A stretch of DNA of 64,000 nucleotides from assembly GCA_948144175.1 (NCBI GenBank), contig CANXME010002278.1, forward strand, positions 1-64,000, given 5' to 3'. Shown piece after piece: positions 1 to 64,000 of this stretch. The stretch comes from Closterium sp. NIES-65 (taxonomy: Eukaryota; Streptophyta; Zygnematophyceae; Desmidiales; Closteriaceae). Each line of letters opens with the position of its first letter. Within the stretch, counting starts at the first letter, position 1. Below the pieces are notes generated by a model that did no database searches, was not told the origin of the DNA, and saw nothing but the letters and a program-made list of their open reading frames with translations. A program made the position numbers and the translations under genes.

Positions 1-15
1 GGGGGGGGGGGGGGG

Positions 16-810
16 GTGGGGCGGGGGGGGGGGTTTGATTATCATGTTCTGGCGGCCGCTCCACCACTGCGTGGCAGGTGGCAGCGCATGTTCGAATCCT
101 ATCGCGGGCTAACCAAGCCCGGAATGCACACCACCAACGAGATTGCATGGGCCGCAGTGGTAGCAAGGAGGCTGCAGCAGAAGAAGCGGAGCTCGGCGAT
201 GTGGAACCGGGACTACGCGGGAGCGGTCGCATGCGCGATTGCAATGGTGTGGGAGGTGACTCGCGGTTCTAACGTCACGGCCGCAGCGGATAATGGACAT
301 TTGGCCGCGCGAGCTGCTGGTTGCTATGGGGAGCCAAGCCGTCTCTTCCCCATAGTTTCCGCGTACGTCGTCAATGCGGTGCGGAAGCGCAATGCCCGCG
401 AGCTGCAAGCTGAGGACGACGAGCCGCAGGTTGTCGCGGACCCGAAGGTGGTCGCGACCGCAATTGTGACTGGAGTAGTGAACAAGGTCGTCGCCAAGTC
501 TCGCGATCTCAGGCACATTGAGTTGGCCGCCCGCAAACGGTGGACGTTATCGTCACTTGGTGCGACTGCTCGGTTGCGGGGAAGGTCATGGAGTCTATGG
601 GTCTTTACCTTGCCCTGCCCAAGGATCGTCTGTCCGCGAAGAAGCGGACTTGAGTGCGTATCGCGTAGCATGTGTGTAGCTTGTCCACCCTGCTTGAGTT
701 CTACTCGCGGTGGATTATGCAGGGCTTGCAGACCTGTGTGCATGAAGGATATCGTGTGGGAGTGTTATAGCGTGAGAATAATGGTGTTTGACATTTGGAA
801 AAATGTCTGA
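16..810 (+). CDS. Unrecognised coding-like block
   Basis: An open frame of 264 codons runs from just after a G-run at the window edge. Its middle part (roughly 120-520) reads like real protein, for example WNRDYAGAVACAIAMVWE and LFPIVSAYVVNAVRKRNARE, with an acidic patch after it. The last third is rich in Cys, Arg and Pro and looks like read-through into non-coding DNA. The 5' end is cut off by the window and the true start cannot be chosen. I do not recognise a family. It may be the 3' part of a spliced gene or of an unknown element that also supplies the minus-strand blocks at 1060-4964. Confidence 0.25.
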   Translation: MGRGGGFDYHVLAAAPPLRGRWQRMFESYRGLTKPGMHTTNEIAWAAVVARRLQQKKRSSAMWNRDYAGAVACAIAMVWEVTRGSNVTAAADNGHLAARAAGCYGEPSRLFPIVSAYVVNAVRKRNARELQAEDDEPQVVADPKVVATAIVTGVVNKVVAKSRDLRHIELAARKRWTLSSLGATARLRGRSWSLWVFTLPCPRIVCPRRSGLECVSRSMCVACPPCLSSTRGGLCRACRPVCMKDIVWECYSVRIMVFDIWKNV

Positions 811-998
811 AACATGACTATTGCGGATCGGGCACCCACAAAACAAGCTCGTCCGGTCGATTTGTAAAAAAACGTGTGGAAGTACTTTCCGTTTCCATAC
901 ATTGCGGGTGCTGGTTCTTTCATCGCGAGCAGCAGCCCAAAACACACGATACCAATGTGTGTCATACTAGTGTAACGTGATCGACATAGGGTGTGGAG

Positions 999-999
<1 letters not shown>

Positions 1000-1035
<36 letters not shown>
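1000..1035. repeat. Poly-G tract of about 36 bases
   Basis: An uninterrupted run of G. Similar long G-runs occur at 1-16, 31402-31450 and 33832-33849. It could form a quadruplex, or its length could be an assembly artefact. Confidence 0.95.
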
Positions 1036-1036
<1 letters not shown>

Positions 1037-1059
1037 TTCACAATGTTCTACCACCTCAT

Positions 1060-3477
1060 TTAATCTAGCGGTGGCATTTGTGCACAGTACTGAGGCCACG
1101 CGAACGTGAACTCAGACGCGGGAAGCGAGGCATCGATGAGGCGGTCGCGTACAAGCATCCATTTAACACGCAACTGCACCTCCACCGGAGAACCCTTCTT
1201 GAGCTGGCTCAGGTCCAGGTCAACACTCTTCTTCTTTACCGCGATCCCTTCCGATGCACCCGACATGCCCACAGCTCCTGACACGAGGTCGAGCTTGTCG
1301 AGCACTACCGCGATGTTGTCTCCTTGCTCCACGCTGTGGGCGATGAAGTCCATGACTCGCTTGACACGGTTTATCGCGTTCTGGCCGCCTCCCTCCTTCC
1401 CAATGAGTTCGGCCAATCACGTAACTGCATCGTGGGGCTGGGCCAGAAGCGACTCTGGACTCTCGCGGATCGGCGGGTGCGTGGTTTTGTACATCTTCCA
1501 TCCGTCTGACGGTTTGGTCGCGTTGACCCATGGGAGGACGATCGCGTTCCGAATCGTCTGTTCCCTGGTGGGCGGTGCGGTTTTTTCTTCCGCGTCCCTT
1601 GGTCAGTGGGAGTGGTGGCATTGGTAGGCGCGGACGCGGCTCTAGGAGTGTTTGCCGGGCTTGGATCCGCGGTCGGACCTGAGCTGCTAACGGTGAGACG
1701 CGACAGCTGGGCCTCCAAATCATTCACGTGCTCGTTCTTCGAGGCCAGCTGTCGGTCGCGTTCCTCCAACTGACCCTCCAGCTCTTTCACCCGCTTCTGG
1801 GTCGCGACCAAATCTAGGCCCAGCCTGGTGTTGTCCTCTTGCGAACGAGTTAGATACTTCGTGAGAACGGTCACCTGGTTCTGCGCGTCCATCCTGGTAC
1901 TGACCTCCTGCATGGACAGAACGCGACCGCGGACTTGTGATGGTTTGGCATTGACATTACAGCCGAATAAATAGCGCGACCATGCAATACTCACCGCGCC
2001 CTTGGTCAGTGTAGGTATGTTACACTGTACTATGGCCAATTGATTTACGAAGGAGACATCTGCAGCCCACGACGCAAATTCCTCTGTCTGGCAGAGCGGT
2101 TATTGACCACGAACGGGTGTCGCGGCTGGTGAATGTAGTACATGGCCAGGTCTTGCGCGACCGCCATCCTAGCCTCCCCATCCAGCTCCTTCAGTATGTT
2201 TAGACCCGCGGTGTCCTGTTTCTCCGCCTTGTCCTCTTTGACCATCTTCCGGTTGTAATCTTTGCACTGTGTCAACACAACAACGCGGTAGTGAACGCGG
2301 TGGCAGAGGGTTATGTTAAACGCTCGCGGTAGGGTTGAAGGTATAGTTTGCGACCCACACATACCTGTTTTTGTCCTTTGTCCGGGGCGGTCCAGGGGAA
2401 AATGTGCTTCCTCAACAGCTTCTCCAGCTCCTCGCTCACCGGAACAGTTGCGCGACCTAGGAAGTAGTCACCGTCAACCCCTGTGAGGCCAGCCTTCAGC
2501 AACACGGCCTCCCTCGGAATAGTTGTGAGGTAGTGCTTAGTCATCACGTCGATGAAGCACCAACGCCCCAGTCTTCCCAACTGATCCGAAGGCATTCCGT
2601 CCGCGGACACGTGCTACGCCCCACCAGCCCTGGTCGCGTGAACCACACGCGAGCATGTAATTCGCGCGTCATCCAGAATGACAGAGTGTGATGACCGAGC
2701 ACGGTCATCGTCCGGATGCAGAGATCGCGATGCAGAGCCTGCGTATAGGATTTATTGGCTAGTGTGAAGCTGCTCAAGATGGCGGCCATGCTGGTCTTCC
2801 GCATCATGTGCTTGAACTCGTCCGGGGTGTACGTGTCCGCGGCCGTGCCCCGATGGCGATCCATGTGTTCCCTGCGCAACCAGTTGGACGATTGTGCCAG
2901 TGTTAGTGGACGCGGTTTGCTGGACGTTGAACGCGGTGCGTGGGTGCGGATACTTACGCGATAAACCGCTTGTACTGGTCGCGTACTTGAACGCGGACCC
3001 AGATGCGACACTCCGCAAAGTCGCGCAGCAGGTTCAGAACGGGTTTTCGGAAGATGGCCCCATCCAGCTTGATGAGCAGGTTCAGAGCCTTGAGACGCCC
3101 CATCAGCATTGCAGGGGTGCATTGGCGTCTCTTTTTCAATGTCTTGTCGGCCGCTTGAGGTTGCCATCCTGTCCGCCTGTGCGACCGTCTCGTTCGCGAG
3201 GAAGGTCACGTATTTGCGTAAGCGCCACAGATTTGGTTCAGGGCCGTGTAACCACTGCTCGTCGCCCTTCGCCATCTTCCAACTACCACCCCATGTTCTG
3301 TTCGAGCGCAGCCCGATCTCGACTGGGTTCGCGTTTTTTCAACGCGGCCTCCTCCCCGAACCTACCCCCGTCCAGTTTTTGCAGCTCGTGCGCCATGAAC
3401 CGCTTGTACTCGTTGGCCCAACCGTGATTCTTCTTCAGCATGGCCTCGGATAGACTGTAGAGGGATTCCATGCACAT
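1060..3477 (-). CDS. Unrecognised multi-exon candidate gene with coiled coil
   Basis: Read from 3477 down to 1060, successive open stretches look like protein and are separated by splice-like borders. The first block starts with ATG (MCMESLYSLSEAML). A later block ends at 2958 in a GTAAGT donor, and the next begins at 2871 after TTGCGCAG; joining them keeps the frame. Further donors are GTATGT near 2365 and GTGAGT near 1994. A block at about 1900-1720 (VKELEGQLEERDRQLASKN) has heptad-like charge and leucine spacing typical of a coiled coil, followed by a Ser/Thr/Pro-rich linker. The last block (near 1416-1060) ends in a stop. Some joins change frame without an obvious intron, so the gene may be decayed. 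No family was recognised; it could be host DNA or an undescribed element. Confidence 0.35.
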
Positions 3478-3854
3478 CTCTCTTTCGTGGCAGGTGTGTC
3501 ATCCACACCAAGCCGGTTTCCAATCCGCGATTGGGACTCCTCGTTGTCCGTCGCGCTTCCCCTCCACCTGTTCCATGTCTTTCGCCTCACCCCTCATGGA
3601 GCGCGGACAACGAGTTAGCTAGGTCCACCCGTCGCCGCTATCGCTGTCATCATCATCGTCGTCGACGTCCTCATCGCTCAGCCCTCGCCCCCCTCCCCGT
3701 CCCGTTGCGCTTGGTGTGCGGCACTACCATCAACTCTCCGCCTCCTAATACACGGCCTATTAGCAGGCTGGTTCGCGGCACCGCCGTTCGCGGTTACTAC
3801 CGTTCCTTCGCGCACCGGTTCCAGTCCACCAGGAAGCGCTCCCCCCGTTAGCAC
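3478..3854. other. No gene seen
   Basis: GC-rich sequence with short CATCATCGTCGTC-type runs near 3648-3670. No supported coding or RNA feature. Confidence 0.4.
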
Positions 3855-4115
3855 TACCCCCGGCCCCTCTCCCACTGGCCCCTCTTTCCCCAGGAACCTC
3901 TCCCACCGTGTCCTCTCGCACCCTATCCCTCTCCCCGTGGTCCCACCCCCCGCCTTCCATTTACCCCCGCGTTCACTCTCGCACGGTCCCCCTCCCCGAT
4001 GGTCCCACCCCCCACTTCCCTCTACCCGCGTTCCCTCTCGCACCGGTCCCTCTCCCCTCGTTCCCTATCGCACCGGGCCCTCTCCCCACGTTCCCTCTTG
4101 CGCCGGTCCTCTCCC
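3855..4115. repeat. Imperfect pyrimidine-rich tandem repeat
   Basis: Degenerate units of the type CCCTCTCGCACCGGTCC followed by CTCTCCCC recur about nine times. The open frames through it on both strands (Ser/Pro/Arg-rich on one, Gly/Glu-rich on the other) are by-products of the repeat. Confidence 0.7.
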
Positions 4116-4198
4116 CGCATTCATCGCGTTCGACTGTGGTTGCATACCTCTACCGGGGGTGCTGATGTGGACGTCCGGGTTCCCTGGCAACAGCGAGT

Positions 4199-4964
4199 TC
4201 ACGTTCCATATCGGAGGCAATTGGCACGCGCGATTGCATTCATCCCTGCTTCACCAGTCACCGCACGTCCTATCACCTCCGCACCCGCGATCATTGACAG
4301 GCCGTCTGGTCGCGCGTGTGTGTCCACACCGGCCTCCGATGGACCTATACGATCTGGAGGCCCCCGTTGGTGGGATATCCGCGTGAATCGGGTTAGGAAC
4401 GGGGTTGCGGGGGCGACTGGAGGCGTCGCGACATTTGCAGGTGCGTGCACCACGGGGTCTGGCTGAACGCCGATGTACCCGTACCTGAACCCGTAATTCG
4501 CGTATTGCGGCCCGACGTAGCCCTGTACGGGCATCCCCAAAGGGCTAGCTTGTCGGCCCGGACGCCGGAGACGGGTTGTGTCCGTCAGTCTCTGTTCCGG
4601 GATGAGGCGTGAATACTCTGTGCGTCCACTGGTCATCCCGTTGCATCTGAAACGCGAACGAGGCCCAAGCAAGTGGAATCTGTGAGCGTGGTGCGAGTTG
4701 AATCCCGTTGATCAGTTGTTGTGGGTGGAACGCGGGCAATCGTGACCCAAAAACTACAAGCACGTAGGGGGTGCTCCAGGTGGGATTGAGCGCGGGCATG
4801 CTTGGCACGGGAGCGCTAGCTACGTCCGCATTGTGCATTATCGGCCCGGGCGTACTGCCAGATGCATTAGTGGAGTCGTGAATTAGCGTCGTCGCGACGC
4901 AATTAACAGTATGCATGCACCGTACGCGACTACCCCTACTCCTACCTAACGCACGCGTCAACAT
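4199..4964 (-). CDS. Unrecognised Pro/Ala-rich coding-like blocks
   Basis: Two overlapping minus-strand open stretches (4964-4545 and 4672-4199) in different frames carry protein-like sequence. The first contains PSMPALNPTWSTPYVLVVFG and QIPLAWASFAFQMQRDDQWT. The second contains GYVGPQYANYGFRYGYIGVQ and a Pro/Ala-rich stretch. They lie upstream of, and on the same strand as, the 3477-1060 candidate and could be its 5' exons. No family was recognised. Confidence 0.28.
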
Positions 4965-6937
4965 GATGCGAGGTCTACGTGTACATCCGGGAATGGACTG
5001 TCCTCACGCGTGTGTTATCGGTTCGTGATGAGCATCGCGGCCAGGGAGCCCACTAACACTGAAGCGCGGCCCAACTTGTGACCGCGACACAAGATGCCCA
5101 TTTCTCGCCTAAGTCATCTAAATTCAATGGGTTCAAGAGAGGGCGTAGCTTGGTGTGCAACTAGCGAGCATATAAAGCGCTATTGTGGCCATGCTGGGTG
5201 TAATGACCGGCCACGACAAAGACGTGCTTGACACATCTCCGCGTTCGCGTCTCGACCAAACAGCGACACCTGTGTGTGACGCTCAATTTGCTGCATGTGT
5301 CAGTCAGCATGGTGCCTGTCAGATCGCGCCAGGTGTCTTAGAACCAAACACTCGCAGTGCGCTCACCAAACCTATCCTTGTGCGAATTTTGTTTGCGACA
5401 TGCTTCGAGACATCTCGGCCAATCATGACACTCCGTGTGGTTTCGCGAACGCGCATTTGCATGCGCGCGGATTCCCACTTGACTGTGATGCGACTAATCG
5501 CATGCGTTTTTTACAGAGTTGCGCATGCATTGGCGCGTAAGAACGAGGTGGGTTCTTTCGGTTTTTGGGGTGTCGCGGAGCTTTCGGTGGTAGCCTGGTG
5601 GGTTTCACTAAGCCACGCAGGGCCCGCGCAAGGTCCACAACTGGTGGGATCCTGGTGGGCCGACTTCGGCCCACGCCTCCCGCAATAGCTCCGCGCCCCG
5701 TACATCCCCAGGCGTGGGCGGGGTTTTTCCCGAGCCGCGCCGTATGAACATCCCAGGAAACGCGAATCCAGCCCAATTTCGTGCTGACGGGTGGTTTGGA
5801 GGAGGGTCCGCGGAAGGGCGGGAAACAACATGGGGAGTTCGGTTTCGTGCGGAAAGAACCCCAACCCCCTCTCTCCACCTCTCTCAACCGTTAGTTTTGC
5901 AGGTAAGGGGGCCGAGTCCAAAAACTGGTCACCCTGTTTTCAAGTGATAATCCCAGGCCTCCCGCTCGAAGTATGTAGGCCGCAGCTACCTCGGAATGGC
6001 CGTGGAATCACGAACCAGAGGAGGAACCTCCCGAATAGGTGTGGAGGGAATGGCCAAAACGCGAAATTTCGCGCTAGAAAGCGGAAGGGTGGCAACGGGA
6101 TCAAGAACCACCATCCCCACCTTCCAATTCCCCATCCCCACCCTCCACATCCTTCCAATCCCATGGCCATTCCAAGGCAATTCTGCTTGGGGGGGTGAAT
6201 GGCGATGGAATGGCAACGAGACCAACGTTTGCCTGTAGAGGAAGCTCCCGACCCACTTTCCTACCTTCAAGATTCCATTCGAGTGAAAAGTGTGATCTGT
6301 AAAAGCCCAACCCGACGTTAGGTATGGTTGGCCGGTTCTCAAATCAACTGTAGAGTGTTTGCGAAGGTGTTGGGAAAGAAAATTTCGGCAAGTGTTTTTT
6401 GAACGAGTTTGCACTATTCCAATGCAAATACATTCACATTCGTAACTGAATTCCAGAGGGAACCTTGCTAACCATAGTCTAAAGACTCCGGCGCCGCCCC
6501 CCTGTACCTGCCTACGGTGGACGATGGAAGGTCTTGGGGTTCTGCCATATGGATAGGAAGTCTAATCTTCCACGTGGCCTGCTCACCTGCCTCACAGATC
6601 CTCGCGATCGCCCGCTCGTTTGTCTACTGCCAAGCCCCCCCCACGGGTCTCGCAGTTGGCCTTTCACCCCCCCTCCTGCTGCTTTTCTCAACTTTTCCGC
6701 CCCTGTAGAGCCTCGCGTGCTGCATGAATTTGTCATACTTTCCCTTGCAGTGCCCTCATCCACTCTCTCCTTGCATTGCGTTGCCTTGGCTGCTCAAGAG
6801 CGTGCTGCCGGAGGCACGCTGTCATTGGCCTGGCTTCCGTGGGGCGGGAGGGGGGAGGGGGGCAGGAGGCAGTTGCCACGTGGGTGCCGGGAAGACTGCG
6901 CAGGGGCTGTACGCACATGCATGGGGCACACTGGCTG
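4965..6937. other. Intergenic, no convincing gene
   Basis: A 167-codon open frame at 5185-5688 (+) has no recognisable domain and no supporting splice or codon pattern. TATAAAG occurs at 5170. From 5990 to 6180 the DNA is a run of GGAATGGC/CCATTCC-like and CCATCCCCACC-like sequence. At 6740-6780 there is CTTGCAGTGCCCTCATCC, a segment that also precedes another composite-repeat copy at about 53645. Confidence 0.4.
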
Positions 6938-7212
6938 ATGGAGATATGGTGGGGATATGATGGGGATATGATGGGGATATGAGAGCAATGATGGGGTGAT
7001 GCGGATATGATGGGGATATGAGAGCAATGATGGGCTGATGGGGATATGATGGGGATATGAGAGCAATGATGGGCTGATGGGGATATGAGAGCAATGATGG
7101 GCCAATGGGGATATGAGAGCAATGATGGGCTGATGGGGTTATGATGGGGATATGAGAGCAATGATGGGCTGATGGGGATATGAGAGCAATAATGGGCTGA
7201 TGAGGTTATGAT
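6938..7212 (+). repeat. Minisatellite, GATATGAGAGCAATGATGGG type
   Basis: Units of about 28 bases (GGATATGAGAGCAATGATGG plus GCTGATGG), sometimes with an extra GATATGATGGG insert, recur about seven times. This produces spurious reading frames on the minus strand (SYPHQPIIALI-type repeats). Confidence 0.9.
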
Positions 7213-7631
7213 GGGGTCAGAGCTGGGCAATCGCAGCCATGCCCCCACGGCCATCTCATTCCCACGCCGTCTCACTCCCACCACCATCTCTGCCATGCAG
7301 GAAATGAATTCTGCTAGGGCAAAAAGAGGTTCACCAGGCATGTTTGCATCCAAGACTTGCTACAGTCCAATCCCTAGTCAATGCAGGCAGTTATGGTTCT
7401 TTGCCACTTCGTCTATGATACGGTATGCGGTGATATATGTAAGTTGCGCAATTTCAACGCACTAGATAAGTTTGCATTTGTTGTAGCATGTGAATGACTA
7501 CCCGCGATGGTAGAGTCTGCAGAGAAATCAAAGTTTTACCTAAAACTCGGTTTATTACTTTGAGTTGCATAAGGAAATATAGTTTGTTACTGTAGGCTTT
7601 CAAAGGCTTGTATGTTACGAGGAGTTCGCTT

Positions 7632-7980
7632 TGTCAGAGGTCCACTGGTGATCCCCGATCGATCCTAGGGAAGGGTTACAGGCACGTTTGCCTGGGGGGT
7701 TATGGGCGCACTGACCCGCTACTGAAACAAGCCCTTTTATCCCAATGGTCTAGTGGTTGGGATTCTGAGATGGTATCAGAGCGAAGGTCTCGGGTTCGAA
7801 TCCCGGTGTATGCACTTCGGGCATCCCAGTGCGGGGGGGGTGTCAGAGGTCCACTGGTGATCCCCGATCGATCCTAGGGAAGGGTTACAGGCACGTTTGC
7901 CTGGGGGGGTTATGGGCGCACTGACCCGCTACTGAAACAAGCCCTTTTATCCCAATGGTCTAGTGGTTGGGATTCTGAGA
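7632..7980 (+). mobile_element. TRIM-like LTR miniature element
   Basis: Two near-identical direct repeats (7632-7770 and 7841-7980, about 139 bp) start with TGTCAGAGGTCC and end with GGGATTCTGAGA. Directly after the left repeat lies TGGTATCAGAGC (7771-7782), the plant-type primer binding site complementary to the 3' end of initiator Met tRNA. Directly before the right repeat lies the purine tract GCGGGGGGGG (7831-7840). The whole is flanked by CGCTT at 7627-7631 and 7981-7985, a 5-bp target duplication. This is the layout of a terminal-repeat retrotransposon in miniature: it has no coding capacity, looks whole and is probably very young. The 3' terminal dinucleotide is GA rather than the usual CA. 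Copies B, D and E of the host repeat show the uninterrupted site. Confidence 0.88.
7743..7806 (+). promoter_or_regulatory. tRNA-Glu-like A box and B box
   Basis: TGGTCTAGTGG (7748-7758) fits a pol III A box and GGTTCGAATCC (about 7794-7804) fits a B box. The 5' half, TCCCAATGGTCTAGTGGTT, resembles tRNA-Glu genes. The expected 3' acceptor strand is missing, so this is not a tRNA gene. The boxes straddle the junction of the left terminal repeat and the internal part of the TRIM-like element. Confidence 0.6.
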
Positions 7981-8525
7981 CGCTTCAAACCGGTTCGGCC
8001 TGTAATTTTGGCCCGAACCACTTCCGAATCGCCACCGCACCTTTCGCCATCTTTCGAGCCTTGTTTACCCTGCGATTCTCGTCTAGCTCGGCTTTGCCTA
8101 TATTTCCCCCCTCCTAGACTTTCCTAGGCCATTCGGTTCTGTAGTTTTCTAGTCTGTAAGCTCCTATCAGTTGGTTACGCCACCATCCAGCAAGCATCGC
8201 CATGGGCTAGGTTGTGTAGGAGTAAGCACCCACGTTCAAGATGGGGAAGTGAGGGAAACAATGGTATGTCAGGTAGTTACTCGATAAACGTTGCGTCGAA
8301 GCGACGAACAGGGGGCGATACTATATTGGCAATCGAAAGAGGTTTGGAGCTTTAAGTAGTAGTGATATTGCTACAGCGTCAGAGCGATCGACAGGCAACG
8401 AACAGAGCGCGACGTACGGCGATGAGAGAGCAAAGGACTATTACACGATGGACGGTCCGCGACAGAGAACGTGACGGACTGCAATGAAAGATCGACGAAC
8501 GGCGGCGACGAAACTGTGAGCGACT

Positions 8526-8651
8526 TGTCAAACTCATATGCTATAGTCTGTGTAGGCTGTAGTGGGGTACGCAATATGGGGTACAACACTTTTAGGTTTT
8601 CCTACTTGTACCCACCTGCTTGCTAGTTCATTCATTCCTCGTTCTTTCACA
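8526..8651 (+). repeat. Short LTR of the plus-oriented copia element
   Basis: This 126-bp sequence begins TG and ends CA and is followed by a primer-site-like TGGTATAGAGC. It is matched in reverse complement by 15065-15189, roughly 94 percent identical by eye. Confidence 0.85.
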
Positions 8652-8769
8652 TGGTATAGAGCAGGTTCCCTAGTGGGAACGTTTCCTAGGGCCCACCGAA
8701 TATCGTTCTGCCCGGAGCGCGCTTCGCCCCTGCCCGAGTCGCGCCCCATGTGCCTACCCTCCCGTCGCG

Positions 8770-9755
8770 TCCCCTGCCCTTAGTAGCCCGTCGCGCTCCC
8801 CTACGGCCCCGTAGCGGCCCCTCTCACGGCCTCTCACGGCCCCTCTCACGGCCCTTCGCGGCCCCTTCAGGCCCCTCGTGGCCCCTTTGCGGCCTCCCTT
8901 CGCGGCCCCTTCGCGGCCCCTTCACGGCCCCTTCGCGGCCCCTTCACGGCCCCTTCGCGGCACCTTCACGGCCCCCTCGCGGCCCCTTCACAGCCCCGTT
9001 GCGGCCCCTTCGCGGCCCCTTTGTGGCCCCCCCTCACGGCTCCCTTCGCGGCCCCTTCACGGCCCCCTCGCGGCCCCCCTCGCGGCCCCTTTGCGGCCCC
9101 TTTGCGGCCCCCCCTCACGGCTCCCTTCACGGCCCCTTCGCGACCTCGCCCCGTCGCCAGTCGCGGCCCCGCCGCGTCGCCCTTGCCTCGTTGCGTCGCC
9201 CCTGCGGGACCCGTGAGGCGCGGCTCCTGTGCGTCGCGACACCCCTGCAGGACCCGCGTGGCGTCTCCCCTGCCCGCCCCGGCGTCCTGCCCTAACCCGC
9301 CCCTGGAGCAGCCCCCACTGCAGCAGCCGCCCCTGGAGCAGCCACCCCTGCAGCAGCCGCCCCCTGGGGCAGCCGCCCTTGCAGCAGCCGCCTCTGGAGC
9401 AGCCGCCACTGTAGCAGCCGCCCCTGGAGCAGCCGCCACTGCAGCAGCCGTCCCTAGAGCAGCCGCCACTGCAGCAGCCGCCCCTGGAGCAGCCGCCCCT
9501 GCAGCAGCCGCCACTGCAGCAGCCGCCCCTGGAACAGCCGCCCCTGCAGCAGCCGCCCCTGGCCCAGCCGCCCCTGCAGCAGCCGCCCTGGAGCAGCCAC
9601 CCCTGCAGCAGCCGCCTCTGGGCCAGCCGCCACTGCAGCAGCCGCCCCTGGAGTAGCCGCCCCTGCAGCAGCCGCCCCTGGAGCAGCCGCCCCTGGAGCA
9701 GCCGCCCCTACAACTGCCACCGCTGGAGCAGCCGCCCCTGCAGCTGCCGCGGAGC
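8770..9755 (+). repeat. Low-complexity tracts inside the copia leader
   Basis: From 8800 to 9160 there are 12-base-like units GGCCCCTTCGCG/GGCCCCTTCACG. From 9300 to 9755 there are units built from CAGCCGCCCCTGGAG and CAGCCGCCCCTGCAG. They give Pro/Arg, Pro/Gln/Leu or Ala-rich frames in every phase, so the open frames here are not evidence of genes. Confidence 0.85.
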
Positions 9756-12700
9756 CCTCGCCCTACAGTGGTAGCGGCCTCGCCGTTGCCGCCGTCGTAC
9801 GCTTGCCCTTCTCGCCACTAGTGAGCACTGCCCTGCCCGTACTGCTGTTACTGCTACTCTTGCTACTACTGCTCTTTCTACTGCTACTGCTGCTCCTAGC
9901 GTGGCCAGATGCAGCTCCAGCGTCGTCCGCGTGAGTCCCTCACCCCCCAACAGCTTCGTGAGTGGTACGCTAGTTGGGGTTATAGGGGTGGCCGTGCTGC
10001 GACTACTGCTATTGCTACTGCGGCTATCACTGCTCCTGCTGCTCCTGGCAGTGGCCAGATGCAGCTCCAGCGACGTCCGCGTGAGTCCCTCACGCCCTAG
10101 CAGCTTCATGAGTGGTACGCTACTTGGGGTTGTCGGGGTGGCCGTAGTGGGAGTCGTCCTGGAGTGAGTAGTTTGGCAGCTGCTTGTAGTGGCCAGGTGC
10201 AGCTGTAGCGTCGTCCGTGCGCGGTCCTTTCGCCCCAGCAGCTTCGTGAGTGGTACGCTGAGCGTGACGGGTCATGGGGTACTGCTCGCTGTCCGTACGT
10301 CATTCGCACTGGTGCTCGGACTGGTCAGCCTTCCGGGACATTTGGTCACGCAGAGTTCCGCTGCTTCGCCCGTCTGAGCGACGCCTTGGGTACGGAGTTT
10401 GGTGACGCGGCTGAGCTCCCCGACTGGGTGGAGCTTCTTAGGCTGCGGGTAGATGTCTATACTCTTGACTATGATGCTATCTTCACTGCCATGTATGCAT
10501 TGCCTACTAGTGATGAGGGTGACTGTTACCTGTGTGTTCCGCCTGACCCGGGCATTGAGGCTTCTGCTCTAGGTGCTGGTGAGGCTGCTGCTCTAGGTGC
10601 TAGTGCGTCTGCTGCCCTAGGTGCTGGTGAGTCTGCTCTCTCAGGTACCACGTCGGCTCAGGCCTTACACACCTTCACCCTTGACTCGGGTGCTTCCCGC
10701 TCCTTCTTTCGAGACCGCACCACGCTTACGCCGCTTAGTCGGCCGGTTGCGGTCTCCCCGGCGGACCCCTCTGGGGGTCCTGTCCTTGCTAGCTTCTCCA
10801 CTGTCTTACCATGCCTTGCAGCCCCCTATGGCACCCTGTCAGGTCTCTACCTCCCCTCGTTCTCTACGAACTTGGTGAGTGGTGCTGATCTACAGGATCG
10901 GGAGGTTGACTAGTTCACTCCTGCGAGTCAGCGGGTGACCCACTATACGTGTGCTCGCATGGGCCAACACTTGGTCACGTTTACCCGTCGGCCGGGGTCA
11001 AGCCTATACACACTGACTACTGAGTCTCCTCCGGTTGATGCGTCTGGTCAGGTAGCTAAGTCGAGTCAGGTGTTTGCTGCAGCGTCCAGGTCTGGTCCTG
11101 AGTCTGCTCCCTGCTCGTGTCGTCTTGTGTCCCACCAGACTCTCCTTTGGCACCACCGCCTTGGTCACCCCTCCTTGCCTCGTCTCCGAGGCATGGCCTC
11201 CCGTGTCCTTGTCTCTGGTCTCCCCCGGTCCCTCCCTCCCCTCCCTCCGGGGCCTGCCCCTACCTGCGTTCCCTGCATCGAGGGGCGGCAGCGCGTCGCA
11301 TAGAGGCTGCCCTCCAGACTCTTCACATGAACGTGTGGGGCCCCGCCCGCGTCCGTGGCCAGGGTCACGAGCATTACTTCCTGTTGGTGGTTGACGACTA
11401 CTCGCGTTACACCACGGTGTTCCCCTTGCGCAGCAAGGGTGACGTCACTAAGGTGTTGATCGACTGGATCCGCGCGGCTCGTCTCCAGCTCAGAGAGAGT
11501 TTCGGCTCGGACTTTCCAGTTCTGCGTCTGCACTCTGATAGAGGCAGGGAGTTTTCCTCTGCCCGTCTGGGAGCCTTCTGTCGTGCACAGGGCATTCGCC
11601 AGACCTTCACGCTTCCGACCTCTCCACAGCAAAATGGGAATGCTGAGCGCCGCATTGGCATGGTCATGGACGTCGCTCGTACGTCCATGATCCATGCGGC
11701 TGCTCCCCATTTTCTGTGGCCGTTTGCGGTTCAGTACGCAGCACATCAGCTCAACCTTCAGCACCGGGTCTCCTTGCCAGAGACCTCCCCCACCTTGCGG
11801 TGGACGGGGAAGGTTGGCGATGCGTCTGCGTTTCGGGTCTGGGGATCTCAGGCGTTTGTCCGCGACTTGTCTGCGGACAAGCTGCCCCCCCGTGCTTTTC
11901 CCTGCGTCTTCCTTGGCTTCCCCCCTGACGCGCCTGGTTGGCAGTTTTACCACCCCACCTCGCGCCGTGTTCTGTCCTCTCAGGACGTCACCTTTGATGA
12001 GTCGGTGCCTTACTACCGTCTCTTCCCCTACCGCACTGCGCCCCTCCCCCCGCCGCCGCTCTTCCTTGCGCCAGGTCCTCCCCTGGTAGTCCCTCTCCCC
12101 CCTCGGGGTCCTGCCCCGTCAGGTGTGTCCCAGGTAGACGCAGTCAAGCCTGTCGAGGTAGCTGTTGTCAACACCTGACTCGACGCAGCTACCTGACCAG
12201 ACGCAGCAGCCGGAGGAGACTCAGTAGTAACTGTGTACAGGCTCGACCCTTGCCGACGGTTGAACGTGGCCAAGTGTCGGCCTGTCCGAGCACACGTACA
12301 GTGGGTCACCCGCTGACTCGCAGGAGTGAACTGGTCAACCCCCCTATCCTGTAGGTCAGCTCCACTCACCAAGTTCGTAGAGAACGAGGGGAGGTAGAGA
12401 CCTGACAGGGTGCCAGAGGGGGCTGCTGGGCACGGTAAGACAGTGGAGAAGCTAGCAAGGACAGGACCCCCAGAGCGGTCCGCCAGGGAGACCGCAACCG
12501 GCCGACTAAGCGGCGTAAGCGTGGTGCGGTGGCGAAAGAAGGAGCGGGAAGCACCCGAGTCAACGGTGAAGGTGTGTAAGGCCTGAGCCGACGTAGTACC
12601 TGAGAGAGCAGACTCACCAGCACCTGGGGCAGCAGACGCACTAGCACCTGGGGCAGGAGCCTCACCAGCACCTAGAGCAGCAGCCTGAATGCTCGGGTCA

Positions 12701-14099
12701 GGCGGAACACACAGGTAACACTCACCCTCATCACTAATAGTCACAGCATACATGGCAGCAAGAATAGCATCATAGTCAAGATCAAAGATGGCCACCCCCG
12801 CCCTAGACAGATCTCCCCAGCGAGGGATCTCTGACGCCTTAGGGAACTGGTGACGCCACGTGTCCGTCAGGCGGCCAAAGCAGCGTTGGGTGGAGTGCGG
12901 GCCCCCGCACTGCTCACCAACGCGGTCACCGGTACGGAGAACGTAAGTGCAGGGACCAGTACCCCCACTGCGCTGACGCGCAACGTACCACTCACGAAGC
13001 TGGTGAGGGGACCGGGTCTCACGACTGCGCTGCTGCTGCTGGCGCGGACCACCACCAGACCCACTCCTCTGCGTAGAGTCGCGAGCAGCTCCACCGCCGC
13101 CGCCGCCGCCTCCGCCACCTCCGCCACTTCCGCTCCCTCCGCCACCACCGCCGCCTCCTCCGCCTCCACTGCTGCCACCGCCGCCGCCACCCCCGCCACC
13201 ACTCCCACCACCACCCCCACCCCCTCCACTGCCTCCACCGCCACCTCCACCGCCCCTGCTAGCCCCTCCAGCTCCCTTGCCCCCCTTGCCCTTGCCGGTG
13301 CGGCGCCTCTTGCTAGGGGCAGACGCAGCGCCGACCCCGTAGAAACCAACGAGGTCGGCAGCAGCAGTAGAAGCAACAAAGGGCAAGAGGGGGGAAGGGG
13401 AACACCCCTCAAAGACGGGGGTGCGAGGGTCACCACGAGAGGCTCCTACAGCTACTATTCTCTTCTCTACTGCTAGGAGGCGCTCCTCGAGGAGTTCAGC
13501 GGTGAGAGTGGTGGGGCAAACTGAGAGAATGTGGTCCCTTACTAAGCGAAGAGAGTCAGGGAGCCAGGTGATTATGTAGTAGAGGGTGATGTACATGGGG
13601 GGGGGGTTCTTGGCCCAGAACTCAGCAGGGAGCGCAGCGCGGTAGTGAGTGACACTAGTGCGGAGGTGCGTAATGAGGTCAGCGATTGTGGGAAAGGCAG
13701 CAAGGTCAGGGAAGAGGTACGGTAGCATGAGGTGGCTCAGTGCAGCTACAACGTCGTACAATGTCTGAGCACTCTTGTACTGGCTAAAGTGTGCACGCTA
13801 ATGGGTTGGTAAGTGGGGACGCACAGCAAGACGGGCAGCAGCATCGCGTGTCGCCCACTGTGAGCAAACAGTGCTGTCAGCAGTAGCAGGCGAGGCAGGG
13901 GAGGCACCAGAGGTGAGGTCGAACAGAGAGAGGTCGTCTGTCCTATCGCACTGGAGGAACAGCTGGAGGTCATCGACCCAGACCTCAAAGTCAACAGCAC
14001 GACCCTCAGTGTCAAAGGTAAGAACACTGGGGGTAGCCATGACTGCAGAGGTCTAGCAAGGAGTGAGCTCACCAGTACGTGTAAGTAGGGCCGGGGCGC

Positions 14100-14990
14100 G
14101 CCGGTAGGACTGGTAGCGCCTCGACGGCAGGGCGGCTCGGCGGCTCAGCTGCTGGACGGCTCGGCTATCGGGCGGCTCGGCGGCTCGGCTGCTGGGCGGC
14201 TCGACGGTCGGGCGGCCCGGCGGTTCGGCTGCTGGGCGGCTCGGCTGTCAGGCGGCTCGGCGGCTAGGCGGCTCGGCTACTCTGCTGCTGGGCGGCTCGG
14301 CGGCTCTGCTGCTAGGCTGCTTGGTAGAGGCGGCGTTGGGGCCGCTAGGGGCAGCGACAGGGCCGCTTAGGGAGGGGAGCGGCGACGGGGCCGTGTAGTG
14401 GCGGCGACGGGGCCGCGTAGGAAGGGGGGGCGGCGACGGGGCCGCTAGGGGCGGCGATAGGGCCGCGTAGAGGCGGCGTCGGGGCCGCTTAGAGGCGGCG
14501 ACGGGGCCGCTTAGGAGCGGCAACGGGGCCGCTTAGGGGCGGGCGGCGACGGGGTCGCGTAGGGTGGGAGGCGGCGACGGGGCCGCTGGGGGCGGCGACG
14601 GGGCCGCTATGGGCGGCGACGGGGCCGCGTAGGGTGAGAGGCGGCAACGGGGCCGATAGGGGCGGCGACGGGGCCGCTAGGGGCGGCGACGGGGCCGCGT
14701 AGGGGTGGCGACGGGGCCGCGTAGGGGCGGGGACTGGGCCGCGTAGGGTAAGAGGCGGCGACGGGCCGCTAGGGGCGGCGACGGGGCCGCTAGGGGCGGC
14801 GACGGGGCCGCGTAGGGGCGTCGACGGGGCCGCGTAGGGGCGGCGACGGGGCCGCGTAGGATAAGAGGCGGCGACGGGGCCGCTAGGGGCGGCAACGAGG
14901 CCGCGTGGAGGGCGGCAACTAGGCCGCTAGGGGCCACTAGGGGACTGGAAAGGGCGGCAAAAAAGGCGCGCCTCGGGCAGGAGCGATTGG
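14100..14990 (-). repeat. GC-rich tandem leader of the minus copia element
   Basis: On the plus strand, 14110-14320 is made of GGCGGCTCGGCGGCTCGG-like units and 14340-14930 of GGCGGCGACGGGGCCGCTAG-like units. It is the counterpart of the GGCCCC-rich leader at 8770-9160. Confidence 0.85.
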
Positions 14991-15064
14991 CGCTTCGGTC
15001 AGAGAGGAAAATTTCAGTGGTGGGCCCAAAGAAGCGTTCCCACTAGGGAACCTGCTCTATACCA

Positions 15065-15189
15065 TGTGAAGAATGAGGAATGAATGAACTAGCAAGCAAG
15101 TGAGTACAAGTAGGAAAACCTAGAAGTGTTGTACCCCATATTGTCTACCCCACTACAGCCTACACAGACTATAGCATATGAGTTTGACA
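15065..15189 (-). repeat. Short LTR of the minus-oriented copia element
   Basis: Inverted partner of 8526-8651, with outer end TGTCAAACTC when read on the minus strand. Flanking bases outside the two outer ends (CGACT on the left, TACCT on the right) do not match, so there is no shared target duplication. Confidence 0.85.
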
Positions 15190-16640
15190 TACCTGTGGGC
15201 TGCTGCAGTTGCCGAGAACGACCTCGCCTTCAACGTCAGCAAGTCAAAGTCGATCCGGGCCTTCGTTGACGCGGTGATCGTGTATGCTAAACCGTACACC
15301 CTCCCCACCCCATACAAGGTGTCCAGCCCGTTGCTCGAGAAGCTGAAGGCGGGCTCGGAGGACCTTGTGCGGCCGCTAACGGACAGCTCGAAGACAAGCG
15401 GGTGCACGCTCTCCATCGATGGGTGGACATGCATCGAATCCTGCGGTTTGGTGTGTGTAATCGCGCTTAATGACACTGCACCCGTCATCATCGACATCGT
15501 CGATTCGAAGACCGCGAAAAAAAACCAGGGACTACTTGGCGGGTCTAATTGAGGGAGCGATCAAGACGGTGGGGCCGAAGCATGTCGTCCAAGTCGTGAT
15601 GGACAACGCTTCGAAGAACAAGAACGCCGCCAACAAGCTACGCCTGGAGTATCCGCATATCTTCTTCACCAACTGCGCCGCCCACTGCCTAGATCTCATG
15701 TTGCACGACATCGGCAAAATCCCTGCTATAAAGCACGTCCTTGCGCTGGTGCACAGCGTAGTGATGATGATCAAAGGCTCCGCTTCAGCCGTCGTGTTGT
15801 TCCGTGAGCTTTTTACCAAGCTCTCGTTGGTGCGGCTGGGTGCAACGAGATTCGGCACCCAGGTCATCATGCTCGGCAGGTTCCTGGAGGTGAAGCGCGC
15901 GTTAAGAGTGATAGTAATCAGCGACCGAGGGGAGGGCAGGCTGGGCTCTCACAATGCCCGTTGGGCAGCAACGACCTTGGTGGAGGCGGGGCGCATGATG
16001 GATGCGGAATGGTGGTTCCCGTTTGGTAGGGATGTGCAGGCGCCCCAAGGCTTGGCTGTGACGTCACTCTCACAGCCAGTCACCTCCTCCGAGGTGGAGC
16101 GCTATTGGTCGGCGCTGGCACGTGTGCAGAGTCGGGACCGGAACTGCCTCACGGCGCAGAAGATGACTGACGTCACCTTCGTCGCCTTCACCCGGCGGGC
16201 CTGTGATGCCTATGATCGAAAGGCAGCGCTGAGCTCCAAGCTCTATTCGGACCTGGGCAACGGCACCCTCAGAGAGGCTGCCATCAACCCGGCCGAAGTG
16301 GAGGAGGAGGAAGGGGATGCTGAAGAGGAGGGACAAGTGGAGGAGGAGGAATACACCATTGATTGGTCGGAATTTGGAAGCATCGGCAAGAAGAGGAAAG
16401 GGAAGGCGGGTGAGTCATCTAAAGGGAAGAAGAAGGGGAAGGGCAACGGTGCATGCAGTGGAGAGGGGAAAGGAAAAGCACGGGATGCGGAAGAGGAAAG
16501 AGGAGGCGGAAGACAGCGGTGGGGAGGAGGAAGAGCCTGCCCACAATCCCAAGGGACGATATGCATATGCCTGGGATTGCAACGACGGTTCAAGTGGGGA
16601 GGAGGAAGAGGAGGACAAGGACAAAGAAGAGTATGAGTTG
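15178..16640 (+). pseudogene. Decayed hAT transposase
   Basis: The first block (15178-15550) carries a DUF659-like start: PLTDSSKTSGCTLSIDGWTC. The frame shifts at an A8 run (15517-15524) and continues with VVQVVMDNASKNKNAANKL, TNCAAHCLDLMLHDIGKIP and RLGATRFGTQVIMLGRFLEV, classic hAT/DUF659 sequence. After about 15900 it jumps to a C-terminal dimerisation-like part (SSEVERYWSALARVQSRDRN), so a middle portion seems deleted. The tail is Glu/Lys/Gly-rich. The N-terminal zinc finger is missing because the copia LTR abuts at 15189. Hence this is a non-functional remnant of a plain DNA transposon, related to but distinct from the one at 34096-36234. Confidence 0.85.
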
Positions 16641-17045
16641 AGAGTAGTGAAGGGACCTCCACATGCCAGGGTTGCAGCGACGGTTTGAGTGGGGAGGAGG
16701 AAGAGAAGGACCAGGTGCTGGAGTAGGAAGAATATAAGGGAGGTTGAGTATAGTGGGGATGGATTAGGGAGGAAGGGAGAGGCCCTAGGCAGGGACTTGC
16801 CTAGGTAGGCATGCATGCATGCATAGTAAGGGTAGCGACATTAGCAGAAGACCTTTGCAGGCCTATTTCTCCTTAGAGTAGGTTGTTATTGCCTTCCTAG
16901 TCATTGTTGTAGCAATTTTAGTAGATTCTGGAAAAAATCCCGTGACAAGAAATGGCCAACAAAAAAAACGGCCGAAAGTTTGCCAAACACACCGTACCAT
17001 CGAAAAAAACGGCCCGTATAATACAATAGCCGTATTTTTTATCCT
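16640..17045 (+). other. 3' flank of the hAT remnant
   Basis: Non-coding. It contains GGCATGCATGCATGCAT at 16808-16824 and an AT-richer end with AAAAAAACGGCC repeated at 16963-16974 and 17004-17015, finishing in GCCGTATTTTTT. The repeated ACGGCC motif may be the subterminal part of the hAT element. Confidence 0.35.
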
Positions 17046-17299
17046 TGCTGCTGAGGAACGAGCATGACAGATGGGGGGGGGAGAAGAAGGGGGGTATAAT
17101 CAGACAAATGGATTTTCTCCACAGTGAGACACGTGTGAGAGAGACTCTGAGGGCTTGCTGTGGTTTCAGGGGGTTCGTGAGAGTCTCTCAAGGCCACCCT
17201 CCCTTTCATTTCGCCGTTCCCCTCGTTTATTGCCCCTCCTGACCTGCTCTGTTTTTTGCTCCGGTTTGCTTCGCACACTCATTCGCACCCACTGGCATC

Positions 17300-17690
17300 C
17301 ACTCGCACATGTACAATGCTTACAAGGCCACCGTTTTTTACCCTTAATTTACCCCCTCCTTTACCCTTACTACCCTCCCCCGTTCACTGACCCCCCTCCT
17401 CTCCCCTCCCATACCCTTAACCCCCCCCCTTCACTTTCCCGTCGCTTTAACCATCCCTCTTCCATTACCCCATTCCCCTTCACTCGCCTTCCCTTATTGT
17501 ATCTCTTCCCGTCCCTTTACCATCTCCCACTACGCGTACCCCGCTTCCCCTTCTTCTTACCCACTCCCGTCCTCATAACCCTCCACTCCCTTTACTTTCT
17601 TCTCCCTTTGCCCTCTTCCCCTTACCTCCTTCCCGTTTCCATTATCCCACCCCTCCCCGTTCCATTCCCCTTCTTTTCTTATCACTCACT
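17300..17690. other. Pyrimidine-rich tract, no gene
   Basis: Long C/T-rich strand asymmetry (TTTACCC, CCCTCC, CTTCCCC). The open frame across it is Pro/Leu/Ser-rich low complexity. Confidence 0.7.
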
Positions 17691-17692
17691 AG

Positions 17693-17893
17693 TCAGTCAC
17701 TGGTCAGTCGCTGGTCAGTCATTGGTCATTCTCAGGTCACTTGAAGTCATTCTAATGTTTATCAGGTCAGTCTCAGGTCAGTCTCAGGTCAGTCTCAGGT
17801 CATTCTCTGGTCAGTCTCAGGTCCGTCTCAGGTCATTTTCAGGTCAGTCTCAGCTCAGTCTTAGGTCAGTCTCAGGTCATTCACAGGTCCGCC
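17693..17893 (+). repeat. 11-bp minisatellite TCAGGTCAGTC
   Basis: About 17 degenerate copies of an 11-base unit. Each unit contains CAGGTCAGT, which resembles a 5' splice site. Confidence 0.9.
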
Positions 17894-17989
17894 AGTTGAA
17901 TGCTCTCTTCATGGAGAACCCATGACTGCTGGGGTGTGCATTGATTTCTGGCCCATAAGACCCCCCCGCCTGAGTGTACTGTTTACGGG

Positions 17990-18910
17990 ACATATGTGCT
18001 GCTGAGCGCGCGCGCAGGCGATTGCGAGCAAGAGCTAGAAGGGCAACAGTGACCTGTCAGTAGTGGCTCAATAACCATCGCATTAAACGATAGACAGGCG
18101 ATTAGAGAGCGACTGACGGCATTGAATTAGGACTGTTGACAACGGAGAAATACGAGAGAGAGAAAGAAAGGAGAACCCATTCGCGATGGCAGAAAGCCGC
18201 GACGGCAGAAGTACGAGGAGCAGCAGCAATGTCGGATGGGGCAAGCACCCGGGCTCCCAGTGGCGGCAATAGCAGAGGCAGTAGGAGCGGCAAAAATAGC
18301 AGCATCGTTGCGAGCAACACAGGCTGAAGCGGCGGCGGCGACGCGACGAGGTCGTGAAAGCTTGCCCCGGTCGCCGCTGCCGCTGCCACCGCCACCGCCA
18401 TCACCAGCGTTGTGCGCGCGCCTCTACTGCCGCCTCCGCGAGAGTCCGCGCCATTGCATGCTAGTGGGACGGTTTGCGCAGATGGGGGCAGTGGCGACGG
18501 GCGGCCACGTGGAAGGGAAAGGGGTGGCGGAGCAGGGAGGGGAGGCGCAGGGAGGGGAAGGGGAAGCGGGGATGCGAGGCGAGGGGTAGGAGAAGGGGGG
18601 GCAGGGGGCGGAGCAGGAGGGCAGAGGTGGGGAGAAGGGGCAGGTGAAGAAGTGGGGACAGGCGGGAGGAGGGACAAGGGGTGCGTACGCGAAGGCAAGA
18701 GGGGAGAAAGGAAGGAGAGACTGGAGGGGAGAAGGGGCAAGCAGGGGAGGAGAAGGAATTGGCGGTGAAGGTAGGAGAGGTGAAGGGAGGGGAAGAGAAG
18801 AGAGGGCAAGAAGGCAGCGCGCGCGGAGAAAAGTCAAAACTCAGCCGACCACTTACATTGGTGTGGAGGCATGCAGCAGGTGAGGCATGTAGCAGGTGAG
18901 GCGAGGAGCA
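17990..18910 (+). repeat. Composite dispersed repeat, 3' half (copy F)
   Basis: Shares with other copies the order: GATAGACAGGCGA-like segment, AGCAGCAGCAATG..GGATGGGGCAAGCAC, a block with CCGCCTCCGCGAGAGTCCGCG-like sequence (18430-18452), a GGAGGGGAGGCGCAGGGAGG purine-rich tract, and a GCATGCAGCAGGTGAGG end. The core segment found in copies A-E is not present upstream. Confidence 0.7.
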
Positions 18911-19139
18911 ATGCGCCATGCGCCTTGCGCCTTGAGCAGTGGCCATCTATTGTTCCTCACAGCCCTGCCTTGAGATTTCACCTGCTCCTCAGCTTTGGCG
19001 GCCTCCTTTTTTTCTGAAGCGTCCCAAGAGCCTTCCCTGGAGGCTGCACCTTCTTCTGCCCCGCACCCCTCGCTGCACCCACTTCCTCTCCCACACCCTC
19101 GTCCTCTCCTTCCTCCTAGGCACCACCCCCTTTGCCTCT

Positions 19140-19440
19140 ACCTCCTCCACCCCAGGTACGCCCATCAAGTGGAAATTCCTGAGCTGAGCGCGCTTTGGTC
19201 CGCTCCCCTGGTGGGAACTCACTGACCGTTGGCCGGCCCTCTCTTCCCTCTTTCCTTCCTCCATCCCCCTATGGCCCCTCCTTGTACCCACCTCCACCAC
19301 CCAAGTACGCCCAGAAGGCGGTGAAACCGGAAGTGAATGAATTGGTTCAATCACACTGCTGGTCCAGCACCCCCCTCCACTCCCTCCCCCCTCACCCCAG
19401 GTACGCCCACCCCAGGTGAGGGGGAGAGGAGAGGTCGCGA
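19140..19440 (+). other. Repeated exon-like fragments (YAHQV/YAQKA type)
   Basis: Three related starts follow AG borders: AGGTACGCCCATCAAGTGGA near 19154, AAGTACGCCCAGAAGGCGG near 19302 and AGGTACGCCCACCCC near 19399. They read RYAHQVEIPEL, KYAQKAVKPEV and RYAHPR. A related CTACGCCCACCAGGTGCTG lies at 56041. They look like degenerate copies of one short exon; the gene family was not recognised. Confidence 0.35.
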
Positions 19441-19466
19441 CGAAGAATGGGGCATGGATGCTGCTG

Positions 19467-19735
19467 GGAGGCCAAGTGTGTCGTGGTGCTTTTGAGTCGA
19501 CTCAAAAGGAGGCCAAGTGTGTCGTGGTGCTGTTGAGTCGACTCAAAAGGAGGCCAAGTGTGTCGTGGTGCTTTTGAGTCGACTCAAAAGGAGGCCAAGT
19601 GTGTCGTGGTGCTTTTGAGTCGACTCAAAAGGAGGCCAAGTGTGTCGTGGTGCTTTTGAGTCGACTCAAAAGGAGGCCAAGTGTGTCGTGGTGCTTTTGA
19701 GTCGACTCAAAAGGAGGCCAAGTGTGTCGTGGTGG
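19467..19735 (+). repeat. 41-bp minisatellite with a 20-bp palindrome
   Basis: Units start at 19467, 19508, 19549, 19590, 19631, 19672 and 19713 (last one partial). Each has GGAGGCCAAGTGTGTCGTGG followed by the perfect palindrome CTTTTGAGTCGACTCAAAAG (one unit varies in the palindrome). The first half resembles the exon-like sequence GGAGCCAAGTGTGTGGTGCT at 37147-37166. Confidence 0.95.
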
Positions 19736-19859
19736 CTCTCAATCTGGGGGAGGTGCCCGGAGTAGATGAGTGTTTCGGGGGTAAAAGTGGATAGGTAGGG
19801 GGAGGGGGGAGAGGAGAGAGGAGAGGACTGTACAGGGGTGATGAAGTGATACATGTTTT

Positions 19860-20320
19860 AGAATTCACAGAACATGGTCTCCCTCTCCAATATGCAGTTG
19901 TCAACGTTTAAATCATGCCTATTCCCCCACCCCACACCCCCCTCCGCCCTGTCCCCCACGCTGTCTTGATGCAACTCGCTCGTCCATCCTATTGAGATGA
20001 TTCTGCACAGAGCAGATGCCCTAGGCTGTCTTGATGTTATTCCTGGACACGTCAACATTCCAAACGCTCCCTCTCTTCCTTCACTCCCCTCTCCCACCCA
20101 CCCCCCCACTTTCCCCTCCACAACTGTCTCCTTGCATCCATTTTATCAGATGCCACCGCACGCATAACATTCAAGCCACCCCTATCCACCCATCCCGCCC
20201 AACCCCTTCCCACCCTATTGTGTTGGGTGACTACCGTGGCCATTTTGGACGACATTGGGTACAGAGAGAGGCAATCTGATTGTGTGGGATGCACTGACTG
20301 GATCAATTGCAGTCGCCCCT
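19860..20320 (+). repeat. Dispersed repeat with ATCAGATGCC motif
   Basis: Degenerate copies of a unit with CATCC..ATCAGATGCCGC..GCATGCAGCATTCAA and CACCCCTATCCACCCA. The same unit is found at 27120-27600, 37360-37600 and 53100-53600. Its ends look like intron borders, but no protein was recognised. Confidence 0.55.
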
Positions 20321-20500
20321 TTCTAAGCATTGGCGACACACAGCGGATCCCAGAGGAGAGGAGGCTTTGAGGCGCCTCAAATGTCAAAAGCCATTCTGCT
20401 TCTTGCACCATTGCAGCACGCTTGCTTAGAGATAATTTCACTTGACATGCGACTCTTTGTCGCATGCATGCCTCCAGCATGCCACTCAAGTAAAGACCAA
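20320..20500 (+). repeat. Dispersed segment paired with 23195-23370
   Basis: GACACACAGCG..CAGAGGAGAGGAGG, then CACCATTGCAGCACGC, then GCATGCCACTCAAGT. The related copy at 23195-23370 has the same order of motifs. Confidence 0.5.
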
Positions 20501-20548
20501 ATCTTCCTGGGTGTCGCTTCCCTCTTGCACCAGGTATTGTTGTTATAG

Positions 20549-20757
20549 GAGCTGGCTGGAGAGCATGGGGGTGGAAGTTCTGGACGGCCAAGGATGAGAG
20601 TGAGGAGGGCAAAAGGCACTGGGCTGAGTACGATCATGCAAACGGGGACTCGCAGGCAACGAGGGAGGCAGAAAAAGCCGTGTTTGAGAGCTTGTATGAG
20701 TGGCTGTTAGCTGATCCACGCCCAGTTTGCTTATGGAAGGATGAACGTCTACACTGA
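20549..20757 (+). CDS. Orphan last exon, unrecognised protein
   Basis: After a TTGTTATAG acceptor the frame reads AGWRAWGWKFWTAKDESEEG, then HWAEYDHANGDSQATREAEK, then AVFESLYEWLLADPRPVCLW, and stops at TGA (20755-20757). The composition (Trp, Glu, Lys, Tyr, Asp) is unlike the surrounding repeats and looks like true globular protein. It has no own start codon, so it would be a terminal exon. No upstream exon was identified, so it may be an exon relic. Family not recognised. Confidence 0.4.
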
Positions 20758-20759
20758 TT

Positions 20760-21180
20760 TACCAAAAGCTTTTCCCCTCCTCGCTCAGCACTACGCCCCT
20801 ACCACCTTCTCTTCTCCCACACTCACTCCCGCTCCCTTTACCTTCCCTCACCAACAACATCACCTTCTCTTCGCTGGCCACAGGTTGCAGCAGCAGCGGC
20901 AGTCGTGGTGGCGAGGGGCCAGTCAGGAGTGACGAGTGGGTGGATGCGGGGCTTGGAAGCATGTGAAGCATGAAAAGGTGCGAGCACAGACCAGTCTCAC
21001 ATGCTGGGCCGGCTCAACCACACCTCGAGACAGCGGCGAGGTGACTGGTTCGAAGGATTCACTCTAGGTCAGGCACACTCCATTCTGTGTTAGGCATGCA
21101 CCAGAAGTCAGTCAGATACTTATACAGGTCAAGTGAGGCATCGCATGGGCACACACTCCAGGTCGGCCTCACAGGTGAGG
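20760..21180. other. No gene seen
   Basis: Pyrimidine-rich at 20770-20870, then unique-looking sequence. Nothing supported. Confidence 0.4.
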
Positions 21181-21182
21181 TT

Positions 21183-21390
21183 AGGCACACCCCTATTCGT
21201 CAGGCACATCCCTATTCGTCAGGCACACACCTATTCGTCAGGCACATCCCTATTCGTCAGGCACATCCCTATTCGTCAGGCACACCCCTATTCGTCAGGC
21301 ACGTCCCTATTCGTTAGGCACATCCCTATTCGTCAGGCACACCCCTATTTGTCAGGCACACGCCTATTCGTCAGGCACATCCCCTACTCA
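21183..21390 (+). repeat. 19-bp minisatellite AGGCACATCCCTATTCGTC
   Basis: Eleven copies of a 19-base unit, with ACATCC/ACACCC variants. It gives frames repeating QAHPYSSGTSLFVRHIPIR. Confidence 0.95.
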
Positions 21391-23194
21391 GATTACGTAC
21401 GGTGTCCTTTTGTCGGCATTCACACTGGCTCAAGAATGTCGCCAGGGTCGGCATTCAACCACACATGGCTTGTGAAGGTGGCAAGATACACGAGGGGAAC
21501 CACGTACTAGGGTCGATGTCTTTGCGATATCAAGGCCTCGCTATTCGATGCCGGCCTCTCAGCTGGTGGCATGGCGGCGCTGCACGGCGATAGAGGTAAG
21601 AGAAGAGAAGTGTCGCAGGATGTAGTGGCAATATCTGTCACCAATTGTCATACCCAACATCCAACCAATTCTCCCGCCACCCCGATCAGGTTATCCAGCG
21701 CCTTCGCTCATCTCTCCCCTATCTTCTCCGCCTTCCTTCCTGTTGTCAATTATCTAATCGTATAAACGCATCGATACCGGCTCCCATCATGCCATCCACC
21801 TCCTTTCTTAAAGTTCACCTTGTGCACAAACTAGCGCACCCCCAACACAGACAAGCAGCAGCGCCATAGCAAGCAATCACAATGCAGTCATCGCTTTATG
21901 CTCTTGGCAATTCCTTTGCAGTCGAATAACTACTTTGCAACAGATTCCCTCAAAAGTGCAATCTAGTTCGCAACGCTCGTCTAGTCGTGCACGCCTGACG
22001 TGACGCCGCCGTGCACGACTTGACGACTGTTTACAGTGCTTGCTAAGCTTTGAAAGCATGGAATAGAGATGGTGGGGGGTCATAGGTACGGAGCGTCAAA
22101 GGACTCAAAAGCTTTGGCGAATGGAGGAAAATTGTGATCAAGGATATTGCTGCTGTGCGAGCTGAATTGATTCAACTGATTCTACAGGCATTCCTACACT
22201 GCAGGGAGGCATACACGTGAACCCCTGCATGCTCTTTCAACACCACTTTTACCTCGAAGCATTCTAGCACTTGCGTTAAGCATATGTAAGAGTTAACTAA
22301 GTAGTCCATTTTAGAACATCACGCTTGCCTTGACAGCACATGACTTGACAGCACATGCCTTGACAGCACATGCCATCTAAGGAAGGACTGCTTTCTCCTC
22401 AGCGCTTAGAATGAATCCTTGAATCAGCATGTATAAAAGCGGTTGGCAATTGCTACTATTTGCAATCTCTTTTGCATTAACCCCGTCACACTTGCTTGTA
22501 GGACTTGCATTTTGTTACTTTGTGAATCCCTCCTTTGTAGGCAAGCGTCGAATTCCGAAAAAAGAACAAGCAGAGCACGTTGCTCCTTGCATCTCAATCA
22601 TCCCCGCTCTTCTTTTCCATTTGTTTCCACTTCCATCCCCCTCTTTCTCCTAAAGGCATTCAGATTATGATGGGATTGCTTCATTTAGAAAGCATATAAG
22701 AGAAGCCATGTTGTGCGACTAATTGGAGAAGATACTACTTAGACATCCATTCCATCCCACTAAGGCGCATTTGATCCCATACCTCATCTCATCCCATACA
22801 TCATGCTACAGTGTGCATCCCACTCCACTGCCATTTTGGAATCAAACTTGCTTCCCTCAATGAACCGCCCTTGCGTCTCTGAACCTACCCATGCCTGCCA
22901 TTCACTCATTCCTGCCCTTCACCCGTGCATGTTCTTCACTCAGCAGAATCCCCTCAAGGTCGCTGGAACACTAGGAGCATGCCACACAATAGCAGCTGCT
23001 GTAACAAGCAGAGGGAGGTTGGAGGAGGGGGGAGAGGGGGGGGGGGGAGGGCATGAAGTGGGTAGAGTGGTGGGGGTGCAGTGACAAGGTGCAGCTGCAA
23101 TAGCCTGGTGTCACAACTCCATGCAGTGACAAGGTGCAGCTGCAATAGCCTTTGTCTGATCTTGTTATACCGAATTCATAACTACATTGTGGTG
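21391..23194. other. Mostly non-coding, no gene seen
   Basis: Unique-looking AT-richer sequence. There is a short triplicate of CTTGACAGCACATG at 22330-22375 and a CATCTCATCCCATAC duplication at 22770-22800. No protein or RNA gene supported. Confidence 0.4.
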
Positions 23195-23370
23195 AGCGCT
23201 GGAGACACACAGCGACCTCGGTGGAGAGGAGAGGAGGGCGGCCTGCTGAGAGGAGCACCACTGCAGCACACTCTGAGATATTCTCCCCTCCCCTCCCATG
23301 CATGCCATCGCTGCCTGCATTCCACTCGCATGCCACTTGAATCACGTCCATCTCTTCCAATGCATGGATG
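23195..23370 (+). repeat. Dispersed segment paired with 20320-20500
   Basis: GGAGACACACAGCGACC, GGAGAGGAGAGGAGGG, CACCACTGCAGCACAC and GCATGCCACTTGAATC follow the same order as the copy near 20330-20490. Confidence 0.5.
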
Positions 23371-23504
23371 GACGCCATGGGCATTCCAACATCAGGGTTT
23401 ACGTCTTGTCTTGCATGGTTTTGCATTGTCTGAGCCTGCACTTATCTCGTCCGATCTGTTGTGGCCTAGTCAGGCATGCCCCGCCCTGGCCTGCTGTGTC
23501 CTGG

Positions 23505-23675
23505 TTTCGCCTGGTATGGCCTGGTATGGCCTGGTATGGCCTGGTATGGCCTGGTATGGCCTGGTCTGGCCTGGTCTGGCCTGGTCTGGCCTGGTATGGC
23601 CTGGTTTGGCCTGGTCTGGCCTGGTCTGGCCTGGTCTGGCCTGGTCTGGCCTGGTCTGGCCTGGTCTGGCCTGCT
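23505..23675 (+). repeat. 10-bp minisatellite CTGGTATGGC/CTGGTCTGGC
   Basis: About 17 copies. As the unit length is not a multiple of three, all frames repeat as 10-residue peptides (GLVWPGLAWS-like). Confidence 0.95.
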
Positions 23676-23744
23676 ATGGGGCCTGACTTGAGGGCCACAA
23701 GGTTTGCCTTGAGGTCTTACAACAAATCTGAGGGCCTGCTATCA

Positions 23745-24000
23745 CCACCATCTCGCTCCCACCACCATCTCACTCCCACCACCACCTCACTCCCACTTTC
23801 ATCTCACTCCCACCACCACCTCACTCCCACCGCCATCTCACTCCCACCACCGTCTCACTCCCACCACCGTCTCACTCCCACCACCATCGCACTCCCACCA
23901 TCATCTCACTCCCACCACCATCTCACTCCCACTATCATCTCACTCCCACCACCACCTCACTCCCACTATCATCTCATTCCCACCAACTATCATCTCATTC
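23745..24000 (+). repeat. 17-bp minisatellite CTCACTCCCACCACCAT
   Basis: About 15 copies. The same unit makes the long array at 30398-31146 and short tracts at 24540-24640, 31545-31600 and 44490-44525. Confidence 0.95.
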
Positions 24001-24528
24001 CAGGGCTGACGTAAAAAAAAAAAAAACCACTCTGAAGCAGGGGAGGAAAAAAATCGTTTAGTCTGAGGGTCATTTCCCAAGTTCTGAGTACTCTGAAATG
24101 TCAGGTTTGAAAAAAATCATTAGTCTGAAAAGTTTTAAGTTTGTAAAACCACATCCGAGTTGGTTAATAGCGAGTATCTGTCAAGTGAGTTTGGCCTAGG
24201 GAAAACGTTGCGGAGTTGGCGAGAAGCAGGAGTAAGAGGGGGCGGGGGAAGGGGGAGGGGGGAGGGGGGCAGGGGGGGAATTGAATGTAATTCGATAGAG
24301 GGGGAGGGGGGAGGACTGAAATTCGGCAATTTCAGGGGCCATACTCCCTGTAGTCTCGAGTCTCAATATCGCACAATGAAGTACTCTGAGGCCTTCAGAG
24401 TTCAAAAACTAACAGGTCTGAGGCCTTCAGAGTTCAAAATACAGGAATACTGAAATTTCAGGAAAGGCGAAAAAAAGAGTCTGAGATTTCAGACAATCAA
24501 CTAAAATAGTCTGATAAAATCAGCCCTG
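24001..24528. mobile_element. hAT-type MITE
   Basis: A 528-bp AT-richer block with perfect 9-bp terminal inverted repeats: CAGGGCTGA at 24001-24009 and TCAGCCCTG at 24520-24528. The 8 bases outside are TCTCATTC on the left and ACTCATTC on the right, a 7/8 match compatible with a hAT 8-bp target duplication (caution: the flank is itself repetitive). Inside are repeated TCTGA-type subterminal motifs, an internal duplication of TCTGAGGCCTTCAGAGTTCA (24383 and 24417 regions), and no coding capacity. It sits inside a 17-bp minisatellite, so its borders stand out clearly. Confidence 0.75.
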
Positions 24529-24599
24529 ACTCATTCCCATTATCATCTCACCCCGACTATCTTCTCATTCCCACTATTATCTCACCCCGACTATCATCT

Positions 24600-26026
24600 C
24601 AATCCCACTATCATCTCACTCCCACCACCATATCTGCCATGCATGCAAGCAGCAAGAGGTCCAAGAGCCAGGAAGGCTACCTCTGTCTAGAAATTGTTTG
24701 AATGAAGTTATATGCTTGAGATACGTAATTGAGACGCACTAGCTAAGTAGTTTGCATGCGTTGTAGCGCGTTAATGGTTTCCAGCAATGGTTGAACTTAG
24801 CAAGTATCTCGTAGAATTTGCGGAGAGATTGATTGGGGGGATTTAAAATAGTACGTCGAACTGTTTGATTACGTTAAGTTTTCTTAAGGAATTACAAGTT
24901 TCTGCTGTAGATCACTCTGGTTTGTATGTTCCGAAGAGTTCGCTTCAACTGGTTCGGCCTATTATTCGCCCCGAACCACTTTCGACTCGCTTACGGACCT
25001 TTCGCCTTGTTCCGAGCCTCGCTCCCTAGGTCCATGCCTAGCTCGGCTATGCCTACTTTGGTCCCTGTTCTAAACAGCCGTGGGACATTCTGTTCTGTAG
25101 GTTTCTAGTTTGCAAAAGCCTCGCACTCATAACAGTTTTTTCATTGAATCAAAATTTTCGAAGGAATACACAGCACCTGCGTTAGTGGCTCGATAGCGGC
25201 CGTGTAAAAGCGGCAGACAGGGAGACGGCGAAAAAGGAACTGTGGACGACAAAAACGGAACAGCTGACGAGCGACGGTAGACGGCGAGAGAGCGATGACC
25301 GACGGTAGACGACGAACGACGAGTGGCGGTAGACGACGAGAGAGCGACAGGCGATAATAGACGACGAACGACGAGTGGCGGTAGACGACGAAAGAGCAAC
25401 AGTAGACGACGAAAACGAAGGCGGGTCTCCCGGCGGCGGCAGCAGCGGAAGTAGCAGCGTCGCTGCGAGCAGCAAAGGCCGACGCGGCGGTGGCATTGGC
25501 CGCCGCGATCCTCGCTGCGTGCGCGCCTCTACCCCCGCCTCCGCGAGAGTCCACGCAAATTGGCTTCCGCCCTTGTGGGAGGGGGGACGCAGATGTGGTT
25601 AGCAGTGGCGGCCGGCCTCACTCACTGGGAAGGGGAGGCGGAGCGGGGAGGGGAGGCGTAGGTAGGGGAGGGGGAAGGGGGAATGCGGGCGCGTGGAGTT
25701 TGGGTTTGGCGGAAACGAGGCGACAGGGAGCGGAGCAGGAGTGCGGAGGATGGGGGAAGGGGCAGGCGGAGGGGTGAGGAAGGGCGGGAGAGAGGGAAAG
25801 GGGGAAAGCGCGCCACCAGGGACCAGAGGAGGGGCGCAAGAGGGGGCCGCGGAGGAGCGCCTGTAGAGAGCCGCGATGGGGGCTGCGAGTGGGTAGGCGA
25901 AGGCGCGAGAGGAGAAAGGACAGAGAGATTGGAGGGGAGAAGGGGTAAGCAGGGGAGGAGAAGGGAGGGGAAGAGAAGAGAGGGAAAGAAGGCAGCGAGG
26001 CGAAAAAGGAAACTCATACGACCTCT
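24600..26026 (+). repeat. Composite dispersed repeat, copy B
   Basis: Near-complete copy. The core contains GCACTAGCTAAGTAG, GCATGCGTTGTAGCGCGTTA and GAGTTCGCTTCAACTGGTTC (24942-24961, the empty TRIM site). After it comes an ATAACAG end, then GACGACGA/CGGTAGACGACG units (25200-25410), a GC block with CCGCCTCCGCGAGAGTCC (25535-25555), and a purine-rich tract (25620-26000). It leads straight into the 16-bp array. Confidence 0.75.
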
Positions 26027-26510
26027 TGCAGCAGGTTAGGCAAGCAGCAGGTGAGGCAAGCAGCAGGTGAGGCAAGCAGCAGGTTAGGCAAGCAGCAGGT
26101 TAGGCAAGCAGCAGGTTAGGCAAGCAGCAGGTTAGGCAAGCACCAGGTTAGGCAAGCAGCAGGTTAGGCAAGCAGCAGGTTAGGCAAGCAGCAGGTTAGG
26201 CAAGCACCAGGTGAGGCAAGCAGCAGGTGAGGCAAGCAGCAGGTTAGGCAAGCAGCAGGTTAGGCAAGCAGCAGGTTAGGCAAGCAGCAGGTTAGGAAAG
26301 CAGCAGGTTAGGCAAGCAGCAGGTTAGGCAAGCAGCAGGTTATGCAAGCAGCAGGTTAGGCAAGCAGCAGGTTAGGCAAGCAGGAGGTGAGGCAAGCAGC
26401 AGGTTAGGCAAGCAGCAGGTTAGGAAAGCAGCAGGCTAGGAAAGCAGCAGGTTAGGCAAGCAGCAAGTTAGGCAAGCAGCAGGTTAGGCAAGCAGCAGGT
26501 GAGGCGCTGA
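26027..26510 (+). repeat. 16-bp minisatellite GCAGCAGGTTAGGCAA
   Basis: About 30 copies with GGTTAGG/GGTGAGG variants. It is the same unit and orientation as 45798-46275 and is closely related to 28089-28312. Each unit holds CAG|GTTAG or CAG|GTGAG, donor-like. Confidence 0.97.
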
Positions 26511-26597
26511 GTCGGTTGTTTGCCATTCAACGCCACTGAGTTATGGTTGTGACGCGCACCTGACACCTTGCCTTGGTGATTGCATCCACACCCCTCG

Positions 26598-26752
26598 CTG
26601 CACTGCACCCATCTCCTCCCTCACACCCATCTCCTCCCTCACACCCATCTCCTCCCTCACACCCATCTCCTCCCTCACACCCATCTCCTCCCTCACACCC
26701 ATCTCCTCCCTCACACCCATCTCCTCCCTCACACCCATCTCCTCCCCCGCAT
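26598..26752 (+). repeat. 18-bp minisatellite ACACCCATCTCCTCCCTC
   Basis: Eight near-perfect copies. Being a multiple of three, it gives HTHLLP or SPPSHP frames in the forward direction and EEMGVR on the reverse. Confidence 0.95.
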
Positions 26753-26764
26753 CAATGTCCTCCG

Positions 26765-27370
26765 GCACGTCAAATTTCCGCACCCCTCCTCCTCACGTCT
26801 TTTCTCTCCCCACCTCAAACTCCTCGTTCACCAGGTGCTCGCCAGGTGCTCGCCAGGTGCTCGCCAGGTGCTCACCCCCGAGCTCAGCGCGCTTCTCCAA
26901 TGGGCGTGCTGCTTACCACCAAGTGGAAGGGGTGCCTGGGGCAGGTGAGGGGGCGGGAGGGAGTGCTGACAGTGAATGGTGTGCAACGATGGGGAGAATG
27001 GGGGGAAGGGTGAGGAGAATGGAGTGGGCGAGGAGATTGGGGGGGTGATTATTATGCAAAACATTCCTGTGATTTCGCATCACCGTTTATCGCTTCTGTT
27101 GGATGGTCTTGAGGTGGGCTGTGTGCGAATGCACCACTCAATGTTTAAACCACCCCCACCCACCCTCCCCACCCCTCTTCCGCCCAATCCCCAGGTGGTC
27201 TTGAGATATCCCTCACATCCACCCTATCAGAAGCTGCTGCATGCAGCATTCAAAGTTCCACGTATCCCTATCCAACCAGCCTCACCACGACCACCCACCC
27301 CACCCACTCCTCTGTCGTCTCCCCAGGTGGCCTTGACGCTGCCCCTATCCCAACACATCACCACCCATCC
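26765..27370 (+). repeat. Segmental duplication, copy 1 (partner 36867-37590)
   Basis: CACGTCAAATTTCCGCACCC to the CAGGTGGCCTTGACGCTGCC region matches 36867-37565 at high identity, including an 11-bp CAGGTGCTCGC array (26831-26875). Relative to the partner it lacks about 70 bases of exon-like sequence after GATGGGGAG at 26990. The exon-like frame reads GVLLTTKWKGCLGQVRGREG. Confidence 0.8.
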
Positions 27371-27600
27371 TATCAGATGTCGCCACTGCATACAGCACCC
27401 CTATCCACCCATTCCCAACCGCCCATCCCATCCCAACCACCCATCCCATCCCAACCCTTTGCAGTCTCCTCAGGTGGCCTTGACGCTGCCCCTATCCCAA
27501 CACATCACCACGCATCCCATCAGATGCCGCCACTGCACGCAGCACCCCTATCTACCCATTCCCAACCGCCCATCCCATCCCAACCGCAGGGAAGGTGGGA
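27120..27600 (+). repeat. Tandem degenerate repeat, ATCAGATGCC family
   Basis: Three to four degenerate units of about 150 bases, each with CCCAGGTGGCCTTGACGCTG-like starts and ATCAGATGCCGCCACTGC-like middles. Two units (near 27324 and 27470) are almost identical over 80 bases. Confidence 0.6.
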
Positions 27601-28088
27601 TGGAGGGTAGGGGGGAGGAGGGGCGGGCGGGGGTAGAGTAGGAAGCATGCAGGGAAGAGGTGCAGGAGTGGGGGAAGAGGTGCAGGAGTGGGAGAAGAGG
27701 TGCAAGAGTGGGGGAAGAGCGTGGTCAGGACAGTGGGTGATAGGGAGGTGGATGGAAACCAGTGGTTAGGCGAGGACAAGGGTGGAGAAAGAAAGGCGAG
27801 AAGGGAAGAGAGATGGGAGAAGAGATGGAGCAGCAATGGAAAGAGGAAGAAATGACGAGGGCTGAGAGGAGCAAAGGTGATGAGGAGGGCAAGGTGGAAG
27901 AGTGCAGTGGGTGAGGAGAAGGAAGAGGAGGGAAAGAAGGAAGAGCGGTTGGAGGAGAAGGACGGGGAGGTGGAGGAGACGAATGTGGCATGGGCATGCA
28001 TGCATGCAGCAGGTAAGGCGAGGAGGTTTCAGAATCCTCAAGAACACCCTGCAGAATACAGGCGACCTCAGACACATGTAGGCGCGGA
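27600..28088. other. Purine-rich tract, no gene
   Basis: G/A-rich strand (GGAGAAGAGGTGCAGGAGTG repeats near 27655-27715). The open frames on the minus strand are Ser/Leu/Pro low complexity. Confidence 0.6.
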
Positions 28089-28312
28089 GGCATGCAGCAG
28101 GTGAGGCATGCAGCAGGTGAGGCATGCAGCAGGTGAGGCATGCAGCAGGTGAGGCATGCAGCAGGTGAGGCATGCAGTAGGTGAGGCATGCAGCAGATGA
28201 GGCATGCAGCAGATGAGGCATGCAGCAGGTGAAGCATGCAGCAGATGAGGCATGCAGCAGATGAGGCATGCAGCAGGCGAGGCATGCAGCAGGCGAGGCA
28301 TGCAGTAGGAGA
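28089..28312 (+). repeat. 16-bp minisatellite GGCATGCAGCAGGTGA
   Basis: About 14 copies. It differs from the 26027 and 45798 arrays by CATG in place of CAAG. Confidence 0.95.
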
Positions 28313-28745
28313 GGCGAAACACGGGGGGTGCAGAAGGTGCAGTAGGTGCAGTAGGGGAGGCGGAGCGGCGAGGGGAGGCACAGAGAGGGGAGGGGGAAGT
28401 AAGTGAGGATGCGGGAGCCCGTGGCTTGGGTTTGACGGAAACGAGGTGAGGGGTGGGAGCAAGGGAAGCAGTGGACAGGCGGAGGGGTGGAAACAGGCGC
28501 GAGAAGGGGCAGGGAGTGGAGGGGAGAGTGGAGGAGAGGCACGTGGATGGAGAACGAGTGGGTAGGCGAAGGCGAGAGAGGAGAAAGGGAGGAGGTATTG
28601 GAGGGGAGAAGGGGCAAGCAGGGGAGGAGAAGGGAGGGGAGGATAAGGAACGGGAGGTGATTGGAGGGAAAAGAAGATAGGGCAAAAGGGCAGCGCGGTG
28701 AAATGGCAGAGGTGGAGGCATGCAGCAGGTGAGGCGGTGAGTCGA
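28313..28745 (+). repeat. Composite dispersed repeat, purine-rich end (fragment)
   Basis: GGAGGCGGAGCGGCGAGGGG, TTGGGTTTGACGGAAACGAG and a GGCATGCAGCAGGTGAGGC end match the 3' part of copies B, F and G. The order relative to the 16-bp array is reversed here (array first), so the fragment has been rearranged. Confidence 0.6.
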
Positions 28746-28799
28746 TCACTCGCCATTCAACAGCACCATCGAGCATGGTTTCTGAGTCGGCTCAGAAAA

Positions 28800-29290
28800 G
28801 ACAGGGGAAAAGGAAGATGTGAATGGGGGGGCATGGCTCAGCTGTCTTGTATTCTGGATGTCCATGTGTGAGGGGTGAGTGCTGGCTGAGGTGAATGGGG
28901 GGGCAAATGGGAGTGTTCATGGTGGTTCGGCTGGTGAGGTGAGGAATGAGGTTCCTGGCTGTTGTGAGTGCAGGCTGAGGTGGGAAATGGTTTCTTTCCA
29001 AATGTTGCCTTGCCAAGGTGAGTGCAGGTTAGTGAAGGGTTGGTCAAGGTGACTCCACGCGAGTGACCTGGCAAAATGGAGGGAAGGGTGGGAGGGGAAT
29101 GCAAGAAGTGTGTGTGTTATAGATGGTGATTCATTCATGTGGTAAATGTGTAGTGGGGAATGAGCGGTGCTGACTGTGGTGGTGGAAGGAAGGCGAGACC
29201 AGGCGGAAGCGGGAGGTGGTGTGAGTGGGGTTGAATCCGGAGAAAATGCAAGTAGGGAGTAAGCAGTTGCTATGACGAAGGTCAAGTCGC
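28800..29290 (+). repeat. Degenerate GTGAGTGCAGGCTGAGG repeat
   Basis: Loose copies of CCAAGGTGAGTGCAGG and GTGAGTGCAGGCTGAGGTGG, the same family as 37600-38340, 39100-39480 and 43000-44010. No gene was seen. Confidence 0.5.
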
Positions 29291-29403
29291 TTCATGCATA
29301 CCCTCTTGCTTGCACTGCACTTTCCCCATTATGAGCCAGAAGATGATGGACAGCGATTGCCATGTCTCATTCATCGTGCCAGTCTTTGAACCGCCCGCGC
29401 TGC

Positions 29404-29883
29404 CGGGTGAGTAGCGGGTGACTGGCGGGTGACTGGCGGGTGACTGGCGGGTGAGTGGCGGGTGAGTGGCGGGTGAGTGGCGGGTGAGTGGCGGGTGAGT
29501 GGCGGGTGAGTGGCGGGTGAGTGGCGGGTGAGTAGCGGGTGAGTGGCGGGCGGGTGAGTGGCGGGTGAGTGGCGGGTGAGTGGCGGGTGAGTAGCGGGTG
29601 AGTGGCGGGTGAGTAGCGGGCGAGTGGCGGGCGAGTGGCGGGTGAGTAGCGGGTGAGTGGCGGGTGAGTGGCGGGTGAGTGGCGGGTGAGTGGCGGGTGA
29701 GTGGCGGGTGAGTGGCGGGTGAGTGGCGGGTGAGTGGCGGGTGAGTGGCGGGTGCGTGGCGGGTGCGTGGCGGGTGAGTGGCGGGTGAGTGGCGGGTGAG
29801 TGGCGGGTGAGTGGCGGGTGAGTGGCGGGTGAGTGGCGGGTGAGTGGCGGGTGAGTGGCGGGTGAGTGGCGGGTGAGTGGCGT
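29404..29883 (+). repeat. 11-bp minisatellite GTGGCGGGTGA
   Basis: About 43 copies. The array starts right after CTTTGAACCGCCCGCGCTGC-CGGGTGAGTAG, an exon-like end with a GTGAGT donor; a related end is at 39058-39085. Minus-strand frames repeat RHSPATHPPLT. Confidence 0.97.
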
Positions 29884-30061
29884 GCCGTGGGCATCCCCTC
29901 TGGACGACAATGGGGCGCACAGGCTGCCTGGCTGCTGAAGAACGCTCACTGGCCAAGGTAAGGTGGGGAAGGTGACGAGAGGTTGAGATGGGATGTGGTA
30001 CGGGTAACACGCGGTGGGGAAGGGTGGGGAAGGGTGCATGGGTGAAGGGTGATGAGTGTGA

Positions 30062-30237
30062 TGGGGCATGAGTGATGGGCATGAGTGATGGGCATGAGTG
30101 ATGGGCATGAGTGATGGGCATGAGTGATGGGCATGAGTGATGGGCATGAGTGATGGGCATGAGTGATGGGCATGAGTGATGGGCATGAGTGATGGGCATG
30201 AGTAATGGGCATGAGTGATGGGCATGAGTGATGGGCA
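30062..30237 (+). repeat. 13-bp minisatellite GATGGGCATGAGT
   Basis: Thirteen near-perfect copies. Confidence 0.97.
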
Positions 30238-30397
30238 TTTCCAACATTATTGAGGCTCAGAGTGGTTTTAGTGGGACCAGCCGAAGGTGCGCACACACGG
30301 TTCTTAGCAATTCAGGCGAATGGATGGGGGAATGATGGGAACCGATAGGGGCAGCACATCCCCACCCAGCCTGGGCGAGGTGGATGTAGATGAAGTG

Positions 30398-31146
30398 AAC
30401 ACCTCACTCCCACCACCATCTCACTCCCACCACCATCTCACTCCCACCACCATCTCACTCCCACCACCATCTCACTCCCACCACCATCTCACTCGCACCA
30501 CCATCTCACTCCCACCACCCTCTCACTCCCACCACCATCTCACTCCCACCACCCTCTCACTCCCACCATCTCACTCCCACCACCTCCTCACTCCCACCAC
30601 CTCATCACTCCCACCACCATCTCACTCCCACCACCATCTCACTCCCACCACCTCCTCACTCCCACCACCATCTCACTCCCACCACCATCTCACTCCCACC
30701 ACCATCTCACTCCCACCACCTCCTCACTCCCACCACCCTCTCACTCACACCACCTCCGCACTCCCACCACCTCCTCACTCCCACCACCTCCTCACTCCCA
30801 CCACCTCCTCACTCCCACCACCTCCTCACTCCCACCTCCTCCTCACTCCCACCACCTCCTCACTCCCACCACCTCCTCACTCCCACCACCTCCTCACTCC
30901 CACCACCTCGTCACTCCCACCACCTCCTCACTCCCACCACCTCCTCACTCCCACCACCTCCTCACTCCCACCACCTCCGCACTCCCACCACCTCCTCACT
31001 CCCACCACCTCCTCACTCCCACCACCTCCTCACTCCCACCACCTCCTCACTCCCACCTCCTCCTCACTCTCACCACCTCCTCACTCCCACCACCTCCTCA
31101 CTCCCACCACCTCCTCACTCCCACCACCTCCTCACTCCCACCACCA
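30398..31146 (+). repeat. Long 17-bp minisatellite CTCACTCCCACCACCWY
   Basis: About 44 copies. CCACCATCT units dominate on the left and CCACCTCCT units on the right, so the array has two subfamilies. The 296-codon His/Ser/Pro frame across it is a repeat by-product. It leads into composite-repeat copy C. Confidence 0.97.
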
Positions 31147-31398
31147 CCTCTGCTATGCAGAAGAGTCTGAAGGGGCAGCAAGAGGTCCAGTCAACCAGGC
31201 TGGAACCTAGACTCGCTACGGTCAAACGCGACGGCGTCCTGGCGACAGCCACCCTCTTGCTCCCTCCCACCGCCCTCTCACTTACGGCCATCCCTGCCAT
31301 GCAAGAAACGAAGCTCAAGGTGGCAGGTAGGTGTAACAGGTGACACTCTGGATCATGCCGTCTGGATCTTGAGCCTCTGGTGGGGGTGGAGGAGGGGT

Positions 31399-31451
<53 letters not shown>

Positions 31452-31950
31452 CCTGGAAATAGAGGGTCCGCTTTGGACCATAACTTGATCGGATGCATCA
31501 GTCCAGCCAGCTGTGCGGAGAAGTCAATCCACCCCATTCTTCCCCCACCATCTCACTCTCAACGCCATCTCACTCCCACCACCATCTCACTCCCACGCTT
31601 CCCCTGGGAAGGAAGCCAGACTGCAGTCAACACTTACTGCAGTCAAATGCAGAGTCCTGCCACAAGGGAGAATCTCCAACAACCCAATTGTAGCAGGCAG
31701 CTTGGGTTGTGTTGTGTGCCCCTTCACAAGATGTTTAAAACTGTACCGTTACGGTATTATTAAATCCCGTCGATGTACTGCACTAGCTAGGTTTGTTAGT
31801 ATGCGTTGTAGCGCATGAGTATTATTCACCTACGATATTTTAAATTCACAATCATCATGTTAGCATTTGTGGAGAGATTAATTGGGTTCACTTTATGATT
31901 ATTTTGTAGAAACGTGTTCATCACGTTCAGTTAGCTATATGGTTGTGTAA
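31147..31950 (+). repeat. Composite dispersed repeat, copy C (5' part)
   Basis: Contains AGCAAGAGGTCCAG, CTGCACTAGCTAGG, TATGCGTTGTAGCGCATGAG and TCACGTTCAGTTAGC. At 31951 it is cut by the LTR of a copia element, and the GTTCGCTT half of the core does not reappear downstream. Confidence 0.7.
31402..31450. repeat. Poly-G tract of 49 bases
   Basis: Uninterrupted G-run inside copy C, the longest homopolymer in the window. Confidence 0.95.
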
Positions 31951-32396
31951 TGTTGGAAACAATTAACTCTACGCGCCTCTGTCGTGTCGAAACACCAAGT
32001 CAGAAGCGAAGCAAAGCATATCGAAGCACTGGCGAGTCAACCCTCGGAGGTTGTGCAGTTGCTGGAGGTTACGCGAAAGTCAAAGGTCAGCGACCTTTGA
32101 CCTGACAAGTACAGCGCGACAGCAAGGACACACAACTGACTCATTACAGAGCAGTTGCCCGAGTCGTCACTGTATCGAACCGCAACAGCAACAGTAAAGT
32201 AGTTATAACTGTATCTCTTCATATTCCCTGTACCCTATATAATCTTGTATCTCTTTGCTTTAATCAATCAAATTTGCCCTCACATACTAGCGCAAGGTGG
32301 TTCACAACCCTTCATTAAACACTTCCGCTATTACATCAGTTATACCCACAGTTCACCCCTGCAAAGATCCCAAGGGCTATTTTTCTCAGCCCAACA
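31951..32396 (+). repeat. LTR of the 31951 copia element
   Basis: TGTTGGAAAC to CTCAGCCCAACA. It contains TATATAATCTTG near 32237 as a possible promoter TATA box. It is inserted in composite-repeat copy C. Confidence 0.8.
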
Positions 32397-33690
32397 TGGT
32401 ATGAGAGCTATCAAGGGGAATTCAACTATCAAAACACCTACAACATCAGAAGACATGGCTACTCATAAAGAAAGGAGTTCCTCTATTGGTTCTCCCGGTA
32501 CTACTCCTACTCCACCTCCTGCCTCTGGCCTACAGACAGAGGAGGGTACGGCAAGAAGACCAAGGGCAACATCCACCGAGACTCCTGCAAATCAACCTGC
32601 AGGTTTCGACCAGAGCATAAGTTTTTCTCCTTCATGTCCTTCTGCGAGCAACACCAGCAATTGGCACCTGCGCAGTCACACAACAGCAACAACAACAATG
32701 ACGTGTCTCTAATGAGCCTTGATGGTTCATCCTACGCACGTGGAAATCAACAGCAGCAACCTACCTTTGCTCCGTACGAGCCCCAGCGCGGTTCCGTCAG
32801 CTTTATGCCACAACCGCAGCCTGCACCTGGACAAGAGAAGACACTGGATGCGCTACAAGTTCAGTCGCAGTTCACGCACGTTCTGAAGCTGCAGACATCA
32901 AGACCTTTCGACGGAAAGGACTTTTTTACCTGGTGATTCGAGTTTGAGCTGATGATGGAAGGCGCGCAAATCCTCGGCTTCTTCGACGGATCCCTGCCAT
33001 ACCCAACAAATGGCACACAGTACGAGAAGCAACAGTACACCTATCAGTCAATGATGGCATACACAATCATACTGAGGAATATCACCCCGACTCAACAACA
33101 GAATATACGGTCTTACCGGGGATACGGCAACTCCGCCGAGCTCGCATACAGCCACTTGAAAAGCCTGTACCAAGCAACAGACAGTGTAAGTCAGAGTCGA
33201 CTAATGGCGCAACTGACAACGGTCGAAATGAAACCAGGGGAAAAGGGGATGGCGTATATCAGTCGCTGTCGCGAATTGCGCGACAAACTCCTTCGATGCG
33301 GAGGGTCGATATCTGAAGACGCCTTCGTGACAGTCATCATTGGCGGCCTCGGTCCTCAATGGCGCGCCACAAAAGCCATTCTCCGAGCTCACGGAAGAAT
33401 CTCCGAAGCAGCACTTTGCTCTGAAGTTCATGCCAACCAACAAGACATGGAACTGCAAGAAGAAAGATACAAGAGGAAGACGTCAGCACCGGAATTCGCT
33501 TTCCACACTCAGCGACACTATAACAACAACAACAACCGACACCAACCAAAGTATGTACCTCCGTTCTGCCACATATGTAAGACGTGAGGACACCCACGCA
33601 CGCACTGCCCCAACCGACAACAATCAACAACAACGAAGCGGCAGCTTCGACCCTCGAGCAGTCAGGTCGCCTCTACACAAGTGAGCCCCA
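31951..33690 (+). mobile_element. Ty1-copia element, 5' portion
   Basis: A 446-bp LTR (31951-32396) begins TGTTGG and ends CCAACA, the typical copia inverted terminus. It is followed by TGGTATGAGAGC, one base off the initiator-Met-tRNA primer site. Downstream lie gag-like segments: a low-complexity Thr/Pro/Gln leader, then DGKDFFTW, FELMMEGAQILGFFDGSLP, SRLMAQLTTVEMKPGEKGMA and SEDAFVTVIIGGLGPQW (the UBN2/copia gag pattern), and a CCHC-like zinc knuckle CHICK..GH...C near 33565-33607. Protease to RNase H and the 3' LTR are absent. The element is truncated at about 33690 and broken in a few places. It is a different family from the 8526-15189 pair. Confidence 0.85.
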
Positions 33691-33699
33691 CCATTTAAG

Positions 33700-36600
33700 T
33701 GCAAGCCTCAAGCGTATAAACGCTTATCGTATATATGCAATCTTATATATGCTGTAAGCTATAGGGACGGGTTTGGAAATCCGCTTTTTCAGGCAGAAAA
33801 AAAACTTCCCGGGCAGGGTCAAAAAAAGCCGCGGGGGGGGGGGGGGGGGATATGGGGCCTGAAGTTTCAGAGATATTTTTTTTCCACATTACACATATAC
33901 CACGGCCTACACATAAGTACTGTCATCATTACTATCATCACTACCATCACTACTATCATCACTTACCATCATCATTTACCATCACTACTATCATCACTAC
34001 TCCATCACGACCATCACTTCTCTCTAAGACAAGCTACGTACTACTCCTTAGGACTAGTCGCCTACAACAAGCCACATTTGCCCCCTCTAGTTAGCTTACT
34101 CGTCTTCAAGGATGTCGTCTTTGCCTTCCTCCTCATCCTCTCCCTTCGTCTCGTCTTCTAGCCCATTGTATCCCGCTGGGATTGGAGGCTCCGCTCCAAT
34201 CCCGGGCACCACATGTGGCAAGACATCGGCGCACGTATGCCAGTTGCGCACAACATTCCAGTTGTGCACAACATAGACCAAGTCCCTGCACTTGGCGGAT
34301 CCGAGCCTGTTTCGACGTGCGGTGTGGACGGCATCTCACGAGGACCATCCACGCTCACAAGGTGAGGCTGACACGGCCTGAGACAACACCCGTACCGCGA
34401 GCTCTGCCACTCGAGGGGCATCAGTCCCATTCCACTGCCACCACTTCACCATGCTATACTTTCCCTCTTTCACCAGCTTCCTCTGTGCCACGGCTTCCGG
34501 CATCCCAAAAGAACCCTTCATGTCAAGGAACGCCCTCAGACCGTCCCCCAGCTCAAGTAAGATGTCGCACACGTCATCCCCCCCATCCCCGCGGCTCGCA
34601 AGGAACTCGGCCTGCTGGCTGATGAACGCCTTGAAGACTTTCGTGCACTCGGGATCAATGCCGAAAATATCTTCCTCCTGATTCGCGGGGTTGAGGATGC
34701 GGCCAGCGACATGCGTGGCGCATGAGAGGCTGCCGTCCCAACCGTCTCTGAGGATGCGGCGGATCTTGTCCTTGTCCCCGTCGCTCAGCTGCTCCTCGTC
34801 CGCATCGAGCAAGCCCCCCACGTCCTCAGTCAACTACAGCATCAAATCGTACAGCCTCCCCATCATCCCCACGGCATGCCCGTCCGTCTGCCTCATCACC
34901 TTAAAGGGCAGCTTCAGCAGGGCGACAAAGAACTCGGCCGTCTTCCACCAGGCTGCATCATGGATCAGCGCACTGAACCCGTCACACGATTTCTTCCGGT
35001 CCCCTACCGCCCACTCCTTCCAGCCCTCGCTCGTCACCATGTTGGTAAGGCTGCCGCGCATCGCACATAGCCGGGATATGGCTATGTAGTTGGTCCCGAA
35101 TCGGGTCCCAGCCGGCTTTAGCGCCTGCAGAACCTTCCCCTCCACCAATTCCGGCTTCCACAGGTACCCTCGGGTCCAGTGGTGGTTGCGGACGAAGCTA
35201 GATATCTCCCCTCCCTTGTCGACCACCGGCTTAGCCCATCCCATCTTTCCGACATCTTCCATGAGAAGATCCAATACGTGAGTGGCGCACGGCACATCCT
35301 GAATGTGCGGCCACTCCCATATGAGCTGCTTCACCGCCACCGCATAGTTCGACCCCCCGTCCATGCAGAACGCAACAACGTTCTCTGGACCCACTTCCTC
35401 CACCACGGGCCTAAGAATCCTTGCCACGTAACCTCCGGTTTTCCTCTCCATGTTGCAGTCAATACAGTCGGTGAAGACGGCGCCGGAATCGTTTACGATA
35501 AGCACGTTCGCCTGCGGCCTGCCGTTGCGGTCCGTCATCATGTTGGACGAAACCGTCATGCCCGTCCTCTTCCAGCTTGCCTTAATGCCCACCAAATCCT
35601 GCTCGATTCCGTTGTGACACGAGAGAAGGCCAGCACCACCGATGTATTTCCTCTTGGGAGGGACTTAGTCGGCGCCGGCGCGCTTGACGAGGTTCAATGC
35701 ATTGACCATCAGAGGATGGTCAATGTGGCGCTCGGGGATATGGAGGGCGGCCCAAGCAAGCGCAAGTGCCTCGTCCGCTTCTCTCTTTCTTGCAGTCGCA
35801 TCCCCCTCAAGGTAATCGGTGATGCGCGCCCGCTTCACACCATTAGCCTTGACCGCGGCAACCGCTTCAGCTGCTGCCCGCCTCTTCTCTTCGGCCGCAG
35901 CAGTCTTTGCCTCGTATTTTGCGCGCATGGCCAAGCGCACATCTTGCGGCACATCCTTGCAAAGCACCACTTCACGGCGTTTCATCCCCTTCCACGACGT
36001 AAAGTGTTGCGCGCATCGGATGGCAGCATCAGTGTAGACGTTGCTGCAGAACTTGCACTCGTACTGCTGAGCTTTTCCCTCGACCCTCTTGATGATGCGG
36101 AAGTGCTTGAAGACGCCATGGTCAACATCGGGTAGATACTCCCGTGCCTCGGTTAGAAGAGTTTGTGAACTGCCAACGGTGGTAACTGACGGTGGCGTTA
36201 GAGGAGAGGTAGTAGTCGTCGACATAGGCACCATGCGCTAGGGAATGCCTAGTGCTCTGCTGGTAGCGAGAGAAGACCTAATGAGTTGGATGTTGGGGGC
36301 GTGGTTGTTTTATAGCGAGTTGATTGTGGGAGTGGGAAGATGGCCAACAAAAATTGGAGAGGTGTTGGTTGCGAAGGGTTTGAATGCGTTACTGATAGTG
36401 AACACCAAAATGTGAGGGAGCGTGCAAGCGCGACTTGACGAACTTGACTTTCCATTTGCAACACGAACTTTCAACCCACGTCCACGTTAGCACACAGCGC
36501 GGACGTGCCATCTGACCCCGCCAATGTCTTCGTCATGCAATTCCGAAGCGAACTGTATAGGTTGAAATTTTCTGGCCGGGCTGCCCCAAAAAAAAATTGG

Positions 36601-36700
36601 CGAGCGTATAGCGTATTCGATAGCGTTTAGCGTTTTGCGTATACACGATAGCGTGTATACGCTAAACGCAAACAGGTTTGAGCGTATATTCCCACTAAGG
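33700..36700 (-). mobile_element. hAT DNA transposon, probably near full length
   Basis: The transposase frame (34096-36234) is flanked on both sides by GCGTATA-rich palindromic AT-rich sequence: AAGCGTATAAACGCTTATCG at 33711-33730, and several GCGTATA/TATACGC motifs at 36603-36690. Both flanks also contain a CCGGGC...AAAAAAA segment. I could not define exact terminal inverted repeats or a target duplication. Left neighbour: truncated copia. Right neighbour: purine-rich composite repeat. Confidence 0.55.
34096..36234 (-). pseudogene. hAT transposase with DUF659, three in-frame stops
   Basis: One frame of about 712 codons runs from ATG at 36234 to the stop after a Glu/Asp-rich tail ending near 34096. 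N-terminus: a BED-like zinc finger with C60, C63, H77 and a further Cys at about 92 (YECKFCSNVYTDAAIRCAQH). An Ala/Glu/Lys-rich helix follows. Residues about 214-440 hold DUF659 sequence (GMTVSSNMMTDRNGRPQANV, VVAFCMDGGSNYAVAVKQLI, TRFGTNYIAISRLC). The C-terminus carries the hAT dimerisation motif SASPCERGWSS. The frame is interrupted only by TAA at 35665-35667 (codon 190), TAG at 34834-34836 (codon 467) and TGA at 34336-34338 (codon 633, just after the motif). No frameshift was seen. The last two stops fit single C-to-T or G-to-A changes (CAG to TAG, TGG to TGA). It is therefore a recent pseudogene. Confidence 0.9.
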
Positions 36701-36866
36701 TGAGGAGCAGGAAAACTAGGGAGAGAAGGAAGAGGAGGGAGAGAAGGAAGAGGGATGGGAGAAGAAGGACGGGGAGGTGAAAGGAGGAGACGAATGTGGC
36801 AGGCTCAGCCGACCACTTACATTGGCGTGGAGGCATGCAGCAGGTGAGTCGAGGAGGTTTCAACAC
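36700..36866 (+). repeat. Composite repeat fragment
   Basis: AGGGAGAGAAGGAAGAGG purine-rich tract, then CAGCCGACCACTTACATTGG, also present at 18840-18860 before GGAGGCATGCAGCAGGTGAG. Confidence 0.6.
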
Positions 36867-37590
36867 GTCAAATTTCCGCACCCCCCCTCCTCACGTCTTT
36901 TCTCTCCCCACCTCAAACTCCTCGTTCACCAGGTGCTCACCAGGTGCTCGCCAGGTGCTCACCAGGTGCTCGCCAGGTGCTCGCCAGGTGCTCGCCAGGT
37001 GCTCACCAGGTGCTCATCAGGTGCTCACTCCCGAGCTCACCGCGCTGCTCCAACGGGCGTGCTGCTTAACACCAAGTGGAAGGGGTGCCTGGGGCAGGTG
37101 GAGGAGCGGGAGGGAGTGGTGACAGTGAATGGTGTGCAACGATGGGGAGCCAAGTGTGTGGTGCTGGCGCCTGATGCGGAGGTGCCTGAGAGAGGTGAGT
37201 ATTTGGGGGGAATTGAGAGGAGAATGGGGGGAAGGGTGAGGAGAATGGAGTGGGAGAGGAGATTGGGGGGTTTATTATTATGCAAAACATTCCCGTGAAT
37301 TTGCACCATCGTTTATCGCTTCTGTTGGATGGTCTTGAGGTGGGCTGTGTGTGAATGCACCACTCAATGTTTAAACCACCCCCACCCACCCTCCCCACCC
37401 CTCTTCCGCCCAATCCCCAGGTGGTCTTGAGATAGCCCTCACATCCACCCTATCAGAAGCTGCCGCATGCAGCATTCAAAGTTCCACGTATCCCTTTGCA
37501 ACCAGCCTCACCACCATCACCCACCCCACCCACTCCTCTGTCGTCTCCCCAGGTGGCCTTGACGCTGCCCCTATCCCAACACATCACCAC
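36867..37590 (+). repeat. Segmental duplication, copy 2, with exon-like block
   Basis: Partner of 26765-27370. It contains an 11-bp CAGGTGCTCGC/CAGGTGCTCAC array (36927-37030), then an exon-like frame: PTGVLLNTKWKGCLGQVEER, EGVVTVNGVQRWGAKCVVLA, PDAEVPER, ending at a GGTGAGTAT donor near 37195. The protein pattern (G-x-V-x-V-N-G..AKCVVLAP) is loosely like a strand-turn-strand in FAD-dependent oxidoreductases, but I do not claim a family. Related pieces occur at 19440-19790 and 26880-27000. Confidence 0.5.
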
Positions 37591-38586
37591 CCATCCCAAC
37601 ACTTGCAGGTAGCACACGGTGGGTGCAGGTCCAGGTTGCTAGAGGCTGAAGTGGGGCGTTGGTACTATCAGGTAGCACATGGTGAGCTGGATTTGGGGGG
37701 AAGTGAATGCATGCGGGGTAATGCTCGGCTCGCAACATTCTTGTGGTTGTGGCTCTGTCCTGACACCGCCTGGCTAAGATAGGGTGGAGAAGTTGTAGAG
37801 GCTGAGGCGGAGTGTTGGTGCTTCATGTAGCACACTGTGGTGGGGGCGGGGGGCTTGCATGTGTGGGGAGTAGTGTACACAACATTCTTGAGCTCGTGCC
37901 TTTCTCTGATGCCCCCTTGCAAAGGTAAGTTGGCTATTGGGTGAGGTGGCTAGAGGCTGCGGTGCAATCAGGTAACGCACGGTAAAGTGGGGAAGAGAGG
38001 ATTGGAGGAATCAGGTCGCGGTGAGCTATTGGCATGCGTGTGTGAGGCGCAATGCATGCGGAATCCACGAGGTTGGTGACTGCCTCTCTCCAGATGCCCC
38101 ATGACTAAGGCGTCTGCAGGTGAAGGTGGGGGGCCAGGAACTGCTTAAGGGGAAGTCCTGTGACCAGGTGGATGGGGGAAGGCTGGGACGGAAGAGGTGT
38201 GTGGGCTATAGATGTTGTATCTATCAGGTATCATGGTGGTCTGTGCGTGAGGTGATGGGAGAGTGGTGCTGACTTAGGTGGCAGAAGGGAGGCAGCAGCA
38301 CCAGGCGGAATCTGGAGGGGATGTGAGTGGGGAGGGGAGTAAGCGGTTGCTGTGAAGCAGCACGAGCGCTCATTTTCTCGTGTACACTACTCGATTTCTG
38401 AGGCGCTTCAAAAATCTGGAGGGGATGTGAGAGGGAAGTAAGTCGGTTGCGGCGATGACGCACAAGGCGCATGCTTGCTCGCTTGCAATAACTTTCTTTT
38501 CCCCACTCGGCCCTTCCACCTTCATGCCTACCCCGTCTTGGCCGTTTATCAGCTCTGGAGACCACACTCTGATGGGGATGTTGCGT
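37591..38586 (+). repeat. Degenerate GGTAGCACACGGTG/CCAAGGTAAG repeats
   Basis: Units with CAGGTAGCACACGGTGGGTG, AACATTCTTGTGGTTGTGGC and CGCCTGGCTAAG..GGTGGAG recur at loose spacing of about 150-200 bases. They are relatives of 39100-39480 and 43000-44010. No gene was seen. Confidence 0.5.
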
Positions 38587-38735
38587 GCATCATTTCCCAT
38601 GCTGCATGCATCAACCCCCATGCTGCATGCATCACCCCCCATGCTGCATGCATCAACCCCCATGCTGCATGCATCACCCCCCATGCTGCATGCATCATTT
38701 CCCATGCCGTATGCATCAACCCCCATGTTTATCAG
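38587..38735 (+). repeat. 20-bp minisatellite CCCATGCTGCATGCATCAAC
   Basis: Seven copies, each with the palindromic ATGCATGCAT-like core GCTGCATGCATC. Confidence 0.95.
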
Positions 38736-39849
38736 CTCTGATGACTGCAATGGGGGAGATGCATGCATAGTCCCCAGCGCATTGCATTGCACCCACTCTT
38801 GACCTCGTCTTATTGCATCCTCCCATCTCCTTTCTCCCTGCCACCCAGATACTACACTGGCTGCGCTGCCGTGTGAGTGCCGTGGTAATCTGGACGACAA
38901 TGAGTCCATATGATGTTCGAGTCACTTCTCGAAAGTGACGCACACAGTGATTCCGTGCTTGCATTGCAGTTCCCTCAGCCTCTCGTCAACTCTTTCCATT
39001 GTGCTGTGTTGCTCTGAGCAACACCATTTGCTAACCTCACCTTTCATGCTGCCAGGCCTTGAACCGCCCACGATGCCGGGTGCGCTGTCCCCATGTGGCA
39101 AGGTGAGTAGAGTAGTGGCTGAGGTGCATGGGAGTGGTAATACACACAACATTCCCATGGTCATAACTCTCACCAGACGTCGCCATTCCAAGGTGAGGGC
39201 AGGGTGAGGTTCGATGGTTGTGCTATCAGGTAACATGCGGTGAGGTGGGTGCAAGCAGGCTGAGGTGGGAGTGCTACTGCTATCAGCTAACACAAGGTAA
39301 AGGTAGTGAATGGGGGGTGCATGAATGAGGATTAATGCACGCAGCATCCCTGTGGTTGTGGCTCTATCAGTCTCAGCGCCGCCTGGGCAAGCTGAGTGCA
39401 AGCTGCAGTGGGTGTTGGCTCTTATTGGGGAGTACAGGTCAATATAAGGTGGGAGGTTGTGCATGCTTATTTGGCTGTCTATGGTGAGCGCGAAGGTGGG
39501 AAATCGAGGAAGCATGACCATAAGGGGTTGTAAGTTGCACACACAGTTGGGGTGCACTGCCGACGCGGTGCACAGCCTGCTGAGGAGCGTTCTGGCATAG
39601 TTTGTGATTGTTGGAGGGGCAGACAGATTAGGGGAGAAATCTTTAGCAGAAAGGGCAGGTGGAGGATCAAGAAGTCATGTCAACGAGGCTGCTGCTCGAG
39701 CCATGCTGGGGGTAGCGCAAGAGTTACAAGCTTGCGAATCAAGCTGTGCTTCGGTGGCGAGATCAGCGACACGATCAACCTGAGAACTGTTACTCTTGTT
39801 TTGAACCAAGACTTTCAAGGTCAAACGCAACAAAGTCGTGAAACAAGGG
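38736..39849 (+). other. Exon-like ends and degenerate repeats, no gene called
   Basis: CTTGAACCGCCCACGATGCC-GGGTG at 39058 resembles 29385. CCAAGGTGAGG and GGTAACATGCGGTGAGGTGG repeats follow to 39480. A 61-codon open stretch near 39598-39782 (GADRLGEKSLAERAGGGSRS, VNEAAARAMLGVAQELQACE) may be an exon relic, but has no firm borders. Confidence 0.35.
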
Positions 39850-41640
39850 ATCTGGCAACAACTGCCTTCTTGCTCCCTTCGCTCTCACGCTCCCATTGCC
39901 CTCTACTCCCACCGCCATTATCGCTACCTTATGTAACAAATGAAGCCTGGTGGGAGCAGCAAGAGGTCCACCAGGCACGCTGGAGCGAAGACTTGCTACA
40001 TCCCGACAAGGGAGGGGGCGGAGAATTACAACCCGACACATCCAATATTTAAATAGTTAAGTGGAAACTCGTAATTTCAGAGCACTAGCCAAGTTCGTAC
40101 GTGTTGTAGCGCATAAGCGATCACTCGCAGTGGTTGAACTTTGACTAGTAATCTTGTACAACTTGTGGAGAAATCAACTGTCGTTGTTTCATTTTTTTAC
40201 CTACAACTCGTTTCTTTCCTTCGTGTGCGTATAAGAGTTCATTGATTATTACTGTAGGGTTACTCTATCCTTTCTCTTCCGTCGAGTTCGCTTCTACTGG
40301 TTCGGCCTAAAATTCCGCTCTGAACCAATTCCGAGTCGCAGCCGCACTTTTCGCCAAACTTCCGAGCCTCGTTCACGCCGAGGTCTTCGCCTAGCTCGAC
40401 CCTGCCAATTTGTACCTCGTTTTAGACATTCCCGGGATACTCTGTTGTATCTTGTAGCGTTTCTGTCTGGAAAACTTGCGAATTCGTAACAGTCTGTAGG
40501 AGTCACACAGCAGGATCAGAAAGTGAAAGCTGGGTAGGCAGCAGTGGAGCGTCGAATAGGTGGCTCAATAGTTGTCGCGTCGAAACGACAGACAGGGCGA
40601 CTTGAGCGAGAAGAGAGACACGACAGCAGAGGCGCGAGGAGCAGCAGCAATGGCGGGTGGGCAAACAGAAAAGCCTGACATTCGATGAGAGACATGATAA
40701 GACATTGCGATACTGCGTTGGCAATCGAAGGTCGTTTAGAGCGTCAGGTATTGGCGCAAATGCTACTGCGTCAGCGCGACAGATAGGCAACGACACATGG
40801 CGACGGGGATGAGAGTGCGACGGACCGCGACGCGAGAGCGAGGGACTGCGACGCGAGAACGACAGACCGCGACAGAGAACGACGGACTACGATGAGAGAG
40901 CGACGGACGGCGACGAAACCGCGACTGTCTGCAGCGAAAAGGCAACAGTAGACGAAGATAGCGATAAAAAGCGATTCGCGATGGCGGAGAGCCGCGACAG
41001 CAGAGGCGAGCAGCAGCAATAGCGGATGGGGCAAGCACGGGAGCGCAGGCGGGGCTCCCGGCGGGGGTGGGCTGCCAAGACAGCACCGTTACTGCGAGCA
41101 GCACAGACCGCCACCGCCGCGGCCCCCGCCGCCGGCGCCACCGCCACCGCCGCCATCGCCGCTGCGCGTGCGCCTCTACCGCCGCATTCGCGAGAGTCCG
41201 CGGAAATCAGTTTGCGCGCCAGGGAGAGGTGGAGCGCAGATGGGATCAGAAGTGATGGGAACAGTGACGGGTGGTAACGCGGAGTGAGAAGGGGGGGCCG
41301 GAACGAGGAGGGTTGGCCAGAGAGAGGAGGGGGAAGTGAGCTTGCGGGCGCGCGTGGCTTGGATTTGGCGGAAACGAGGCAAGGGGTGGGAGAAAGCGGG
41401 GCAGGACTCAAGCCGCAGGAGGCGGAGCAGAATGGGGGAGGAGGTGAGAAAGGGCAGGCAGAGGGCTGGAGAAGGGCGGGAAGTGGGAAGGGGCAAGAGG
41501 GATGAGAAGGGGGATGCGAGGGGGACCGGGTAGAGGGGCGCGAGCGATTGGGGGAGGACGCTGGGAGGGGCGCGGAGGGGTCCCGGGGGGAATCGGTGGG
41601 AGGAGGCAGGTTCGGGTGAAACTTAGCAACGTGGGAGAGC
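39850..41640 (+). repeat. Composite dispersed repeat, copy D
   Basis: AAGAGGTCCACCAGGCACGC, AGCACTAGCCAAGTTCGTAC, GTTGTAGCGCATAAG and GAGTTCGCTTCTACTGGTTC (40275-40294, uninterrupted TRIM site) are followed by a GTAACAG end. Then come GCGACAGA/GACGGA units (40780-40960), the GC block (41160-41205) with CGCGAGAGTCCGCGG, and a purine-rich tract to about 41640. Confidence 0.75.
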
Positions 41641-42429
41641 ATGGGTGTGAGGCAGGGGGAAGGAGAGGCAGACGCTGAAGCAGAAGAGAATGGGGAGGGG
41701 AGGTGCTGGTGAGACAGGCGGGCGGGGGGGAGAGAGATGGGGGAGACGGGTAATGGGGAGGGGGACGGGGAGAAGCGGGAGACGGGGGAGGGGGAGAAGG
41801 GGAATGGGAAGGGAGCGAGGTAGGGGGTGAGGGAACGGGAGAGGTTGGGAGAAGAAGACGGGCGTGTGGATCATGGGGTTGGGGGGACGGGACTCATGGC
41901 GATGGATGGTGGGAGGTATGGAGGAGGCATGAGAGGCGTCAAGTGGACTGTGCCACACTCGTGGGGGTGGGAGAGGCGAGGGGGAGTTCAGAGGGAGGAG
42001 AGGCGAGTGGGTGTGGGGGTATAGGGAGGGGAGAAGAGGGGACGGAGTCATGGTAGGGTGGGATGGAGGGCAAGGGGGAGGAGGAAGCGGAGTGCATGGG
42101 AGAGGTGAGGGAAGGGGGACAGAGAGAAGGGGCAAGCGAGGGGGCAAGGAGGGGAGCAGAAGGGATGCTGAGGTGAGGTCCCCTTGCCCGTTTTCAACCC
42201 CCCTTTTTCCTTCTCATCAACCCTTTTCCCTCTCCCTTCCACCCCTGCTCCCCTCTCTTTATCTCCCCTTGCCTTTCCCATCCCCTCCGGCCTCCTCATT
42301 CTCCCCTGGACCCCTACTTTCCCCCTTCTTTTCCCTCCTTCTCGTCCACATCCCACCTTTTCCTCGACGGCCCCTCTCCTTCCACTCCACCCCACTTAAA
42401 TCCTACCTTTTACCTTTCTGCTCCTCGCA
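41641..42429. other. Purine-rich then pyrimidine-rich tract, no gene
   Basis: 41640-42180 is G/A-rich and 42180-42430 is C/T-rich: a sharp strand switch without coding evidence. Confidence 0.6.
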
Positions 42430-42920
42430 CAGGGATCGATGTCCCCCCTAAGGAGGCTGAAGGGGGCCATTCTTTCCCCCTACACACCCCCACTTCCCCC
42501 CTACTCATTCCCACGCACCCCTCCCGCCTTTGCACCCTTCTCCCTCCACGCAATGCGGCAGCGGTGCTACCAGCACTGCAAGAGACCCATCGTTCCCCTT
42601 CCCCATTCCCCCTCCGCCTGTCCCCCCTGCGCCATCTCCCTCCATCTCCCCTACACATGGGAGCAGGGAGCCATGAGGCGGCGCATGCTGGCCTGGCAGG
42701 GCTAAAGATGATCCCTTCTTTCCCCTCCATGTTGAAGGCTCCCCCTTCCCCCCCTCAACTCCCCCCATGCACAGGAAGCCATGAGGCAGCGCGTGCTGCC
42801 AGGGCTGAAGGAGATTTCGCTTTTCCCCCTCCGCAACCCCCTTTCTACTTCAACCCTCCACGCCCAGGGAACAATGCAGCGGCAGGTGCTAGCAGGGCTG
42901 AAAGTGGTGCGAGTCACTTT
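42430..42920 (+). repeat. Tandem exon-like units (EAMRQRVLPGLK)
   Basis: Four to five units about 100 bases apart each have a C/T-rich stretch, an AG border and a short frame: GCAATGCGGCAGCGGTGCTA (42550), GAGCCATGAGGCGGCGCATG (42668), CAGGAAGCCATGAGGCAGCG (42773) and CAGGGAACAATGCAGCGGCA (42867). The third reads EAMRQRVLPGLKE, the fourth GTMQRQVLAGLKV. This looks like a short exon plus its upstream intron end multiplied in tandem. Family not recognised. Confidence 0.55.
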
Positions 42921-42999
42921 TGAGAATTTCTCAAAGCTGGGGCAGGCGGTGAATGGTAGGAGGAAACCCCCCTTCTCTCCTCGCCCACCCATGTCCCCC

Positions 43000-44010
43000 T
43001 CAAACTTCTCCACGCACGCATGAGAGCAGGGATTGGCTCCGTCCAGACATCGCCTGGCCAAGGTGCCTGCAGGTGTTCAGTGTGGTGTGGTGGGAGTGCA
43101 TGTGTGTGGGTGGGATAATGCTCGCAACACTCCCGTGGTTGTGGCTCTCTCCAGACGCCGCCTGGCCAAGGTGAGTGCTGGTGGGGTGCTGGTGCTATTA
43201 GGTAACATACAGGGAGTGCAAGGTGATCACAGGTGTTGAATGTGGTGGGTGCTGGTGCTATTCGGTAGCATACCGGAGGCTGGGAACCAGCACATGGGGG
43301 GGGGTGCAAGTGTGAAATAGACTGCACGTGGCAGTCCCGTGCACTTTGCTCTATCTCAGCACTGCCTCGCCAATGTGAGTAGAGCTCAACGCGATTGCAA
43401 GCTGAGGTGTCTAGATGTTGAGGTGGCTAGTTGCTGAGGTGGCTAGATGTTGAGGTGGCTAGTTGCTGAGGTGGATATATGCTGAGGTGGTTCGATGCTG
43501 AGGTGGGTAGATGGAGAGTTGCTATATGCTGAAGTGGCTATATGCTGAAGTCGCTAGATGCTGAGGTCGCTAGATGCTGAGGTCGCTAGATGCTGAGGTC
43601 GCTAGATGCTGAGGTGGTTAGAGGGTGGCTAGAGGCTGAGGTGGCTAGTTTCTGAGGTGCCTATATGCTGAGGTGGTTAGAAGCGTGGGGGGCTAGACGT
43701 TGAGGTGGTTAGAGGCTGAGGTGGGGTGTGGTGCTATCAGGTAGCACACGGGAAGGCCGGGAACCAGCACACAGGGGAGTGCTTGCAGCATTCCTGTACT
43801 CATTGCTCTCTCGCGACTCCGCCTGGGCAAGGTGAGTGCAGCTGTTGAATGCGGTGGGGTGGGATGCCGTGCTGTGAGGTAGCACACAGTGAGGTGGGTA
43901 ACAGTGGGAGTGCTTACGTGATGGGTAACGCACACTGTTTTCTTCCCATTGTTGCCCACGAACAAACCTTGTGGTTCTTTTCCGCCGTCGCCTGCCCAAG
44001 GTGACTAGAG
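43000..44010 (+). repeat. Degenerate donor-containing repeat, GCCTGGCCAAGGTGAGTG
   Basis: About five loose units of 150-250 bases with CCAGACGCCGCCTGGCCAAG-GTGAGTGC and GCTATTAGGTAACATACAGG-like parts. It contains the 16-bp array 43405-43725. Confidence 0.55.
43405..43725 (+). repeat. 16-bp minisatellite GCTGAGGTCGCTAGAT
   Basis: About 18 degenerate copies (GGTGGCTAGATGTTGA, GGTCGCTAGATGCTGA). Confidence 0.85.
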
Positions 44011-44167
44011 GCTGTGAGGTGGGGTGGGGACTCGGCCTCGAGTCGCCTTGGCTTGGCTTGACTCATGCAAGCACGGCTCCATTTCCGCGCTGTCGCATGT
44101 GTGCCATGGGGAGTCAACGATTCAGGAGTTAATGGTTCAGGACGGCAGTGGGTGGGGCTCTATGGGG

Positions 44168-44460
44168 GAGATGATGCTCACTCCATGGGGAGATGATACT
44201 CACTCACTCCATGGGGAGATGATACTCACTCACTCCATGGGGAGATGATACTCACTCCATGGGGAGATGATACTCGCTCACTCCATGGGGAGATGATACT
44301 CACTCCATGGGAAGATGATACTCACTCCATGGGGAGATGATACTCACTCCATGGGGAGATGATACTCACTCGCTCCATGGGTAGATGATACTCACTCCAT
44401 GGGGAGATGATACTCACTCCATGGGGAGATGATACTCACTCCATGGGGAGATGATGGGGG
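44168..44460 (+). repeat. 22-bp minisatellite with CCATGG
   Basis: About 12 copies of ACTCCATGGGGAGATGATAC(TC), some with an extra ACTC. One more unit lies at 44584-44604. Confidence 0.95.
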
Positions 44461-44639
44461 CAGAGAGGAACAGATGGATAGTGTGACCATCTCCCACCAC
44501 CATCTCATTCCCACCGCCATCTCACTTCCATGGCCTGACTCTGTCCTTGTGCTCACCTCCTGCCTCTCACCCCGGCGACACACTCACTCCATGGGGAGAT
44601 GATTAGGGCAGAGAGGAACACATGGATGGGGCGATGATG

Positions 44640-45797
44640 GGTGAAGAGAGGGACACATGGATGGACCGTCTCACTCCCACCACCATATCTGTCATGCCCG
44701 AAATGAAGCCTAGTGGGATTTAGGGTTGGAGTGTCTCTGCGAGCAGCACAGGCTGGAGTGGTGGCGGCGGCGGCGCGAAGTGGCGGTAGAATGCGGTGTA
44801 GGTCACGCTCCGCCGTCACCACCGCCGTCGTCGTCGCCGCCGCTGCCGCTGCCACCGCCGCCGCCACTCCTGCTACGCGTGAGCCTCGACCGTTGAGAGT
44901 CAGCGGAGAATGATTTGCGCGCCAGTGGGATGGGGAGCGCATATGAGGGTGACAATGACGGGCTGCCGCGCGGAGGGGGAAGGGTAGGCGGAGTGTTGAG
45001 GGGAGGGATCGAGAGGGGAAGGGGGAGTGAGAATGCGGGCGCGCGTGGGTTTGGTTTGGCAGAAACGAGGCGAGGAGTGGGAGAAGGGGGAGCAGGAGGG
45101 CGGAGGAAGGGCGAATGGGCAGGCGGAGGAGTGGGGCGCGGGTGCAGGTGAAGCCAGCAACCAGGGAGAGCATGGATGTGAGGCGGGAAATGGAGAGGCA
45201 GACCCCGAAGCAAAAGCGTGTTAGTGGATTGACGAGAATAGTGCTGCAGGATAGACAGGCGTGTGGGGAGGGAGTTGAGGGGGATGCGGAGAAGGGGGGT
45301 GGGGAGGAAGAAGGGCGTGTGGTGCATGGGGGTGGAGGGAGGTGTGGAGGAGGCACGAAATGGTTGGAGCATGAGTGGCGAGAAGGAGTGTTCTGTCATT
45401 TCAGTGAGGGTGGGAGAGGTGAGACGGGAGGCAGAGGGGGGAGAGGCGAGATGGGAGGCAGAGGGGGGAGAGGCGAGATGGGAGGCAGAGGGGGGAGAGG
45501 CGAGATGGGAGGCAGAGGGGGGAGAGGCGAGAAGGGAAGCAGAGGGGGGAGAGGCGAGGGAGGAGTCAGGGGAGAGTGAGAGGGAGGGCAGGGGAAGGAT
45601 GGGAGGTCGCCGAGAGAGGTGGAAGTAGAGGCGAGGGAGGAGGGGCAGAGAGTGGAGGAGAGGGAGGTGGATGGAAAAGAGTTGGTAGGCGAGGGAGGAG
45701 AAAGGGAGGGGAGAAGGGGGAAGGGAGAGAGCACGGAGGGGAGGAGAAGAGATGAGAGGAGGAGAAGTGCAGGGAAGAAGGCAGCGTGATGAAAAGG
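44640..45797 (+). repeat. Composite dispersed repeat, copy G (core deleted)
   Basis: CTCACTCCCACCACCAT and GAAATGAAGCCTAGTGGGAT join directly to TCTGCGAGCAGCACAGGCTG. The whole core and the GACGG unit tract found in copies B, D and E are missing. The GC block and purine-rich tract follow. Confidence 0.65.
45413..45558 (+). repeat. 27-bp purine-rich minisatellite
   Basis: Five copies of GAGATGGGAGGCAGAGG plus GGGGAGAGGC. As 27 is a multiple of three it keeps frames such as GGRGEMGGR open. Confidence 0.95.
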
Positions 45798-46275
45798 CAG
45801 CATCAGGTGAGGCAAGCAGCAGGTTAGGCAAGCAGCAGGTTAGGCGAGCATCAGGTTAGGCAAGCAGCAGGTTAGGTAAGCAGCAGGTTAGCCGAGCATC
45901 AGGTTAGGCAAGCAGCAGGTTAGGCAAGCAGCAGGTTAGGCAAGCAGCAGGTTAGGCAAACAGCAGGTTAGGCAAGCAGCAGGTTAGGCAAGCAGCAGGT
46001 TAGGCAAGCAGCAGGATAGGCAAGCAGCAGGTTAGGCAAGCAGCAGGTTAGGCAAGCAGCAGGTTAGGCAAGCAGCAGGTTAGGCAAGCAGCAGGTTAGG
46101 CGAGCATCAGGTTAGGCAAGCAGCAGGTTAGGCAAGCAGCAGGTTAGGCAAGCAGCAGGTTAGGCAAGCAGCAGGTTAGGCAAGCAGCAGGTTAGGCAAG
46201 CAGCAGGTTAGGCAAGCAGCAGGTTAGGCAAGCAGCAGGTTAGGCAAGCAGCAGGTTGGGCATGCAGCAGGTTAG
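45798..46275 (+). repeat. 16-bp minisatellite GCAGCAGGTTAGGCAA, second array
   Basis: About 30 copies, the same unit as 26027-26510 and, as there, directly after a composite-repeat purine tract. Confidence 0.97.
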
Positions 46276-46428
46276 GCGTCTCCCACGAACTTGAGGTCCT
46301 CAGAGGTGTTAGGAGAAGAGCAGCAAGGAGGAATCCTTTCCACAGGAGGATCGATCACTGAACCATAGTCTCAGCCGCACCCTCACCGTTCGCCCACACT
46401 CCGCCGCCATTGCCTCTTCCCAGCCATG

Positions 46429-46650
46429 CACTCCAGGTGACTGCAGGTGTGCACTCCAGGTGACTGCAGGTGTGCCCTCCAGGTGACTGCAGGTGTGCAC
46501 TCCAGGTGACTGCAGGTGTGCCCTCCAGGTGACTGCAGGTGTGCACTCCAGGTGACTGCAGGTGTGCACTCCAGGTGACTGCAGGTGTGCACTCCAGGTG
46601 ACTGCAGGTGTGCCCTCCAGGTGACTGCAGGTGTGCCCTCCAGGTGAATG
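46429..46650 (+). repeat. 23-bp minisatellite CTCCAGGTGACTGCAGGTG
   Basis: About 9.5 copies (CACTCC/CCCTCC variants, ending TG). Each unit has two CAGGTG motifs, both donor-like. Confidence 0.95.
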
Positions 46651-46726
46651 CTAAAACCCACTCGGAGCACCGGTGGCTGCACTGCTGGTCCATATCCCCT
46701 TCTTCCTCCCCCCCCACCCCTCCCTT

Positions 46727-49700
46727 GACCCATTCCCTCAGTCCCTTGACCCATTCCCTCAGTCCCTTGACTCATTCCCTCAGTCCCTTGACCCATTCCC
46801 TCAGTCCCCTGACCCATTCCCTCAGTCCCCTGACCCATTCCCTCAGTCCCCTGAGACATTCCCTCAGTCCCTTGACCCATTCCCTCAGTCCCTTGACCCA
46901 TTCCCTCAGTCCCTTGACCCATTCCCTCAGTACCTTGACCCATTCCCTGAGTCCCTTGACCCATTCCCTGAGTCCCTTGACCCATTCCCTCAGTCCCTTG
47001 ACCCATTCCCTGAGTCCCTTGACCCATTCCCTGAGTCCCTTGACCCATTCCCTCAGTCCCTTGACCCATTCCCTGAGTCCCTTGACCCATTGCCTAAGTC
47101 CCTTGACCCATTCCCTTAGTCCCTTGACCCATTCCCTCAGTCCCTTGACCCATTCCCTGAGCCCCTTGACCCATTCCCTGAGTCCCTTGACCCATTCCCT
47201 GAGTCCCTTGACCCATTAATTTTGTCCCTTGACCCATTCCCTGAGTTCATTGACCCATTCCCTGAGTCCCTTGACCCATTCCCTCAGTCCCTCGACTAAT
47301 TCCCTCAGTCCCTTGACCCATTCCCTGAGTCCCTTGACCCATTCCCCGAGTCCCTTGACCCATTCCCTGAGTCCCTTGACCCATTCCCTCAGTCCCTTGA
47401 CCCATTCCCTCAGTCCCTTGACCCATTCCCTGAGTCCCTTGACCCATTCCCTGAGTCCCTTGACCCATTCCCTGAGTCCCTTGACCCATTCCCTCAGTCC
47501 CTTGACCCATTCCCTGAGTCCCTTGACCCATTCCCTCAGTCCCTTGACCCATTACCTCACTCCTTTGACCCATTCCCTCAGTCCCTTGACCCATTCCCTG
47601 AGTCCCTTGACCCATTCCCTCAGTCCCTTGACCCATTTCCTCAGTCCCTTGACCCATTCCCTCAGTCCCCTGAGACATTCCCTCAGTCCCTTGACTTGAC
47701 CCATTCCCTGAGTCCCTTGACCCATTCCCTCAGGCCCTTGACCCATTCCCTCAGTCCCTTGACCCATTCCCTCAGTCCCTTGACCCATTCCCTGAGTCCC
47801 CTGACCCATTCCCTCAGTCCCCTGAGACATTCCCTGACTCCCTTGACCCATTCCCTGAGTCCCTTGACCCATTCCCTCAGTCCCTTGACCCATTCCCTCA
47901 GTCCCTTGACCCATTGCCTAAGTCCCTTGACCCATTCCCTTAGTCCCTTGACCCATTCCCTCAGTCCCTTGACCCATTCCCTGAGCCCCTTGACCCATTC
48001 CCTGAGTCCCTTGACCCATTCCCTGAGTCCCTTGACCCATTAATTTTGTCCCTTGACCCATTCCCTGAGTTCATTGACCCATTCCCTGAGTCCCTTGACC
48101 CATTCCCTGAGTCCCTTGACCCATTCCCTCAGTCCCTTGACCCATTCCCTCAGTCCCTTGACCCATTCCCTCAGTCCTTTGACCCATTCCCTCAGTCCCT
48201 TGACCCATTGCCTCAGTCCCTTGACCCATTCCCTCAGTCCCTTGACCCATTCCCTCAGTCCCTTGACCTATTCCGTCAGTCCCTTGACCCATTCCCTCAG
48301 GCCCTTGACCCATTCCGTCAGTCCCTTGACCCATTCCCTCAGTCCCTTGACCCATTCCCTCAGTCCCTTGACCCATTCCCTCAGTACCTTGACCCATTCC
48401 CTGAGTCCCTTGACCCATTCCCTGAGTCCCTTGACCCATTCCCTCAGTCCCTTGACCCATTCCCTGAGTCCCTTGACCCATTCCCTCAGTCCCCTGACCC
48501 ATTCCCTCAGTCCCCTGAGACATTCACTCAGTCCCTTGACCCATTCCCTCAGTCCCTTGACCCATTCCCTCACTCCCTTGACCCATTCCCTCAGTCCCTT
48601 GACCCATTCCCTGAGTCCCTTGACCCATTCCCTCAGTCCCTTGACCCATTCCCTCAGTCCCTTGACCCATTCCCTCAGTCCCTTGACCCATTTCCTCAGT
48701 CCCTTGACCCATTCCCTGAGTCCCTTGACCCATTCCCTCAGGCCCTTGACCCATTCCCTCAGTCCCTTGACCCATTCCCTCAGTCCCTTGACCCATTCCC
48801 TCAGTCCCCTGACCCATTCCCTCAGTCCCCTGAGACATTTTCTCAGTCCCTTGACCCATTCCCTCAGTCCCCTGAGACATTCCCTCAGTCCCTTGACCCA
48901 TTCCCTCAGTCCCTTGACCCATTCCCTGAGTCCCTTGACCCATTCCCTCAGTCCCTTGACCTATTCCCTCAGTCCCTTGACCCATTCCCTCAGTCCCTTG
49001 ACCCGTTCTCTCAGTCCCTTGATCCATTCCCTCAGTCCCTTGACCCATTCCCTCAGTCCCTTGACCCATTCCCTGAGTCCCTTGACCTATTCCCTCAGTC
49101 CCTTGACCTGTTCCCTCAGTTTTTTGACCGATTCCCTTAGTCCCTTGACCCATTCCCTCAGTCCCTTGACCCATTCCCTCAGTCCCTTGACCCATTCCCT
49201 CAGTCCCTTGACCCATTCCCTGAGTCCCTTGACCCATTCCCTCAGTCCCTTGACCCATTCCCTCACTCCCTTGACCCATTCCCTCAGTCCCTTGACCCAT
49301 TCCCTGAGTCCCTTGACCCATTCCCTCAGTCCCTTGACCCATTCCCTCAGTTCCTTGACCCATTCCCTCAGTCCCTTGACCCGTTCCCTCAGTCCCTTGA
49401 CCCATTCCCTCAGTCCCTTGACCCATTCCCTCAGGCCCTTGACCCATTCCCTCAGTCCCTTGACCCATTCCCTCAGTCCCTTGACCCATTCCCTCAGTCC
49501 CCTGACCCATTCCCTCAGTCCCCTGAGACATTCCCTCAGTCCCTTGACCCATTCCCTCAGTCCCTTGACCCATTCCCTCACTCCCTTGACCCATTCCCTC
49601 AGTCCCTTGACCCATTCCCTGAGTCCCTTGACCCATTCCCTCAGTCCCTTGACCCATTCCCTCAGTCCCTTGACCCATTCCCTCAGTCCCTTGACCCATT

Positions 49701-50862
49701 CCCTCAGTCCCTTGACCCATTCCCTGAGTCCCTTGACCCATTCCCTCAGGCCCTTGACCCATTCCCTCAGTCCCTTGACCCATTCCCTCAGTCCCTTGAC
49801 CCATTCCCTCAGTCCCCTGACCCATTCCCTCAGTCCCCTGAGACATTCCCTCAGTCCCTTGACCCATTCCCTCAGTCCCCTGAGACATTCCCTCAGTCCC
49901 TTGACACATTCCCTCAGTCCCTTGACCCATTCCCTGAGTCCCTTGACCCATTCCCTCAGTCCCTTGACCTATTCCCTCAGTCCCTTGACCCATTCCCTCA
50001 GTCCCTTGACCCATTCCCTCAGTCCCTTGACCCATTCCCTCAGTCCCTTGACCCATTCCCTCAGTCCCTTGACTTTACCCATTCCCTCAGTCCCTTGACC
50101 CATTCCCTCAGTCCCTTGACCCATTCCCTCAGTCCCTTGACCCATTCCCTCAGTCTCTTGACCCATTCCGTCAGTCCCTTGACCCATTCCCTCAGTCCCT
50201 TGACCCATTCCCTAAATCGCTTGACCCATTCCCTCAGTCCCTTGACCCATTCCCTCAGTCCCTTGACCCATTCCCTCAGTCCCTTGACCCATTCCCTCAG
50301 TCCCTTGACCCATTCCCTCAGTCCCTTGACCCATTCCCTCAGTCCCCTGACCCATTCCCTCAGTCCCCTGACCTATTCCCTCAGTCCCCTGACCCATTTC
50401 CTCAGTCCCCTGAGACATTCCCTCAGTCCCTTGACCCATTCCCTGAGTCCCTTGACCCATTCCCTGAGTCCCTTGACCCATTCCCTGAGTCCCTTGACCT
50501 ATTCCCTCAGTCCCTTGACCCATTCCCTCAGTCCCTTGACCCATTCCCTCAGTCCCTTGACCCATTCCCTTAGTCCCTTGACCCATTCCCTTAGTCCCTT
50601 GACCCATTCCCTTAGTCCCTTGACCCATTCCCTTAGTCCCTTGACCCATTCCGTCTGTCCCTTGACCCCTTCCCTCAGTCCCTTGACCCATTCCCTCAGT
50701 CCCTTGACCCATTCCCTCAGCCCCTTGACCCATTCCCTCAGTCCCTTGACCCATTCCCTCTGCCCCTTGACCCATTCCCTCTGTCCCTTGACCCATTCCC
50801 TCAGTCCCTTGACCCATTCCCTCAGTCCCAGACCCATTCCCTCAGTCCCTTGACCCATTCCC
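46727..50862 (+). repeat. Giant 21-bp minisatellite, about 197 copies
   Basis: The unit begins CCCTTGACCCATTCCC and ends TCAGT or TGAGT. Since 21 is a multiple of three, several frames stay open: SLDPFPQ and LTHSLSP forward, GQGTEGM and LREWVKG reverse; the longest is 681 codons at 48053-50098. Variant units (CCTGAGACATTCC, TAATTTTGTCCC, CATTGCCTAAG) recur at fixed distances, so there is higher-order structure: a block at 47089-47300 recurs about 824 bp further on (47911-48124), and another pattern recurs at about 1.0 kb. Translation is not supported. Confidence 0.98.
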
Positions 50863-51926
50863 GCAACTGGACGCGTCTGGATGCAACTGGACGCGTCTGG
50901 ACGCAACTGGACGCGTCTGGACGCAACTGGACGCGTCTGGACGCAACTGGACGCGTCTGGACGCAACTGGACGCGTCTGGACGCAACTGGACGCGTCTGG
51001 ACGCAACTGGACGCGTCTGGACGCAGCTGGACGCGTCTGGACGCAACTGGACGCGTCTGGACGCAACTGGACGCGTCTGGACGCAGCTGGACGCGTCTGG
51101 ACGCAGCTGGACGCGTCTGGACGCAATTGGACGCGTCTGGACGCAACTGGACGCGTCTGGACGCAACTGGACGCGTCTGGACGCAACTGGACGCGTCTGG
51201 ACGCAACTGGACGCGTCTGGACGCAACTGGACGCGTCTGGACGCAACTGGACGCGTCTGGACGCAACTGGACGCGTCTGGACGCGTCTGGACGCGTCTGG
51301 ACGCAACTGGACGCGTCTGGACGCAACTGGACGCGTCTGGACGCAACTGGACGCGTCTGGACGCAACTGGACGCGTCTGGACGCAAGTGGACGCGTCTGG
51401 ACGCAACTGGACGCGTCTGGACGCAACTTGACGCGTCTGGACGCAACTTGACGCGTCTGGACGCAACTGGACGCGTCTGGACGCAACTGGACGCGTCTGG
51501 ACGCAACTGGACGCGTCTGGACCGCAACTGGACGCGTCTGGACGCAACTGGACGCGTCTGGACGCAACTGGACGCGTCTGGACGCAACTGGACGCGTCTG
51601 GACGCAACTGGACGCGTCTGGACGCAACTGGACGCGTCTGGACGCAACTGGACGCGTCTGGACGCAACTGGACGCGTCTGGACGCAACTGGACGCGTCTG
51701 GACGCAACTGGACGCGTCTGGACGCAACTGGACGCGTCTGGATGCGTGTGGACGCGTCTGGACGCGTCTGGACGCGTCTGGACGCAACTGGACGCGTCTG
51801 GACGCAACTGGACGCGTCTGGACGCGTCTGGACGCAACTGGACGCGTCTGGACGCAACTGGACGCGTCTGGACGCAACTGGACGCGTCTGGACGCAACTG
51901 GACGCGTCTGGACGCGTCTGGACGCT
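50863..51926 (+). repeat. 20-bp minisatellite GACGCGTCTGGACGCAACTG
   Basis: About 53 copies, directly abutting the 21-bp array. Each unit holds the palindrome GACGCGTC and three CpGs. Frames stay open in all phases and repeat every 20 residues (NWTRLDATGRVWTQLDASGR on plus, RRVQLRPDASSC on minus). Confidence 0.98.
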
Positions 51927-52014
51927 GTGCCCTCAGCTCCCTACGTGCCACCATGCGTTGAAGTTTTGAGGTGCAACATTGATAGTATTATTCCTTCCCA
52001 TCCCCGTCCCTGTG

Positions 52015-52235
52015 CCTCCCATCTCTGTCTCGCCTCAGATGGGCACCATCTGTGGCTTCAGCGCACCTTGTGTAGATGAGCATTCTTTCAAACCGCACTG
52101 CACTGCACCGCATCTCCTTCTTCCTCCGCGCCTTTCCACCAACCCTGTCTTCATACCTCTGCCTCTCTTTCTTATCCCAGATCGGCATCTGCTGTGGCTT
52201 CAGCACTCCCTACGTGGCAGCACAAGTCAAAGTGA
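52015..52235 (+). other. Duplicated exon-like fragment (GFSTPYV)
   Basis: Two copies follow AG borders: CTCAG-ATGGGCACCATCTGTGG (52036) reading MGTICGFSAPCVDEH, and CCCAG-ATCGGCATCTGCTGTGG (52179) reading IGICCGFSTPYVAAQV. A CCCTACGTGCC piece at 51939 may be a third. It is probably one exon duplicated with its acceptor. Family not recognised. Confidence 0.4.
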
Positions 52236-52460
52236 GTCAAACAAGTAAAAATGGGTTGTACCTGGGGCAAGGGCGGGTCACGCAAGTCACGCATGGGTAG
52301 GAACAACAAGGTGATTCAAGCAAGTCAAGGTGGGTCCAGCAAGTCAAAATAGGATTCTGTGTGGGGCAAGCGTGGGTTACAAAAGACACGCACAGGTAAA
52401 AAAGTGAAGGCAAGTCAAGGCGGCTCGAGCAAGTCAAGCGTGGGTCAAGCAAGTGGGCAC
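52215..52460 (+). repeat. Degenerate CAAGTCAAGGTGGGTC repeat
   Basis: Loose tandem units GTCAAGCAAGTCAAGGTGGG and GGGGCAAGCGTGGGTTAC. No gene. Confidence 0.6.
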
Positions 52461-53099
52461 TTCAAAGGGAACCCACAAGGTGGTTTTGGGTCAGGGCTAC
52501 CGGAAGGAAGGGGGCATGCTGTGACTGATTTTCAGGGCGTTCTAGAAAGACCCCCTCAGGGTGAGTCCCCCTCAAGGTGTTGTTTGGAGACTTGGGCATA
52601 TGATGAGTCAAGTTTTCCTCGACTCATTCTGACCAAGCTTGTTTTGTGCCATGGAGGCGGGCAAAACTCGTCCATCTGTTTTTAAACTGAGGCACGGCCC
52701 GTAACTTGAACATATGGTTGACTTGTATAAACTCGCAAATCCCTCTCCCCTCGAGCGAGTCCATCAAAACTCGACTCAAATCATCCTGCCTGTCACCCAC
52801 AATCATGCCAAATTTGTGTGGATCTGGCGGGAAATGCTAGATCTTCGCAGATCTAGCCCTGAAATATTCCAAGTCGAAGTAAAACAACTTCTCAAGTTGA
52901 GGGACAGGTGATGTGAGGGGAGGAGGTGGTGGGAGGAAGTGTTGGGCAGGGGGTAGGGGAAGGATGGTGGGAGGGTGATGATAAGAAGTTTTTTTTTATG
53001 ATTTGCAAGATTCTTTCCCTCGTACACAATGGTTAGAATTCTCAAAGAGTCTCAAGCATTCATGAAGGCTGATAGGATTGGTTTTGGATTTTTTTTGCG
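52461..53099. other. No gene seen
   Basis: Unique-looking sequence; AGATCTTCGCAGATCTAGC at 52840-52858 is a short imperfect palindrome. Confidence 0.4.
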
Positions 53100-53600
53100 C
53101 GTATGCAGCCTTCAACGTTCAAACCATCCCTATCCACCCACCCCAACCCCTCCTTCCGCTTTGTCCACTAGGCAGTCTTGCTTGACGCTACCCTCCCATC
53201 CGTCCACCCTCTCATATGCCGCTGCTCATAGCATTAGCACCTCAAACCACCCCCATCCACCCAATGGCACCTGCCCCTCCACGTGCTCCCCGCGCCCGTA
53301 ACCTCTTCCACATGGCACCATCCACCAGACGGCCCCCACAACAAACAACTCTTGACTTGGCCCTATCGTGGATTGTTTGAAGAGTTGTTCATCACCTGTT
53401 GTGGTCCTCGCATCCATCCCATCAGACGTCGCTGCATGCAGAATTCACCCCTTGATGCAGCTGTGGTCGTTGCGTCCCTCTCCCCCCCCGGCTACCCTCT
53501 CTCCCATGCCACCACACACCGGGCGGGCAGTCTTGAAGCGGCCGTCTCATCCATCCTATCAGATGCTGCCACATTCAAGCGCAACATTTCAATCTTCAAA
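53100..53600 (+). repeat. ATCAGATGCC-family degenerate repeat
   Basis: Units with GCAGCCTTCAACGTTCAAAC, CACCCCCATCCACCCA and CATCCTATCAGATGCTGCC; relatives at 19860-20250, 27120-27600 and 37360-37600. Confidence 0.5.
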
Positions 53601-53639
53601 CACTCCCTCTCCCCCCCCTCCCCCCCCACCATCTCCTCA

Positions 53640-55920
53640 CCTCTTGCTTGCACTGCAGTGCCCTCACACTTTCCTCATCTCTTTCTATTTCAATCCATTG
53701 CCCTCACCCACACCTCATCTCTTATCCTTGCATCTCCGAGCTTCATTTCTTGCAGCAAGAAATTGAAGTCTGCTGGCGTCCACGAGCCGAACAGGCTGCA
53801 ACCAAGACTTGCTACAGTCAATGCAGAGTCATGCAGGGGAAATCTAGTACCAAACAACAACCGGTCCGGTTGTGTTCCTCTTCGTCTAGAAAAATATAAA
53901 AAGTGATAGGTGTGAGTTACGTAATTAATTGCCCTGCACTAGCTAAGTTCGTATGCGTTGTAGCGCGTTAATGTTTCCATGCGATGGTTAAACCTGGCAA
54001 GTGGACTCGTAAAATTAGCAGAGAAACTGATGGGGTTTGATCCAAAGTAGTATCTAGAAGTTGGTTCATTACGTTGTATAAGGGAATGTAAATCTATTTC
54101 TGTAGACTGCTTTGGCCTGCGCCGGTATATTCTGAAGAGTTTGCTTAAACTGGTTCGGCCTACAAATTCGCTCCGAACCACTTCCAAATCGCTACCGGAC
54201 CTTTTGTCATATCCCGAGCCTCGCCCCCGAGGTCCTCGCCTAGCTCGATTCTAAATATTTTATCCTCGTTTTAGACACTCGTAGGACAATCGGTTCCGTA
54301 GTTTCTAAGAGCCTCGCACCCATAACAGTTGGTTCATCGAATCAATTTTCTCGAATTAGCCTACATTGCGTTACGCCTACACTTGGCAAACAATGGCGGC
54401 TTTCTCAACTCTGTTGGAGTACACATGACCCGCGTTCAAGATGGGGCGTCAGTTTAGTGGCTCGATAGCGGTCGCGTCAAAGCGAGCAACAGGGAGACGA
54501 TAGAGCGACGGACGGCGACAAAACCGCGATCGTCGACGGCGGAAAAGGACCAGTGGACGACAAAAATGGAATAGCAGACGAGCGACGGTAGACGATGAGA
54601 GAGCGACGAGCGACGGTAGACGATGAGAGAGCGACGAGCAACGGTAGACGACGAGCGACGGTAGACGACGATAGCGATTAAAAACGACAGCAATGGCGGG
54701 CGGTGCAAGCACGGGTGCACAGGCAGGGCTGTCGAGACAGCGGCGGCGACGGCGGCGGTGACACCGGCGGAAGCAGCCGCGTCGCTGCGAGCAGCACAGA
54801 TCAGAGCGGCGGCGACGGCGGTGGTGGCGTGAAGAGGAGGTAGAAGCCCGCGCCACTGCGACAGAGCGACAAACAGGCAATGACAGAGCGCGACGTACAG
54901 TGATAAGAGAGCGACGGATTGCGCAATTGAGCGATTGTCGACGGAGATAAGCGACAAAGACCGACATGCGATGGTGGAGAGCCGTGGGAGCAGATGCGCG
55001 AGGCAAATCGGTAATGGCGGGTGGGACCAACACGCGCGCGCAGGTTAAGCTCCCAGCTGCGGAAGCGGGCCGAAACAGTGGAGGCGACGGCGGCGGAAGC
55101 ATGTGTCGCTGTGAGCAGCACAGACCGGAGTGGCGGCGGTAGCGCGAAGAGGGACGGGGGTAGCAGTGACGGGGGTAGCAATGACAGGGGTAGCAGTGAC
55201 GTGGGTGGGTGAGCGCAGACGGGGGTAGCAGTGAAGGTTGGCCGCACGTGGGTGGATTGGAGGCGGAGCGGGGAGGGGAGGCGCAGGGAGGGGAGGAGAA
55301 AAGGGGGTTGCGGGCACGTGCTGTTTGAGTTTGGCAGACGCGAGGCGAGGAGGGGAAGGAGGCGGAATAGGGGGCGGAGCAGAAGAGCAGATTTGGGGAG
55401 AAGAGGCAGGCAGGGAAGTGGGAAAGGCGGGATAGAGGGAACGAGGGAGATCATGCGCCAGAGATGAGAAGGGGAGGTGCATCGGGGGGGTGCGTTGGTG
55501 CTCGCGGGGGAGCCAGCGGGGAAGGGCGAATGTGGGTGAATCTAGCGACGTGGGAGAGCATTGCGTGATGAGCGTTGAGCGAGAAGGAAAGGCAGACACG
55601 AAAGCGAAAGCGAGTGAGCCGCTGAATACATGGTGGTGCTGGCGAGACAGGCGCGGGGGGAGGGGGAGAATGGAAGGGGAGGTCACTGAACGGGAGGCGT
55701 TTGGGGAGGGAGGGGGAGGAGGAGGGAGAAGAAGAAGGGCACGTGACGTATGGGGCCGGTGGGAGGAAGGAGGAGGCACGGGATGGTTGGCGCATGAAAG
55801 GCATGACTGGGTACGTGCTAACACAGCACTGCGGTGGGAGAGGCGAGGGATGGGCGAGAGTGGGGAGACGGGAGAGGGGAGGGTGGGGTGAGAGGAGGGT
55901 GGGATGGAGGGAAGGGGGGG
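53640..55920 (+). repeat. Composite dispersed repeat, copy E
   Basis: Core with TGCACTAGCTAAGTTCGTAT, GCGTTGTAGCGCGTTAATG and GAGTTTGCTTAAACTGGTTC (54135-54154, uninterrupted TRIM site) and an ATAACAG end at 54330. Then come CGACGGTAGACGATGAGAGA units (54590-54680), a GC block and a purine-rich tract to about 55920. The Ser/Arg/Ala-rich open frames on the minus strand come from the repeat. Confidence 0.75.
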
Positions 55921-56280
55921 GATGTGAGGGTGATAGGAGAGCTAAGCCCACCAGGTGGTCACACTCACATCCATTCCCCAGTCTGTCTTCCCTTCCATGT
56001 CCCCCCATCCATCCTTCTATGCCCCTTCTTTTCCCACCCTGCTACGCCCACCAGGTGCTGATCGTCCCCCCTCCTCTTTCCACATACCCTCTTCCCTCTC
56101 CACGTCCCTCATCCCCTCTCAATTCCTCCCTACCCTGACCATACCCCCGCTCCCCCCTTCGTATGGGTGCATGGAAGGAGATCCCTCCTTTTCCTCTCCC
56201 CTCTTATATCAAGCCCTCTTAAGTCACTCCCCGTTCCTCTCCTGCCCCACTCCACCCTCCCGATTTTCGTCCCCTACCCT
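55921..56280. other. Exon-like YAHQV fragment and pyrimidine-rich DNA
   Basis: CTACGCCCACCAGGTGCTG at 56041 matches the fragments near 19154. The rest is C/T-rich. Confidence 0.35.
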
Positions 56281-56510
56281 TTAGCTGTGATTCTCCTTCT
56301 TGGGAGGAGCCACGTGGCAGTGGTCACGTCAGCAGGTTTCAAGATATTCCGCTGTGCTGACATGGCGCGACCCGTCATGAGCCACCTGGGCGTGGGGCCG
56401 ACAAAGTTCGTGGAGCTCATTCTCGTCGCGCCAAGACGCGCAATTCCATTGGTCGCATTCGTTGGCACGGGAGACACGATAACTCTTTCTAATCCTTCCC
56501 TTCACGTCCC
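56281..56510 (+). CDS. Orphan exon, WD40/PROPPIN-like sequence
   Basis: After CCCTACCCTTTAG the frame reads AVILLLGRSHVAVVTSAGFK, IFRCADMARPVMSHLGVGPT, KFVELILVAPRRAIPLVAFV, GTGDTITLSNPS. A strand-rich pattern of HVAVVTSAGFKIF followed later by VAFVGTGD recalls one blade pair of PROPPIN (ATG18-type) WD40 proteins, which read roughly AVGT..GFRIY...ALVG.GD. This is inference from pattern memory only. It has real protein composition, in contrast to the flanking C-rich DNA, but no neighbouring exons were recognised, so it may be an exon relic. Confidence 0.3.
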
Positions 56511-56559
56511 TTGGTGCCACCGCCCTTCCTCATCACTTCTGTTGCATCCCTGAAAGCCC

Positions 56560-57330
56560 CTGAGTACTCTTGAGACGTTTGATCTTTCTCACCTTTTAGT
56601 TAGCTCGATGGCGCAACATGGGCACGGTTCATATCATATCCGTGCTGCCTGCCATGCCATCAGTCGTCATCCCACCCACCCCCCCTCCATCCCCCCTCCC
56701 TCCGTCCCCATCCCTCCATCCCCATCCCTCTTCAGGCCACCTATCGCCTTGAGAGCTGCATCTAGCTTCCATAGCCCCTTCCTCCAACATTCCATTCCAA
56801 CTACCTCCCCCTCCCCTCCCTTCCCTGTCATTCTCATCTCACTCATCCCCCCTAAGCGCCAACCCCCAGTTTTCCATCCTCACTCCCCTCAATCATCTCC
56901 CCTCCATCACATCCCCTGCTCTCTCGACCCCCCCGCCTGCAGCCGTGCCTGTTGCCACGGAGTTACACCTAGCTTCCATCGCTCATACAGCCTTCCCATC
57001 CCAACCCCCCTAACTATCGACCTCCCTTTTTCCATCCCTTCATCCGCCCCTCGCCCTGCAGCCGCACGTGTCGCCTCGGAGTTGAATCCAGCCTTCATCG
57101 CCCATCCAGCCTTCCCTTTCGTGCCTCCTCTCACTCTCGTCTCGTCCAACCCCCTAACCGCCAACCTCCCATTTTCCATCCCTCCATCCCCCCGTCCCCT
57201 CCAGCAGCATTTATCCCCTCGAGAGCTGCACCCTGCTTCCATCGCTTATCCAGCCTTCCACCTCCCGCCACCCCCCTCCCTCTGTCCCCATCCCCCTCCC
57301 TCTGTTCCCATCCCCAGCTCCTTCAGAAGC
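56560..57330 (+). repeat. Tandem exon-like units (CTTCCATCGCCCATCCAGCC)
   Basis: Units of about 150 bases, each with a C/T-rich stretch, a CTGCAGCC-like border and a short frame ending in CATCGCCCATCCAGCCTTCC. They lie near 56740, 56937, 57055 and 57203, with one more displaced to 58500-58565. Frames read ELNPAFIAHPAF, ELHPASIAYPAF and ELHFVSIAHPAF. Confidence 0.55.
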
Positions 57331-58395
57331 AGCCGACCGTTCGCAGTGAAGGAGCTGCTCGACGGGCTTCGTCGAGCTGTAGGGGTTCACTGTAGTGTTG
57401 CCGTCGACCTGAAGTGCTCGACAACCAAGTGCTGCTCTTGTGCCTGTCGACCACCTAGGTCGACGACCACCCCTTGCCTCCCTCACGAAGTCGGCCACCT
57501 CCCCAGGTCGACCACTTCTGGTCGACCAGACCTAATGGTCGCCAACTGCACCCGAAGCGGTTTCTCAGGTCGGCGTCACCAAGTCGACGCCCTCTGAGGT
57601 CGACGTCCCTCCTCGTCGACCATTGGGTTGAAATCGGCCGCCGGTTCCCCTGCGTCGGCGGCGTGGCAGTGACTGTCACGGGGCTGGAGCCATCGACTAG
57701 GGAGCTCAAAAGCTGCGGCTGACTGGGCTGGGCGACAGGTGGCCCGTCGACCAGGAGGAACCGTTGGACCGGGAGGTCGCCGGAGCGGTCCGTCGACCTG
57801 ACAAGTGAGCAGCGGTCGACGAGGGGAGCTCGGCGACAACAGCTGACAGTTCTGGTCGATGGAAGGGGGCCGTCAACCAGGGGGTAGCTCGACGGGAGCT
57901 GTGGTCGACCAGGGGCATCTGATGATCGACCAGAAGCACCTCGTCGGCGAGTTCTACGGAGGCACGCGAACGTCGTTAAGGTCGCAGTGACGAAGGTGAC
58001 TTCGGGCTGGTACCCCGAAGTCGATGTGGCTCGTCGCGCACCTGCGAGCGTGCGCACTGCTGCCATCTATGGGTGCAACGCTGGACAGCGGCGATGCTGC
58101 AGCGTTGGCACGCCGTCGACCTGCTGTGTTGGCAGGTCGCCTTTCTGCATTGCTGGCGCGGCTCCTCTACGCAACGCTGGCAGGCGGTCGACCAGGCTAG
58201 CTGCGGAGTTGCTAGGTGCCTGATGTAGTCATTTTTGTCATTGCTTGTTCAATCATTCTGTAATTTCAACTTTGTTAGTGAAACTCTTGCCAATCTCTCT
58301 CGTGAATGCGCAAGTGTTAAAAAACCAAGCAAAGCTATGATCACTCATAGGTGTTCGTGCCAACACCCCGTAGTCTTGATCACGACCACTGTAGA
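57331..58395. other. Inserted segment rich in GTCGAC
   Basis: This segment splits the tandem exon-like array (left part ends near 57330, last unit resumes near 58500). About a dozen GTCGAC hexamers lie between 57400 and 58200, usually as GGTCGACC or CCGTCGACC. Its right end (58215-58390) is AT-richer with TTGTCATTGCTTGTTCAATC. No recognised protein. It may be an unknown element. Confidence 0.45.
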
Positions 58396-58691
58396 GTGAT
58401 TCTCCGCATTCCCATCCCCCTCCCTCTGTCCCCATCCCTCTCCCCTCTGTTCCGATCCACTGCCCTCTGTCCCCATCCCCCTCCCTTTGTTCCGATCCTT
58501 CTCCAGCTGCACCTGTCATGTCACTTCGGGAGCTGCACTTTGTTTCCATCGCCCATCCAGCCTTCCAACCGTCTCCCTCCACGTCCCCCGCCTCCTCCTC
58601 ATCCGCTGCTCATTCTCCTCTCACTCACCACCTGTACAATCTCACACACACACACGCTCTTCCCTCCGCTCCCTCCTCTCTCACTCCCCTC

Positions 58692-58880
58692 GGTCAGGTG
58701 AGCTTCTGATCGGGCAGGTATTTGGTCAGGTGAGCTTTTGTTCGGACAGGTGTTTGGTCAGGTGAGCTTTTGATCGGACAGGTGTTTGGTCAGGTGAGCT
58801 TTGGATCGGACAGGTGTTTGGTCAGATGAGCTTCTGATTGGACAGGTGTTACGTCGTCAGGTGAGCTTCTGATCAGACAG
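58692..58880 (+). repeat. 32-bp minisatellite with GTCAGGTGAGCTTTTGATCG
   Basis: About six copies (GGTCAGGTGAGCTTTTGATC plus GGACAGGTGTTT). Each contains CAG|GTGAGC and CAG|GTGTTT, both donor-like. Confidence 0.95.
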
Positions 58881-59280
58881 GGTTTTTTCTCTTTCAAAAG
58901 AGGCGTCCACCTCGCTTCTATCTTCTCTGTCTCCTTCTCCCCGCCAGGATCCCTCCCTCCCTCTCCTGCCCTCACCAGCAGCACCAGCACCATCATTATT
59001 TTCCGTCCAACCACACCTACACCCCTTCCCATCCCTTCCCGCCTTTTTCACTCCTTTTCACTGCTGTCACCAGCAGTTCTCTTTCAGAAAAGCCGCCTAT
59101 TCCGCTTCTATTTTCTCCCTTGCCTTCTCCCCGCTAGGTTCCCTCTCTGCCCGCATCCCTCTCCCCGCCAGGATCCCTCCCTCCCTCTCTTGCTCTCGCC
59201 AGCAGCACCTGCACTGCCCATATCTTCCACATCCCCCTCTTCGCCTCCTCTCACTCCTCCCCACACGCTCCAGGTGTTGG
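58881..59280 (+). repeat. Tandem duplication of about 200 bp
   Basis: TCTCTTTCAAAAGAGGCGTC at 58889 and TCTCTTTCAGAAAAGCCGCC at 59081 start two related units, each continuing with CGCTTCTAT.TTCTC and CCCGCCAGGATCCCTCCCTC. Confidence 0.65.
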
Positions 59281-59284
59281 ACAC

Positions 59285-59490
59285 TCTCAACCAATATTGA
59301 ATCTTAACCGGCCAGCATGCTACTTAGACCAAGGAAATGCCTGACCATAAATAACAAGGACGAGAGTATGGGAACCTGTTTCTGGATGCCCTGTCCTCAC
59401 TTTCATTCGTTACTGGATGCTGTTACCGGCGAGAAAGGGATCATAAGTACTACCCTTATATAATCATAAGTGTGTGTACATTTGGACCTT
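59285..59490 (+). repeat. Direct repeat, copy 1 (partner 59818-60000)
   Basis: CAACCAATATTGAATCTTAA, CCAGCATGCTACTTAGACCA and GAGAAAGGGATCATAAGTAC. Confidence 0.7.
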
Positions 59491-59817
59491 AACATGTCCA
59501 AAGGAAGTGTACCACTCTGCCCCGCATTACACTCAAATAACAGACGTTTCCAGTGCACTGTGTCTAGACTTTTGCGACACAGGGCTTTTTTTACATGCTT
59601 CCTGAATGTACTGGACGAAGGAAAAAAGATTCTGGTGTTTGCATGTGACACTCTTTCTTTCCAATCCCCTTCCACTACCCAAACCTTCTTGAGCAAGCCT
59701 TACCAGTAGTACGTATTCCTACACCCACCAATTCTTCCCGTCCTCTGTTTCCGCACTCTCTCCCTTCCATCAATGGCTTGGCCAGGCCTTATTTGAGGAT
59801 TTTCACATCCGCTGGGT

Positions 59818-60000
59818 CCTTCAACCAATATTCCGTCTCAGCCAGCCAGCATGCTACTTAGACCAAGGATAATTAGTTTTACCGTAATCTGCTTTTGGAT
59901 GTCCTCACTTTCAATTGTATAATGAATGTTGTTAACAGAGAGAAAGGGATAACTACCCTCCGATAAAACCGCAACGTGTGTGTGGTGAGCATATGGCCCG
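59818..60000 (+). repeat. Direct repeat, copy 2 (partner 59285-59490)
   Basis: CAACCAATATTCCGTCTCAG, CCAGCATGCTACTTAGACCA and GAGAAAGGGATAACTACCCT; offset of about 533 bp. Confidence 0.7.
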
Positions 60001-60601
60001 CTCAACAAAGCTCAAACGTTTGAGAACAACGCACATGCCTTCAACCAAAAGGGTTGTCGACCTAGAGGCAGCTGCACATGCCCCCTGCATGATAGATTAT
60101 TGAGTTGTTGTTCACCACCTCTGCTTCGTTGCAAACAACCTCTCATTGCTTTTGTGAAGGGGTTCTCTCAATGTGTGCTCCCTATTTCACATAGCAGGGC
60201 GTTTGGGCGTCCCAGCACTCTAGGGCGTCCTAGCACCTTTTGGATTCCGATTCCGAGCAAATTTCACAAGGTTTTGAAATACGTTAGATGGAATAGATGA
60301 GAACCTTAGATTGTAAGAAGACAAGCGCATGGATCAGCCAAGAGCATGATACAGAAAGCCATCACTACTTTCACCATGTTGGTCCTGGTGCTTTTGATCC
60401 ATAGCCTCCGACAACACGGCATCCTCTCCATATACGGTACCATTCACATCCCAAGGAAACCCTGCAGAACCTAATCATCCCAAAGAGATTCAAACAGATG
60501 TAGTGGCCATCCATACCACACTCAGCAACAGTCGATCGGAAAACGCTACTAAACACCATCACTTGTGGGTGTGCTGCTTAGAGCTTTCCTCTCCCCATTC
60601 T
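60001..60601. other. 3' flank of the kinase gene, no separate gene
   Basis: Unique-looking sequence downstream of the kinase stop (minus strand). It probably contains its 3' UTR. No clear polyadenylation signal was chosen. Confidence 0.4.
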
Positions 60602-63325
60602 TCACACCGGGTTTTCCTCAGCAAAGCTGTCCCCCATCATCTGGATTTCTGTTTCGGGGCCCTCAATACCCACGAAAGCATCCTTCATCTCCTGAACTTG
60701 AGAATCCACCTTGACAGCCGCCCTCAGCTCCTCTTTCCCCACCACTTCATCCCGGATAGCCTGCAGCTGATTGGCGATTTCTGCCATGCTTGGGCGAGCT
60801 GCAGTGCACTCCACGGTGCAGCTGAGGGCGAGCTGAGCCACACGGAGCACAGCATCCGCAGGGGCATCCAGGTTGGGGTCCTTGAGGCTCCCCAGCTCAC
60901 CCGAGTTCACGCACTCAGATGCCTGAAAGGAAGAAAGTACACACGGAGGGAGATGTGGGAGATCACAAACGGAGGGGGATGGGAGAGATCTCAAACGGAG
61001 GGGGATGGGAGAGATCACAAACGGAGGGGGATGGGAGAGATCACAAACGGAGGGGGATGGGAGAGATCACAAACGGAGGGGGATGGGAGAGATCACGAAT
61101 TGGGTAGAGAGAGTTCATGAGTCGACCCATCAAATAGTATGGTAAGGGATCTGAGTTGCTTTACTGCGTCAAATCATGACACACTGCAGAAAGGTGGTCA
61201 TGGTAGTTACTGAAAGTACCTTTGGAAGTCACAAAATCCTTACCCATGGGATGATCTGCCAGCTCTTTCCCGCAGTCTCTGAGAGAGGGGCCTGTCTGGT
61301 GAGCACCACCAACATGAGAACTCCAAAGCTGGAAAACAACACACATGTTTAAAGACATAGAATGCTAGCAGTTTAGCTGTTGACAGATCATTGTATGGCC
61401 GACTGAGCCATAATGCCACCACGCCCATCACGCCCATCACACCCACAAAGAACACGACCAGACAACAATGAGGTTTGGTCTCGTCAGTCACCATCAACTT
61501 GTAGGAATTCTTTCTGCGTCTCCTTGTGTGGCCTTGTCTGTAATGCCTCTTGCCTCACCTGTACACATTGCTGGCTGCAGTTGCCTCGGACATTCTGGAG
61601 TAAACAGGATCTACGTAACCCATGACGCAAGTTGTGCCCACACTCTTTGACACGTCCTGAAATGATCACCTTTACACAACACTGCCTCATCTAACGGCTC
61701 CTGCAATGATCACCTGTACACATCACTACTTCACCTGTACACATCACTACTTCACCTGTACACATCACTACTTCACCTGTACACATCACTACTTCACCTG
61801 TACACATCACTACTTCACCTGTACACATCACTACTTCACCTGTACACATCACTACTTCACCTGTACACATCACTACTTCACCTGTACACATCACTACTTC
61901 ACCTGTACACATCGCTGGCTGCAGTTGCCTTGGACGTTCGGGAGTAGACAGGATCCACATAGCCCGGTGTGCCCACGATGCGAGTCGTACCGACAGTCGT
62001 GCCCTCTCCCATCCTCACCAGCCCAAAGTCTGCAATCTTGGCCTGGTGGGTGCGTTGAGAGACATGTTGGCAAGAGACCCCAGAAGTACAAACGCTTGAA
62101 GAAGATTTTCTGGGAATCAAGGATGCACATATGTGGTGGCAGGATGTTTGCCACGGAAAGAACTCTCATTGCAAAGTAAATATGTGTTAGCAAGGCTTAA
62201 CGAATGGTTGTCGCAAGGAACAAGTGATTCAGGAAAAAACCAATAGATATGACAATGGCAAACGTACCGGGTGTGATGTACCACTGCCTGGTCTAAGCTT
62301 CAACACATCAATAAAATAAATACACGAATCAGCTTGGCATCGATTAAGTGACACTAAGTTCCATCTTCCTCTGCGAATTCTCCCATTTTGTATCATTATT
62401 TCTCCCAAGGTTCTGATTCCGACTGCCAAAGAAACTTTGGGAACAGAACAAAGCAGTGCGTGATGTAACCACTCTTGCCTGCATGCTGTTGGTGATGAGG
62501 ACGTTGGCAGGCTTGATGTCGCGATGCACGATGCCAAAGCCATGGAGGTACTCAAAGCCCCGTGCCATGCCGATGAGAATGTCCAGCCGCTGCTTCAGAT
62601 TCAGAGGACGTTCTGCCTCTGCAAGGATACACAGTATGAGCGGCAGAGCATGTGAGTGGCAGAGCATGTAGGTGGCACAACGGAACACGCACTAGGGGAG
62701 TGCCGCACGCACATACTTGGATCAATCCATTTCTGAAGATCGCAGTTGGGCACGTATTCATAGATGAGAACTTGCTCTGGCCGAGATCTCAGATCCCCTC
62801 CAATCGCAAAGCCAAGAAGCCTCACAATGTTGGGGTGGTTCTTGTCGGCCATCTGCTCAATCTGATCATCACAGCCAGAGAGAAACATTTAAAGCAGGGA
62901 GAAATGGAACAGGTCGAGAAGCAGAGCACAAAAAAATAATAGCCCAGGCTCCAAAATCTGGAAAGTTGGTTTCTTTTACGCATGCCTGCAAAATCTGCTG
63001 AGATAAGACTCTGAATTAAAAAGAAGGGAATCGTCAAACACGGAACAATGTATAATTGGAATGGCAAAAGATACCATGGCAGCGACAAATGCCACTTGTG
63101 TGCATTACCATGGCTCACTGACCTCCTTCTGGAAGCCAACGACCATGAGCCTGGCGCGCTTTACAGCCCACACTGTGGTGCCATCGCGGGGAGACACGCC
63201 CTTGTACACATCGCCAAAGGAACCGGAGCCCAGATGGTGGTCCTGCGACCAGTTATTGGTGGCCTTGAGGACCTCTGCCAGCGAAAACTCGGTGCAATGG
63301 GAGGCTGCCAGGCTGCCACCCGCGC
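60602..63325 (-). CDS. Receptor-like protein kinase domain, six exons, 5' partial
   Basis: Exons on the minus strand, with phases that fit at every join: 63325-63123, 62861-62717, 62618-62479, 62042-61903, 61328-61244, 60922-60602 (TGA). Exon 1 has FSLAEVLKATNNWSQDHHLG, the glycine loop GSGSFGDVYKG and the ATP-binding lysine in VWAVKRA. Exon 2 has EQMADKNHPNIVRLLGFAIG and the hinge VLIYEYVPNCDLQKWI. Exon 3 has ARGFEYLHGFGIVHRDIKPA (catalytic HRDIKPAN). Exon 4 has KIADFGLVRMGEG (DFG) and GTPGYVDPVYS in place of the usual DPEY. Exon 5 has SFGVLMLVVLTRQAPL. Exon 6 has SCTVECTAARPSMAEIANQL and a charged tail. All key Ser/Thr kinase residues are present, so an active plant RLK/RLCK-type kinase is likely. 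No signal peptide, ectodomain or membrane segment was found; they may lie beyond 64000. Intron 3 appears to use a GC donor (CAG|GCAAGA). Confidence 0.88.
60940..61098 (-). repeat. 26-bp intronic minisatellite
   Basis: About six copies of GGGAGAGATCACAAACGGAG (plus GGGGAT) on the plus strand, in the last kinase intron close to the acceptor at 60923. On the transcribed strand it is pyrimidine-rich, so it lengthens the tract before the 3' splice site. Confidence 0.95.
61559..61656 (-). other. Duplicate of kinase exon 4 (possible alternative exon)
   Basis: After TTTCAG the frame reads DVSKSVGTTCVMGYVDPVYS, RMSEATAASNVY and ends at AG|GTGAGG. It has 98 bases, entering in phase 0 and leaving in phase 2, exactly like exon 4. 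It matches the 3' two-thirds of exon 4 (GTPGYVDPVYSRTSKATAAS) but lacks the DFG segment. Including both exons would break the frame; using it instead of exon 4 keeps the frame but removes DFG. Confidence 0.65.
61711..61906 (-). repeat. 21-bp minisatellite grown from a splice donor
   Basis: About 9.5 copies of TCACCTGTACACATCACTAC(T). On the transcribed strand the unit reads GATGTGTACAG|GTGAAGTAG. The first unit is the real 3' end of exon 4 and its donor (exon ends at 61903). The array fills the space between exon 4 and its duplicate. Confidence 0.95.
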
Positions 63326-63791
63326 CTGCTCATGGTGCCACTCATGGGGTGAAAGGAAAGGAGGTACGTGCAAGTTGAGTACAGCTGAGTGGGCTTCCAA
63401 CAGACTCCTCTGCGGATTCCAGTCTAGTCGGACTTGTGCTTGCCTTGACTTGCACAAACTATTGGGTCATGGAGGACTTGACATGTACTTATGGTATACA
63501 TGCCTTTACCATACTAAGGTTCCAAGCTTGAAAAGTGAATAACCTAAGGTTACGTCCAAAAAGATTGATATAGAAGTTTTGGAGTTACTTTTGAGAATTC
63601 TCAAGAGTGACTCCCAATTCTTTCCAGTCTTGAATATTGAATAACCTCAGATCTCGTCCAATAGAATAGATACAAAAGTCTAGGAGGGGTGAAGGCATGG
63701 AATTGACCGCATGTCCTCGTGGCAAGTCACCCCAGCTCAGGTCAAGACAAGCGATCGAGCAGTCCTTCCGGCATGAATATAATTGATGGAG

Positions 63792-63792
<1 letters not shown>
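63326..63792. other. Upstream of kinase exon 1, no gene seen
   Basis: Probably an intron of the kinase gene if earlier exons lie beyond the window. TTTTGAGAATTCTCAAGAGT at 63589-63608 contains a short palindrome (TTGAGAATTCTCAA). Confidence 0.35.
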
Positions 63793-63850
<58 letters not shown>

Positions 63851-63884
63851 CACACACACACACATACACACACACACACACACG
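63793..63884. repeat. (CA)n microsatellite
   Basis: About 45 CA repeats with GC and TA interruptions. Confidence 0.98.
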
Positions 63885-64000
63885 AAAGAAAGAAGGTTCA
63901 ACTGGACAGAAGGCATGATTCGTGACTATACTTGCAAATTTGCATGCTTGCTACGTACGTTCCTGCATTGAGCACCTTGCTCCTCGCTCACTTATCACAC

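Follow-up and report, generated by a model that had tools for sequence, protein, structure and literature searches.

A recently inserted TRIM with a putative split tRNA-type promoter and a likely Copia helper

The described systems closest to the element reported here are other very short LTR elements. Helenus (TRIMp3; Kojima 2024), in the accessible part of its description, combines tRNA-derived A and B boxes with a primer site (PBS), a polypurine tract (PPT) and, in plants and fungi, 5-bp target site duplications (TSDs) (PMC10886601). The boxes are conserved though most encode no functional tRNA, Copia is the presumed helper of the fungal elements, and the Selaginella Helenus has an LTR of 120 and an internal region of 85 (PMC10886601). 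Cassandra is 565-860 bp long, carries a 5S-type promoter in its LTR and is described in these sources as having an unknown autonomous partner (PMC7215508, PMC10886601). Its PBS is TGGTATCAGAGC (PMC7215508), and its RNAs have an 18-bp duplication at both ends (PMC10886601). The SMART element FRetro129 measures 292 bp and has a TATA-like LTR motif and a 5-bp TSD; its candidate Copia partner, whose short LTRs are unrelated save for an 11-bp motif, was recognized because the internal regions are 96% identical (PMC3281118). Larger relatives are reported for just 11 of 289 TRIM subfamilies in the part of the survey by Gao et al. that treats them, and tandem TRIMs are already known (PMC4717578).

The window, a stretch of 64,000 nucleotides (contig C1980:1-64000) from an assembly of 874 Mb in 2400 contigs, contains a complete 349-bp TRIM at 7632-7980. 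Sequence comparison delimits a 5' LTR of 139 bp (7632-7770, + strand), which runs from TGTCAG to CTGAGA, and a 3' LTR of 140 bp (7841-7980, +). The PBS TGGTATCAGAGC (7771-7782, +), which is of the iMet type and consistent with that of plants, lies directly 3' of the left LTR. It opens an internal region of 70 bp (7771-7840, +) that closes with a polypurine tract of eight G (7833-7840, +) directly 5' of the right LTR. The TSD CGCTT, a feature without strand, is present at 7627-7631 and 7981-7985. With short direct LTRs, a total length below 1 kb and no coding region, the element has the make-up of a TRIM. The original prediction had described near-identical repeats of about 139 bp separated by 70 bases, together with a PBS, a G-rich tract and CGCTT flanks, and all of these are found where it placed them. 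It had also called the element very small even for a TRIM. The size is indeed small, but smaller ones are on record, namely the 292-bp SMARTs and the Selaginella Helenus, and the element is not the smallest known. Elsewhere in the window, a long minisatellite tract at 46383-52079 is open in several frames (SLSPLTH / TRLDATGRVW repeats), and frames matching DUF659 lie at 15461-16636 and 34834-35664, the first of which also matches a hAT C-terminal dimerisation region.

The two LTRs are 99.3% identical and differ by a single G in a G-run. This difference may be a sequencing error, since the copy of the locus on contig C1990 (L007) has two LTRs of 139 bp and an internal region of 69. The alignment of L007 to L001 contains 0 mismatches and 14 gap openings over the entire 3.35 kb, which points to an assembly with redundant contigs and probable homopolymer indels. 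The genome-wide counts given below are inflated by this redundancy and deflated by exact matching.

The element belongs to a large family of dispersed copies. At least 42 full-length matches at 99-100% identity were obtained with the 349-bp query (40 of 1184 first-look candidates were scored). A scripted parse gave 47 complete copies, 40 of which are flanked at these same ends by perfect 5-bp TSDs; among 9400 shuffled pairings, 23 had them. The 47 are distinct by their 20-bp flank, with L011 and L036 looking like one insertion met twice. Of the imperfect rows, L041 and L077 have a TSD with one mismatch each, and L054 is a three-LTR tandem with a perfect TSD (TGCGG) at its outer LTR. The remaining ones comprise a mis-parsed start (L074), part of a tandem (L010) and the two rows of an inverted pair (L024). 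The prediction that a genome search would return further copies with their own TSDs and with ends corresponding to 7632 and 7980 was thereby confirmed. Exact LTR tails ending in CTGACA or CTGAGA number 6995 in the genome (control 0), and tails followed by TGGTATCAGAG number 2500 (control 0). The roughly 2000 tails beyond two per element may be solo LTRs or broken or diverged copies.

Three LTR types can be distinguished. Type A is that of the window copy and has an internal region of about 70, while types B and C (TGTCAGTAGAGC / TGTCAGTAGATC) have internal regions of about 93. The window copy and a young group end in CTGAGA and the older copies in CTGACA, so the canonical CA end has been lost in the window copy. 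The TSD is perfect in 17 of 18 young copies, the two LTRs are identical in 14, and a single 5' LTR sequence is common to 15; the sole exception to a scripted perfect TSD is the tandem L054. Among 28 older copies, 22 have perfect TSDs and 1 has an identical LTR pair, and one further copy, with a perfect TSD, ends in CCGACA. It looks as though a recent burst of insertion took place and the CA end turned to GA within the young group, in keeping with the predicted recent origin of a family with near-identical members. The GAGA ending accounts for 14 of the 100 tails listed out of 6995; the young loci themselves were retrieved by similarity to the window copy and do not give its share of the family. 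LTRs usually have TG...CA ends, a feature that does not strictly define TRIMs and that the window copy lacks. The GA end is not taken to exclude a TRIM because TGGA is among the motifs of the LTR_retriever library in the part of the source that lists them (PMC8220671). The young burst still inserts with perfect TSDs despite its GA-ending LTRs (17 of 18 by script). The element at 7632-7980 is best explained as a non-autonomous TRIM, a recent insertion from a large family. The original interpretation is supported yet incomplete, as it misses the tRNA-type boxes around the boundary between LTR and PBS and a candidate Copia helper.

The end of the LTR, the PBS and the start of the internal region together look like a tRNA-type Pol III promoter without an acceptor stem. 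An A box TGGTCTAGTGG (7746-7756, +), which fits TRGYNNARNGG, lies in the LTR end, and a B box GGTTCGAATCC (7793-7803, +) lies in the internal region, starting 23 bases past the LTR end at 7770. The B box matches GGTTCGANTCC exactly and is the sole such match on both strands of the 64 kb, where the pair of boxes also occurs a single time. In 20000 dinucleotide shuffles of the element, a B box appeared in 16 and the pair in 0. The parse of LTR-internal units, filtered for the presence of the PBS and a portion of the LTR tail, gave 54. The A box is exact in 47 of them, the B box in 52 and both in 45, at a spacing of 47 (32 units) or 44 (13 units); by comparison, the boxes of L147, a tRNA-Gly gene in the same genome, are 48 apart. 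A gap of at least 11 between PBS and B box was found at just 14 places.

The PBS is located between the boxes, where the anticodon arm of a tRNA would be. With the A box as the reference for numbering, tRNA positions 27-43 correspond to an anticodon-arm mimic, TCTGA-GATGGTA-TCAGA (7764-7780, +), built from the LTR end and the PBS. At this register, and with G-U taken as a pair, all 5 pairs of the anticodon stem are present in 47 of 50 copies; when the LTR end is shuffled, the same holds for 230 of 20000 sequences. On these terms the T stem is complete (5 of 5) in 42 of 48 copies, and the D stem has 3 of 4 pairs in each of the 50. The acceptor stem is absent from the tRNA-like region. ARAGORN calls no tRNA at the element, and the Rfam tRNA model (cmscan) gives 15.7 bits for 7745-7807 (E 2.5; gathering score 29). 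The Rfam listing for a type-C copy has no tRNA line and omits one lower-scoring match of the same clan. The minimum free energy (MFE) fold of the predicted RNA (219 nt) retains the hairpin of LTR end and PBS and lacks a tRNA-like D arm and T arm (z -0.51; 61 of 200 shuffles fold as well). Because the fold lacks these arms and is no better than shuffles, the evidence supports promoter boxes and not a folded tRNA.

The same arrangement sets the element apart from the known families. It shares A and B boxes, PBS, PPT, 5-bp TSDs and a similar size with Helenus, its boxes being assigned as tRNA-derived against the negative ARAGORN result and the weak Rfam score. The tRNA-like sequence of Helenus lies inside the LTRs, whereas in the present element the LTR holds just the A box, and the B box follows in the internal region, on the far side of the PBS. 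As the definition of Helenus is not matched in this respect, we file the element as a putative split-promoter variant of Pol III TRIMs; it is set apart from the Selaginella Helenus-1_SMo by description, not by consensus. With Cassandra it shares a proposed Pol III-type organization, the same PBS, a predicted R that is likewise very short and tandem LTR-internal-LTR arrays; Cassandra differs in its larger size and in having a 5S-type promoter within the LTR. Retrozymes carry a hammerhead ribozyme in the LTR. Neither a hammerhead nor 5S rRNA, the mark of Cassandra, was among the 4 Rfam matches at E up to 10 in 7500-8100.

The tRNA-Gly gene L147, called by ARAGORN, contains the A-box letters of the element, an agreement that exists by construction since the gene was found via a search for these letters together with tRNA-Gly letters. 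That search gave 51 matches, and of the 4 sites fetched, one (L147) is an ARAGORN tRNA-Gly and 3 are not tRNA genes. In local alignments to L147, the tRNA-like region scores 28 for the window copy, 33 for L084 and 38 for L075, against maxima of 22, 24 and 23 in 500 shuffles; the share of the A box in these scores is by construction, that of the B box and the spacing is not. Scores against L145, L146 and L148 are 24-27 (shuffle maxima 21-25) and reflect little beyond the A box used in the search. As the tRNA source, tRNA-Glu was considered first and rejected: of its 35 matches 12 were fetched, and each proved to be an LTR variant in which ARAGORN calls no tRNA.

Fixed differences between the subfamilies are absent from the promoter blocks of the units compared. 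We aligned 38 units (6 of 17 young A, 15 other A and 17 B/C), omitting 11 young A units and 5 mosaics. Fixed differences between A and B/C occupy 0 of 65 columns in the promoter blocks, defined as R-U5 and the stretch from the B box to TGCAC, and 14 of 132 columns elsewhere, from which the PBS is excluded (p 0.0056). A single deletion accounts for three of the 14, and two insertions do not enter the count. A 27-base insertion sits at the edge of the B-box block, and assigned to the block it gives p 1.7e-5 the opposite way (LTR-only p 0.057). Within the LTR, the comparison of fixed differences is not significant (0 of 42 against 6 of 97, p 0.18). Because the PBS and, in part, matches to the B box or internal region served to select the rows, invariance of the PBS is built in, as is some of the B-box conservation.

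A TRIM of this anatomy could also be an ordinary Pol II-transcribed element mobilised by Copia, with its tRNA-like boxes a relic or a coincidence. The negative ARAGORN result, the weak Rfam score and the overall fold, which is not tRNA-like, would agree with that account, as would the plant TRIM survey, which in the part available reports 5S sequence in no family besides Cassandra (PMC4717578). Coincidence is harder to reconcile with two boxes at tRNA-like spacing, which none of the 20000 shuffles reproduced, with anticodon- and T-stem pairs that are in register in most of the 50 parsed copies, and with promoter blocks that lack fixed differences between subfamilies. We regard Pol II transcription as unlikely, though a serious contender, and continue with the tRNA-type promoter.

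Pol III starts 11-18 nt upstream of the A box, and CAA is a preferred start in plant tRNA genes. With the A box at 7746, this rule predicts a start within 7728-7735, and a CAA at 7728-7730 would mark the RNA 5' end. The predicted R AAGCCCTTTT, 10 nt long, would then occupy 7729-7738 (+), including a TTTT at 7735-7738, and its 3' counterpart 7939-7948 (+), where the TTTT at 7945-7948 is a candidate Pol III terminator. The resulting RNA would be about 220 nt long, with an R of 10 nt, a U5 of 32 nt and a U3 of 98 nt. All 45 units with both boxes exact have a TTTT just 5' of the A box and no second TTTT in the predicted transcript; being related by descent, they amount to one observation rather than 45. 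Against the predicted start, CAA is absent from some LTR variants, and the TTTT near the start might hinder initiation. A search for 5'-truncated copies that would mark the RNA start gave 1972 matches, among which the places listed are LTR length variants. In L069, a truncated LTR starts near the predicted start and is fused to an inverted helper-like LTR.

A candidate helper was revealed by hybrid elements. A search for the PBS plus B box gave 2009 matches genome-wide (control 0), and among the first 20 loci, L071, L079 and L087 have a different LTR 5' of the PBS. Downstream, they continue with a TRIM LTR (two TRIM units in L079), after which come another PBS-like site and a leader containing GGGCCCACC. 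Loci L087 and L089 are one Copia copy with 129-bp LTRs, in which a single unit of PBS, TRIM internal region and TRIM LTR lies between the Copia 5' LTR and its own PBS, TGGTATAGAGC. The LTR pair is identical over 126 bp (126 of 128 compared bases), with a difference at the last-but-one base, and the TSD GCCGA is present on both sides. The open frame of 1713 aa matches RVT_2 (7.9e-49), SH3_retrovirus, rve and gag_pre-integrs. Its gag presumably resembles Closterium proteins.

From these sequences, the likely helper is this Copia family with its unrelated LTRs. The original prediction had proposed a search for autonomous relatives sharing the terminal repeat; a helper candidate was found, but the repeat is not shared. 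BLASTN at E 0.001 gives no match between the helper LTR and the TRIM LTRs of L001-L008; both start with TGTCAGA. Neither an A box nor a B box is present in three helper LTR/leader pieces. The PBS TGGTATAGAGC, one base short of the full iMet PBS of the TRIM, occurs in the helper-type Copias L014 and L087 and in the window at 8526-8760 and 15188 (minus strand). At this site, other Copia leaders read TGGTATCGAGC (in L071) or TGGTAACAGAGG (in L079). The first of the two window sites belongs to a partial LTR (8526-8614, +) of a helper relative, a neighbor outside the TRIM that by sequence comparison is 76% identical to the L087 helper LTR. The region 8526-15188 contains Copia-type pieces in opposing orientations that represent nested or inverted elements: LTRs at 8526 (+) and 15188 (-), an rve match at 11102-12178 (+) and a gag-like frame, identified by eye, at 12028-13797 (-).

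The TRIM LTR tail followed by TGGTATAGAGC gives 43 matches genome-wide, some of them redundant (control 0). A TRIM internal region and G-run precede the joint in 30 of these (L071, L087, L092 and 27 others), with the helper LTR seen further up in 3 of the 30. Another 11, L093 among them, follow other sequence, so that here the TRIM LTR occupies the place of the Copia 5' LTR; shared flanks reduce these 11 to 8 distinct contexts. In the remaining two, L123 and L134, which have the same flank, helper LTR sequence precedes the joint. It stands in place of the TRIM U3, 5' of the TRIM tail and helper PBS; these loci are possibly a recombinant LTR or a truncated unit. A Copia leader motif lies downstream in 12 of 12 joints checked, out of 39 not fetched as long loci (GGGCCCACC in 11 and GAGCCCACC in 1). 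We read the joints as hybrids rather than TRIMs with a one-base PBS deletion, because the latter would mostly follow genomic flank and lack the leader. At C2188:5060683, 5069379 and 5076267 (L136-L138), the same junction of TRIM LTR and Copia with an identical 5' flank occurs three times, 7-9 kb apart, which is a tandem duplication or array of a hybrid element.

The joints at the PBS match the product that an exchanged second strand transfer would give. Five mosaic TRIM units that combine an LTR of type B/C with an internal region of type A could have arisen by the same route or have other origins. If the hybrids instead formed by DNA recombination between integrated copies rather than by reverse transcription, they would say nothing about co-packaging. 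Tandem TRIMs elsewhere are ascribed to illegitimate recombination as well as to retrotransposition in the relevant part of one study (PMC11899658), and L087 is the one hybrid read at both ends. Recombination would however have to act on TRIM and helper sequences that have only PBS letters in common at the joints (TGGTAT, AGAGC), and joints at the same place recur with different leader variants. The L087 hybrid also has matching TSDs and nearly identical LTRs, and template switching is a proposed route to fused LTR elements in the part of the literature consulted (PMC1950507). For the helper part of the model, we consider recombination improbable and favor exchange during reverse transcription. 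As in the fusions described there (PMC1950507), two parents would have fused before insertion; unlike in those, a TRIM is joined to a Copia, with the PBS as the point of fusion. The likeness to SMART lies in the tiny size, the 5-bp TSD and a Copia partner with unrelated short LTRs, the difference in how the partner was found, there via internal-region identity and here via hybrids.

The Copia hybrids joined at the PBS also bear on whether the family is a tRNA-derived SINE, spread by a LINE, whose repeats are a tandem dimer. Such a SINE would share the A and B boxes, the small size and the tandem units. Its ends would be of the LINE type and independent of LTR borders, whereas those of the element are fixed at the LTR borders with 5-bp TSDs, and it has a PBS and a PPT. 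A genome-wide search for copies ending at the RNA 3' TTTT gave 0 matches; its pattern is built to detect about one quarter of such ends. This origin is extremely improbable, and the element is most readily understood as a TRIM.

We conclude that the element is probably a recent non-autonomous TRIM with a split tRNA-type promoter and a Pol III RNA, moved by a Copia helper. In the proposed cycle, TFIIIC and TFIIIB would assemble on the A box at the U5 end of the LTR and on the internal B box. Pol III would start at about 7729 and stop at the TTTT of the 3' LTR, giving the RNA of about 220 nt with the 10-nt R at each end. This RNA would enter the particles of the Copia helper, where tRNA-iMet would prime at the PBS in its anticodon-arm position. 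The LTRs would be rebuilt by the normal strand transfers, and the Copia integrase would insert the cDNA with a 5-bp duplication. The anatomy, the copies with their TSDs, the spaced boxes and the hybrids with a Copia are observed, while the use of Pol III, the ends of the RNA and co-packaging are deduced from them.

In the open-access literature, with subscription papers, supplements and Repbase outside this scope, no account of a promoter interrupted by the PBS came to light. Tandem TRIMs, template-switch fusions and Copia partners with unrelated LTRs are known, as far as the sources cover them (PMC4717578, PMC1950507, PMC3281118). We lean toward the fuller reading that a single tRNA-type promoter is cut by the boundary between LTR and internal region, with the PBS doubling as the anticodon arm and the promoter thereby coupled to the priming site. 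The helper would be a Copia whose LTRs are unrelated, and particle sharing would be recorded in the hybrids joined at the PBS. The A and B boxes lie on opposite sides of the LTR end, so a solo LTR or a lone 3' LTR lacks a complete promoter. Transcription of this kind would be confined to complete or tandem elements, because it depends on sequence from both the LTR and the internal region. The split promoter thus predicts that complete elements are transcribed and solo LTRs are silent. The helper came to light through natural hybrids and not through LTR similarity, an approach that could also be applied to Cassandra.
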